Origin: Phorcus lineatus
Taxonomy: Eukaryota > Mollusca > Gastropoda > Trochida > Trochidae
Assembly: GCA_921293015.1 (NCBI GenBank)
Contig: OV121084.1
Span: 19,224,960 to 19,288,959 of the forward strand
DNA: 64,000 nt
Direction of reading: 5' to 3'
The notes beneath the pieces were generated by a model. The model saw only the letters and a program-made list of their open reading frames with translations. It was not told where the DNA came from and searched no databases. A program made the position numbers and the translations under genes. This document shows, in pieces, positions 1 through 64,000 of this stretch. The first letter of the stretch is position 1. Every line of letters starts with the position of its first letter.

Positions 1-797
1 CACTGGTCACTACAATACCTGCTCTGGTCGCTACAATACCTGGGACTGACCAGTCATTTAGCCACCCGGGGTGCAGACTAAGGCCACCGGCCAGTGTGCG
101 TCCACTCAATGCAAGTGTCATCCTATTGTCAATCTCACTCTCTAATTGATAAGCAGACCTCCTCTCATTGTCCGGCCACTGGACGGTGGTCAAACCCTTC
201 ATTGGATCACTAGCTAACAATCAGACACTGAGCTCATTGTCAAAGAGAATAGTAATTTTCTGGATCTAGTTTCAAATCAAAGTTGTCTTTGTAATTAAAT
301 ATGCAGATTGATGAGTGCTGATTGACGTAGAAGACAATTATTCTATTTGGACGTGCTATATTGAACCTTGAAATATTCATCATTGCCATCTTGTCCATTC
401 AAATTGGCACAAAGATTTAGCATCTGTAGTGATTCTGACAAATTAAAATGTTACACTTATCATTATCAACACTGGTTGGTCATGCCTTTTGCTAATTTGT
501 AGAGCAATCAAGCTTGATCATTTGGATCAAAAACATAATGAAAAAAAAGTATAATTCTTTAAAATAAAACGACTCCAACAAACTTAAAATAAATTTTGAA
601 TATTCCTTATTTTATTGGGAAAGAGTTTTCCTTACTGAACCAAAATGAGGAACAAAAATGTTACTTTTACTTGGAAAAAAGTGGAAAAGCGTGTCAATCT
701 AAATCTTAGAAGGGATGGGAAGGCAATATATATAGATATCTTTAAGAATAGATTGAAAGCGATACTGTTACTTATGGAACAGAGGGTTAGGTTATAA

Positions 798-899
798 CAG
801 TTACTTAAGAGAAAAGACTGTTTCACAGTTACTTAAGAGAAAAGACTGTTTAACTGTAACTTTAAGAGAAAAGACTGTTTAACTGAAACTTTAAGAGGA
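798..899. repeat. Tandem repeat, 28-bp unit, about 3.6 copies
   Basis: The word CTTAAGAGAAAAGACTGTTT recurs with starts spaced 28, 28 and 29 bp (units beginning near 798, 826, 854 and 883). The first two units are nearly identical and the later ones diverge (CTGTAACTTTAAG, CTGAAACTTTAAG). It is a short intronic minisatellite with no coding content. Confidence 0.85.
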
Positions 900-2639
900 A
901 CTTGGTGAAGCATTATCTCAGGTGAATGGATGTTGACTGACATGTCCTGGATGTCCGTTTCGGACACTCCACACTACAGTTGCGAGTGTCCAGCTGGGAC
1001 TGACCACACAAACATCATCCCCCCTCTCCATCTCTTTGTTTGGACACCAGTAACAACCCACTACTAACTACTATCTGCCTAGGCTTGATGTATACATAAT
1101 TCACTTATCACATTTGCTTCTTATACTAATATTTGTTCATCCGCTTGACTTGACATTTGAATATATAAGAAATTAAGTTTACAAGAGTTCAGTCAAAGAT
1201 ATATAGGTCATAGATAAGTTATACTTGATTTAGTCGCATTTGTTTTTTTAAAATAATCATGTAGTACACCATGAATATTTTACCCTAGTATTTCAAGTCG
1301 ATATCATTATTTGTTTGATCCCATTGTTTTTTTTGATTTAATGATTTATTCATTAAGAATTGTCACATACCTAAATAAATCAGTGGAAATGTTTACACAA
1401 AGTATCCAGAAAATTTGAATTCTTTGCACATAATTTGGAGGATGTTTTCCTGTTGCGGACACAGGAGTGAATCTATGATGATTATCAATATGCCATGTAG
1501 GTATGTTAGCTATGGGAATCCACATAGAATTGACATGCTCAACGCTGACAGGCATCATCACATGTCAATTTCAAAATCAACTTTGGCATGAAATTTTCAC
1601 ATTATTATGAGAACAACATTGAGCCTATCTTTCCCAGGCAACCCATTGCTGTTAGTCACTTGTTTGTATGTTGTAAATAGTATTTGAACTTTCAAATTTA
1701 CAAACAAGGAAAAATGTTTTTAAAATTGTAAATGTTACTGTAAATGAAATAATATTTAAGCAGTTGAATTATGAAAGACATTGTAAAAACAATAAAACCT
1801 TTAAAAAAATTATTTTGACACTAGATATGAAATAATGTTTTAATATTATTTGTAAGATTTGAAGCTCTTAACATTTTGATAAGAATTTTTTTAAATTTCA
1901 GTGTTTTACATTTTAGTTTCTGGGATCACCATCCATTTGTACTGTTGTTATTTTTTTTTGTTACATGAGTTTTTTTGACAACTTTACTTAAATAGGAGCT
2001 TTATGGAATGATGAATGGGAACTTATGTAAGTGGTTACATTAAGTTCACTCTTGGGCTTGCAGTAGGAGAAACAGATTTGGAGGAAAGGAATGAGAGGCT
2101 TAATGATATGTGACTCGTCTATTTCAGTCAAAGTCGCATGAAATTATTTACCAGGGGGATAATTTTAGCACAGGTGTATTATCTATGAGAATGCCAGGTA
2201 TCATTAGGATAAGAAGATAATAGCATGCCAGAGCGGGCATCTTTGTGTGCCAGTTGCACTGCTGTGTTGTCTAATCAACTTCTAATGGGTGTAGATATCA
2301 TGTAGATTTCAGTTCTATTGGTGTGCTACTTATATGTTGGAAACGTTGTCTCGTCTGGGACGATAGGTCACATATCCTGATTATTAAGCATTTGGTTTCA
2401 CTCCAAGAAGATAAGCAGACATATATTTGTGCCAAAAATCTGGAGTCAATTCCATGAAGCCGAAAAAATAATAAGAAAATGATCTCTCCATTGATTGAGG
2501 CAATTTTTCTTAATAATGCCTAGATAGGATAATAGAAATTCATAATATAATTCAATTTTACATTAGGGAAAAAGAATAATGGAGATAATTGTAAATATCA
2601 AATTTCAGAAAAAAGCTAAAATGAAGGTTTAACAAAGTA

Positions 2640-2965
2640 TCCTTTTCTGATGACAATAGAAACAGGATCCTTCTAATGGCGGCTGCATAAGCAATACTGA
2701 GGGGCCCACATCAAGGCTTGTGTTTGCATTGCTCCACAAAATACACAGACCAGCTGACTTTGTGATTGGGCGGTCTTTCGTCTATAAATTGTGAAAACAT
2801 TGCCTATTTACCCTTAGTGTTCACGGGAGGGTCAGTGTCACTGAAGTAACTGAATTAGGCAAATCATACATTGACTTGTGAATAGCCCCCATTTCACCCA
2901 TTGTAGGCCATTTAGTTAGTGTGTGCAGAGAACACTGACAATTCCTCTCCTACACACTGCCGCTG
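2640..2965. promoter_or_regulatory. Candidate intronic regulatory block
   Basis: Composition shifts here from AT-rich spacer to balanced, non-repetitive sequence. It contains GATTGGGCGG (an inverted CCAAT box abutting a GC-rich word) and several short direct repeats of TTAGTTAG type. No ORF or splice-bounded exon is visible. Calling it regulatory is inference from composition alone. Confidence 0.2.
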
Positions 2966-4508
2966 TTTGGATATGGTCTCATCATATTTAGTTAGCACCC
3001 AAATATGCTGATACTAAATTTTGATAAGAATAATATTTATGAAAATATTTTCATGATCCTTAAAGAAATTATTTGAAAATATTGAAAAAATATAAATTTG
3101 GGTAAATTTCATAACATATTCAAAATTTTGATTTAAAGCAAATGTTCAATATTCTTAAAATTGTTTTGACAATTGTTTTAATAATATATTCTCAAAACAG
3201 CTATTTCTTCCCCAAAAATTCAACACAACTTTTCCAACAGTCAAAAGGCATCACAATATAAAAATATTCTTTCTTTGAGAATCTCAACAAATGCAATGTA
3301 AAAATGGGAGAAGTGACAATTTTCACTACAGCTATCTATAATGATCTCGGTGCAGTTGGAGGATTTCCTGCTTGTGTTGGGCAGAATTAGGTAATGGCCA
3401 ATGGAAGTGATTATAGCCAACAACGCTTTGACCTTTATAAGCCACCCAGTTAACCAGTGATAATCACATTGGTATATTGTGTGTATGCGATCACACCCCT
3501 ATGACATTTAGGGCTTGCTATATGACAGTTTCGAGGATATTCTAAATGGCCTTCACTTGATCAATGAAAATTGGTTGAAAATTATGGAAATATTTTGTAG
3601 GCTTTGAAAAGTCAATGTTGAATGAAATGTATTACAAAATGTTTATTTCGATCGAGTGATATTGACATCTTTATGCCCTGTTTACTGTTGTTAGGAGTGA
3701 TTTGGAAATGGTGTCATAAAATTGTGGCAAATGACGGTAGATCCCTATCCTATGATATTATATGTTCTGAAGTAGTCATCAAATTTGAGGACGATTTTAT
3801 GATCTTAAACTTACATTTATTCTGACGTTGTTATAGTATTATTGCTTTACAATGAATAATAAAGACTTATTTGCATTGCATTTCCACATTGGGTAGAAAT
3901 CTACATTGATATTTCTCCAAGTTTACGAAAACCAGACACTTAATTTAAACCAGGCAAATCATAATTTCCCTGATCAAATCAAAAAAGAAAATAATTCCTT
4001 ATTATAAATTGCCTCTTAAAATCATAACCCAATCCAACCTATAGTTGGAATAAAACAATTATCTTTATTTCATATCAACTTTTGATACCTTTATTTGAAT
4101 TATTATCTTTCAGATACTTACTTTGAAAATATGTAAAAGTTTTATATTTAATTATTTCGTATTCAAGATGTAATTGTTTTCAAAATAATCAAAATTATAT
4201 CTCATGACATTTACATGTTTTGTAAAAAGAGCAAGTGTTTTTCCTGTTAAAACCTGAAAGATATTCTCCAAATATTATATTCAAATAAGGTTCAAAGTAA
4301 AGAAAATCATAAATTGATCGTAGAATTTCAAAGATGTTGTATTTTCCGCTCAAAGTAGAAATGAAAAAATATCATATTTATGGTTCAAATCATATTTAAT
4401 CCAGATTTCAGCCAGGTGTTGAGAATAAAGCTGAGTATTTTGCCTGGTTAAGTCAGCAATTTAATTAGATGTTGAGAGGGTAGGGCAGGTTTATTTTGAC
4501 GCCGTTAA

Positions 4509-4607
<99 letters not shown>

Positions 4608-4927
4608 TAAGTGCCCTCCACAATCTCTCCTCACAGACCTTAGCGCCATTCCTGGAGATTCTGGTCCAGAGAGAGGCTTGAAGCCTCTTTCTGATGTCAG
4701 AAGGTAGGGTGAAGCCCTGGTAATGAGAGGGGCCCTCCTTGTCCAGTAGTGACGTGGTCCTTGAGAGGGGACACCAGACTGCCTGACAACCAGGCTTCTA
4801 ATTAGACTTGCGCACTTTATCCCTCGTCACCACCACCAGAATATGGAGCCCGGTCTACGGCCTTGTCACTTTGGTCTTTATTAAGTTGTCAATTGTATGT
4901 CTGTGATGTTCACATTGCTTTTGTTAA

Positions 4928-5110
4928 AGTCGTTTTAATACTTTCATAAGTTTTGGTAGGTAATTCTTGAAATTTATCTGCCAAGTAAAAGTCGTTTTAA
5001 TGATTTTTGAAGATCTTGGAGTGAAAGTTGAAATTCATCTGACAAGTTCAAGTTGTTCAAATACTCTTTGTTTTTATGAGTCATTTTGAAGTAGGCTTGT
5101 TACAAAATTA
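4928..5110. repeat. Decayed tandem repeat, about 61-62 bp unit
   Basis: The words AGTCGTTTTAATACTTT (4928), AGTCGTTTTAATGATTT (4990) and AGTTGTTCAAATACTC (5051) are spaced 62 and 61 bp. Each is followed by a Tgg-aAtT-a-cTgacAAGT-like tail. Divergence is high, so copy number is uncertain, and weaker similarity may continue to about 5400. It has no coding potential. Confidence 0.5.
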
Positions 5111-6379
5111 AAAATGTGTTGGTCATCATGTTTTTAGTTTATCTTTTATAGATATTTTGTCTGCAGTTTTTAGTCAAGTATTACCACAGTCACTTTTGAG
5201 AACTTGGGATTAGTTCTTGTCAAAGTCATGTTATTTGTCTGTATGTGGTTTTGTAGAATACCTTGAATTGATTGGTCCGTAAGTCTTAACACAATTTGTT
5301 AGCTCTGGAGGTTACCTTTCAAAATGATTTACTTTTTACACCAGTACATTTTATTTGAATAGTCTTCAATCGCTCCTTATGATAACAGTCATTTACTTTT
5401 GTCAGTAAAAAGTCCTTACATTTTATTAATATTTTAAATTGTGAAGTTTTTTTCTCATAATGATTTTAAATGCCATGAACAGCTTTAATGTTTTGTTAAG
5501 AATCAAATATGCAAAAGGAAGGTTTTGATACCAATTGTTATGGAATATGAAGTAGGAGGTTTATAGGGACGTAAAATGTCAGGTAGAGGTGTAGTTATAT
5601 TAATATAAATGCCATGTTGATATAATTGAGGAAGGTGAGAGTAGGGGAAGAGTGCCTTATCAAGGTGAACATGTCCATTGCAAAAAGACATTTCTCCTGC
5701 AATGTACGTGTAATCAATTTCACTCTCACTGGTCCATTTAACCAACACTGTTTAGTTCTCTATCAAACATGCTACACGATAACCTTGCCTGATTTCTTCA
5801 CTAAAGTGCATTCCAGCTTGCAAGTATGTTATCGCTGGATATATCAAATTTGTTGATTGTTTTACGGCTTAGTTGAATTGTTTTCCTAGGGCTGGTTTAG
5901 TTAATGTGGATTCTTTTTACCAGGTAAATCTATATCATTTTTGTAATCTGGTTTAGTGGTCAAAGGTCATAATTTCAGGTCAGGGGTGAAAAAGGTACCA
6001 AGTACTTTTATTTAGAGATAAAGCAATCGGCCTTAACAAAAATAAAATTATCATATTTTACAAGCAAGATTTAGAAACTCTTATATGTATTGAGGGTTGT
6101 AATATTTGTGAGAAGTTATTGATATGTATTTGTTGCATTGTGCTATAGAACAAAAATGATTGGAGTTTGTATTGTGTAGAAAAATTTGGACCTAATTTCT
6201 CTTATTTTTTTGGTCAACTTCCGCATAAAATTTTTAATATTAAACATCAATGCAATTTTTTATTTAAGAATGAAATTGTTAAAAAAAATTAAGATGAAAT
6301 CAAAACTATCTTATTTTGAATCAAGACGGTGATATTGTATCAGAAATGTGATGATAGGCCTTTAGTTACATCCTTCTTA

Positions 6380-6660
6380 TGAGAAAAGCCAGGAAATGAT
6401 AAAGAGTGTCGAGTATGGATTTACTCCAAATTATCAAGACACACTTAAAGTTTGGTGTCCCAATTGCACAACGCGGCACATACACAATATAACTGCCCTG
6501 TGTGACACTCAGTGCTATCAGTGGCTATACAGGCAGGTAAACACAGGTCAAAACCGAGTGACACATGCTGAAAGGTTCAAAGGTCGTTGTGGGTGATATC
6601 TGCGAGGTACATGTAACTCGCGATGCGAAGGACCGCACATGATCTTAGTGTGTGTGAATA
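6380..6660. promoter_or_regulatory. Candidate intronic regulatory block with near-palindrome
   Basis: This is a balanced, CpG-bearing stretch inside an AT-rich region. It holds a 20-bp near-palindrome at 6602-6621 (GCGAGGTACATGTAACTCGC), self-complementary except for one mismatched pair and centred on TACATGTA. A 66-codon ORF crosses it but has no splice or codon evidence. A regulatory role is inferred only. Confidence 0.22.
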
Positions 6661-6840
6661 ATATGAGACAGTGGTTCATTCAGTGCAGTTCACAAATAAC
6701 AAACAATTTCTGAAATCACATCGAAAAAATAATTATGTCTATATTTTTAGACTGTAAGACATGATATTCCTGCAAATTATTCATATAACTGTATAGATTA
6801 GACTGGTTAGTGTGCGTTTGTCCAGTTATTGGTAAGACGG

Positions 6841-6899
6841 TTTTAATTAGAGTGATTATCAGGGGTTTATTTTAATTAGTGTGATTACCAGGGGTTTGT
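6841..6899. repeat. Direct duplication, 29 bp, two copies
   Basis: TTTTAATTAGWGTGATTAYC followed by AGGGGTTT occurs twice in tandem (from 6841 and from 6870) with two substitutions. Each copy carries a TAATTAG homeodomain core, so the duplication doubles a potential binding site. Confidence 0.75.
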
Positions 6900-7020
6900 C
6901 AAGACTTAAAGAGACGTGTGTTGATGGTGCTGGGGAGTGTTGTTGTGTGATGTTAGTGCGCTTATCCTCGTACTTTGTCGGGATCAGACTGATCTACACT
7001 GATATATTTCATGTAGGTAG

Positions 7021-7030
7021 CTGTCAATCA
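7021..7030 (-). promoter_or_regulatory. Perfect PBC:MEIS/PREP (DECA) motif
   Basis: CTGTCAATCA is the exact reverse complement of TGATTGACAG, the consensus bound by PBX with PREP/MEIS heterodimers. It sits in a balanced block (about 6900-7100) within the Meis intron, which would allow autoregulation. A 10-mer can occur by chance in a window of this size, so function is unproven. Confidence 0.4.
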
Positions 7031-7289
7031 CTCCTGACGGGCAGGACAAGCCCACTCAGAGAAAGATGTCCACCGTCATTTGTCATCCATGTGGCTTCAA
7101 ACCTTAAAATGTTCAATTAACAATGTATTTAATTCTTTAAAACAATTTTTTTCATTAAATGTTTAAATCTGACACGATATATTTCAAGAAAATTATTCCC
7201 ATCTCTTAGTTAAATATTTTTTCTTGTAGATCAATGTATCACTCAAAGTAAATTGTGATGTTATGATATATACAAGTGAAATGTACATT

Positions 7290-7640
7290 GCCATATACAA
7301 GGGGAAGTGATATCAGCGACCAAGTATGCAGTGTTATCGTCCTGGTTAGTTCTGGCCAGGCTGGTGATGGCTGTATCTATCTGTGTTGATCGCCTGGCAC
7401 GAGTGAAGTTGCTATTGAACATGGTCTGGCGCTAACCCTCGCTCTGGCTGCCGAAGAAATACCCCTAGAGCATTTCTTCAACAGTGCAATTGACAAGGTC
7501 AAAATATTTTGGCGTAACTCTTTTAACTTTATAGCAACAAGAAACCCACAGGGTTTGTCAATCTTTGAACCAACGCGAGCTCTGGGAATTTGTCATGTCG
7601 ATCGGTTCTTACACATTTTCTAAATAGCAGAACCAAACCT
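7290..7640. promoter_or_regulatory. Candidate intronic regulatory block
   Basis: Non-repetitive, balanced sequence including GTGTTGATCGCCTGGCACGAG and CATGTCGATCGGTTC, flanked on both sides by AT-rich tracts. No ORF of note is present. The block is identified from composition only. Confidence 0.18.
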
Positions 7641-8199
7641 AGATCTATTTTATCCATTATATTTGCTATGTCATTTTTTTGATTTTGAAAATAATTATGA
7701 GAGGGTTGGTTTTTTAAAAATATTTTTACTGCAAATTGGTTTGATTAAAACAAATATGTTATTAAGGTATCTATATTGGATCAGTGATAAGAAAATGAAA
7801 ATAATGTGTTAAATCTGGGTTGGTAGTAAACATGGCCCATGTACATTATCAAGGGGAATAGAGACTTCTTTTAGTCGGGAATGCTAAGAATGTTTATGGC
7901 TTATCTGAGGAGGGGGAAATTATCTCTACTGGCTACAGTGGCCATTATGATTTTGGCACTCACTGTTGGCATTTATTTCCTCCGTGTAGCTAGCAGAGAA
8001 GATTGTTTTCAGGGGAGATAACTCATCTCATGATTACATGAGTCAGGTTGAAAATACACACAGGCAACAATTATAGTTGAATTTATGGCATTTATGAAGT
8101 GTGGTTACTTTTCAAATTTTGATGCTATCAGCAAATGTAAATTTTCTTGACATTGGTGAAGAGTGAAATTTACATTTTCAGTATGTATGGCAATGTGTC

Positions 8200-8940
8200 T
8201 TTAAGTTTGTATCGCCAGCCTGTTAGCTCTTAGCTGATAATGATCTTTCTTCTGGGTTATTTGGCCGGACAAAAGAATCATCCAGTGAATAGGAGGACTG
8301 TTAAAAGTTTTCAAATTGAGGATCTGACAAGAATAGTGTTTTGGCCAATATAGATGTTCAGTGACCCCAGACAAGGCCCGTGACTCTTTGCGCCTGTTTC
8401 CCCACAGTTTCGTCAGGCTGTGTGGAGAGAGTTGAAGACTATCTGGCAATGTATCAATGATCCCTATACCTCTAATTGTAACCCCACCATTTGAGCAGCA
8501 AGCCAGCTCTCCCAAATGAGGCAAAATCACAATGGATGACGGCAAAATCACAAAAAAGAGCAACAGCCAGTCTAGGCTTTGTCAGCCGTGAATTCATTGA
8601 ATGGACTAACAATGGCACGCACCCGGGTGGAAAGATTGCTTCAGGCTTGGCTTTGTGCACATCTGGGTAACCCGTTGCCAGTTCAGAGGGGTCCTTTATC
8701 AAAATGATTCTTTTTCCAAAATGGAATCATTTTGATAAAGCCAGTCTTAAGGAATGTATGTCAGTGTGTTGGAGGTGTTGTCAGTTTCATCTCTGCCCTT
8801 GTCAATATCATCGTAGGTTTAGCGAGTTGTCTCTCGGCTGTAGGTCAGTTTTGTGTTGATATACAGACAGTGTGGGCTGGGGGACCTCTCACTCACTCTC
8901 ACTGGGTGTCAGTGGGCCTTTTCGCACTGTAGAGTTAGGC
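8200..8940. other. Mixed intronic segment with hairpin; possible old element
   Basis: The segment is non-repetitive apart from a doubled GGCAAAATCACAA word (about 8520 and 8541) and the perfect inverted repeat at 8694-8740. A 120-codon minus-strand ORF spans 8201-8563, but it has no recognisable domain and overlaps other short ORFs. I treat it as non-coding. It could be a relic of a small mobile element or ordinary intron. Confidence 0.25.
8694..8740. repeat. Perfect 17-bp inverted repeat (hairpin), 13-nt loop
   Basis: CTTTATCAAAATGATTC at 8694-8710 is exactly complementary to GAATCATTTTGATAAAG at 8724-8740. The arms are only 13 nt apart and the flanks do not pair, so this is a compact cruciform or RNA hairpin. 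It is too short and AT-rich to call a microRNA precursor. It may be two termini of a deleted miniature transposon left back to back. Confidence 0.8.
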
Positions 8941-9240
8941 TTTACCACCATGCCTTTCCCCACCTATCCAAGGAATCCTTCTCTAACAATCCTCCTATCC
9001 ATCCTACAGTATTCTACTCTCAAGCATTCCCTCCCAATCCTAAATGACTCTATCCCCAAACATTCTTATAGTATGCTACACGATGCTACCCCCTAATATT
9101 CCAACCCATGCACATACAGCTCCAATATTAAGCATCCCTCCCGATGCAACAGTATTCTACCCCAAAGCATCCCCACACCACCCCACCCTTTAGAGCTTAT
9201 CATTAAAGTTTCCTGCCCCTACCTACAATATCTTTCTTAT
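8940..9240. repeat. Pyrimidine-rich decayed repeat tract
   Basis: The + strand is strongly C/T/A-biased, with recurring AGCATYCC, TATTCTAC and CCTCCC words at irregular spacing (for example near 9008, 9023, 9131, 9152 and 9167). It looks like an eroded minisatellite. No gene is seen. Confidence 0.4.
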
Positions 9241-9289
9241 TTATACCGCTTGTTATTGTTTATGGGCCATGAAAGAAATCCACAAACAA

Positions 9290-10480
9290 ATAATTTGACC
9301 ATAAATAGATGTTACGCAAGTTAATGATGGCACCGAGTGTCAAGAACAATCAGAGGAGTAGAGCTAAAACTGCCATTGAATCATGAAAACGCAATATAGT
9401 TTTTATGAGGTAAGCGTCGACAGCAGATAACATTTAGCAGAGTTCTTATGAAATGTATGTATGGTAGTGGCGGGACGCTGCCATTCTCAGTGAGGTGCCG
9501 AGCTCGGGCTTTACTTATCTCGTTGCTATCACAGCGCATTATGGGGAGCAGTCCTGCTACCGACTTGAATAAGCAGCTAGATTGATTTGATTTTCGTTTC
9601 ACATGCAACCTCACAACACCCTGTGGATTTTGGAAACTCTTGGAGTGTCGAGTCTGTCTGCATGGCTTGAGCAACAGGGGCTAATACTGGCAGATCAACA
9701 GGGTTAAGTATAAGCGAGCGGTCCAACTTGCAACCTGGTGAAAGCCAATTAAATCTACTCCCTGGAAGCGTTTGTCACAGACTGGCAATTATTCCTCAGG
9801 AGGTCTGAGGTAGCGGCTCAGGAGGAGCTAATGATGTCGAGAAGTCTCGCTGACTTACATGTATTTATTTCAATTACTAACTCCCCATACTTTGCCTGCC
9901 CTCGCAGTTTAAAACACACATATGTAACCCCAAGCCAAGAACTTCACTTGTGAGCCATAAAAGACTTAATTAAGATAGTTTGCAAGATATTTATCGCTAA
10001 TTCTGACCCTAAATGACATCCAATGAAATGAACACAAGCAGTATCATAAGAAGCTGATTATAAAGAAGATTAGTTGTTAGGGAGATGCAATACGAGAGGG
10101 TGTGTATGAGGTAGGTACCCGATATTAGCATCCAAATCCGGGGTCACACAACAGTTGTAATGACTTTCAGCTTCCCCTGGCAGCCAGTATTTTTATCAGC
10201 AGAGTCCCATTTTTCGCAGGCAGCCCCTCGTCAATCGTGGCTGATTATTAACAAGGAAACTGATCATGTTTCATATCGGGCAGCAGCAGCACTGCTGTAT
10301 AGAATATTGCTGTGAAATGAAGCAAATAATAAATTCAATAATTACATGGGGAACAAAAATGGTTTATCGAAAAGAGCTGGGTTTTTTAACCATGGTTGAG
10401 GGGTCTCATCTTCTGTGGCCACCTTTGTGTGAAATAAGGCATTAACTGGAGGCAACTGCAAGCATATCGCTTCACTGAGA
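9290..10480. promoter_or_regulatory. Candidate regulatory cluster A in the Meis intron
   Basis: About 1.2 kb of balanced, CpG-bearing, non-repetitive sequence. Notable pieces are the CACCGAGTGTCAAGAACAAT region near 9331, GAGGTAGCGGCTCAGGAGGA near 9807, and the TCGTGGCTGATTATTAACAA area near 10226 with a TGATTATTAA homeodomain-type core. The 97-codon minus-strand ORF at 9381-9674 lacks splice sites and domain similarity and is not called. Long uniform complexity without codon periodicity suits a cluster of conserved non-coding elements. Confidence 0.35.
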
Positions 10481-10489
10481 AATAATTGA

Positions 10490-11040
10490 GAGTCTAGACA
10501 AGCGATTCCAAGACGTTCCCCTCTCTCCCCCTCCCCGCAAGTTGTGGGTAGGTTCTCACCCCTGTAGCTTCCAGTCTTACATCAAATCTGCTTCACTTCA
10601 TTCCCAGTTTTCTTCCTTATATTCTTTGTCTTATTGGCTCCAGTGTCCCACAAACTTATTAACAGCATCTACACTTGTTTTCATTTCCTTTATCCTCTTA
10701 TGAAATCATATCTAGAAAATGAAACTCTAAAGGCATGACAGCATGAAACATGAGCATCGGAATCATGTCTCCATATATAAAACTAACACATTTCCCTCAA
10801 TTGCAGTGACCTAAAATATATGGAAGCCTAGCAGTGATTTCATTTGTGAAATTGTATAAGTTTTGCAAATCATTGAAATATCCAAATATTATGTAACATC
10901 ATATGAGTAACTTGTAATCTTTTTCAAATGTGAAGTTGAAATATTTTTTTCACCTTTAAAGTCAACATCAGTATGTATACACCAACTAACAAAAGCTCAA
11001 ATATGCAACTCTTCATAAAGCTAATCCTTGCTTTGCCTAG
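10490..11040. other. Intronic spacer
   Basis: It begins with a C-rich tract (10514-10542, CCCCTCTCTCCCCC then TCCCC). The rest is AT-biased sequence without repeats, exons or recognisable sites. Confidence 0.5.
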
Positions 11041-11059
11041 TTTGTCCTTGGTCTCAACA

Positions 11060-12300
11060 TTCCAGTAGGATCCCCACCCCAGTGGGAGCCTCAACCCCCA
11101 CCCACCCATCCTTACCTACTCCAGTGCTCCTTGCCTCCTGACCGGTGCTTGTTTATCTTGAGGACGTGGCATGATTCACTCCCCAATAACACTCGCCATC
11201 ACAGTTTACCTGGGGAATTAAATCATCGTGGAGACGCTGCAATGATTTATGATCATCAAAAGGGGGCTTTTTATGGTAATTGTGAGGGCTCTTCACCTAC
11301 AGGTTCCAGTTTCATGATGACTATAAATGCGTCTGCGCCATATCGCAATCGTCAAATATTTACCAAAAAGCGCAGCTGCCTTGGAGGAGTCGAGGGGAGA
11401 CTTGAGATCGGGTACACAAAATGTGCCCAGCTCCCAATCAGACCAACACGGCCATACCTCTCCTCATGTAAAATAAACTCTCAAGTCTCACATTTATACA
11501 CCAGCTGTATCAAGCATCCTATAAACTAAAAACCTAAAACATTTATTGAGAAGATGGCCCGTTTCTTGAATAAAGTCGATTGACTTTGAAATCAGGAAAA
11601 TAACATAATATCCTTTGATAAGGCTAATCATTGAGCATATGCATTTTCTGAAAGGTCCTAATTAGCCTTGATTAGTTAAAGATTGTCAACAAGAATTATC
11701 ATTCAATGAAAAAGAGGAATATATCAGAAATTACTGTAATTTTCCTTGTCGGCGTTTTACTGCTGCTACTCCTTCCGGAGTAATAAGTGGTCTTGAAAAC
11801 ACAGCTCCTTCTTTAATGGATAGGCTATGGAAGTCACTGCTTACATGCCCTAGGCTTGCTATTAAGCTAATTTTCTTAAGTTGTGCTTGTGAAGAGGAGA
11901 GGGCCGAAGGCAGAACAGCATATGACACTAGTGCGAGTCAAGCATCCTCATGATTATCACAGCTTTATGGGCGATATCATCTCCATATCATGACTTCCTT
12001 CAGCTACTTTACCTTTTTATCCTGCGCCGATACCAGATATTGTCTTTTATCAAATCACTGAAATTGACACATTGGTGTCATCGTGGGCTGCAAATTACCT
12101 CCCCTGATTAGACAGTCTGCTATTGGGTAATGCAAGATTTGAAGACAGAATAAGCACAGGGCAACTGTTTTATTGACACGTGTCATATTCCAGCCCGAGG
12201 CTTATAGAGAGAGTCGCACGACAACTAAATGGAAACATTGGAGAAATTGTAGCCTCTATTACCGGCTTTGCTGTACAGGGTTTCTAGTTTACAGTACAGT
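11060..12300. promoter_or_regulatory. Candidate regulatory cluster B in the Meis intron
   Basis: A C-rich tract (11071-11109) opens the cluster, and three balanced stretches follow. These include CATCGTGGAGACGCTGCAAT (11223), the TGCTACTCCTTCCGGAGTAA area (11764) with its near-palindromic TTCCGGAG, and the TCATGATTATCACAGC area (11949). The 132-codon ORF at 11131-11529 has no domain or splice support. Non-coding regulatory content is inferred. Confidence 0.3.
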
Positions 12301-12790
12301 CATTAACTCCAAACATGCTTACAAGTGTCGATTTAATCTCCAAATGACATACTATTTCTTTAATTGCAATTTCATATTCAGGTTTCAGATTTATACCTTT
12401 TTTATTGTTTAGTAATTAATTTCATAAGGTTTTTATGCTGATATATTTATGGTTTGCCTGTGGCTGTTTTACTGGGGGTTGTGAGACTAGTCACATTTCT
12501 CGTCCTTATTTAATTGTATCCACTTTTTGTTAGACACTTGAACACCTCCCTTGACACATGACATTTTTCAGTCTTCAAACAAATTTATCTGTAAACTGCA
12601 ATAAATGAATGTATTTTTAACTGTTTACTGTGCAAGCATTTTATTGTGTTGATTAAAGATATAAATTAATTTTAATGTTAATGAATCAATGGTTTTTAAA
12701 CCCTTTTTTTGGAGGGGAATAAAAATCTAAAATTTCATTGCAAAGTGAAAATTTCATTTGAAAATCAGACATTTGATTTGATCGATTAAC
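12300..12790. other. AT-rich intronic spacer
   Basis: AT-biased sequence with T-runs. I see no repeat array, exon or strong motif. Confidence 0.55.
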
Positions 12791-14560
12791 TTTGAGATTT
12801 TAAGATGTCATGGCCTGCGAACAAATTTTCCTCGCCCGAGTGAGAATACTTAGAAGGCGAACGAGCCAGCGAGTGGTAGGAAATAAGAAGTGGAGTGATA
12901 GATAGCTAATGTGTCGGAGACAGTAAGCCAATCACAGCGCTCGCTGACCCGTTTCCGAACACTGGCCTGGTCATTTGCCTTATCAAACAGAGAACACCAT
13001 GTGTCACCAGCCCAAAAAAAATCTCAATATTTTGCTTCTCTATTATTTTGAGGCTTTATATGGTAATTTGGCTAGTTAGGGAGATGCGTGTTGAATGTGC
13101 TTTGAAATACGGCAATAAATTCTTCTCTTTGCCTCAAGCCAGCTCCTCTGCAAATATTTACTTTCTAATCCCTACGAAGCTATTAGCTTGCCGCTCTAAA
13201 GTAGAGGAACCTTTATGCATTATGTATCAGCATCGCATGTCGGCTAGCGGTCCATGGTGCCATATACTAACACTTCATTGACAAAAAAATAGAATAGCGA
13301 GACAGTGGAGGAAAATTGATTACTTGATTTGGGTCTGCATGCTCGGCAGATTGAAGCAGTCGGGCGACTGAGCGCACACCACCTGAGATACAACACCACA
13401 ACTTTTTATCCGCCGCCGTGCTACAGCTTTTCATCCTCTCCTCTCATTTTATCAACGCTATTTTTTTATCATATTTTGGTTTTGGCATACAAGTCGGTGG
13501 TTCTGATTGAAGAGTCACAGTCGGAATTGAAATATTCTCATCCAGGCGGTAGGTTGAAGCATGACTTTGTCTAATTGGGAACTGGCAACCAGCATATATC
13601 CGATTACAATTATGGATTTCATGTTATGAGTTAATGGAAGAAAATTGCACCAAATCTTTTAGAGACTTCGGAACTCAATTCTGCTTGGGGCATTTTCTTT
13701 GGAAGGTTATCATATGGCCCGATGGGCTGCATTCATCCCCGTGACTTTGTGTTGTGTCCCGAGACCGTCCTCACTTTGTATTCCGTTTGTCTTCTCTTGT
13801 CTTCACCCCTCCCACAGTGTGACAACACATTTCCCGATTATACGCCAGTATTGTCAAGAAAAGTGCACATTTGTGGCCAGAGTTCCGTCAATCCCGTCAT
13901 CACAGTAGCTTTAATACCATTACGACTGCTGGAGGAGAATCCCAGAATATAACAGTACCAACTAGCTAATCTGATACTCTCTTTGTTTGAAGCGCACAGT
14001 GCACAATCCTGCCCCATCTAATGAGATTTCCGTATTAAGCCATTCGCCCCGCAATCCACGGCGCAGACAATGCTTCTTTATCGGAGCCATTATGCCTGCA
14101 TGTTTGGGGCCGACGAGTTAGACAATTAGCATTTGGCCACAGATTTCAAGACGTCCCCTTTGCATTTTGCCCCATTATCATCTAATCTATAGCTAAGCTG
14201 AGTATTTCTTCTATACAAGGTCCTAATGACGGCCGGGATGTTTGGCCCTCCTTTAGCTATAACCAAGCCTAACATTGCCAGATAAGACGTGTTTAATACA
14301 CAATTGTATATTAGCTGCCCATATTTGCACATTATGGTACGTAGATGATCACCGATATGGGCAAACGAGGGTTATTTTCTCCTTTGTATTCCCGCTCAAT
14401 TTGAATTTCATGTCCTGTTCATCTGTACTAGTCTGCCAGAAAGGCGGCAAATGGAGAATATCTATAATTGGGACAGACAGATATTTTGCAGATCCCAGTT
14501 CTTTGTAGCTATCATTAGCTCTGCTAAATCTATGTAAGCGACTCTTTTTCCCTATTATGA
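12790..14560. promoter_or_regulatory. Candidate regulatory cluster C in the Meis intron
   Basis: At about 1.8 kb, this is the longest uninterrupted stretch of balanced sequence in the first half of the intron. Distinct pieces include GGCGAACGAGCCAGCGAGTG (12856), the GGCTAGCGGTCCATGGTGCC area (13242), the ATTCGCCCCGCAATCCACGG area (14042), and GACGGCCGGGATGTTTGGCC (14228). Several short overlapping ORFs exist in different frames with no codon bias or splice sites. Enhancer identity is inferred from composition and complexity. Confidence 0.35.
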
Positions 14561-15590
14561 ATTTTCGTAGCAGATTGAATATTTTTTGCCAACATATGAG
14601 ATGATAGAATGTAAAATAATTCTCATCGTCTCTTAATGGAATGATTATGTTGTTATATGGTAAATGTTTGTCCTAATTTGATTGTTCCAATGTTTTAACT
14701 TGTAACTTCTTCATCTTTCATACAGCTGTTTGAATAATGATTTTAAAAATACTGTATTTTTTTTAACAAAAAATCCCTTATAGAAACATTAATCATTAAA
14801 CATATTTTACCTTTTCATTTTATTACATTAGTTTAATCTATGTTATAATTGATTGTGGAAAATATTTTCATTCTGAATTGTTTTAATAAATTTTATTAAA
14901 AAATAATCATATTTGAAAATCATATTTGAATAACATTTAATGAAGGATAAAAACATTTCTCAGTTTGTATGAGAGATTTTGATGCAATGTAGTTAACAAG
15001 TATTTGTCATGCTTATTTGTGCAGCGACATAGACTATACCGGAAGCTGACATAATGTGGTTGAAATCTCATTTTAAGGAGGGAAATCTTGCCATGGTAGG
15101 ACACTGAACAGATGAAATGTTCAATCTCTTGCTTGTGCTGAATTGATTATCCCATTCATTGGCCAGAGTCTTAGACTTCCAGTCGCCTAAGTTTTAAAAA
15201 TTGATGATATTGGATTAAAGGCGGTCGCAATAGCTGTGGAGTGTAATCAATGCATGTACATTTCATATGATCCGTAAAGACTCTCGTGTCGGGGGTTTGC
15301 TAAGAATTAATTTCAATATTTTCTATTTGGTTAATGTTGCAACATGTGTGCAAACAGACCACGTATATCTTTACAAATGACATTTTCTGTTAACACAAAA
15401 GGGTCAATGGTTTCAATTGGAGTGGAACACCAGCTGTCACTGGAAATGATAGGAAGCAAACTAACTAATATGACATTTATAACATTGTCAAAATGCCAGA
15501 TTAGTGATTGTATATAACTGAAATGTATACCTTGTATAATATGTGCAACGAAAATATACAACAAAGTTAATTAATTATATGGTACAAATA
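14560..15590. other. AT-rich intronic spacer
   Basis: Long A/T runs dominate 14560-15000, including a TTTTAATAAATTTTATTAAA self-complementary word near 14881. 15000-15560 is more balanced, with GCAGCGACATAGACTATACC near 15022. No exon was found. Confidence 0.5.
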
Positions 15591-15591
15591 A

Positions 15592-15830
15592 ATACAAGTT
15601 ATTTGTACACCCCTTATTGATATGTATACAAGTTATTTGTACACCCCTTAGTGATATGTATAGGAGTTATTTGTAGACTCCTTAGTGATATGTATACAAG
15701 TTATTTGTACACCCCTTAGTGATATGTATACAAGTTATTTGTACACCCCTTAGTGATATGTATACAAGTTATTTGTACACCCCTTAGTGATATGTATACA
15801 AGTTATTTGTACACCCCTTAGTGATATGTA
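15592..15830. repeat. Minisatellite, 34-bp unit, 7 copies
   Basis: The unit ATACAAGTTATTTGTACACC-CCTTAGTGATATGT repeats seven times with an exact 34-bp period. Most copies are identical, which implies recent expansion or homogenisation. The unit junction creates the self-complementary TGTATACA. There are no unique spacers, so this is a tandem array and not CRISPR-like. Confidence 0.95.
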
Positions 15831-15839
15831 CAGTTTATG

Positions 15840-16690
15840 CAGAAAAATTTACAGCTTTTAATGAAAAAAACAAGTTAAATTAAAATGAAAATCTTGTTCC
15901 ATGAAATAGATATTTCTTAACCAGACCAATTTATGTGGGTATAAAATATGTATTGATAAAAAATGATGATCATTAATCAGAAATCTCATTTGTATTTTAA
16001 CATTAAGATGATTGATCTAATTTTAAAATTCCAGGAAAAGTAAGAACGTATGGTATTATAGACAGTAAAGATCGTGGTTCCCTATGTTCAGCTGATACAG
16101 ATCTGAACATAAAAAAATCATTTTGTCATTAGAGAAAAATGTTAAAAGTTGAGAAGGGAGGCTTCATGTTACCATAGTCCTGAGATTTTCCATTTCTTGA
16201 AATTTTAAAGATACATATGATCAGTCTGATAGCCAAAAAAAAAATGCAGTTTTAATTTCTTACAACTTAATCTATTGAGGGATAAAATAAATTCTGGCAT
16301 CAAGTTCAGTATTAAACTTTGGAAGCTGCTTCGCTGTCGGAAATATGAACCAGCTAATTATAGAAAAAATTCAGATTAACTACATGTTATATAAATCTTC
16401 TCGATGGCCAGTGCTGATCAATTGTTATCTTTTCTTTATGTTGTCAAATTTCATCAACTTAAACATCCTCCTTTTGAAATATTTTAGAAAAATATATTAC
16501 ATTTAGGTATTTGTTACATTTATTAAGGTTAAAGATTGAGCCAAAAATTCAGGCCTCTCATGTTGATTGTGTTTTTTTTAAATTGATAGTCAGATTTTCC
16601 CAGGGATTTTGTCTTCAATAGAGTACAATCAATTTGAAGTTTTTTAATAGTTGGGGTCAATTTATTGTAGATTTGACAGTAGAGGGTGCT
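15840..16690. other. AT-rich intronic spacer
   Basis: AT-rich, with A-runs and no repeat array. No exon or convincing site is seen. Confidence 0.55.
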
Positions 16691-18130
16691 TTTATCTGAC
16701 GATAGGTGTTTTCAGTAAATAGGATTGGTATTGAAACGAAAACTGAATCTCAAGACATAATTGGAATGGCCTTCTGGAGGAGCTTGGGAGACAATCAGGA
16801 AAAATGGTTTTACGAATTGGATGTCCTTTGTTGAGGCATTTGCAGCATGATGAGAATTATTGGAGATGAGAGGCCTCACCTAGATTGAAAAGGATCAGAA
16901 AATTTCCTTTGGGGCACTCGAGCGAATCAGAGCTGCCTTGGTGTATATGATCATTCGAGTAGGCTTTATCGATGGAGGAAATTCTTTCATTTAGCCTCTA
17001 TATTTGCCTTCTCGGCTTCTTGCACGGTTTGGCCAATTATCATTCTACTCCAAAACTGGTCACAGCAAATGCTACCTCTGATTTTCACAGTCTAAAGGCA
17101 GTCTGGGTAATTTTCACAGACCATTGAAGCAATTGCTTAGGAACACTCTTTACCGAGGAGGGGAAAAAATCAAGGTCAAGGGTCAGCATAATGTGTATTT
17201 TTGTCTGATCGTAGAGTATCACGCAAATTCATCATTAGCTAACACGTTTCCTTGAGCATTCAGATTGGTTCAGTTCAACAGCCCCACCAACTTCTCCACA
17301 GAAAAAGCATGTAATTTTCCCCTCCGCTAGTTTCAATGTTGTATTATTGGCTAAATTTCGAAGGTAAAATGTGACCAAACTGTCTCCTGTCTGGTCATAT
17401 ATAACAAGGAATGGTAGCAAGCCTATGGCAATATGGGAATTTATTCCCAATCTCCTTGGCTAAAATGTAGCATTTATACACTCAGTCAATCAGTTGAAAG
17501 CTTAAAGATGTTCTGCCAAGTTGCAGCCATTATGGTAACCCATTGGCCATTATATCACTGTGTTTTCCACCTCTTCCCAGCAGATTGAATGCACTTTGAT
17601 TATTAAAATTGTGCTCGGAGGGAATTCTAACGCGCTAAAGTTAATGAAAAAATATCGGCTTTAATTTTGCTAATTAGACTCGTACCAGGAACCAGGCTTA
17701 AAAATGGTGGATATAAAGTTTATTTTGATATTTTTAACAGTTGAAAGCTTTATGCCCTTTTTGCAAATACCACCCTCTGCCTCGCCCATTTCACGTCCAT
17801 TTCGCCAAATGTGAAATCGACAAGTTTTTCAGCGAAATGTACAATATTTTTTGTATTTGATGTCCAAGGCCGGGGTTGTGTCATATGGACCTTGTACCCC
17901 CCTCGGAGACAAGGGATAATCTCAGCTGTATATTCATCAGACGAGACAAGAGCAAATCAAGCAGGAAATTTTAATGTCTCCCTTCATGCTTTGATAAAAG
18001 CCACGGCAGGAGTATAATGGCGTGTATTTCGCTTCTGGGAAGTGATCAGCATTGATGAGACGACTTGTTAAAGCCCACAGTAAACTGTTATAGGAGATAA
18101 GAATGGCACTAGGTGAGGTATTACCGCTAT
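16690..18130. promoter_or_regulatory. Candidate regulatory cluster D in the Meis intron
   Basis: Balanced sequence with landmarks GCGAATCAGAGCTGCCTTGG (16922), CTCGGCTTCTTGCACGGTTT (17011), TCTAACGCGCTAAAGTTAAT (17625), and the TTTCGCCAAATGTGAAATCG area (17799). It is flanked by AT-rich spacer and by a repeat array. No splice-bounded coding sequence is visible. Confidence 0.35.
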
Positions 18131-18229
18131 GTTAGATTTAGTGTCGGCAATGGGCCAGCTTACTTATTCCCACATAACTCACACATATAAAACCCATCTT
18201 GTGCATTCTAGTGTGAAATGTGACTGTCG

Positions 18230-18620
18230 TATATTGCCTCTGATGTGGAACGCCACTCAAGGACTAAGGCACATTTTGGCCAGAAATTTCACACTAGCCA
18301 AGACATTTTCACATTGTGAGCTTACAAATTCTGTGTTCCAAACACTTTGTCATTGTGGCCTAAGAACTTTCACATGATTGTCTAACACTTTCACATTGTG
18401 GCCTAGGAATTTTCACACGATGGTCTGAACACTTTCACATTGTGGCCTAAGAACTTTCACAATGTTTCACATTATAGTTTTAAAATTTCGCAGACCCAAC
18501 AAAATTAGCCCTTAAATCGACTATTACAATGTGGCTTAACTACATTCACTCTGTTTCACATTTTAGTTTAAGAATTTCACAAACCCAACAAAATTAGTCT
18601 TTAAATTTGTGCCCTTTTAC
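18230..18620. repeat. Decayed tandem repeat, 43-44 bp unit
   Basis: AACACTTTCACATTGTGGCC followed by TARGAAYTTTCACA recurs at 18341, 18384 and 18428, with weaker copies on both sides. A second, longer duplicated word follows: GTTTCACATT-TAGTTT...CCCAACAAAATTAG near 18464 and again near 18552. The motif TTTCACA occurs repeatedly on the same strand. Confidence 0.75.
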
Positions 18621-18629
18621 TTGTTATGA

Positions 18630-20180
18630 TTTTAGTGCAAGGCGATTGATTTCATGTGCCTCCGCTTCCACTTGTCATGTCAGTGTTAAAGACGACAGCA
18701 AATTAATTGTTGTTATGGATCCATGATCCGAAATCCATGGCGGGGAAGATGTCGCCGCCCACTGATTCATAAAGGTTCAACCCTACTAGACCTATGTGCA
18801 CAATTATGCATATGCAGTGCCTTGCTTGATGCGGAACCGATTAACCATGATCATGTTCATTCATGCATGTAATTTTGCCAGAATTAATCCTGTATTAAAT
18901 TTTAGCAAAAAATTGCTATTTTTCATAATTTCCTATTTCTAATGTTGCCACTGCTTGCAGAGTTTTATGGTGATTTGATTACAGTTATTCTATACAGAAT
19001 ATGATTATCTGGGAATGATAACGGCACGATAGGCTTCACAACTAGGATGACTTGTTTGGCTAGAAGTGGAATACAGCTTAACTCTTTGTAAGTTTAAACT
19101 CTGACAAGATCAGAATGATTTATTTGTAATTTATTTTGACATTTTTTTTACCTGTTTGATGTTATTTTGTAATCAAATTGTAATCAATTTTCCTGGTTAA
19201 TATGAATGAAATATTTAAAAGGCTTGGCCTATCAGCTCTGAAACTGAAGAAATCTCTAGGGTGGGTAAATAATAAATTTTTTATATTATAATGGTTCAAA
19301 CACTTTCTTAATCGTTATCAATAATAATCAAATGTTAGATATTGCTGATGAGCTGGGAAAGGAGAAACTGTCATAATAGTTACAATCCTCAAAGTTCAGG
19401 GGTTATGAAAAATGATAAATTTAGTCTAGCTACAGATCACGATACGAGGTGAAATTGGCCTTAGATCTCATTTATGAATAAACACATTATTTGCCTTGGC
19501 CAGTATGTGTCTCTATTTCTAATATAATCAAAAATAGACGATTGATTTATGAATGGTGTAGTATAGGGAAATGCGGATTATGATTAACCCAATCTGACGC
19601 AGACTTGAACCAAGATGGGCATTTGACACTGACAATAGTCATTTCAGGCTCTCCTCGTTAAGTCATTTAGTCGGGCCACTTCAGACTAGCCAGCGACTCC
19701 AGGAGGAGACATAGTTGTAATTTTCTCGGAGAAGGTGGAGGTTTAAAGCATGATGGAGCCGACGGGGTAGCCAGTTGGTTATTACTGCATGTATCAAGAA
19801 CGTTAAAGATGACAGTAATAATATCATCAGCGCGGCTGAATCTCGTTATTTGTATTCGATGATGGTCGACTTTTCTACGGTCCTGCACTGTACTCAATGT
19901 ATTGGTTTGAAGCAGCAATTTGTGGGAGCCTCTCGAGGAGAGTGTATGGACCGGTCAGCCGCTGGACGATTCTACTTTGGACCAGCGGCGTCCGTCAGAT
20001 TCCCAATCTGAATCATAATCAGCTTGCCCCACTTTTCGATATTGTTCCTTTCTTGGCATTTCCAAAGGTCGTCATTAGAATATTGCTTTTGTCAAGGGTT
20101 GCCATAACGGTCAAGCGTGGAAAGAAAGTTGTATTTTGTAAAGAGTTTTGTATGAATTATATTGCCGCTGAATGAAGATT
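18630..20180. promoter_or_regulatory. Candidate regulatory cluster E in the Meis intron
   Basis: Balanced stretches at 18640-18860 (GGGGAAGATGTCGCCGCCCA near 18742) and 19560-20040 (GCGCGGCTGAATCTCGTTAT at 19830, GACCGGTCAGCCGCTGGACG at 19949) surround an AT-rich centre. Several short ORFs overlap here on both strands, none with a domain or splice frame. Regulatory function is inferred. Confidence 0.3.
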
Positions 20181-22140
20181 GGCAAGAGAAAAGAGATTAA
20201 AGCTGTGTCCATCACATGGGACTTAAGTACTTCCCTTTCATTGTTATGTAGAGTTGAGAAGGGACTGTGAACGCAACAGGAGATCACTAAGAACACCTAA
20301 ATGTCTGAATGGAGTTACAAGGAGGAAATTTGGGTATCCATTTTAGCCTGGTCACCTCCACCTTTGTGCCTACCCTAGCTGTGTAGTGTGGCTTTATGAA
20401 AAGGCCATATGCCCCTATTAAGGGTGACTGTGTTGACCGGTGTTGGGGGTAATGGGGCGGGGGAATACAGTGGTCAAACTAGCCAGTGTTGCGACCTCCC
20501 CTCTCCTCGTTTGTCATCTGTCAAAGCCAATAACACGCTCAAACCATACCATTCTTCCTAACGGCCATTCTTCCTTTTGATATCCTGCACTCTTTTGAGA
20601 GGCTCTTTACCCTCACCTTCCACCAGTCTTTGCTTACAGAAGCATCACTGATTTGCCTCTCTTCATCTGTATTTAATTGAAACCATTTGAAATTATCCGT
20701 CCAACATCTCATTGGCACTTCTGTTGCCCCATCTGCAAATGTTATCCAAGATAGGAAGGGTCTGAAAAGAGCAATCTTTTTTCATGCCTGACTAACTTTG
20801 AGATATCATCTTTGATTCCTTGACCATCAGCTGTTGTCCACCACTCCTAAGTGACCAATGGTCAAGGTGCCTAAAGTAGCTAACACTGTCTTCTTTGCCA
20901 CATTTGCCTGGGCTAATGGGGTTTTAATGACAGAGTTTAGGGAATCAAGAGGATAGGGTTACACCCTTCTCCCACTAGCTGTGTGTTCACCTTGTGAGCT
21001 GGGTCTGGTGGTAGGCACACGTGGCTTCCATCTTGTATCTCCAACACTTCCCCTGCCTAGTATTTGTGTTTTCTTTGTGTCTCTTAGCTTATCCTGCTTC
21101 AGCCAAACATGCTAAAGGGGAAATAATGCTTGCCAGTGGTTGACTTATTATCATACTTGATTTAAGCCATAACATCCCTTTTTGATGGATAAATATTTTG
21201 GAATTTGATCCTAAATTTGTTCTTTCTTGCATCTCCTTTCCATTCTGTTTGCTCTGAAATGTTATGTGATATTAATGATATTTATTACATTTATGAATAT
21301 AAATATGTATGAAATAATCATTAATAATGACATTTTAGCAGACGATAAAATTTAAAGGTTTCAATTTGTTGATAATTTCCCTTCTCATGCCAAGTAATAA
21401 ATCTTAATTTTAACATTATATTATTTTGACATTTGTGAAAAGGATCTTATTAATTTCTGACTAATGTCCAATAAGTTTTAGACATGATTATACTGAAATA
21501 CAGAAAACAACATATTAATATCATTGACAATTAAAATTAATTTCAAATCTCAGGCCTGACTTTTGACCAAATGTCAGAAGAGATATTGGATTGTCTCCGA
21601 TATTTAGCAGCTCTGTACCAGTGAAAAAATGTGTTTTTCTTTCACATCCATCTACCGCCATCAATCAAATATATCCCATCTGTCATATTTGTAATAAACC
21701 AAGACAAATTGTAGCTAGCAAGACTCTAGCGTGGTAAAAAAAGCTAAGTTATTTGGTCTCACACTGGTTTAATTTAGCGACTCGTCAGCTGTAATGAAAT
21801 TTTACTCATGGTGACCCCTGGATAAAAAAAACCCGCAATGCAGAAAATGAATAATGGGAATTGATAGAAATGTTTTAAGTTCTTGTTTGCAGGAGTCAAA
21901 ACAAAGTTTTTAAAATGTTTTTTTTTTATAAACCAAGATATCCAATTATCATGGGTAAGTCTACTTCTGAAAGCCCTGAAACCCTCCCAGACCCCTCCAT
22001 GGGTAAGAGGCCAGACCCCTGTGGGATGACACCATCAAGGGTACTTCTGGCTGACCTTTGACCTTGGGGTGGGGGCGATGGGGTATTGTTTTGAAGTGCC
22101 CCTCCCTCCCCACAACACACATCCGTTGCATACGATGATT
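20180..22140. other. Intronic segment without recognised features
   Basis: 20180-21120 is balanced sequence with a G-rich patch at 20443-20463 (GGGGG, GGGG and GGGGG runs). 21130-21900 is AT-rich spacer. 21960-22120 has three clustered G runs (22065-22083). There is no repeat array or exon. Three G runs alone are not enough to predict an intramolecular quadruplex. Confidence 0.5.
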
Positions 22141-22930
22141 ATAGCTTTTTGGGTAGGGTAATTTTCACCATCTTATCCTGGAAACATCTCATATTACATT
22201 TTAATGTTGTTTTCAGTCCCTTATCAGAATTTTAATTTGTGTTGCCATGGTGACAAGAGGAAAGGAAGCTGGAAAGGGGAATAATTTATGAGAGGGGACA
22301 AGATGTTTATGATCACTCCTGCTAGCCACCCACTTCAGCCGCTCGTAAAACTAAACTTTTAAATGTGCTTTCTATGTCCCCAAAAAAGTGCAAAAAATCT
22401 AGTTACACCACATGTCGAGCTATGATGTTGATATAAATAATTACAAATATCACAAAATTTTCTATTAAATATTTCATCATTTTCGGGAAAAAATAACATA
22501 GGAAACTTCAAGTATCTAAAAACAAAACAAACAATGAAAATTCTTCCAAAACAGTCCAACACATGGAATATCATTCGAGGCAATTTTATTCAAGGAAGAT
22601 TTGAATACAGGCAGAAAGACAAATAGGAAGGGACAGTAATGAGAAATGGGATCCGTAGCTTCCTCAACTTTATGGCTTGTCTTCCTAGACCTGACGAGAG
22701 ATGTTGCCATCCATCATTTCTCCGGCAGTTCTGTCATATTGGGCTCTGGCAGGGACCGATATGACCCTGTAGGAGGCACTTCACCGCTTGCCTGAAAAAT
22801 TCTGGCTTCTCTCTTATCTGAGAAGGCCCATCAGGTCCTTGTAGAGCCCACTGGCGCTAATTAGGGGCAAAAATGGTAAATTTGGAACTACTTGCTACAA
22901 AGATGATGAATTGCTATAAAGTCTGTATGA
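22140..22930. promoter_or_regulatory. Candidate regulatory block with RFX-type X-box
   Basis: The block contains GTTGCCATGGTGAC at 22241-22254. This fits the RFX X-box consensus RTHNYY, a 0-3 nt spacer, then RRNRAY, with a 2-nt spacer. Around it is balanced sequence with GGGACCGATATGACCCTGTA near 22754. X-boxes mark ciliary and neuronal genes when close to promoters. Here the site is intronic and its meaning is open. Confidence 0.35.
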
Positions 22931-23170
22931 ACCGGTCTGGATATCAAGTCATGAATTTTTATCACAATTCGGATAAAAGAAAAATTGAGAAATAAAAAAA
23001 ATTATAATTCTGTTTTAAAACAAAATTAAAAAGCAAGGTATTAAAACAAAAATTATGTTTTTAATTTTTTTTAAAGTTTTTAATTCTATTAACTTTTTCT
23101 AAAAGATATTTTAGGAAATAATTCGATTGTAAAAAAACTTCAGCAAAAGCTTGTTTATTTGATGATTTAT
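22930..23170. other. AT-rich intronic spacer
   Basis: Runs of A and T with no site or exon. Confidence 0.6.
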
Positions 23171-24340
23171 ATATAGCTTATTGCATCACTGGTACTTAAT
23201 GGGTAAACGAGTCAAGTTTCTAGTTTCATTAGCGCTTCTATTTATCATAGATGTCAGGGTTGGGAAATTTAAATTTATACCAAATGCCAGAAATGTGTCA
23301 AGAAGCGCTACCCAGGGAGCTAAGATGCTGTACAGAAATTGTTCTGATGGGTACCAACCACACATGCCATATTGAGTTGTTTTCTCGTATTCATCATCCC
23401 GGACAGGGCCTAAATAGAGGTAAGACGAAATGTACACGAGCCCTGATATGAACATGATGTAATATGTCAGGGAGGTTGAAAGCACGCTGATTTCACGGCA
23501 GGTGTCGCACGAGCGTACCTGTGGTACATCCACCAAGCATATTAGCAAGATGCTCCTTCCGAGGTTTTAGTGGAGATAGCAATAATAACACTGTCTGCTT
23601 TTCCGTTGTTAATGTTTCTCGCATGGATGGCCCGTAGATCATCTTAAGCAAGCACACTGATTTTAGGGACCCATGACGTTTTGTGCTTATATCCAGCCAA
23701 ATGGACATACATGCCACATTTGCTAGGCTCATTATCTAGTACCTGATAAAATGTGGCAGGATTTCCCTCAACTGTGGCATGGTTTTTCTTAGAGTGTTTA
23801 CTTACGACCTCGAAGATACTGCAGCCAAGCAGCCTAATAGCTTGGGGAAAAAAATTGGGTATACCCTCGCCATGACATGAGGCTATCATCTCGATTTAAT
23901 AGCTTTTCAAACTGCCACTCGGAGTAAGTTGTATATAGATTCTGCGATACACAAGCGCATATCAAACTCTGTGAGCAGGCTAACATTTTCCCCCACTCAT
24001 AAAACTTTTACAGGGGTACTAAAGGACCTCATGAAAACACATACACAAGGTTTTTGCTTGTACACCCCGGTGCTGAACCAAGAAAATGCCATCAAACCTC
24101 CATAGATCTTGTTGCATTTTCACTAGCTTGTCTGCGTGGTGATTCTGGTGCTTCACCAGTTAGGTTCCAGTTTCTTCTCTCTTATGTTGCCGTGCACCTT
24201 CATCTGCACATCTGTGGTGATCAATTAGTCCCTTCCAAACTGTTTAAAATCTTTATTGTTACAGTCCTTTTTCTGCTCAATTTCTTTTTATTGTTTTCAG
24301 CTTTGACTACCAGTGTTCAAAATTAGTTATAACTAACATG
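23170..24340. promoter_or_regulatory. Candidate regulatory cluster F in the Meis intron
   Basis: Non-repetitive balanced sequence from AGTTTCATTAGCGCTTCTAT (23222) through GCACGAGCGTACCTGTGGTA (23508) to TGAGCAGGCTAACATTTTCC (23972). Overlapping minus-strand ORFs of 79-120 codons at 23186-23889 have no known domain and no consistent splice frame, so they are not called as genes. An unrecognised coding element cannot be fully excluded. Confidence 0.3.
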
Positions 24341-25420
24341 GTTATAGACATAAAGATGAATCAAATAGCAAAGATCACATAGATACAACCAAAAGATTAA
24401 TGAATTAATCATGAAAATTAAATATAAATATTATCAAGCTTATATTTGTTTAATTATTGTTTTAATTTATGTAAACATAATAATGTCATTATGTTTAAGT
24501 CTGCTTTAGATTCAAAATATTTCTTTAATATTTAACATACAGTGTCATAATTTTGGGTTCACCTTTGTGGAACTCGTGTAAAATGTTATTCTAGTTATCA
24601 GGTGTGTGGTGAAGAGTTGTAAAATGCAATAAAATACACACTTTATATCAGCCATAAATCTTGACATTTCTATTTTTAGTCATTTTTAACGACGGTTGCT
24701 AGTAACGGTAAGAAAGTGAAAATGTCCTTATTCATAACAATGTTTACATACAACCGTAAAACTAAATATCACTCTTCTACTCTGGCCTCGATTCATACTA
24801 TTCTAGGTATGACTCTAAACCTATTTTAGTACTTTCAAATTCATAATAATGTTTACTTACAACACAATAACGGAATATCGTGATTCCAGCTCCGAGTTGT
24901 AGATTCTAGATGGGAAATAAACGAGTATGAATTTATTCCTCCCATTGACTGACTGTCTATCTGTGTATGTAATTCATGGCCTATATTTCCATATGAAGCT
25001 AGAGCTACAGGTTAGGATGCTAATACGAGCAGTTTGCCACCAACATGAGTCGGGCTGTCTGTGCCTGCAATATAACAACTTTAATAGCACGCCTAAGTCC
25101 TCTTTTTGCAAAATTATCGCTAATATCCCACCCTCCCTGCTGTTTATGACATTTTGTTTTCATGTATGATGGACGAGACTTTTGCTCTGTGGGTGATGCG
25201 TGTTTGTGCTGGTCCTACATTATAAGTCACCGCACATCGCGTTTGGACTGTATTAAGTGTCAATTTCTTATAATTGGCAAATTATGAATTACAGGCAGTC
25301 AATTATTTATTAACACACGTTATATCATCGAAAGTTCAGATCGTTGGTATGGGTGTGTCACAATTTTCATCCCGTTTTGTGAGTCATTCTGTGATAACTT
25401 GTGTGTAGTGATAAATCAGA
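24340..25420. other. Intronic spacer with an X-box-like word
   Basis: 24340-24650 is AT-rich. GTTGCTAGTAAC at 24695-24706 also fits the RFX consensus, with no spacer. 24880-25420 is balanced with no repeat until the minisatellite. No exon was found. Confidence 0.35.
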
Positions 25421-25426
25421 ACACTG

Positions 25427-25757
25427 GACTAGTGCTGGTATTGGTGACTAGTGCTGGTTTTTGTGACAAGGGCTGGTGTTGGTGACTAGTCCTGGTGTCG
25501 GTGACTAGTCCTGGTGTCGGTGACTAGTCCTGGTGTCGGTGACTAGTCCTGGTGTCGGTGACTAGTGCTGGTGTCAGTGACTTGGACTGGTGTCGGTGAC
25601 TAGTCCTGGTGTCAGTGACTAGTCCTGGTGTCAGTGACTTGGACTGGTGTCGGTGACTAGTCCTGGTGTCAGTGACTTGGACTGGTGTCGGTGACTAGTC
25701 CTGGTGTCAGTGACTAGTGCTATGGGTGACTTGTGTCGATGACTAAGACTTGTGTAG
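25427..25757. repeat. Minisatellite, 19-bp unit, about 17 copies
   Basis: The unit TCCTGGTGTCGGTGACTAG repeats at 19 bp. Variants are GTGCTGG for TCCTGG, CAGTGACTTGG for CGGTGACTAG, and degraded edge copies. The variants themselves recur in blocks, which suggests unequal exchange of multi-unit segments. The array is GC-richer than its flanks and contains many CTAG words. Confidence 0.93.
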
Positions 25758-25808
25758 TGAATAGCACGGTAGCCTCTCCTGACTGACAATGATGAAATGA
25801 GCGTTGTT

Positions 25809-25826
25809 TGATTGATGGATTGACAG
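25809..25826 (+). promoter_or_regulatory. Adjacent TGATTGAT and TGACAG sites
   Basis: TGATTGAT (a PBC:Hox-type composite site) at 25809-25816 is followed 4 nt later by TGACAG (MEIS half-site) at 25821-25826. The pairing of a PBC:Hox site with a nearby MEIS site is the arrangement described for classic Hox-responsive enhancers. It lies about 50 bp after the 19-bp minisatellite. Confidence 0.35.
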
Positions 25827-26039
25827 CTCCGAGATGACATTTGTCCATTAATGCTATTTCAGCTTAATGTACATAAACCACTGTGTCCTTATCACGTGTG
25901 TCACTCATTTCTCTCCAAATTTGGAAATGTTTACTCATGAATGATGTTGTTTAGTTTAAATTAAATAAATATTCAAGCTTAATAGTGTAATGTTTAGGAC
26001 AGAAGACTTCAAGATATTTTTTTTAAATTTCTTCTCATT

Positions 26040-27780
26040 AACTGAAAGCAAGAGGATCCTCTAAGGGTTAGAATGTGACATCACTTTCACGACACTGCAG
26101 CAATGAAGTATTCATCACACGGTCCTTCAAATTCTTTCAAATCAAAGTTTATCGTCAGAGATAAACCGGAGAGGAAATGATACAAAAAAATGGCAAAAGG
26201 ATGTTTATTTAGATACAAAATTCCCATCAGTGCACATTACATGGGCAGTAAAGTGGGGATGAAATTAACAAGTTAAGTACATACGATCAGCTGGCACATG
26301 GCGTTCACGAGCACACTGATTGCGTCTTGTTATGAGCACTGATACAACTGCTCAAAATCACCCGGAAATGAGACTTTTCTAAACCTGTTTATTAGTGCTA
26401 TTTTGTGCAAGGACCCATTTCAGGTCTTTACGGACTAGCAGAAAATTGCCATCGCCTCAAATGAGTACTGAAGGAAAACTGATGCAATCGACGTAAAATT
26501 GAGTTTATTGCAGGATTAAAAGAAATGCACAAGCCTGAAACAAATGTCATTTTCTTGAAACTATAGACTACCGTCATAGACGTCTCTTTCGACTGATCTG
26601 AGGGACAGGTGCCACAAGCGAATTGTGGTCCATTTCCTTGTGATCGGTGATTGCGCACCGATGTCCTGGCTAAGTATCTAGTAACACCAGCAGGAAAACA
26701 TGGCACACCAAGCATGTGCATTACTCTTTATTATTTCAAGTCCAGTCGTACGCCGTCTAAAGACGAGTTATAAATAATCCATGGCAAGGCCACCTCTAGA
26801 TAGGACGAAGCCATAAGGTTGAGTTTGGTGTCATCCCCTTGTCACAAGGACAAGCACACGGGAAGGTGAAAGTCGTTAATTTCCTGAGTGGAAAAATGAA
26901 CACATGGCAATTAGGGGAAATAAAAGGCTCTAACCATGTGCTGTATCCTGTGAGGTTGATGAAGAGGCCCTATAAGCTTCAATCATGGCATTGTTAATAG
27001 CGCTCGTACACAGTATCAATTTCAAACCAGTGTTATCAATAGTGCAAATAACAATTTCATATGTTGTTTATCCATATGTCAGTCAAATGACAAAACTATG
27101 TTAATGTTGTTTCATCATTTGAATCCAGTTCATTAGTAGCGCAAGGGGAAATCTTTATTCATTCATTACCACATAATATATTAACGATAATTAGGTCTGA
27201 TGAAAAGTTGAAAAAGCTACCTTGGTTGAAATGAACAAGAATTGATTGAGTCAGTATTGAATCGATTGATAAGCAGTGAAATGATTAATCACAATCCGCA
27301 CACAGAAATAAGAGAATGAACTATAGCTAACTAATCCGTTTTTCTCTCTTAGTGTGTAGGCAACTCAGCTGGCCGGCTAATCAGCAATATCAAGAGGTCC
27401 GCAATAGTCATTTTTGGAAAATGGGGATTTTATACAAGGGGCTTCTTTCCTAATTTTCCTATTGAAAAGTGCTACCTTTGTGGAAGTCTCTTGGGAGAGG
27501 GAAGACGAGGATCGGGTTGGAGGAAGTGGCCTCGCTCTAACTTTGCCACCAGCTCATCAGTGGCATTACGTGAGGCACAGCCTCGTAAATATCACTTATG
27601 GTTTATATTTCCTGGACAGATAAGTTTCACACTCAAGTGAATGTCAATTAGGGCCCAGTAATTGTAGTTTATTGCAGTGTATTTATGGAGCATGTAGCTG
27701 ACTGACAAGCCATCCAAGCTAACATTCAATATTTCACCACCCTCTACCCATACTTACTGAGACCTCTGTGTTTAGTACAC
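26040..27780. promoter_or_regulatory. Candidate regulatory cluster G in the Meis intron
   Basis: About 1.7 kb of balanced sequence with landmarks CATGGCGTTCACGAGCACAC (26297), the GTCCAGTCGTACGCCGTCTA area (26740), GGCCGGCTAATCAGCAATAT (27371) and AAGACGAGGATCGGGTTGGA (27501). The 97-codon minus-strand ORF at 26428-26721 and the 69-codon plus ORF at 27414 have no domain or splice evidence. The AAT-rich words around 27170-27320 include several TAAT cores. Confidence 0.33.
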
Positions 27781-28620
27781 TCATTTTCATAAATATCTTT
27801 CTTCTTGTAGTCAAAACAATCTTCATATCACTAGTCAGTTTCACAAAAAAAGTTTTAGTTCATTTGTTTTATTTCACACAAAAAAATGAACTTGTTTAGT
27901 ATAATAAAATAACATTCAGTGCACTTGTTTATTCTAAAAAACAGTGTTCACAATATAGTTACCATATAAGAGTTTTACTATTGGATTATATACTATATTA
28001 TATTACTATATATGATGAAACTTGTTTCTATACGTTGATCCATAATACTGTAATCACTTTGAAATAAGTTGATGGCACCCATGTGTTGGAGTGATTATTG
28101 CAAGTGAGTGAATCTCGGATTCCCACAGAGTCCATTGAATGTCCTGCTAGGTGCATCAGGCACTGGTCAGATCCTACCTTGTAGAGCATGTGGAGTTGGT
28201 CTATAGTCAACCTATAGAGATTGAGCCATGTCACTTCTAACTCTCACTGACTGAGGTACTCAGGCGAAGGGATCCACACGCACACTGCTCACATAGAGAA
28301 ACTGACTGGCCTTTTGTACCACTGCATTCTAGTTTGTACCTGTCTCATTAGGAATAAAGTTGGCCTTATTGGTAGTGTAATGATAAGGAATTGAAATAAA
28401 AGAATTTTTTTTAGAATATTCACTTTTCATACCCTTTTATGGAGAATATTTTTTTAATAATTTTTTAGTGTAGATATTTTCAACTTAAAAATTGTAATAA
28501 TTGTATTTTTCATATATAAATCTAGAATTGAATTTATAAATTATTTTTTTGTAAAATGATATCATGCATTATCTTAAATTTTGTATAGCTTGTGTCAACA
28601 CCAGTTTCTATCTATAATCA
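27780..28620. other. AT-rich intronic spacer
   Basis: AT-rich, with a short inverted word pair TAGTTCATTT / AAATGAACT near 27855-27893. 28060-28340 is more balanced. There is no array and no exon. Confidence 0.5.
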
Positions 28621-30230
28621 TGAGGGGAAAAAAGCTTTTAAAGCTGCAATAGTCCACTTATCTCCCTGTCACATACGTAACTGTGTAATATCATATCAAT
28701 AACCTGATAAAATCTTTGCATTTTCACTAATAATCCAGAGTAGTTATAATAATATTTTTCCAATTATCCTCAAGTTACGGATAATTTTTCATAAAAAAGT
28801 TCCAATCTACTTGACTCAAATGAATCCGAAGAAAAAATCTCTTCAGGACCACCTAATTGCTCATAGAAATATTGCTCTTTAAACCAATAAATATGGGCCG
28901 GAATACAAGCTGATTGATAGATGGCTACCCTTTTAATTCATAAACAACATCGCCTACACATTTGGAAAGAAAATATCACATCCTATTCTCTGGGGAAGAT
29001 TGTCCCTCCCGGACGGCCCATTTCCTATCGATGAGGATGGAAAAAGAAACTTGTAATAGCAGGGAAAGAACGAAGGAAGTAGAAATTGGGCTATAGTCGG
29101 GAAAGGCTGAAATGATAGTAATACAAGCCCCAGCAAGGAAGTTAGGCATCCTTGATGTGGACTCGAAGCTTGGCCGCCACCTGTCCGCCATTAGACAAGG
29201 TCGCCTCATTATAAGAAGAAATAATTGCTATATCCCCATTAGCCAAGGCAGGAGAACCCACATAGAGATAAGACCAAACCTTCAGATTGGCGAAATTTTG
29301 TTTCCAACATTATGAGGCCCCATATTTCACTTGGATAGGCAGTCAAAAATGTGTGGCAGAAACATGGCAGAAGGCAATCCATCTTGCATAATAGGTAAGA
29401 TAGGACGATAGGGCTTTTCACTCGAGCGTATGTTTTAATGGACTTACATTAACTCGGAAAAAGAAGTTTGAAAGTGAAGTTTCGAGGAATTTTTGTCTAA
29501 ATTATAATGAATATTTTTTATGCTAGGGTATGATCCTTTCAATTTTGACTATGACTTTTATTTAGTTTCTATTTTCTTATAATTTAACCAGACATTGAAA
29601 GATAACTAAGCAGATAAAAATGACATTTTTAAGAGGGAAAAATGATAACTAAGGACTCCTAGATGTCGTTAGGCGATTAGTCAGCGGTTTAAAAATAAGA
29701 ATTTTTTTTACAGATAAACCAATCTTGCCTTCAACCTTTTTTTGTCCAAAAACTTCACCTGAAATCTCATTCATACGGTTCAAAATTCGAATATTTTTCA
29801 AACTGACAATCACAAAGGATTGTAAACCCTGGAGAAACTGCACAAAATGGATTGCGATTGTGGATTTGATGAGAAGCGACTAAAACGGTCGCTATCGGTC
29901 CAGACCTCGTATCCTTCAATATCAAAATGTCGTCAGGAAAAAGTGGCATCGAAAATGGCCCCTTTGGTCCCATGGGAGTGCAGTAATTTCTTCAGTAGAT
30001 TATTGCCGGATGATTGGTACAGTAGAGGTCGGTGAGGGGCCGGACGGGGCTCTGATGACCAAACAAGACAATATTGACGGAATGAGGAATATCAGGGGTC
30101 TAATATTGGCCCAAAACCTGCCAGTATAGGTCAGGCTGGTTATGAAACTGTCAGGCTCGTATCAAATATTTCATCCCTCCAATCCCTCACATCGTAATTG
30201 CCACCAGTCCCTCAGTTTTCACTCACCTTA
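28620..30230. promoter_or_regulatory. Candidate regulatory cluster H with a TGATTGAT site
   Basis: Balanced blocks at 28840-29440 and 29640-30200 are separated by a T-rich stretch. TGATTGAT at 28911-28918 is a PBC:Hox-type word. Other landmarks are TTGTCCCTCCCGGACGGCCC (28999), GGACTCGAAGCTTGGCCGCC (29159) and TAAAACGGTCGCTATCGGTC (29881). Short ORFs overlap on both strands without a consistent frame. Confidence 0.35.
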
Positions 30231-30460
30231 TCAGCACTTTGAAAAGTTTCGAGTTGTAAAGTTTATAAGTTATTTCTATAGTTTATGATTATTTGTTTTA
30301 TAACATAAAATTTCATTTTTATCTATGTTTTAGTAGAGTTTTGTTTATTTTAAATTATAAACATTTTTCTTCACTTCTAAATTGTTTGTATTGTAATTTT
30401 CATTATTTTATCTTTATAAAATTTTGTGGTTTTATTTTGAGACTTTGTTAAGAATTTTCG
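30230..30460. other. AT-rich intronic spacer
   Basis: T-rich low-complexity sequence without sites or exons. Confidence 0.6.
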
Positions 30461-31200
30461 TACTTTGTTAGGGATGTTTCCATTGAACTTTTACGACAGA
30501 GGTAGAGAAGGGGAAGTAACTCTGGCAAGCTTGAGACTAGTGTGTATGCAGTTCATTGTTTCAGCAGTCGAGCTGATGAGAAAAGATGATGAAAAATGTA
30601 AAACTTATTTGATAAGTGGTCAGATTATTTATCATAAGCTCCTAGGAGACGCTGGAAAAAAACTGATCACCTTTGAAATGAATGTTTATTGATTGAGTCC
30701 ATTAATTAATCAGCTCATTACTAATGATGATGTAGCCGGAAGTTGTATTAATGAAGCAGAAGTAGTACATTCTTGCCCATCAGTCAAATGTGACAGCTCC
30801 GATTGAAATTTACACCATTTAGCATAACTACGACCTTGCTGCCACATGAGGGCTCTGAAGGGAGAAAAATTTATTTGCACAAATTGTTGAGCTGGTGTTA
30901 TGTTGAAGGCAGTTCTCAAGCTTATGGGTCACGTAGTTTACATTAAGAGACATAATGTGCTAGTTAGGATCTTCTAGAGTGGCTCCAATCCCCGGTCTTA
31001 TTTCAATTATCATTGGGGCTCGGTAGGCGCGTTTCCAACAGCCAGGCCATCCTTTGGGAGACTCTGATTAGATGTGGAATTTATCGTAGATGGGACCCCG
31101 AGTCTTACTGCCATTTTGTTGGGTCCCGGTATGCCAAAGTGCAAAGGAAAATGAGGAAAGAGTCATTTGTCCTGTAGTTAACTCAAGCCTGGCTTGAAAC
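30460..31200. promoter_or_regulatory. Candidate regulatory block I in the Meis intron
   Basis: Balanced sequence containing the TCATTGGGGCTCGGTAGGCG area (31010) and GATGGGACCCCGAGTCTTAC (31090). AAGGGGAAGTAACTC near 30509 resembles the dispersed AAGGGAGATAACT word. No exon is visible. Confidence 0.28.
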
Positions 31201-31210
31201 ACCATGTGTT

Positions 31211-31300
31211 AGAGGGGGAGGGTATAGAGAAGGAGGGGTAGAGAGGGAGGGGATGTTGAGGGGGGAGGGGTAGAGAGGGAGGGGATGTTGAGGGGGGAGG
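31211..31300 (+). repeat. G-rich tandem repeat, 32-bp unit, quadruplex-prone
   Basis: The + strand is almost pure purine, with many runs of four to six G. A 32-bp unit (GGAGGGGTAGAGAGGGAGGG then GATGTTGAGGGG) occurs at about 31232 and 31264. Four or more G4 runs with short loops satisfy the usual quadruplex rule. As it lies on the sense strand of the Meis pre-mRNA, an RNA quadruplex is possible. Confidence 0.85.
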
Positions 31301-31369
31301 ATATCATCAAATGGTAACCTGATAGTAGCCAAACTAGCTAATGAGAAAGAAGATGTAATTTGGACTAGG

Positions 31370-32070
31370 AGGACTTGGAAAGAATATGGCTGAGCCACGG
31401 GATTCAGGGATCACTTTCACCGCTCCCGCCATTAATCACCCGAAAAACCAAATTTTAATTTCAAAGAGTGTTTTTTTGTGCTCATTTCCCTAGCCCGGGC
31501 TTCTCAAGGGTCCATGGTGCAATTTGTGCAATTTCTTGAGAAACTATCCTCACCAAATAGATTCTTGGAGGTCAAACATTGACCTCTTAATGAGGACAAG
31601 TCCGCCCTATCCCAAACTGGCACAAATTGGCAAGCAGCGCGGTCCTGCTTGGCGCCGCCACAGTGTATTCTGCAATTAATCATAAGGTACCTCTCTAACC
31701 GGAGCCTCCCCCTGAGGACTAGCGCAGCACCAAACTTCCTCCGTAATTGCTCCGACTGGAAAACTATCCAAGACAAATTTGACCGATTTGACTCAAGCAT
31801 TTTATTTACCATCCTTACACAAATTATCCTAAAATTTTCCAAGTTTAAATCCAATGTCATGAAATTATGCGATACAGCAAATTAAAGGAAGAAGGATTAG
31901 GCACATGAATATTTGGCTCTGGTAATACGAGGTCCATGCGGACCCTATTATTTCAATTATTCAAATGTTTCTTGTTAGGCTGATATTTGAATTCACATAG
32001 GAACCGATCTGTAACGGAGAATTTCATTTGCGTCCGTAGTTGTATCATCATTAGACACTACGCCACATGT
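31370..32070. promoter_or_regulatory. Candidate regulatory block J in the Meis intron
   Basis: Balanced sequence with CACCGCTCCCGCCATTAATC (31418), CAGCGCGGTCCTGCTTGGCG (31635) and GGTACCTCTCTAACCGGAGC (31686). A 118-codon minus-strand ORF (31504-31860) overlaps a plus-strand ORF and shows no domain. It is treated as non-coding. Confidence 0.3.
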
Positions 32071-32580
32071 CAGTTTTTTCTGTAATATCAACCAATAAAA
32101 TATTCAAATTTTATCAAGTCAGTGAGTTTCCTCAAAATGATTATTTTCCTTTTTTGAAAGCCTCATTTAATTGTCCTCACTTTCCCACGCAATTTGAATC
32201 AACCTTATTTGAGAAAATGACCCGCAAAATATTATTGAAGACATCTGGATTAGCATGAGGGTTTTGACGGAAATTTGATACTTTTATTGTCTTCTTATAA
32301 CCAAACTATAACAATACGATGTAGAGGTAAGCTTTTGATACTTGGGGGAAGAAGATAATGATCTCAGTTTATTTTTACTGAACAAATTATAAACCCTTTA
32401 CAACTGCATTTAACCATACAAATAAGGAAAGGATATGGAGCCTTAGACCACTAAAAATTTTGGGAAGAAATTTTTTCAAACATTTGACAGATAATTATCT
32501 GTTATAAAAATATAACCCAAGAGAACGACCAAAGTTTTATGAAAATTCAACAAGTTTGAAATAAAAAACTGTTGTCAATA
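32070..32580. other. AT-rich intronic spacer
   Basis: AT-biased sequence with no array, exon or notable motif. Confidence 0.55.
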
Positions 32581-33520
32581 TCAAGCAATGCTGTTAACAC
32601 TCTATTGGTGATGGGTGGGGATACAGAGCTCCTGGACTGTATAGACCCCCAAGCAAGTTGGTAAATTAAGTTCAACAAATAAAGCCATGATCATTGTGAG
32701 CAAACTCCCTGCTCCGCCTAGTGTCCCAAAGAGGCTATTGTCGACATTAGCCTCACCAACAGGTTAGCCTCCTTCAGAGCCCGAGCCTCCTTCAGGAGAA
32801 TATGCCTTTGTAACTAAGCAAATAAAACAGAGCCCAATTATCCGTTGTAGGTTTGCCTCAAGTAGCATTGGAATATTATTGTGAGGAGGCAAACTCGTTT
32901 TCTCAAGTTTGGAGATAGTTTTCAAACACTCGAGATATTCATTCTTGGTCGTTTCTATTAGCTTTATTGGTATTGAAATTCTGCACTGGGGGTGTTTTTT
33001 ATGAAATATAATTTGAAGTGGTGTATTGTGTTAGGCACAACATCTGAATGCTTGAACACTAGAAATTGTTAGGAAATATTTGTGAAGTTTTCGAGTTATT
33101 ATCACCGCACCAGTTGTCATTAGGGCGGTGGTGGCCGAATAACGTGGTGTGATACTTTGGTTTCAAGAGTGCTTTTAGGATTTGATGTGTGAAAAAGCTT
33201 TTTTTGTTCATCCAAAAGTATCCAGGTAGGCCATAATCAGTCTGTAAGCGTCCCAGACTAGCGGTAATTATGTTGTCTGGGTATAGATTGGTAGGTTGGA
33301 AAGAGACTAGTTAAGTGTAGCCTCTTCACGTGATTGACGGGTGATTGACAGGTGGGAGGCTGCTGAAATAGACATCATTAAGGCTGATATCAAACCCCTC
33401 GTTTTCTTCATTCCACATCAATTTGTATTTGTATAAAATCATACAGACTCGAATTATTGTCGTATTGCATTGATTAAAACACCACGAAAGTATAATTTCA
33501 AGTGGCAAAGAAATTTTAAT
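32580..33520. promoter_or_regulatory. Candidate regulatory block K upstream of the helix 3 exon
   Basis: The block is balanced, with GGCGGTGGTGGCCGAATAAC at 33124. It culminates in the E-box and TALE motif group at 33327-33351. It is the last complex block before the AT-rich 240 bp that leads into the acceptor at 33763. Confidence 0.35.
33327..33351 (+). promoter_or_regulatory. E-box plus tandem TALE motifs (TGATTGACGG, TGATTGACAG)
   Basis: CACGTG (33327-33332) overlaps TGATTGACGG (33331-33340). One base later comes the perfect PBC:MEIS/PREP word TGATTGACAG (33342-33351). The two decamers differ at one base and start 11 bp apart, about one helical turn, so two heterodimers could sit on the same DNA face. 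The group lies 412 bp before the exon completing the Meis homeodomain. Regulation by TALE proteins is inference. Confidence 0.5.
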
Positions 33521-33763
33521 GAAATTGAATTTACTTAATCAAAGTACAAAGATTTATACAGAAATAATGTCTTTTATTCAGTTGATGAAGAAATTAATAG
33601 AAGACTGGTTTAAAATCATTAATGGTACTTAGATTATCAAAGTACTATGCATTGACTGGAGGCTGTCTTTAATTAAGAATCCTAACTTCTGTATCAATTC
33701 TATAACAAACAAAATTAACAACTGAAGATCAACTATTTGCTAATGGTAATATGTCTGTTGCAG

Positions 33764-33903
33764 GTTTATCAATGCAAGGCGAAGGATAGTCCAACCAATG
33801 ATCGACCAATCAAATAGAGCAGGCAAGTCCTCCCAGCTGGTAACTGTGTTCAAAAATCGGAGGCGTAAGTCGTCATCAGCCGATTCACTCGGCCTCTCTC
33901 CAG
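33764..33903 (+). CDS. Meis: Meis exon: end of homeodomain helix 3, with alternative GC and GT donors
   Basis: After the acceptor TGTCTGTTGCAG, the first G completes Trp48. FINARRRIVQPMIDQSNRA follows, i.e. the rest of recognition helix 3 with Ile50, Asn51 and the Arg cluster, then the conserved post-homeodomain segment. Two donors both leave one base (G) of a Gly codon: GCAG|GCAAGT ends the exon at 33822, and CCAG|GTAAAC ends it at 33903. Both join in frame to 35699. The longer form adds 27 residues beginning GKSSQLVTVFKNRRRKSSSA and continuing DSLGLSP. This insert has a second Arg/Lys cluster that could act as a nuclear localisation or DNA-contact extension. Related GKSP-LVTVFK-like extensions occur in MEIS-family isoforms as far as I recall. 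If neither donor is used, the frame runs to TAA at 33972-33974. Confidence 0.94.
33823..33828 (+). other. GC-type 5' splice site (GCAAGT)
   Basis: AGCAG|GCAAGT matches the strict context seen at functional GC-AG introns (AG before, AAGT after). It gives phase 1, as required by the exon at 35699, where G+GT makes Gly. The short isoform needs it because no GT donor lies at this position. Support is from sequence only. Confidence 0.6.
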
Positions 33904-33909
33904 GTAAAC
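33904..33909 (+). other. GT-type 5' splice site (GTAAAC), alternative long form
   Basis: CTCTCTCCAG|GTAAAC is a fair canonical donor 81 nt downstream of the GC donor, in the same phase. The intervening 81 nt are open and encode a conserved-looking basic segment, which argues for real use. Confidence 0.65.
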
Positions 33910-34190
33910 TCGGGAAGCTTTGCTGGCTTCCGGTGGGCACGTACATTGTATATACATGCTCCCAGCAATACTAAGAGAGAGTAGAAAACAATGGAGAGAG
34001 GGAACAACCTTGACCTGTGGCCTTGACCTCAATGTGGTGAAGGTCACTACCCTGACCCCTGACCCAAACCCCAAAATCGATGATGACTTACTTTTCCAAG
34101 AACATGTGCATGCTCTAAAAACATAGATGTAGTCGTGTATTCTGTATTTATTATTAATCTCTTTCAAAACTCTTTAATTGCATGCCTCTT

Positions 34191-34204
34191 CTGTCAATTG
34201 ACAG
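34191..34204. promoter_or_regulatory. Perfect palindrome of two MEIS half-sites
   Basis: CTGTCAATTGACAG is fully self-complementary and consists of TGACAG in inverted orientation around an AT centre. TGACAG is the core site of MEIS, PREP and TGIF homeodomains, so a dimeric TALE contact is possible. It is 287 bp downstream of the GT donor of the helix 3 exon. Confidence 0.45.
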
Positions 34205-34462
34205 TTTCTTTGCTTTCTGATCACCAGCACATCAATCATGCTCTCTGTTAAAGATGAAATGACGACATAATAGAGGATGATAGTTATCGCGTCTATATCA
34301 CTATTAACGTGACATCTTCATGTCGGACTAATCAGGATGAAACATGAGATCCATTCATTAATATCCGTCAATAATCTCACAAGCAAGTCTTCTATAAAGT
34401 AAAAAATACTTCAAGAGACTTTTTTATCATCATCTGTAAATCATGCATGACATTTATTTGCT

Positions 34463-34493
34463 TGTTGTTAATTTCTTAATGAAATTAACAACA
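34463..34493. repeat. Perfect hairpin, 13-bp stem, 5-nt loop
   Basis: TGTTGTTAATTTC (34463-34475) pairs exactly with GAAATTAACAACA (34481-34493) around TTAAT. An outer TTGCTTG / CAAGCAA pair (34458-34464 and 34502-34508) could extend it past a bulge. The stem is too short for a typical microRNA precursor. It may be a structured intronic element or two inverted TTAAT homeodomain sites. Confidence 0.75.
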
Positions 34494-34740
34494 TAAGCTG
34501 TCAAGCAAGCCAATCTAAATTCCTTTTTATCTCAGTGACAGTATTGCATATTGAACCATAAATCGCATATCTGGTGGGATGTACCTTTCACCCAATATGA
34601 AATTGACGCATGCACATTGCACAAACTGCTAATGAAGTGTAGCTGTACGACGTGGCGTGTTGAGCGCTATTGACATGCTTCTGTATTCCTCCTTCCACTG
34701 CTTCTCCCTCCTTCCTTCTCGCACTTCTTTCTCTCTCTAG

Positions 34741-34898
34741 TATATAATGCATCCACTTTCAGTATTCAATACACAGCCAGAGAAGTATTTGCCTCTGACA
34801 GACTGTTACGGACATGTGACGATGGCAGTATTTACAGAAAATACTCAATAAATCTTCCTCCTTCAGTGATGATGTTTATTCCATTGCTAAAAGTGTAA
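34741..34898 (+). other. Possible alternative 3' exon (or TATA element) in the Meis intron
   Basis: A pyrimidine tract of about 50 nt ends in CTCTCTCTAG at 34740, an excellent acceptor. Joined in phase 1 to either upstream donor, the sequence stays open for 52 codons, including the split one, to TAA at 34896-34898. An AATAAA lies inside, at 34847-34852. The polyadenylation signal precedes the stop, so the two readings partly conflict. The same start is TATATAA, which could instead be a core promoter. The predicted peptide resembles no Meis sequence known to me. Confidence 0.15.
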
Positions 34899-35698
34899 TT
34901 AATCCATCGGGAATTGAAACGAGGCAAATATTTCTCTGAATGTGCATCTTGTTTTAACTTGATTATTTAATTATCTCAATCTTTCTGTTTGATGTTTGAT
35001 TCTCTGACTTTTTCAATGGTGGGGTAAATTACGATAATCAAATTTGCGTGTTATGTGATGATACAAGCTCCGAGTGGTCTACTGCCGATCATACGCATCA
35101 TCAATGGAGCTCAGGGTGTGTTCGAAATGGCACCCTGGAATAGCTCCCTCGCTCAACCACTGAGCCATGCACATCCAAAATATCATTTTAAACTGGCACT
35201 TATTATGTTCTTTTCACTTCTTATAATGGTTAAAAAGAATCTTTCATTTTGAGGAAGAGAAATTTTAGATGAATTGAATTCAAATATTTACTATCACGTA
35301 GGATATGAAAAGTAGTCATATCAATACATAACACACAAATTCTTGGATTAAGAAATTAAATGATTGACCCTTCAAATGCTGATCTAATATTCTGGAAATT
35401 TATCTTGAAGCTGTGATCTTCTCCCACAATTTATAACATATCAAGTGAATTTTCAGACTTTTTTAGAAATTATTTTATTCAGCGGCTGAAGTGTTGATAA
35501 GAATTAAACATTTTTAAGTTTGAAATTTTTCAAACATACCTTTATTTCTTACCCCACTTGCATGACTGAAAACCTGTCAGCTTTTTCTTTATTTGCACCT
35601 TTTGATTTATTCTCTGTATAGACAGTGCATGTCTGCATGTTACCTCAATAACCCATCTCCACATGTCCAGTGAGTAATGGTGCTTTGGTCTATTGCAG

Positions 35699-35773
35699 GT
35701 CCGGGCGCCCATGCAGCCTACAACCCGGAGGCCGGGATGGGATACCTGGATAACCAGCACATGCAGATGGGCA
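35699..35773 (+). CDS. Meis: Meis exon: proximal C-terminal tail
   Basis: This 75-nt exon lies between a TATTGCAG acceptor and a GTAAGT donor (35774). Two bases complete the Gly codon started by either upstream donor, 24 codons follow, and the last base (A) starts an Arg codon finished at 36076-36077. The peptide PGAHAAYNPEAGMGYLDNQH then MQMG matches the post-homeodomain pattern of MEIS proteins (YNP-G, MG-, D-QH-). Failure to use the donor would read 18 codons to TAA at 35827-35829 and give a short alternative C-terminus. Phase agreement at both ends makes the exon secure. Confidence 0.9.
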
Positions 35774-36075
35774 GTAAGTACCCCATGGTTGCACCGCGCT
35801 GGCTTCAGTTGAAAATTCAATTGCACTAATTGTATATTTCATAACTATCGAGACAAATTTTTAATTGCAAAAGACAATATAACTTTTATATGATGTGAAG
35901 AAATAAAACTAATATCAGAAATTCAGTCATTTGTAGATTGCCACCTTCCAGTTTTGAGTTTGAATCTCACCTTAATTTCAGTGCAGACATTGACTTATTT
36001 GTTAATGCAATCATTCTTGTGAATGTCCTAAATCTGATCCATCAGATAGAAGCTAACCCCTATTTCTCCTTGCAG
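35774..36075 (+). other. Meis intron, 302 bp
   Basis: A small AT-rich intron from GTAAGT to TTTCTCCTTGCAG, phase 1. I see nothing else in it. Confidence 0.9.
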
Positions 36076-36413
36076 GACTGCAGGGGATGCATGGTGCGGA
36101 CATGTATGACCCGATGAAGGCTGGCTACTCCCACCTGGATGGCTCCCAGCGCTATGACATGTTGGGGATGCACGGCATGCAAAGGACTGATATGTACGCT
36201 CCCCCTGTCACTGGGTCCTATGCACAAATGTCCCAGTTTAGTCCTCCTGTCCATTCTCAAGCAATGCTGATTCCCGGACACCCACACCATATGATGATGG
36301 GTCATGGCGCCACCGGAATGTCACACCACGGAATGTCCGCCACCCAGAGCCCCCCACTGCATGCCAGCATGGACAGTATGGGGCAGCATATACAGGACAT
36401 CCATGCCGGATAA
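36076..36413 (+). CDS. Meis: Meis terminal coding exon: C-terminal domain and stop
   Basis: The exon begins GA (completing Arg), then encodes 111 residues and TAA at 36411-36413. The tail is rich in Met, His, Gly, Ser and Pro, with repeated MHG and DMY words, and contains LIPGHPHHMMMGHG. It ends MGQHIQDIHAG. The HPHH segment and the -DIHA end correspond to the long (B-type) C-terminus of vertebrate MEIS1, known as a transcription-activating region. There is no membrane or enzymatic feature, and the region is likely disordered. The opposite-strand 81-codon ORF over the same bases is a shadow. The high GC here relative to flanks is normal for a coding exon. Confidence 0.95.
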
Positions 36414-36926
36414 AGCATAACGGGTTCTTCTTCTCATCCTAGAGTTTCCAAGTTTGGACTTGCAGGAGATTTGAGAGACGGACGGACGAATGGCAGCTGT
36501 GGTGTGTGCGAGACTACCAACTTGACTTAGTTGTGAAGCGCGGCCCATAGACTGGCCTCACGTCGTTGGTGAATGGAAGTTCTGGAAATGGGATTCTGGT
36601 TACAGCTTTAGTACTACTGCATCGGAATATGATTCCTTGGTGCGCTAGGTGACATGTGCAGTGTGTTCTGCTGGCCAATCCCAGGATACAGACGTCATTG
36701 TGTGTACATGCTTACAGGACCTAGTCATACACGACATTGTTTCAAATGTCTTTTTGCCATTGTTTCTTCACCATGTCAAACAAGGGCATCGTCTGAGAAT
36801 GGGACATGGTGCCACAGCAGAATAATAATATTTTCAAATATTATTCCAATTTAGTTTTTAAATGATCCTCTTCAGTTCCCCCATCCCCAAGATACCATAT
36901 CACTGTTATAACACCCCCTTCCTGAT

Positions 36927-36954
36927 CCCCCCTCCCTCCCTCTCTCCCAGCCCC
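36927..36954 (+). promoter_or_regulatory. C-rich element in the 3' UTR
   Basis: CCCCCCTCCCTCCCTCTCTC continues to CCAGCCCC, giving five C runs. In mRNA this is a typical ligand for poly(C)-binding KH proteins, which affect stability. On the opposite DNA strand it is a quadruplex-forming pattern. Function is inferred. Confidence 0.4.
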
Positions 36955-37927
36955 AAGTAGCGAGATGTATTTGTATCATTTATAGATTCATATAATTGGT
37001 GGTTATATGAACCGACTAAAGCTTTACAAGACTCAAATACCTCATTTCAATTTTTTTGCAAGCTTCAAGGTCTGTGTTAGAAATGGGACATAAAAATGTA
37101 AATGCATTCCAAATTAAGTTATTGAAATTAGCTGGGGTTGCTCAGTGCCGTGAAGAGTGCCACTGCCGCTTTAATGCTGCTCGAGAGAATTCAGAAATGA
37201 TTAAACAAAGGCAGAAATGTTCTCCTTTCTGTGTCAATGACCAAAAAATGTTTTCTGCTCTTTCTCTCTCTGGGTGTCTCTGGTAGGCATATCTCAAGGA
37301 CGCATAGTTAGTTGTTCTGTCAGCCCAGGGCTGGACGCTGGTCCTCTAATTAGGTCACTCCGACCCTACTCAGGTCGCGCCGACCTCATGTCCTCATCGA
37401 CATGTACATGTATTATAGTGATAAACAAACCTTGCTGTGTAAAATTGGTGCAAAAAATGTTGAGTATTTAGATTAAATGCTGTTCTTTTGTGAAGTTTTT
37501 GCATGGTAGATGATTCAGGTAAAAATCTAGAAGCTCGCCAATTCTAGACAAATATGTATTATGGTGCATAACCCAGAACAAACATCCAAGAGGATACGGT
37601 ATCACTTCAAGAAATTGCTCATACCAAAGTTAGTATTTTGCTCTATTGTTGTATTTCATGCATAGAAAAAAAAGCAATTAAAAAATTTGCATACAAGATA
37701 TCTGTTCCTTGTTGAATGATGGCTTGCTCCAGACTTAAAGAGTGGATAGTATCTCCATAGTGGCCTGGTGTTTGCGTTTCTCATTGAATTATATCAAAGT
37801 TGGTTATGTTTATTTCATGTTAGTGTGTATAACGTCACTCAGGTTGAATGAAAAATAGAAGAGGAATTTTACAAGCATAATTATGATAGTTAAAATATTT
37901 TAGTCTAAATACCAATTAAATGGACTT

Positions 37928-37933
37928 AATAAA
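37928..37933 (+). terminator. Polyadenylation signal AATAAA
   Basis: AATAAA is followed 14-20 nt later by the GT-rich TTTGGTGGTTGTT, the arrangement of a cleavage site with its downstream element. It is the first convincing signal after the stop codon, about 1.5 kb away. Confidence 0.55.
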
Positions 37934-37955
37934 TTTCACATCCTTTGGTGGTTGT

Positions 37956-40650
37956 TAATTTCTCTGCATCATCAAAACACCCTGTACAACACATTAAACT
38001 GATGAAAATTGCAACGCAAAATTGGTCATCATGGTCATAAATATCAGAAGTTTTAATTGTTACATTAATTAATGGCAAATTTTCATCTTTTTAATGTTTG
38101 TGCTATTTCTGAAGACTACATAGAAAATATAGTATTAACATTCTGTGAAAGAGAAGTCATTTTTTCTGAAGTCAGTTACTATAAAACATATTGTTGTTGA
38201 TAGTTTTCCTATTACAAATATCTCTTCTTAAGAATGTGAATCTGTTTCTTAAAATTTACTTTGATGAATGGATGAAATTTTGTTTTGTTGAATTAAAGGT
38301 AAAAGAATGAAACATTCATGACCTATGAAACTGTTTTTCTACCCTTTTCATTCAAAATCATTTACTTAAATATAGTTTTTAACCGAGAGTATTCATTACA
38401 CGATAACATTTCTATTTAATAATTGATAAGGATTTGTTACAATTTTGGTTCTATATATTGACATGTTTTATTATATTTCAAAGCAACCTGAAGGTCAAGA
38501 CTAGCAAGGGATATAACTCTTAAACTATTAATCCTAAGGGAAATAACTTTTCACTGCTTGCTGTTTTTTTCTTTTCATATCAACACAGTAAGACAATCAG
38601 TTGAGGAAGGAGCAGGGTTAAACAAGATTTATGACATGAATAGCTGATAATATTTTTATTACCGTGTACAGTTTTGTAGATATTTGATGAACAGTCAACC
38701 TCTTTCATGTTGTGCAAGATACATACGGTCATTCGTTGTACAAACTTAATCTGTTCATAATGTCAACTTAATCTGTTCATAATGTTCATACATGTCTGTT
38801 CCTGTGTATTAGTGTCTGCTTCAAGTGAACATTTCGATGTAGCCAGACAAATCGTTGTTCTGTTACCGTTAAGGGAGATAACTCAGTTCAATGTCATTGA
38901 TTCACATCAATCAACTCTGAGCATGTCAATTTCAAATTGACTGCACTAGTTAAAGAGATGGAGTATTTATATTTCCCTTTAAGTGCTCATGTGTATATAT
39001 GTGGCTGCATTGTACCCATCATGGCAATTGCTTGTCAAACAATTTTTTATCATAATAGCCAAAGAACTTCTCTCTATTTCGTTTCCCTGAAAATCGAATC
39101 TATTTCTACGATATGCAACTTTTGACCTTTGTTCTGTGATATGATATCACTCCGCATTTAGCCTTCATTTAATAGCTTTTGTTTTGAAACAATATCGAAC
39201 ATGTGACTTTCAGAATGTCAGTTTTAAAATATTAGTTCCCTGTTTGTTTGTTTGAAATTGAGAGTATTTATCGTAATGTTTCATTGCTGGCTTTAACATG
39301 ACGTGATGGCTGTTCGTGACAATACACCAAAGACTTCTATTTATTTGCGTCAGGTTGGCTGGCACAGTTTGAATACCATATTCTGTCAGTCATTCACAGT
39401 TGAAATATTCATCCTCCATCCCCATATTCCAAATGGACTTGTCCAAAGATAATAGAATTTAAGAGCCATTTGAGGAATATAGGGGAGGGAGCTACATTAC
39501 AGCTATACTTCGCCTTCTTCGGCTTTCAAATAATTACAGACCAGATTTTGGTTTTGCCATGGACTCTTGCAGAAATAAAAATATCTTTATTATGGAAATA
39601 ACAATTTTGTTTGTTATTCTTATTTACAATTGAACAATAAACAAGAGTTTATTGCAGTGGATACATCGGGAGGTATTATGTTTAAGTGCAACCGGTCGTT
39701 ATGTTGCTTGACAAGTAGTATTTAGAAGTTCATAACTGGAAGATGTGATCCTGCCGCAAATCATTGGCAACTTTCTCTTTTCACATATGCATTGGGAAAT
39801 AATGCAATATGTTGTCCCAACTTGATTCAGATCACACGTCCGAGTTCTATTGGAAAAAGTGCGAGCCTTTATGAGGGTCTCTTATGGATGTTCCATCCAA
39901 ATGCCCCATGAAATTTTATGACAAGCTATTTGAAATCTAATTATTTGTTGATTTTTAGAAGTGATAATATGATAAGGAGACTATATTTCTACAGCATTTG
40001 GTGCACAAAGAAATTACATTTTAAGTTGGTTCGGTTGCAGCAGGCAGATACATGCATACTGTGTACAATATGAAGAATTTATACAAAACGATGTGATGAC
40101 AAAACACGCTGTTGTATGTCATTTGTTCTATATTGGAGCTAGATGATGATTTGATAATGTTTCAGAGAATTGGTAGTTTTTGTTTAAACATCAGAAGAGC
40201 AACGGCATGTATGGTCAAGAGGGTGTATCTCTTGATAAAACAAGTTAAGCATGAGAACAGTAAAATTATGAAATAGTTCGTATAGCGGAGCGATTGTTAT
40301 AGACGATGTTGGCGCTTGGATTAAGAAAATCTTTATGTTACATGATTACTTGCAACTATAATCAAGTTTTCGAAAAATAAGTTTTGTTAAAACAGGAATG
40401 ATACCTCCAAGTTCGTTTCTGCAAAAACTAATTTCTCTATAGTTTCTACTCTGTGGAAGAAGCATGGATGGAACTGGTACAATCAGTCGTATGAGTACAG
40501 GAGAAGATTGGGGTTGCATGCCATGATGTATGTCATAAACAGAGAGAACAGTGTGGAAATATATTATATTCAAACAAAATAATGTTGCATACGAGAGAAT
40601 TCTGAACTCAAAATAATCATCATGTAGAAACGATACAGGATTAAAGACAT
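37956..40650. other. Intergenic, mostly AT-rich; AAGGGAGATAACT-type words
   Basis: No gene is visible. The dispersed word occurs as AAGGGATATAACT (38507-38519), AAGGGAAATAACT (38536-38548) and AAGGGAGATAACT (38871-38883). AACTTAATCTGTTCATAATG is duplicated in tandem near 38743-38786. AATAAA words at about 39576 and 39634 may serve as distal polyadenylation signals of Meis. 39290-39550 is more balanced. Confidence 0.5.
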
Positions 40651-40746
40651 ACAGCATACAGTGTGCACATTTTGTGACATCAAGCTTACAGCATTCAGTG
40701 TGCACATTTCGTGACGTCAGGCTTACAGCAGACAGTGTGCACATCT
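40651..40746. repeat. Tandem repeat, 37-bp unit, 2.6 copies, with a CRE word
   Basis: ACAGCATACAGTGTGCACAT... starts at 40651, 40688 and 40725 with an exact 37-bp period. The second unit carries TGACGTCA (40712-40719), the full CRE palindrome, where the first has TGACATCA. The repeat inflates a 152-codon minus-strand ORF with Cys-rich repeats that is not a gene. Confidence 0.85.
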
Positions 40747-41690
40747 TAATACGTAACTTGATATTGCGAGAAACATGTCGATCAACTGAACTGACATTGC
40801 CCATTCATAAAGGCAAAAGAATTATCAAAACCGTATTTTTAAAAATGCAAATTTCGAGTCATATACAGCAACTGCATACATATATTACATTTTACAAATG
40901 TATCATCAACAATAAAACTCAATTCAATAAGTCTACGGAAGCTTCCATATTCTACTCCACCCACTCCACCCTATACGACTGACCGTATTTCACAATATAA
41001 CAAACGTTCTGAAGCATTTCATATGAATCAAAATTACTTTGTTATTTTGACATTTCCATTTTACGGCAACCTTCACTTTTTGAATAAATTCACACTCTTC
41101 GTCGGGAATCTTAATTAATGATTTAGATTTTCAAATTGTCAATGTCTTTTCATAAGTGGTCTGAAACAAACATTATTTTATGTTAAATAAATTAATGAGT
41201 CGGAAGAAAAAATAATTCATCATTCATCAAGCATTTATTATCTATCAAAATAAAATGTATACTTTAACTTTTCGTTCCTCTTAGGGGTTAGAGAAGTTTA
41301 AGAAACGGTAAATTGGTGTACATGTCCTCATACAATCCAAGATAGCTGTTCCTGGTATAAGAGATTTAAAGCAATATCTCAGAACGTTCATCTTGGTGTC
41401 TGTAGGTTTTATAAAGCTAGATTCTGTTCTGTTTCAAAGCCAACGAGCTACCTTTTCTGTTTAAATGTCACGCTTTTAATAGATTTAATAAAGGACGAGC
41501 CATGCTTTTCAATAAACAATGAATACTAAATCATGACGTTCAGGTACATATATGTCATCAAACGATCTTCGTTTTGAAATATCTAACCAAAGAGCAAATA
41601 TATCGATTTCCAGGGCACTCGAAGAAACAAACGTTTCAATACGTTTGCTTAACAAAACAAAATATGAAGTAAGAGAATAATTTCACATAC
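40747..41690. other. Intergenic spacer
   Basis: AT-biased, without arrays or coding signal. A 102-codon plus-strand ORF at 40674-40982 has no domain. Confidence 0.5.
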
Positions 41691-41810
41691 ATACACACAC
41701 ACATATATACATATGAATATATATATATATATACATATATATGTATGTATATATATATATATACATATATATGTGTATATATATATTCATATGTATATAT
41801 ATGTTCATAC
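41690..41810. repeat. AT/AC microsatellite forming a long palindrome
   Basis: CATACACACACACATATATA leads into (TA)n. TATATACATATGAATATAT on the left (41704 onward) pairs with ATATATTCATATGTATATA on the right (ending about 41798). The whole 41703-41799 segment is a near-perfect cruciform-capable palindrome centred near 41751. Confidence 0.85.
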
Positions 41811-42034
41811 AATGAGATCAGGATCAAGGGTTAACACAACGAGAATGTCTAACAGGAGAATAAACATATTATAATAGATTTAAGTATGGTTTATTGCATA
41901 GAAAAGAGGAAATGGATAAAATGATGACAAATCAATGAAATGATAACAAAATGAACGAACGTAAGAATGAAAGAAATATATATGCAGAGAATGAGTGTAG
42001 ATGTTGGATAGATTTAAAGGTAAATATAAGGGTT

Positions 42035-42515
42035 GATAGATGGAATGAATAGAATGAAGGGCCAACTGAATAGAATGAAGGGCTAGTAACTAAAGAGAAG
42101 ACATCTAAATGAATACGTCTGATGAATGTTAATACATGGAACTAATACACAAGACTACGCAGAATAAATATAGATACATGGAACTAATGTAAAGGAATAG
42201 CTGTACGTAGAAAGAGTTAAATGAATGGGAGTATTGTAAAACGAACACGTAAAATGATGCAGAATGTAAATGAATGGAAAAGATGTAAATGAATTCGTAG
42301 AATGAATGCTAATGATTGGAAGAAATGGATACGAATGCGTAGAATAAATGTAAATGAATACGTAAAATTAATATAAATGAATGGGAGGAATGTAAATGAA
42401 TACGAAGAATTGATGTGAATGAATGGTAAAAATATAAATGAATACGTAGAAAAAATATAAATACATGGAACATGGAATAGCTGTACGTAGAAAGAGTTAA
42501 ATGAATGCAACTAAA
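42035..42515. repeat. Degenerate AATGAATACGTAGA-type repeat region
   Basis: The words AATGAATACGTAGAA, TGTAAATGAAT and TGAATAGAATGAAGGGC recur at irregular 20-60 bp spacing. A longer segment, GGAATAGCTGTACGTAGAAA then GAGTTAAATGAATG, is duplicated 280 bp apart (about 42194 and 42474). The period is not constant, so this is an eroded, complex array. Confidence 0.7.
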
Positions 42516-45500
42516 TGGACGATGATGGTAATATGATGTGGTAGCATGATGGTAATAAGGGGGACGATAGACAAATAGCAGGAATTACAACAAATGTAAT
42601 ATGGTAAATAAAGAGCTTGAAGGCACATTAAACTTAGAACGTAAATGAATTTACTAATCTTACGACTTGTTTTAGAATCATTTTAGGTTCGTTCGTCAAC
42701 TCCGTTCAGACTCTTCAAGGAAAACCCTAAATACACCCTTGGCGGAGTGATATAACAATCAGGAAAATATCACAATGGAAGTAACCCTGAGGGAACAATA
42801 AGCGGTTTATAGCCTACTTTTGACAGAATTGCATGGTTCGTGTTCTTTTTCAAGTGCGAACTTTTTTCTAGCATTTTTTCCTAAGTCTTTTAAAAGTATC
42901 TTCTGTAGCGTTCTTTCCTGCTTCTCCTTTTTTCTTCTCGTTTTCTTTCCGAGCGCTTAAGCTTAAAAGACACACCAGGGTATCGTTAGGATAAAACCAG
43001 AGACCTTTCAATAGCCTTCAGTGAATCTCTAATCACTTGGATTAAAACTCTGCTTGCAATTAACGAAATTAAACTCTACTTAGGAACTATCATGAAACTA
43101 CAATCGTTTCACGATCGTCGAAATTCAATCAAATTTCCAACCTAAAAAGTATAATCTCCCTATGATAATGACTTGGGTTCTTACAAGAAGTAGAAATAAA
43201 CTAAATGTCACTGAGACCCCGAAACAACTAAACATGAAGCCAAAATGTTTACGAGTTTGGCAAATCTAGAATGCTTTCAAATTCATATAGTATTCTTGTT
43301 AATCGTTTAAAATCTGAAACAAATTGGAATTCAGAATTGATATGTTGCGAACAAATCTAAACCGTTACGGCTCTGAAACGAGGAGATGTAAGATGGCGAA
43401 GACTGATAATCCCCAGGGCGTCGAGGCGTGAATGAATACACAGAAAGAAGGTTTAACCGTCAAGATAGACAGTCAATGACAAAGGAAAATAAAAGAAGTT
43501 TCCAGCAGTTAAGATTGATTGTGAAACTTTACAAATTCATGTATTGCATCTAAAATTAAGATATTGATTGCGTAAGATCAAGCAATATCTAGATCGTTAT
43601 TTACAAGTTCCTTACATAAGGAAATCAGAATGACATTTATGATGTAGAAAACGTGATAATATCATAAGGTTGTTGAATTCATAACCACGGTGCCATCACC
43701 ATTTTATGACCTCACTGCTCCAGGACTCTGTGTATCAAACAGCGTATATTTTGTCAAAGCATGATTTTGGATGATATTGGTAAAGCGAAACTCATCCTCG
43801 CTAATTCTAAAATACGCTGATAAACAGATGATCATGTAATCTCATTGGGTGATTGGGTAAAGCCGGCACCATCGAGGATGGATCAACCTATTATTCTTAC
43901 AACATCTCAACTGGTCGGGAAAATGGTGTGCAACGTCTACAAATACCTGGATTGAGAGTAGTCATGCGTCGTCATAACGTTGGTACACGTTAGAAGCGGA
44001 GATGATGTTACAGCGAATTGAAGTAGGTACGCCATAGGATTGTACGCGTGACGTCATCCCCTGTGATATTTCAGCTTGGATGAGAAAATTTCACACCCAT
44101 TGAAGAAATCGTTCTTTGTACAATAAATTGAATTGCAGTGGTGGGAACTGAGAAATCACAGTCTATATCCGCTTAGCATGACATACTTAAATTAAAAATA
44201 TGCAACCAATTCTTCGGATATAATAGAAATCTCGTGCCTATACAGAATCTCATACAAGTGTAACAGAAATTTAAAGTTAAGTACATCCAATATTTCCTAC
44301 TATCTACGTTAAGTACATCACAAGTATACTTACTTACATGTATGTTGGAGTCATTTCTTGTGATGCCATTTATGGCAAGTTAAGAGTGACGGCTATAGAC
44401 TTTGCCGACTGCTGTTCTTTAATAATAACTTTTCTTAAATGTTATTTTTCAGAATCTAACAAAAGACACGTTTCACATGTTCGTGTATTCAACATAATTG
44501 TGAGATTCTTGCTTTCAACATTCTTCTCAAAGGTTAAAGGGTCTTGATTTATATGCGAAAGGGTTCAAAGAAAAGAGATGTTCTATACGACGTCAGCAGC
44601 TTGAATATCACCTTACAATAGACAACAAAGGTCTGACGATATACAAGCAGATAAAAATATGTAATCTTTCATATAAATTAAGTTTTGTAATGACAACTGA
44701 TGGCATGACGTCTTTAAAGTAAGTTGGTTTATGAATCTATTTTTAACATTATTATATAAATGATTTGGTAAATTTGTGAAGTCTAAATATCATCATAAAT
44801 CTAAGTCTTGATTGGATATCTCTTTTTGAATAACGTTTTAGATATGAATATTCGAAAAACTTCTTTACAGTTAGATTGTATGTACAATTCCATGTCACGT
44901 TTTAACTGAACTGTCTTACGGCCTTTAATGTCAGTGAAGAACACACACCAATGTCCAATTCTAATGTTGATGAAACACAATGTCTGATATTGCAATGGAA
45001 TACCTTCGTTTATATGCCTTTGAAATAAAATTCAAGTTAATTCCTTTAGATTGATGACGTTCAGTGTAAATCAAATTTGAACTCTTGACATCGTAAAAAT
45101 GAATTCAAAATTGTTTCATCAGGTTTCATTAATAAAAGCATTATTGGTGTCCTTGGTCAACCATGTTCTTAATAGAATATAACGGTTTGTTCAATATATT
45201 TGATATATGTCATTTCATTCAGACAAAGCATTTTCCTACCATTATGTATCCTTACGCCTCCTTGTACATAGAAAAGTAAGCGCCATTGTATAAATGTAGA
45301 ATAATCACTTATATTATAATATTTTTCAGGAACATGTTATTCTTAGATAAGCGAATAACAATTTCCTTAAAACACGTTCTTAAATACCGTCAACTTACAC
45401 ATTTTCTGACATTCTATGAAAGAAAGGTTTTCAATAACTTATGAGATTTATGACAACTACAATTCTGTTCTGTTTCGTTCTGTGTTCTTGCCGGAAGTCT

Positions 45501-45540
45501 AAAAACACCTATGAATTCCTGTGAAACCTGACGAAAGGTA
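42516..45540. other. Intergenic, mostly without features
   Basis: Mixed to AT-rich sequence. 43660-44110 is more balanced and includes TGACGTCA at 44049-44056 within GTACGCGTGACGTCATCCCC. No exon or array is visible. Small ORFs at 44338 and 44801 lack support. Confidence 0.45.
44049..44056. promoter_or_regulatory. Perfect CRE palindrome TGACGTCA
   Basis: The octamer bound by CREB/ATF bZIP proteins, in a CpG-bearing context (ACGCGTGACGTCATC). It is isolated, with no gene start nearby. Confidence 0.3.
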
Positions 45541-45960
45541 TATCTCTGCTTACAGTTTTTGCCGGATTTTTTAAAAGGTATCGCATTTCGCCCCAGACCG
45601 AGAGGCGATTCTCATTACATTCCGCATTCCGTTTCCTCTAAACCGGAACCAGCGCTAAACAGCTTTTAAATTAACTTCATCTTCACCGATGGGATCCAGT
45701 TTCAGCCTCCATCGAGAATCTGAATTTCACCAACTTCACTCCCAAGCAAGCTTTTTACGTGGTATCTTTTTTTGGTCTGAAAATATCGGGCGTCATAGAC
45801 AGATTTCAATTATGTTATGTCTGCGCCAAGTCCCAAGTGTCTGCGCTTCGTATTAAATTTGATACACTATCGGAATTAAAGAGAAGGGACTTCCAACGAT
45901 AAACTCCTCGAATGACGCCGCAGTGTGATTGTTTTGTTGAAATGTGATTGACCCGATTCT
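45540..45960. promoter_or_regulatory. Candidate distal regulatory block (45.5 kb)
   Basis: Balanced, CpG-bearing sequence with ATCGCATTTCGCCCCAGACC near 45580, CATTCCGCATTCC at 45618-45630 (two TEAD/Scalloped-type CATTCC words 7 bp apart) and AAACCGGAACCAGCGCTAAA near 45640. No ORF of note. Confidence 0.3.
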
Positions 45961-46420
45961 TTTTTTCGATCTCCCCTGTTACTTAGAGATACCTTTCACG
46001 ATTACATGTTACGTACCGTGGTGATTGTCTGGATGTTTACTAGTCATGTTACGTGTGCATAAATTTGTGATGATCTTGATATTATATAATTAACACACCT
46101 TGGTGAGTATGAGTCATTTCAGGTACACAAACCTTGGTGATGGTAAGTACTGAACGATTTTTAGAGATAGTATTGTGATGCTGTACAGAAATACCTCGAT
46201 GGTGACGTTTAAACTCTCCTGTTTACAATCATGTAGGTGCCTGAGCAGCGATATTGGTGTTTGCACAAATTACTACGAATCTTGAACGATTTTCATTTAA
46301 CGCTAATTCAGGGCATGAAAGTAAGAAAATGTATTAAATTGGATACCTACGTTGAGAAATGTTCCCGAGGGCATAGACTCTTGAATATTGCCTTGACAGT
46401 TCAGCATGTATATAAGATAA

Positions 46421-46766
46421 GATATCTTAGTAAAACGGTAACTTATTGTTACCAAAAGATATATTACTAATGAAAATTGTCTTCAGTTGAAGATATCTTG
46501 GTAACATTTTGTCAACCAAAGATATATCACTGATGAAATTCGTCTTTAGAAGATGTCCTGGTAACTTATTGTTACCTAAAATATAGCACCCGTCCCCAGG
46601 AGACCATGGTAATTTATTGTTACCAAAAGATATACCACTGATGAAATTCGTCTTCAGAAGATATCATGGTAATTTACTTTTACCCAAAGATATATCACTG
46701 ACAAAAATCATTATCAGAAGATATCCTTGACACTTATTTATACCTGAAGATACATTACTAATGAAT
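46421..46766. repeat. Tandem repeat, about 60-bp unit, 6 copies
   Basis: GATATCNTGGTAAC...GTTACC...AAAGATATATCACTGATGAA recurs with unit starts at 46421, 46492, 46552, 46602, 46660 and 46720 (spacings 71, 60, 50, 58 and 60). Many units contain an internal inverted pair GGTAAC/GTTACC around TTATT, so each could fold. Confidence 0.85.
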
Positions 46767-47342
46767 TAAAAATAATAATATCCTCGTATGTGTTTGTCTC
46801 TAAATGATATATGGCAAACACAATTGATTCTAGGTAGCTTTATACTGACAAAGTATTTCATATACTGATCCACCAATAGCGACCCCAATAACACGCAGTA
46901 GTACAAAGACAACAAAATAATATCCACTTGTAAAGCTATTCAATTTACGTATTGAAGCTTTCTTTGCCGGGGCGGATGAATTTTCTAACCTTTATTTTGC
47001 ACTTTAACTCTTGCCATACTGATCAGTTGTTTATTGTTTTTTTTGTAGTTGCTGAAGTTTAAAAAGAGATTGACCTCGAGGCACTAGGTATTGAGAGACC
47101 GACAGTTAATCGAGAACCATAGACTTCGAGAGGAAACACTCATAATGCCGCTCTAATATTTCCAGTGTTGATCGATTTTCTAATCGTCTTCTGACGCTTC
47201 GTATCATAAAAAATACAACATTCTGTTTATATATGTACAATGAATATAGTACATTTCTATATTCTGACACGCATGTCTTGAACATTCAACACTTTTCAAC
47301 CTGTGCACTTTGTCATTTTTTCAGATAGTATTTTGGTTTAAA
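46767..47342. other. Intergenic spacer
   Basis: AT-biased between two arrays. No site or exon recognised. Confidence 0.55.
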
Positions 47343-47784
47343 GCTTGTCTGTCATGTTATTGAATTATGGTAGGTTGACAAATCATGTGATGCTTATCTG
47401 TCAGGTTATTGAAGTATGGTATGTCGACAAATCATATGATGCTTATCTGTCAGGTTATTGAAGTATGGTAGGTCGACAAAATCATGTGATGCTTATCTGT
47501 CAGGTTATTGGAGTATGGTAGGTCGATAAATCATGTGCTGCTTATCTGTCAGGTTATTGAAGTATGGTAGGTCGACAAATCATATGATGCTTATCTGTCA
47601 GGTTATTGAAGTATGGTAGGTTGACAAATCATATGATGCTTATCTGTCAGGTTATTGAAGTATGGTAGGTCGACAAATCATATGATGCTTATCTGTCAGG
47701 TTATTGAAGTATGGTAGGTTGACAAATCATATGATGCTTATTTGTCAGGTTATTGAAGTATGGTAGGTCGACAAATCATACGAT
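47343..47784. repeat. Minisatellite, 49-bp unit, 9 copies
   Basis: GCTTATCTGTCAGGTTATTG then AAGTATGGTAGGTCGACAAA then TCATATGAT repeats nine times at 49 bp. One copy has an extra A in CAAAATC, and several have GGTTGAC for GGTCGAC. Inner copies are almost identical, and the first is the most divergent. The copies adjoin directly with no spacers. Confidence 0.95.
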
Positions 47785-49150
47785 AAGTTGAAGAAAATGT
47801 CTTGGACATGGTTATTTGCTTCGATTTGACTTTTAATAATAGCTGTATTGACTGAAATGAAATATCCTTCACTAGTCGTTAAAGCCCAAAATAACGAATC
47901 ATTGTTCTATGACAACAATTTCATTTCTCCATCCCGGGAAACAAAATTTACATTCAAGTGCTGTATACCGATGATAACAGATGTCTCAATTACATAAAAT
48001 GGTTTTGGCGATAAAGTAACTGGGATATTAAGCACATGACACGTTTTGTTATCTTACAAAATACTTGGTATAATTCAGTAAACTACAAATGGTATTTATA
48101 AACTCCTTTCAAGAAGGTTAATCGCCATGAAGTTTATATATATCTTACAAATACGAATTCATTTATCCCATCGTCAGCTGTTTAGAGCAGGTTAATGCGG
48201 ATATATATTCCCGCTGCCCTGAAAAGGGAGCACACAACCAACTTTTCCAACGTACATGTAACCTCCGTTATAATTAAGCCATGTTTCACGAGTCTCGCTG
48301 AATTTAATATCTATATTCCCACTAAATACAAATCGTCGTACATCTCAGACCGACTCATGATGAAACATGTGTACACCACACAGGAAAAAGACCCTTACTC
48401 ACCTCGGTGGTTACGGAAATACACGAACAGATCGTTCAAAGCAACATCGCTCTGTGGGAGAGAAGGGCGGAAATGGTTAATTTCATACTTTTAACTCGAG
48501 GAAACTTGTATTTTAAAAAGCACAAGGCAAGGTGTTATCTTGATGAAGCAGGTACATGGTATTTGGGTCAGCACACGACAGAGTCATTCACCTCGTCACG
48601 GCGAAGCTCTCGTTGTTTCAATAAGATAATGGGTCATTTTTGTATTTAGCAATATCGCCCGAACTCCAGATAACATCCTCTGCACTATTAAATGCAGTGT
48701 GCACGACAGATGCTGGAAAGAGTTCACTGTCATGCATTATTAGAAGATTCGCGTTTGTCCTAAAGGTACTTATAGATGTTCTACTTTCAATCAATGTTGT
48801 CATATAATGTTAGTAATGTCATGTTTGATTTTTTTGTAATGCGACATGCAACGTGAAGTGTCCTGCTATTGGGAACAGTCGGTGTCCCCAACATCCTATT
48901 TAGGGCGATAGAATCAGGATTCATTCACCTGATGAATCGATCGTGTGATAAAGGATGGGAAGTGGTGTAAGGTAAAGGTAGACGATTTTGAGAAGATAGT
49001 ATTATTAATCCGTTATCGTAAATTTGAATAATCGTAATCAGAAAACCTAATTATAAACGATTATGATTAGAATGAATATTTTATGAAAAATTTGTTTAAA
49101 AACTGAAGCTTCCTCTTTTTATGAACATTCTAGTTCTGTTTCCGTGCCGC
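47785..49150. promoter_or_regulatory. Intergenic with a candidate regulatory block at 48.15-48.98 kb
   Basis: 48150-48980 is balanced and CpG-bearing (CCCATCGTCAGCTGTTTAGA near 48167, ACCTCGTCACGGCGAAGCTC near 48590, GAATCGATCGTGTGATAAAG near 48934), unlike the AT-rich flanks. The 99-codon plus ORF at 48195-48494 has no recognisable domain. It could be a small unknown exon, but no splice evidence supports this. Confidence 0.25.
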
Positions 49151-49970
49151 GATAATTCTGATTAACCAATATGTAATTCTGGTGATAATTCTGATTATAG
49201 AATATGTAATTCTGGTGACGATTCTGATTAAAGCATATGTAATTCTGGTGAGGATTCTGATTAAACCATATGTAATTCTGGTGAGGATTCTGATTAAACC
49301 ATATGTAATTCTGGTGATGATTCTGATTAAACCATATGTAATTCTGGTGATGATTCTGATTAAACCATATGTAATTCTGGTGAGGATTCTGATTTAACCA
49401 TATGTAATTCTGATGATGATTCTGATTAAACCATTTGTAATTCTGGTGATGATTCTGATTAAACCATATGTAATTCTGGTGATGTTTCCGATTAAACCAT
49501 ATGTAATTCTGGTGAGGATTCTGATTAAACCATTTGTAATTCTGGTGATGATTCTGATTAAACCATATGTAATTCTGGTGATGTTTCCGATTAAACCATA
49601 TGTAATTCTGGTGATGATTCTGATTTAACCATATGTAATTCTGGTGAGGATTCTGATTAACCGATATGTACTTCTAGGGATCATTCTGATTAAAGAATAT
49701 GTAATTCTGGTGAGGATTCTGATTAAACCATATGTAATTCTTGTGATGTTTCTGATTAACCAATATGAAAGTCTGGTGATGATTCTGATTAAACCATATG
49801 TAATTCTGGTGAGGATTCTGATTAAACCATATGTAATTCTTGTGATGTTTCTGATTAACCAATATGAAAGTCTGGTGATGATTCTGATTAAACCATATGT
49901 AATTCTGGTGATGATTCTGATTAAACCATATGTAATTCTTGTGATGATTCTGATTAAACCATATGTAATA
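49151..49970. repeat. Minisatellite, 33-bp unit, about 25 copies, with higher-order structure
   Basis: The unit ATTCTGATTAAACCATATGT then AATTCTGGTGATG repeats at 33 bp. Variants (GAGG, GATGTTTCC, TTTCTGATTAACCAATATGAA) recur in blocks, making 99-bp and longer higher-order units, for example the AACCAATATGAAAGTCTGG units near 49756 and 49855. Because 33 is divisible by three, + frames read ILIKPYVILVR and minus frames read NYIWFNQNHHQ repeats. Single A-to-T changes (ATTTAACC) introduce stops, so the ORFs are by-products. Confidence 0.96.
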
Positions 49971-51400
49971 CCATATGATAAACATGATGGTTTGTGTCGA
50001 AGTATCTTTTTGAATAATCATTGATTGTGAATTTTTGATGATTTATCTCTATCGTGATACGTGTCATTTAAAATTGTGTGAAAATGAATGAGTATGTAAA
50101 ATGCTAATGTTTTTTTGTTTTCTGTTTTATCCTAGAATAACAACTACTGCGATAGGGTATACGTTTCATATCGTGGAAGTCTATATTGTCAAAACTCTAA
50201 ATTCGATTAGGTTTTTAAACCGAGATAGTAAACACAATAATAGAATACATTCGAGCCCATATAACAAACAAGGTGAAACATAAATTGACGGATAAAATAA
50301 TTACTAAGGAAAAATTGATTGAAGTATTTTACTAGAAGTTCACTAATGTAATAACCGAAAGTGTATCAAATTGAAAACGAAGCTTCAAAGCACTAGTGCA
50401 CGCCTTTACGGTTTAAATTAGCTATTTTAAGGTTTAGAGGACTTATGCATTCACTTAAGCTTTCTATCGATGCAATGAAATACTTAAAATTCTTTACAAT
50501 TGACCTGCAATCAACAATGAAAAAATTTAGACAGCCGCTGTCGGCTTGGACATATAAAAAAATCGTTGCTTGGCTGTGCACAAAACGGATAAATCATGGT
50601 CAGTTGAACACGATTGAACTAGTATTATGTGCGGCTGTTGAATTTACCTAAACTCGGAACTGAGAACAGAGAATGAATTATGTTTTATGTTTTTGGTTAT
50701 AAGCAAAATTTTGATATTTCCGATATCGTAGTTCATGCGGATTTAAAGTTACGTTGCATTAAATACTTCCTGTCTATGAAAATCAACTTTCCTGCCTGAA
50801 TACGTAAATATTTGTTAAATAACTTACGATGTAGATTATTTGAGTGAGGATCTTTTGTTATATCGAGAGAAATGCGGTATCTGTGCATTCGTTGTGTTTA
50901 CGAAATATTGGCTTGCACTAGTGCAATTAAGGCATCTTCCAAGTTTTCATTCTGTCATTAACGAATGAAAACAACTTAAATGGCTATGCGGACGAGAACA
51001 TAACCTTACTCCCATGATTGATCATACACGTAGGGAAGTTACTGTCAAAATAAACACCCATCCAGGTGTCTTCGAAACAGGTTTGATTGATATACAACAT
51101 GGCGTGATATGGATTAAAAACTCGATATAGACTAACTGTGTCAAGCTTTGCTATGTGACCCACCAACTTCAAAATGGCTATCAAGCTTTTTTATTTAAAT
51201 ATAAAATCTTTAATAAACACGCCGTGAGTCAACCAAGATCGCTTATGCCAATAAATACTTCATCAATACTAGCTCATTTCCTACGGAAGCTATTTAAATT
51301 TTATGTCAAACATTTGTCGATCGTAGCTTTTAGAACGTCAACGAGTTTTTTGCCTTAAAAATCAGTTAATGACCTAGATTTGCCTGCAATAGTTAATGCC
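49971..51400. other. Intergenic spacer with two TGATTGAT words
   Basis: Mostly AT-rich. 50950-51180 is more balanced and carries TGATTGAT at 51015-51022 (extended to TGATTGATCA) and 51084-51091. No exon is seen. Confidence 0.4.
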
Positions 51401-52180
51401 ATGTAAGTGTGAGGTTTTCATAAAGACCAAACGCGCATTTACATATATGCATGTATAGACCACCGTCAAAACCAACCCGAGCGTCGCGCAATCGTTATAT
51501 GGATCGACGATCATAAACGTGGAATAATTTTCTACTTGGCTGAATTTACATGCAAATAATGGTATTAGGCGCAGTAATTATGACCCTTTTCTGTCGGGAT
51601 GAGGCGCTTCCATAATGGTACGTTTTCAAGAGGAAACAGACCCGACCAACGATTTTTTTAAAGAATCTACTTTTTCACGTTGAGACGACGACTTTGATTG
51701 GCGGGTCTGACCTTACAAGCGTTTTGATTGGCCAGACGGCGCGGTTTATTTGCTTTAGCCGATAAATGAGCGTAAAACCAGAGACATGCTTCTTTATTGG
51801 CCCGATCGATGAGTATTGAGAGAACTCGTAGAAAGTGACAATTAACATCGTGCACTATTTTTATTCAACGGGCGTAAAAGCGGTGTAAATTGGCTCCGTC
51901 ACGCCAGCCGATCATTTATTATTTCTCACACTACTCAGAGGCCGTCGAGCCAGGAAAAGTAGGGTGTTCACCCATTGCAGATTTCTCATGGTGTTATTAT
52001 CTATTGTTAATTCGACTAAGTACTCTCAGAGTCTCAATCCTAAGTGAATAATCACTGATCCTCACCGGGGTTAGAGCGTGTTGATCGCGACTGTTGCGCT
52101 ACTAGAGGACTCTCCCTAGGGTCTAGTTGACGTGGGAAGGCGAGGGTTGTGGGACTGGGGTAATAGAGGTGGGAGAGGTG
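51400..52180. promoter_or_regulatory. CpG-bearing block with four inverted CCAAT boxes
   Basis: ATTGG (CCAAT on the minus strand) occurs at 51697, 51727, 51796 and 51889, the first two as GATTGGCGGG and GATTGGCCAG, 30 bp apart. About three helical turns is the usual spacing of multi-CCAAT NF-Y promoters. The surrounding 700 bp is unusually CpG-rich for the window. It may be a promoter of an unannotated (possibly non-coding) transcript or a distal enhancer. No adjoining gene is recognised. Confidence 0.35.
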
Positions 52181-52191
52181 CACTGAGTGAG

Positions 52192-53015
<824 letters not shown>

Positions 53016-55580
53016 AGAGGGAGTGAGAAAGAGAGATATACACAAGACGACACCGTGAGATATAGAGAGAAAGGGTGAAAGTCAGATACAGAGAAAGTGA
53101 GAACTTCGAAAGAAAAAATAAAAGGACAAGCCAGAAAGAGAGATGGTCAGGGGATAATTAAACAAAATATAGAGAAAGGGAGAGGGATAGGGTAAACGAA
53201 GTAGAGACTGAGGAATATTTTAAGACAGATAAATAGATATATAGATAAAGTAAAAGAGAGACACAGACGTATATCTTCTAGAGGCGTGTAATATAGAAGT
53301 GAATGAATGTGAATGAATTGTTTATTAACGTGTCTCGCATAAAATTAAATTGAGTAAATACATATGGATATTCCAGATAAATGAATTATGCTGAGTTCCA
53401 ATGGGCCGAATAGGCACGGTGTGAATCAGTATTGAATTAATAAAGGCATATAAGCAACATCAACTGAGTATGGTATACAGAGGGTATAAATGTTGATAAG
53501 GTAATTACTTGTTAAAGCTAGTCATATATTTAAACCTTTGAGACGATAAAACATATAGAAAGGGGATAGAGAGAGTGAGAGAAGTACAAAGAGGCCGAGT
53601 GGGAGAAAGAAACAGAGAGTACGGGTGTGTAGATATAATATATGTCTGTGTGTAGAGACAAGATGCATGCATTACTCTACACATTTCCCTATGTAACTAT
53701 CATTTTTATTATTATATCAACTTCCCTATTAGAACTATTTGTGTCTCTAGTCACTCTTTAGTAGACAAATACGGTACGCGGTGTTTGTAAAGAAGGACAT
53801 GTTACTGTCTTATAACTTGTTTCTTGTAAAAAAAAACATCATTGAGAAAATACAGTGTAAGTTAACAGTATAGATAAAATGAAAGCTAGACAAACTATGT
53901 CACACATTTGATTCTTTCGTTTGACCCAGAAGCACACCCTCTCTTGTTCGAGGCCATTGCCGGACGTCCCCTCTCCCCCACCTCACTGGTTAGTCGTTGG
54001 ATACCTCAGTAAACCTTTCAATAACGTCACATACTATTAGGATAGGTTGTATATTGATTGTTCTTAAACGGGTTGGATATGACAAGAGTTTGCAGGACAG
54101 GTGACAGCATTGTGACCCTCGAATACATGTTCTGGCAACTTCATCAAATGATTATTTTCATATCCTGTATTCATAACAACCGTATTCATAAACATTTATC
54201 CAAAAGGGACATACATTGAGCATAACTGTCACCAGCGACCAGATTGGAATTGACAACAATGACATTTATCTTTTTTTTATTCTTAATCACAAAATGTATT
54301 TCATTCCTACAAAGGTTACGTCATGGGGAGATATCAGCTTAGGAAGATATGTAGGGGGAGAATGAACGATAGTATATGGACAAAATTTGAACATATTTTC
54401 ATGTTCCAAGTCATCTGATCAAATGGTATTTTCAAGAGACTCCTGCTTAGTTATTTAAGTAATAAGTGTGTTTAAATTTATTTGCTTTAAAATAATAATC
54501 GATTGATAAACGATTTGTTGAATGTTGCATGACATTTTGACATGCTGTCACATTGGTTTGCAATGTTATGTCTGCTTCACTGTTGACCTAACTTGGTCGC
54601 GTCGATTTTTAAACGTACAGTGTTATTGACCTATTTATTTTTAATATGTACAACCATCAATACTTCACACTATGCAACTAATAATCTTCTATATTTATTG
54701 CGCATATTACTGATCGACTGCCGTGTTGAAATTTGAATTCCTTTGATAACACCCATCCGAAAAAAAGGTTTGGTTCTTCAAAATGTCACTTCTTTAATGT
54801 CATCATGTCTGTATTGTCTTCAACATCAGTTTACTTGTAAGGAGTGAATACACTATCCGTTCTCCATGGCGTCTTCATTGAATAGTACCTCAGTACCAAC
54901 CCTGCCCTAGAAGGACGATCTCGTAACGCTAACATATATATACTGAGTACCATGCCATAAGTAATACCTTCATTTTAAGAAAAGTTCGGACATCTTGACC
55001 CATGGAACAAGACGACGTCGCTTTTGAAATCGTACCATTGAACTTAATATATACACGACAAAATAAGTAAAGGACAATCCAATTCAAATTTTGGTGATAT
55101 TATTTAGTTGATAAACGATCCTAACGATGCTCAAATACTGAATATTTGGGTGGTCCTTATTGAGTAGGCGTCTCTACGTATTTTAAAACAATTGAAATGG
55201 GTTTTAAAAGATGCTCCTTTGTATAGACATATACACCCTGTATGTCCTTAACCAACTAAACATTCTCTTTTACATACTAGGAGTTGAGATTAGGGGGAAA
55301 GGGATTGATTTAATGGTTCTATCGGTACCCTCCCATTGAAAGAAGGACCTTCTCCCATTGATAATATTGTCGAGTGAGTAAAACGTCACTTTTATCAGCG
55401 ACATCAAAACTTTTCACTCTGTAGCTACAGCAAGGTAGAACTAAACGTGCTCTGGTTGGGTACGATGTCCAGTGTATCGACGAGGATAGACTTTATCTCC
55501 AATACGCCTTGTATACGGAGAGGACACCTTTATAACCTCTAGCTTAATAAAAGATTGCGACTCGAATCACTTGCAGTTTG
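53016..55580. other. Intergenic; purine-rich tail, then AT-rich
   Basis: 53016-53270 and 53560-53640 remain AG-rich, as decayed relatives of the neighbouring array. The remainder is AT-rich to mixed, with no ORF of 60 codons or more between 53.1 and 59.0 kb. No gene is seen. Confidence 0.55.
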
Positions 55581-55990
55581 TTTGAGTGACGTGTTGTTTA
55601 GACCTTTCGTAATCAAACTACATCTCGCCTCTCCATGCTTCCATATTTCAGCCCAATTAGCGCCTTGACAACGGTGAGTGGAAACCTTCCTCCGCGCTAA
55701 CGATGCGTTTTATCATCACAAGGGAGCAAAAACTCACCCATGGTAAGCACTTCCTCCAGGGTGAATTACAACTACATGCTAAAATATGTCTCCCATGATT
55801 TCAACCGATGGGTGATTTCCGCGGCGCGTCTATTCGCCATATCAGATTTGTGATAGGACCCGAGTCCTGTTGATTCAGGAACGGTAACTTTGTTGATACT
55901 GTAGCGGGACGTGTGTTAACGCTATACCTTTCAACGGAGGCGCATCTTTCAATCTTGCAAAAAGTAAAAAGTCAACACGTCACATGTTGT
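55580..55990. promoter_or_regulatory. Candidate distal regulatory block (55.7 kb)
   Basis: Balanced and CpG-rich, including GGAAACCTTCCTCCGCGCTA (55680), TGGGTGATTTCCGCGGCGCG (55809) and GGACCCGAGTCCTGTTGATT (55856), where GGACCCGAGTCC is nearly self-complementary. Surrounding DNA is AT-rich. Regulatory role is inferred. Confidence 0.3.
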
Positions 55991-57633
55991 CATAATAAAG
56001 CTTGTTGACAAACACGTTGAACCGACAATTAGTGATATAACGTTGCGATAATTCCGTCAACTTTTGCTTGTTTGTAAACGTCCAATCAACGTCAGCAAAC
56101 GTTATTTTGTCGGTTTTTATATTACGTTGCTTTCCCTTTCTTTACGACGTTTTACATTTGTCAATAAATAATGAAACTAATTGCGTTTCGTTTTAACTAA
56201 TCGTGAAACGTATTCTTGTTGTAAATATAAGTTATTTTAAAAGTATTTTGTGTTTTCGGTATACTGATCATGTCGAGAGAGCCATAATGAAAAACATTTG
56301 GCGTTATGATATCAAAATGCTCAGTGTGTTCTAATGTGGACTTGCGTTACATGTTTGTTTATCGGTGCCACTTCCTGGAGCACTCCATCAGCCTGGATTT
56401 AACCACAGGGTACTTTTGTCCGAGTACCTTATCAATGTTTATTCAATAAAATTCAGTTTCTTTATTTTCATATAACATCGATAATACAGGAGAAGAAAAA
56501 ACTTGACAATACGTCATGTATATGGTGAAGGAATAATATAAATCTCATGATTAATGTTTTGTTCAAGAATTGAATCGTCTTCGTGCAACTGTACTGATTT
56601 GATATTTCTATTATCATGTCTTCCAAAAGTTCATGATATTTGAAAAAATAAAGTCTTCATTCAGTTCTGTTGAGTTTTATGATTATTTACATCTATTATA
56701 AGACTAGATCCCGTAAATGGCAACACTAATAGACGTAACATCACTATCCTCTATAAAAGTTGAAGCATTCCATGTACAGCAATGTCTTGTGTATCACGTA
56801 ACACAACTTATATTTGGAAATATTTTCAATGTCGATAATTCGGACTGGATCTGACGGTACATACCAAGACACCACATCGGCTTATCATTACCCTACCATA
56901 TTCTAAACATTCCAGGAACTGTTTGAAAAACATTTTTAAGTAGGTAAAATTTATTTGACGTTTTGACTTCTATATCAAGATGTAGCCATTGTGAAACTAA
57001 AGAAGTAGACCCACCTATCTGTCCTTGTTTGTTTATTATCGACAAAAATAATTCCGCTGATCACCTTTACAAATAACGCCGTTATACCGAGACTCTGTAG
57101 AGAGAGGGTGTAGGAAATACACGCACAGTACCATTTACATTTACGCCGATGCTTGGAATCTGTCTCTTACAAAATATCACAAACATTCTGAACTATCCGG
57201 AAAAAAATTCAAATTTCTTCATAATCAGGCGTGAAAAAAGCTCTTGGGGATAAAACTTGAAGGCGTCTGGTTTGTTGTGAATTATACACGAGCAAATCAT
57301 TACTGATCACCAAGCTAGACGTGTCACAGGGGTGGTACTTGCAGTCCCTCTGTATATTAAATCATAAAGTGTCGTATGCAAGTCAGAATGTACTCAAAAT
57401 CGTTAGGGAAATTCGATTTTATCATTTTTAACAGTAAAATGTCAACTTGATTTATGGCAAGCATATCTGGCGTGCTACTCCGACACATTAAAAATCATTG
57501 ATCAAATATACGTTTTTTTTATAAATTAGTTGTTTACTGCATCTGTTGTTCAGAGTGGTTTTCGGTATTGAATAAAACACGTTCAACAATGGTTATGGCA
57601 TTGTGTCTGTTCTGGCTAGGAAATCAATGTTCC
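55990..57633. other. Intergenic, AT-rich
   Basis: No array, exon or strong site. 57040-57380 is somewhat more balanced. Confidence 0.55.
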
Positions 57634-57830
57634 TTTGTTATCATTGTTATTTTGTATATTTAGGTAGTTGTATGTAATCATTTCATGTTTATTTGTTATC
57701 GTTGTTATTTTGTATATTTAGGTAGTTGTAGGTAATCATTTCATGTCTATTTGTTATCGTTATTATTTTGTATATTTAGGTAGTTGTAGGTAATCATTTC
57801 ATGTATATTTGTTATCGTTTTTATTTTCTC
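57634..57830. repeat. Minisatellite, 58-bp unit, 3.4 copies
   Basis: TTTGTTATCGTTGTTATTTT then GTATATTTAGGTAGTTGTAG then GTAATCATTTCATGTCTA starts at 57634, 57692, 57750 and 57808. Copies differ by only a few bases. Confidence 0.95.
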
Positions 57831-58780
57831 TCAATGTAGATCTCCAACAACAGAAGTTATAAATGATACATAATCTGTGATGTCATTTTCGGTTTGAAAC
57901 TATCTTTGAGTTGAACGCAGTTAAATCTGTATTCATCCGAACTTAAGTCACCATTCCACATTGCAAGAGGTGCATGTAAGCTGGGCGATTACTCTTGTCA
58001 TTTTATAATGCCAACTTACATAAAATTCTATAATTAATTTTGAAATGTAATTGTAACCATAGGTGCTTAGATTTTTCTGACATTTATAAAATCTTCTCCT
58101 CATAATTCCTTCAGTACTTGTCACAGTATATTACTTTCGTTTATATGCATTTAACACCGATGTAAGGCCCATGAATATTCCATTGTCAGATCAAAATTTC
58201 ACGACGTCATTGTTGAGGACTGCGTCCGTCGACCTAGCTATCGTCTTTTTATTGAGTACTTGAGACAGTGTACTGATACATTGAATTATACATACCATTT
58301 CATATTCAATAAAGTGTTGCCTTTTATATATATATATACCAGTTTATTTCATCGAATAGCATCGTTGAAGTTGATAACAGAGAGTGACATAATCACCAGT
58401 GGAATTGATATTAATATGGATTAATATCTTTATAATTGATAATATTCATAACAGACTAATCTCAGTCCAACATCGAGGAAGTATTAATTAATTGAGCTGT
58501 CCGTTTAGTAAACTATTTGAAGCTATGCGTTTAGTATATTATAAAAGATATCAAGTGAAACAACCTTAAGTCTCATATCACATAAGTAATTTCGAATATG
58601 AACGATCTAGTGAACCATGTTTCAATCAATGGAGTCATAATTTCAAAGTTGAACACGAAATTAGTATTTCCTGTTTATTCAACAAATTCAATACACAATG
58701 AAAAATAACGTTTTTATGGAGTTCATGATACTATTAGTAACAATCAGTTTTCCATCACATTAGAAAATGAAACCAAAACA
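57831..58780. other. Intergenic, AT-rich
   Basis: A short (TA)n run at about 58326-58338; otherwise featureless. Confidence 0.55.
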
Positions 58781-59260
58781 AAAGACAGAGAAATCCCTAT
58801 TCTTCAGCAAAAGCAATTACAGCGTTAGGAATAATTTGCTTTGTTAATTAATTCCACTCCAGTCATTAGTTGGTTTCTGCACATGGGTGCTATCGATCCC
58901 CGCAGCGCTTAGTTGCAAATCAAATTGCGGCTCTGCAATTGAACGATCTTTAGTTCAAGTCGACGGGCCCCGTTGTATATTTAGTTAAAAGTCGTTTCGT
59001 TAATGCAGCGCTGTTTCCAAACCAAATATGATCTATACTTGGACGTTGTGGCGCAGGCTTATATCGTCGGCTTGAACAATATTTATCCTGTGGTAACATC
59101 AAACAGACTTCGAGGAGGGTACACAGTAGATGATGAATTTTTTATACAAAGAAATGTCTGCGCCATCAGGCTGATTATCTTTAGGTTTCAAATTGAATGA
59201 ACTCCCATGGTGGTGGTGTTTAATTCAGCACATCTTCGTCAGTTTAATATATCCACCTTG
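58780..59260. promoter_or_regulatory. Candidate distal regulatory block (58.9 kb)
   Basis: Balanced sequence with TTGCAAAT (58913-58920, a one-mismatch octamer/POU word), two short inverted pairs (CAAATTGC/GCAATTGA and TGAAC/GTTCA) and GTCGACGGGCCCCGTTG near 58958. The 65-codon ORF starting 59003 lacks support. Confidence 0.35.
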
Positions 59261-60090
59261 TTCGTCAAGACGCCGAACCACTGAAGCAAGCTTTATTGTA
59301 TTTGGTGTGTAATACCCTCGTCTTCGTAAAGTGAGAGGGTGGTGTTTGGAAAAGTTTAGATTTATGAAATTACCTTGTTGAGATAATTAGTGTTAAATAA
59401 GAAAAATATGTGTCATAGTTCAACGTTTTTGTTTGTTCGTTTAATCTAATTTTTTCTTTTCTTTATTTACTCCAAATTATCTGGTTCTTTTTACTATTTG
59501 TAATAACTGAATTAATTTTGAAAAAGAAGCATATGCTTTATAGATTTACACACTTCGCACAATAGCTGTAACTAGATATTGAACCTTTATGGCCATGAAA
59601 GATTATCGTCATTTGTATACTTGGAATTTTGAACAGTTGTAAATGAACAAAGGTTTCATTGAATTTTTTCTAAAGAATATTCTTTCTGAAAATTCTGTCT
59701 TTCATTTACCGAGAATAGAATTTCAGTTCAGTTTATAAATCTATGATGTTTTATAAACTTATCTTAATCACGTCGTAATTCGGCGACTTCAAGTCAGGGT
59801 AATAAACAACCTTAATTTGTATGTGAAAATATCTTATACTTTTACAATAGTTGATCATTTTTATCATCAACACAATCATCATGTTCCTCAAAATTTATAG
59901 TCATCATAATATCATTTCATTCATTAGAATATTACAAATGAATCTTTCTATATCAAATACTTCGATTCACAAATCGTGTTATCGTTCACCAATGTCATAC
60001 AACCTATGAACTTGTGACACCTTTTAACAATAAAATTGAAAATTTCCCATTTCAAATTTCTCTTTAAGCAATATCTTTTCCTAATTCCAA
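59260..60090. other. Intergenic, AT-rich
   Basis: No array, exon or notable site. Confidence 0.55.
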
Positions 60091-60650
60091 TTCCAGTGCA
60101 CGCTGCTCCATCTTAAACCGCATCACCCCGCGTATCATGGTGTTTGCGATAGCACCGACCCCTGCCTGCAATATACACCCCGGCCTGCCAATCACCCAGT
60201 TGATGACATGTCATCCCGTCAATTGACAAGTGCTCTGCAGATAACGGCTAACTGCTTGTACATTACATGCTGGGCCAAATCACTTTCTTCTCCCCTTATT
60301 AGCCGAGTGCCTTTAAATATACCAGAACATTTTGGACCCCATTCGGTGTTTCCATTGTACATTACATGAAGCATGTTAGATGATTTCTTCCCTGTATGTT
60401 GTACATGACTTCACGTAATCTCCGTGAAACCAAGCCCTGTATCGGATTGCAGCTTGCGACAATTAGTGATGTTAAATGTGGGAGGGGTGTTGCACATTAC
60501 ACGTGTAGTCTATTTCATCTCCCTGTGACTTCAGATATTGAAGCTACTCCCATGTACTTTATCGCAATTTTTGACATTATTTATCATGAAATGGACTTGG
60601 GCGTTTATTGTTTATCGTATTCATTGGCACTGTAATAATGTGTACATGAT
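60090..60650. promoter_or_regulatory. Candidate distal regulatory block (60.1-60.6 kb) with paired palindromes
   Basis: This is the most structured downstream block. GATGACATGTCATC (60202-60215) and GTCAATTGAC (60219-60228) are perfect palindromes separated by three bases. TTGTACATTACATG occurs twice, at 60256 and 60355, 99 bp apart. The sequence is balanced and non-repetitive otherwise. The 79-codon ORF from 60396 has no domain. Confidence 0.4.
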
Positions 60651-62440
60651 TCATTGTCACTTTCATAAAGTGTAATTCGATCTTTAAAAATAAGTTTCGT
60701 CTTATTTGGTAAAATGTTCATAAAAAAACAATTGGTCGGCTTTCAATGTCCATTATGGACTTATGAAGTTTACTATATTCCCATATATACTTTACAATTC
60801 TTTCAACCTTTTTAAAATGTTCCCCATAATTAGAAATATTAAGAATACTTTATTACGCAGGACCTTATCATATTTCATTGTTTCTTATAAATATGAAAAA
60901 TCTCGTTCTCTATGGCGTTCTGTCAAGGGATGGCGTGTTATGATTTATTTGTGAAAACATTGAACGTTAAACAGAGCTTTCATTTAAAGCATCCGTTTTA
61001 GTATAGTAATTGTAGGTATCGAGTGTCTGAAACCTTTGTGTAATATGAGCGTTTGAATTTTATTTGAAATGACATTAAACCGTAAGGTCATTTAAACACA
61101 ATGGACAACTTTAATTTATTTTATTTGATCCATCGCGATTTATCACAGTAAAGTAACAGTGATGTTGAAATTAATATACTTCTGTTATATAACATTTTAC
61201 ATTGTTCTATTTAAATTGTTATTTATCGTATTGTTAACGAGATGAAATCTGAGCACAAAGAGTGCAATCAAATTGAAAACAGCAGGTAAGTATGTTGTTT
61301 TGTTTTAATTATTTAACGGTGAAATACTCAAATGCCGAACATATCGACTGAAATTTAATCTTTGATACTTGAAAATTATGATGACTTACTCTCCTCCATT
61401 GCGTATTCATTCAATCTGGACATGCATAATAAGGACATAAACGTATTAAAGGCTCCTATCTAATACCAGTCGTGAAGTATAGAACATGTGAATCGGTGCC
61501 GCTGTATATGTAAAGAGATGCTATGACTGGCAGGATTCCATTTAGTTTCACGTGAATTTCATTGTAAGCACTAACATTATATATTCTCTCATACTTGTAA
61601 CCTGATAAAACCGTTTTATTCACATGCTGACATGGTCTGACATTTATGACATCACTTACAGCCCCGCTGACACAGATGTGAATTGATAATAAAGAAAAAT
61701 GTTTTACTCTCAATTAAAACGTATCAATGTGCGTTTGTAGCAATATATGAACTTTTGACAATCTGTTAATTAACTGACAAGCTCTAAATTATCATACAAT
61801 CATATTTTAAAATTGTAATTTATATCATATTTTATGTCATTTTGATAAGTCTACATTCGTTTCCGTTTTTAATTTTGTCTCTTTTAATAACACAAAAGGT
61901 TCTATGGTTTGAGTTGAAATATGGCGATTGCAACTTATAACACTTTAAAAGATTGTAACAATAATCTATATGCATTCGTACAAGCACCCCTATCTTTTTA
62001 ACTATGTAAAATGTGAAACATAAAATGTTACCTTGTTACATAATCCAAAGCTTTTAGATTTATAGATGATAGTAAAATTTTACATAATGGCATATCAATG
62101 CATATGTAAATTGAATCTTTCTGACAATATTCAGAGATATTCTATATAATTTCATCTGAAAAAAATTGACTGAATTGTTCAACGTGTTATTAAAATGTCA
62201 ACTTTTTTATCTTTTACAAATCACATATCTTCATGGTATTATTATATTTTAATACGAATCTAAATTTGGAGGAACAAACAGTATGTTCATCTAATTTCAT
62301 TAAATCGGTAAAGATAGACAATAGTATCATATAATGTAAGACATAATGATAAAAATATTTTAAGGTTAATAAAAGTAAGTTTCGGTTTATGAACCCGTAG
62401 TCTCCGCACTGATCAAGATGTAAGTAAGGAGTTTTAAAGG
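60650..62440. other. Intergenic, AT-rich
   Basis: 61440-61720 is slightly more balanced (ACAGCCCCGCTGACACAGAT near 61659). The rest is AT-rich spacer without features. An 85-codon minus ORF at 61456-61713 lacks support. Confidence 0.5.
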
Positions 62441-62810
62441 CTCAGGGGGCGATCTTATCTTCAAATATAGTGACTTTACTACATGAAACTTTGTTGCTTA
62501 ATACGCATGCGCGGCGGTATTGAGCCAACCACTGGGTGTTATTGAAATAAACCGTTATCATACCAGCGGGACATTAATCCGAAAGCCACTGGGGATCATT
62601 AGAGCCGATTATTTGCCCATTATAATCAATAGTAGGTATATTACACAGACTAGGATTATTTGCTTGCGATTAAATAGCTTACTGCAATCACACACATGGA
62701 ATAAATGTCACAGGGAGATTAAGTAGGATAACACCGGTTGGGGCATGGTCCGATTCGGAATCCGCATTTCTACAGAGGCAACAGTTTCTTGACACACCGA
62801 TTATCTATTC
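62440..62810. promoter_or_regulatory. Candidate distal regulatory block (62.5 kb)
   Basis: CpG-bearing, balanced sequence starting with ACGCATGCGCGGCGG (62503 onward), whose CGCATGCGC matches the core of an NRF1 site. It continues through CCAACCACTGGGTGTTATTG (62525) to GGTCCGATTCGGAATCCGCA (62747). The 68-codon ORF at 62520-62726 has no domain. Confidence 0.33.
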
Positions 62811-63204
62811 ATATGAACACTACGATATCAATTTCTTTACCATTTGTCACTCATAAGTTCTTTTTAAAGTCTTAGTTCGTTTTATTTTTAAAATTCACCG
62901 TATTGTTTATCTTCTTTGTGTATTATTAATATGTTTTATCGCGAAACTTCCAAATCTGTGAAATTTTGAATCATGTATATCATTTATGATTCTCTCGGAG
63001 CTGTGTTTTAATTAGTTTCAAGAAAAGTTTAAACTTTAGATCTCTTGAAGTCTAAATATAACTCCATTTTCAAATTTTGTCTTTTGATTTATAAATAATT
63101 CGAAAGAAAGCACGACTGGTTTATTTTGAATACGGGAACTTTATTGTTTTATCGGTATCATATTTGCATTGAAAGGTCGACTGGTATGTATTTTTATACA
63201 ATTT

Positions 63205-63425
63205 GGTATGTATGTACGTATGTACGTATGTATGTACGTATGTATGTATGTATGTATGTATGTATGTATGTATGTATGTATGTATGTATGTATGTATGTA
63301 TGTATGTATGTATGTATGTATGCATGCATGCATGTATATATGTATGTTTGTTTTTATGTATGTTTTTATGTATGCATGCATATATGTATGTACGTATGTT
63401 TTTATGTTTTTATGTATGTATGTTA
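63205..63425. repeat. (TATG)n tetranucleotide microsatellite
   Basis: TATG/TACG repeats, nearly pure (TATG)n from 63233 to 63322, then degenerate TGCATGCA and TTTTTATG variants. ORFs such as (MYVC)n and (YIHT)n arise because no frame of the 4-mer contains a stop. Confidence 0.97.
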
Positions 63426-64000
63426 TAAAGAACGAAAAAGCTTTAAGATGACCACCCAGCAACTATTTATATTGCGGTGGACAATGAAATTATCTGTGAT
63501 TTGGTTTCTTACCTAGATTTGTCGGTTACCTAGCTTATCATAGCTTATCTTGTTTTTATCGAATTGCTTTCTAGCTGCATCGAAAGTACTATTACTACAG
63601 GGTAATGATATAATTTGTGCGCTTTGAGCATGCCTATGAATGGAAATAGCGAAACACAAATGGACTATTATCATTTTTATCATTAACTTCACATTCCGCA
63701 CAAACAAAGTTAACTTTTTGATAATCTTTAAAGAAAATATCAATGGTATCTCACATATAAAAACAAATTAGCATTGCCAACCATGTTGTTGAGAAAAACA
63801 TTCATATAAAAAATCAGTTTCGTTCCTGAAACATCTATGAATATAAATGTTTCACTATTTAAAATATTTGCCATGTTAAACACATACTGAATGGTTGCTG
63901 GATGTTAGGTTAACAGAGTTCTATTCACACAGTAACTACTTCAACTTCAAATACGTGTATCCATTGGTTGTTCAATCCAGACTACGCTGGTCATTCTGGA
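63426..64000. other. Intergenic, AT-rich end of window
   Basis: No recognised gene, array or site up to the window edge. Confidence 0.5.

Follow-up and report, generated by a model that had tools for sequence, protein, structure and literature searches.

A putative frame-preserving GC/GT alternative 5' splice site pair, perhaps tuned by RBFOX proteins, at the homeodomain exon of an animal Meis gene

Proteins of the Meis family serve Hox and PBC proteins as cofactors. Within this family, a published case of nested 5' splice sites is exon 8 of Drosophila homothorax (hth), in which two nested in-frame donors produce a short difference in the protein, as at the locus described here: a 3-bp micro-exon is nested in a 48-bp exon, the arrangement is lineage-specific, and the isoforms have specific functions in vivo (PMC7392893). 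Flies in which either of the two nested-donor isoforms is knocked down die at the pupal stage (PMC7392893), so that differences of this kind can matter. In the ING4 gene there is a weak GC donor with a GT donor nearby, and the choice between them decides whether the protein contains a nuclear localization signal (PMC7242645). A GC donor is also present in intron 10 of C. elegans let-2, where it is needed for developmentally regulated splicing (PMC2490688, PMC7242645). Other Meis-family genes are alternatively spliced near or within the homeodomain as well: tissue-specific splicing of exons 7a/7b of C. elegans unc-62 alters the homeodomain (PMC3585033), and the vertebrate genes MEIS1 and MEIS2 show splicing diversity downstream of it (PMC6796342, PMC3157405).

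The stretch of DNA that we analyzed (hereafter the window) is 64 kb long, has an overall G+C content of 36%, and carries the 3' part of a Meis/hth gene on its + strand. Four coding exons were recognized. The part of the homeodomain present here is encoded by a 77-nt exon (4530..4606), which consists of 25 codons plus the first two bases of a Trp codon and is followed by the donor TTG|GTAAGT (intron from 4607), and by a 59-nt exon (33764..33822 in its short form), which encodes FINARRRIVQPMIDQSNRA plus a single G and contains the homeodomain end. Downstream of these are a 75-nt exon (35699..35773; acceptor TTGCAG|GT) and the last coding exon (36076..36413), which closes with ...HIQDIHAG followed by a stop codon. 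The first-pass annotation had called the gene Meis, and several results bear this out. In a search with an 87-residue query, the homeodomain part (match 1-45) was identical at 45/45 residues to the Meis2/Meis1 PDB chain 3k2a, Pfam assigned it to Homeobox_KN (4.8e-18), it is of the Meis-type TALE class, and the lengths of its two exons, 77 and 59 nt, are those of insect hth exons 12 and 13 in 7/7 species. Exact matches to short Meis protein motifs for the N-terminal MEIS/MH domain and the start of the homeodomain were not found in the window, and the corresponding exons probably lie upstream of it.

Within the window no Rfam family reached its gathering threshold, and ARAGORN detected no tRNA, including in the region 35070-35180, which by eye resembles part of a tRNA-derived repeat. 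Elsewhere, the window contains a 33-bp tandem repeat of about 25 copies with 90% matches (49151-49969), in which several reading frames stay open, and a GA-rich tandem array with periods of 62 and 122 bp (52284-53018). A run of TGACC-like half-sites is seen by eye at 34000-34075, in the intron just past the donors described below; they may represent either a simple repeat or sites of nuclear-receptor type.

Two donors on the + strand lie at the end of the 59-nt exon. The upstream one, CAG|GCAAGT (33823..33828; read over 33820-33828, intron from 33823), is a GC donor, and the downstream one, CAG|GTAAAC (33904..33909; read over 33901-33909, intron from 33904), is a GT donor that would produce a long form of the exon. 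Each leaves a single G, which the GT at 35699 completes to a Gly codon, and both joins (33822-35699 and 33903-35699) give Gly followed by PGAHAAYNPE; the predicted short product reads ...IDQSNRAGPGAHAAYNPE, and the predicted long product reads ...IDQSNRAGKSSQLVTVFKNRRRKSSSADSLGLSPGPGAHAAYNPE. The 81 nt between the donors (33823..33903) are open in the Meis frame and encode GKSSQLVTVFKNRRRKSSSADSLGLSP, a basic and serine-rich extension of 27 residues that starts directly after the homeodomain, from ...IDQSNRA on, and has a KNRRRK cluster followed by SSS. At the level of the sequence, this is an alternative 5' splice site pair with two donors, one acceptor and a preserved frame, and the intron that starts at the GC site has the U2-type GC-AG pattern (CAG|GCAAGT ... 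TTGCAG|), its donor being otherwise near-perfect in consensus.

Re-reading of the sites and joins thus reproduced the coordinates, the phases, the Gly restoration at 35699, and the open, basic and serine-rich 81 nt without a stop that had been given in the first-pass annotation, and the layout of nested GC and GT donors is real and was correctly read. Among the 1997 GC dinucleotides of the + strand, only the GC donor itself (1/1997) reached its matrix score. Both isoform proteins that the first-pass annotation predicted are right, but a third in-phase donor, GGC|GTAAGT (33865..33870, + strand), which would add 14 residues, was not mentioned there, and neither were the out-of-phase donors at 33840 (CTG|GTAACT) and 33933 (CCG|GTGGGC).

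Which of the two exon ends is the older can be approached by comparison with insects. According to Table 1 of PMC7392893, hth exons 12 and 13 measure 77 and 59 bp, respectively, in all 7 tabulated insects, and the exon 13 donor is GT in 7/7 species. Because the GC site delimits an exon of exactly this length, it would, judged from insects, be the ancestral end of the 59-nt exon, and the GC at 33823 would most simply have arisen by a GT-to-GC change.

To what extent the 81 nt resemble coding sequence was examined with a codon score trained on the remaining exons of the gene (184 codons). The score was ordinary: among 11,977 open intronic windows 22% scored as well, and among 1,430 windows matched for G+C 62% did; by positional base composition, 9.4% of the open intronic windows scored as high. 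Since the training set is very small, these codon statistics are weak evidence against a coding extension. The G+C content is 0.54 in the extension, 0.48 in the 81 nt that follow and 0.49 in the 106 nt after those (33904-34090), and so remains raised past the GT donor 33904.

The recognition helix of homeodomains has the pattern WFxNRR, and the resemblance of KNRRRK to it raised the idea of a second partial homeodomain in the extension. This was rejected: a 30-residue piece matched no Pfam family at E = 10, a search whose filters drop most weak matches, and what there is appears to be a resemblance. A structural RNA switch at the donors is likewise not proposed, given that 188/200 shuffled sequences fold at least as well as the region over the donors. 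Searches for relatives gave 29 pattern matches in viral contigs and 241 in prokaryotic genome contigs, with 0 confirmed in either; these are non-animal collections, and the outcome has no bearing on conservation.

How often a comparable arrangement arises by chance was determined within the window with a hand-written donor matrix, which was also used for the donor scores. The nonamer of the GC site, CAGGCAAGT, is present in 1 copy on the + strand and 0 copies on the - strand. A score at least as high as that of 33904 is reached by 51/3677 GT sites on the + strand. An in-phase GT donor at least as good as 33904, reached without a stop within 81 nt, follows 0.74% (+) and 0.69% (-) of non-exonic positions, or 0.84% (+) and 0.90% (-) when the distance is extended to 150 nt. 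When only positions are considered at which the next 81 nt have a G+C content of at least 0.5, such a donor follows 64/3806 (+) and 83/3795 (-) of them, that is, 1.7-2.2%. The exon masks used for these rates covered 4531-4607 and the region from 36085, and the offsets from the true exons (4530-4606 and from 36076) fall within their 20-nt padding. An in-phase open GT donor within 81 nt is thus unusual for any one place, yet chance instances exist in any genome, and the rate has to be read in the knowledge that the first-pass annotation was looking for such places.

Predicted strength gives no clear winner among the donors, because the matrix, the energy of the duplex with the 5' end of U1 and the count of hydrogen bonds with U1 disagree. 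The matrix favours 33933 (9.12) over 33904 (8.02) and the GC site (7.08). Ranked by duplex energy, the order is 33904 (-8.3 kcal/mol), 33933 (-7.5), the GC site (-7.1), 33865 (-6.1) and 33840 (-5.0), and an energy as good as that of 33904 is found at 48/3677 GT sites. The hydrogen bond count puts the GC site at the top with 20, followed by 33904 and 33840 with 17 each, 33933 with 16 and 33865 with 15.

The intron downstream of the donors (33904-35698; 1795 nt) contains a cluster of UGCAUG, a motif recognized by vertebrate and fly RBFOX proteins (PMC8742874); a link between regulated splicing and clustered RBFOX motifs has been described (PMC12435732). On its + strand the window has 25 copies, 6 of which are in this intron: three downstream of the donors at 34107, 34179 and 34444 (34107..34449), and three at 35559, 35626 and 35634 (35559..35639), 65-140 nt upstream of the acceptor of the 75-nt exon. 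Two further copies, at 36088 and 36358, are located in the last coding exon. Judged from the rest of the window, 0.55 copies would be expected in the intron (P 2.4e-5), or 0.43 with a microsatellite set aside (P 6e-6), and none of 2000 dinucleotide shuffles of the intron (0/2000) reached 6. Windows of equal length elsewhere (starting at or before 32300, or at or after 36401, with the microsatellite left out) contained at most 2. Of all the hexamers in the intron UGCAUG has the top rank, as it has in a hand-written list of 18 protein-binding motifs. The motif was first noticed by eye and counted afterwards; with a correction for the 18 motifs its P is near 4e-4, and the value becomes borderline once all distinct hexamers of the intron are allowed for.

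The cluster of the hexamer is real, but the strand controls are mixed, because the complementary pentamer CATGC (8 vs 1.36 expected, P 9e-5) is enriched as much as GCATG (7 vs 1.42, P 7e-4). The reverse complement CATGCA occurs 3 times in the intron, 0.41 being expected (P 0.008), and 105/2000 shuffles reach 3. Part of the cluster may thus be due to GCATG/CATGC being locally abundant on both strands.

Taken together, the locus probably represents a frame-preserving GC/GT alternative 5' splice site pair in an animal Meis gene, perhaps tuned by RBFOX, and we infer that both donors are likely used. In the mechanism that we propose, the ancestral donor of the 59-nt homeodomain exon would have turned into GC. 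The C at +2 is a mismatch that should weaken U1 pairing at the old donor, and because of this the downstream CAG|GTAAAC, 81 nt away, could then compete with it. Use of the GC site would give the ancestral, short protein; use of the GT site would add, directly after the homeodomain, 27 residues with the basic KNRRRK cluster and then the serines. The balance between the donors might be tuned by RBFOX-family proteins acting on the UGCAUG motifs of the intron, which are candidate sites. Because the extension carries KNRRRK followed by SSS, an effect of the ING4 kind on nuclear import, or one on the affinity for DNA, is the natural guess and the most likely consequence for the protein; phosphorylation of the serines might gate it. 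The first-pass annotation had spoken of the "DNA-contact edge", which is conjecture since no solved Meis chain extends past ...QSNRA: among the six distinct sequences of Meis1/Meis2 PDB chains, five end before the IDQSNRA point and the longest ends exactly there. Its reading of the site as a GC/GT alternative donor holds in kind, as nested donors are described in the family (PMC7392893) and GC-AG introns are over-represented among alternative 5' splice sites, which in human protein-coding genes concern 389 GC-AG (31.6%) vs 10,500 GT-AG introns (10.1%) (PMC7242645).

Two readings would leave a single donor in use. If the GT-to-GC change had been fixed neutrally in a strong context and splicing used the GC donor only, the downstream GT and the open frame would be coincidental. 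Among animal introns, 0.98% are of the GC-AG type (PMC7072748, Table 1), the idea that such changes are fixed neutrally in strong contexts has been put forward (PMC2490688), the coding statistics of the extension are ordinary, and a comparable in-phase open donor is met by chance at 0.7-2.2% of positions. That rate is nevertheless low, and the UGCAUG cluster suggests regulated splicing near the intron 33904-35698; we therefore regard exclusive use of the GC donor as rather unlikely. Conversely, 33904 could be constitutive, with the GC site a dead ancestral donor and the 27 residues an insertion fixed in the lineage. By duplex energy 33904 is indeed the better match to U1, but the hydrogen bond count favours the GC site, whose nonamer is unique in the window although decay would be expected of a dead site, and CAG|GCAAGT keeps all other consensus bases, as working GC donors do (PMC2490688). 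That only the long form is made is accordingly improbable.

It is also conceivable that both donors belong to a loose family of sites, in phase at 33823, 33865 and 33904 and out of phase at 33840 and 33933, from which noisy splice ends result. Five donor-like sites do lie within 111 nt, and 33933 is comparable to 33904 by matrix, duplex energy and hydrogen bonds, so that only its frame speaks against it: from either out-of-phase donor (33840 or 33933) a shifted tail is predicted in place of the C-terminus, with a stop in the last coding exon. The remaining members are poorer candidates, 33865 having a C at -1 and 33840 pairing weakly with U1 (-5.0 kcal/mol), and we hold noisy splicing to be unlikely. 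A different question is which event the UGCAUG motifs would serve. As the 75-nt exon can be skipped in frame, the cluster may act on that exon instead of on donor choice, or on both events. Skipping to 36076 keeps the frame (RAG|LQGMHGADM), from the short form as from the long one, three of the motifs are located 65-140 nt upstream of this exon (35699-35773), and exon skipping downstream of the homeodomain is known in vertebrate MEIS1/MEIS2 (PMC3157405, PMC6796342). The other three of the six motifs, in contrast, are near the donors. Control of 75-nt exon skipping, and perhaps of inclusion of the 59-nt exon, rather than of donor choice is a possibility to be reckoned with, albeit not the expected one, and it is compatible with the GC/GT donor pair that we favour.

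Searches of the literature text for VFKNRRRK, QSNRAGKS, VTVFKN and SNRAGK gave no match, figures being outside searchable text. Among the matches listed, judged mostly by title or the start of the abstract, we recognized no published description of the extended isoform, and most alignments are in figures; this is weak evidence that the isoform is absent from print. A 2011 study of Meis/hth gene structures by Irimia et al. reportedly found that Meis genes have often gained splice sites in their 3' half, and it could already describe the extended isoform.

In MEIS2, a 7-residue variant occurs at the same junction as the extension and differs from it in sequence. The +/-KTS forms of WT1 also come from tandem donors that add residues beside DNA-binding units, as here, but there three residues are added between zinc fingers and the donors are GT. 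If both forms exist at the present locus, a single base where a deeply conserved exon ends, the C at 33824, would help to set the ratio of two DNA-binding cofactors, and the locus would offer a clean test of how a GC donor gains regulation and of RBFOX action on Hox cofactors. In its boldest version, which we think quite unlikely as a whole, the GT-to-GC change would have made an ancient constitutive junction of the homeodomain exon into an RBFOX-tuned switch, and the new basic KNRRRK arm of the long form, attached to the TALE homeodomain at its end and resembling recognition-helix and import sequences of other homeodomains, would alter, depending on the tissue, how strongly a Hox cofactor binds DNA or how it enters the nucleus.

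Precedents thus exist in hth for donors nested in frame (PMC7392893) and in ING4 for a GC/GT choice that toggles a nuclear localization signal (PMC7242645), and the added interest of the present locus is in the ancestral position proposed for the GC donor and in the UGCAUG cluster. In exon 8 of Drosophila hth, the alternative stretch falls in the region from the MH domain to the homeodomain, with GTAAGT as the nested donor (PMC7392893); the stretch here comes after the homeodomain, and one of its donors has GC. ING4 is another gene with another protein, and the present case is a sequence-level prediction. The GC donor of let-2 intron 10 governs exon usage, not the choice between two donors of one exon (PMC2490688, PMC7242645). 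The unc-62 variants arise from alternative exons and concern the N-terminal part of the homeodomain (PMC3585033), and those of vertebrate MEIS1/MEIS2 arise from exon skipping or inclusion (PMC6796342, PMC3157405), unlike the nested donors described here, which lie just past the C-terminal end of the homeodomain.
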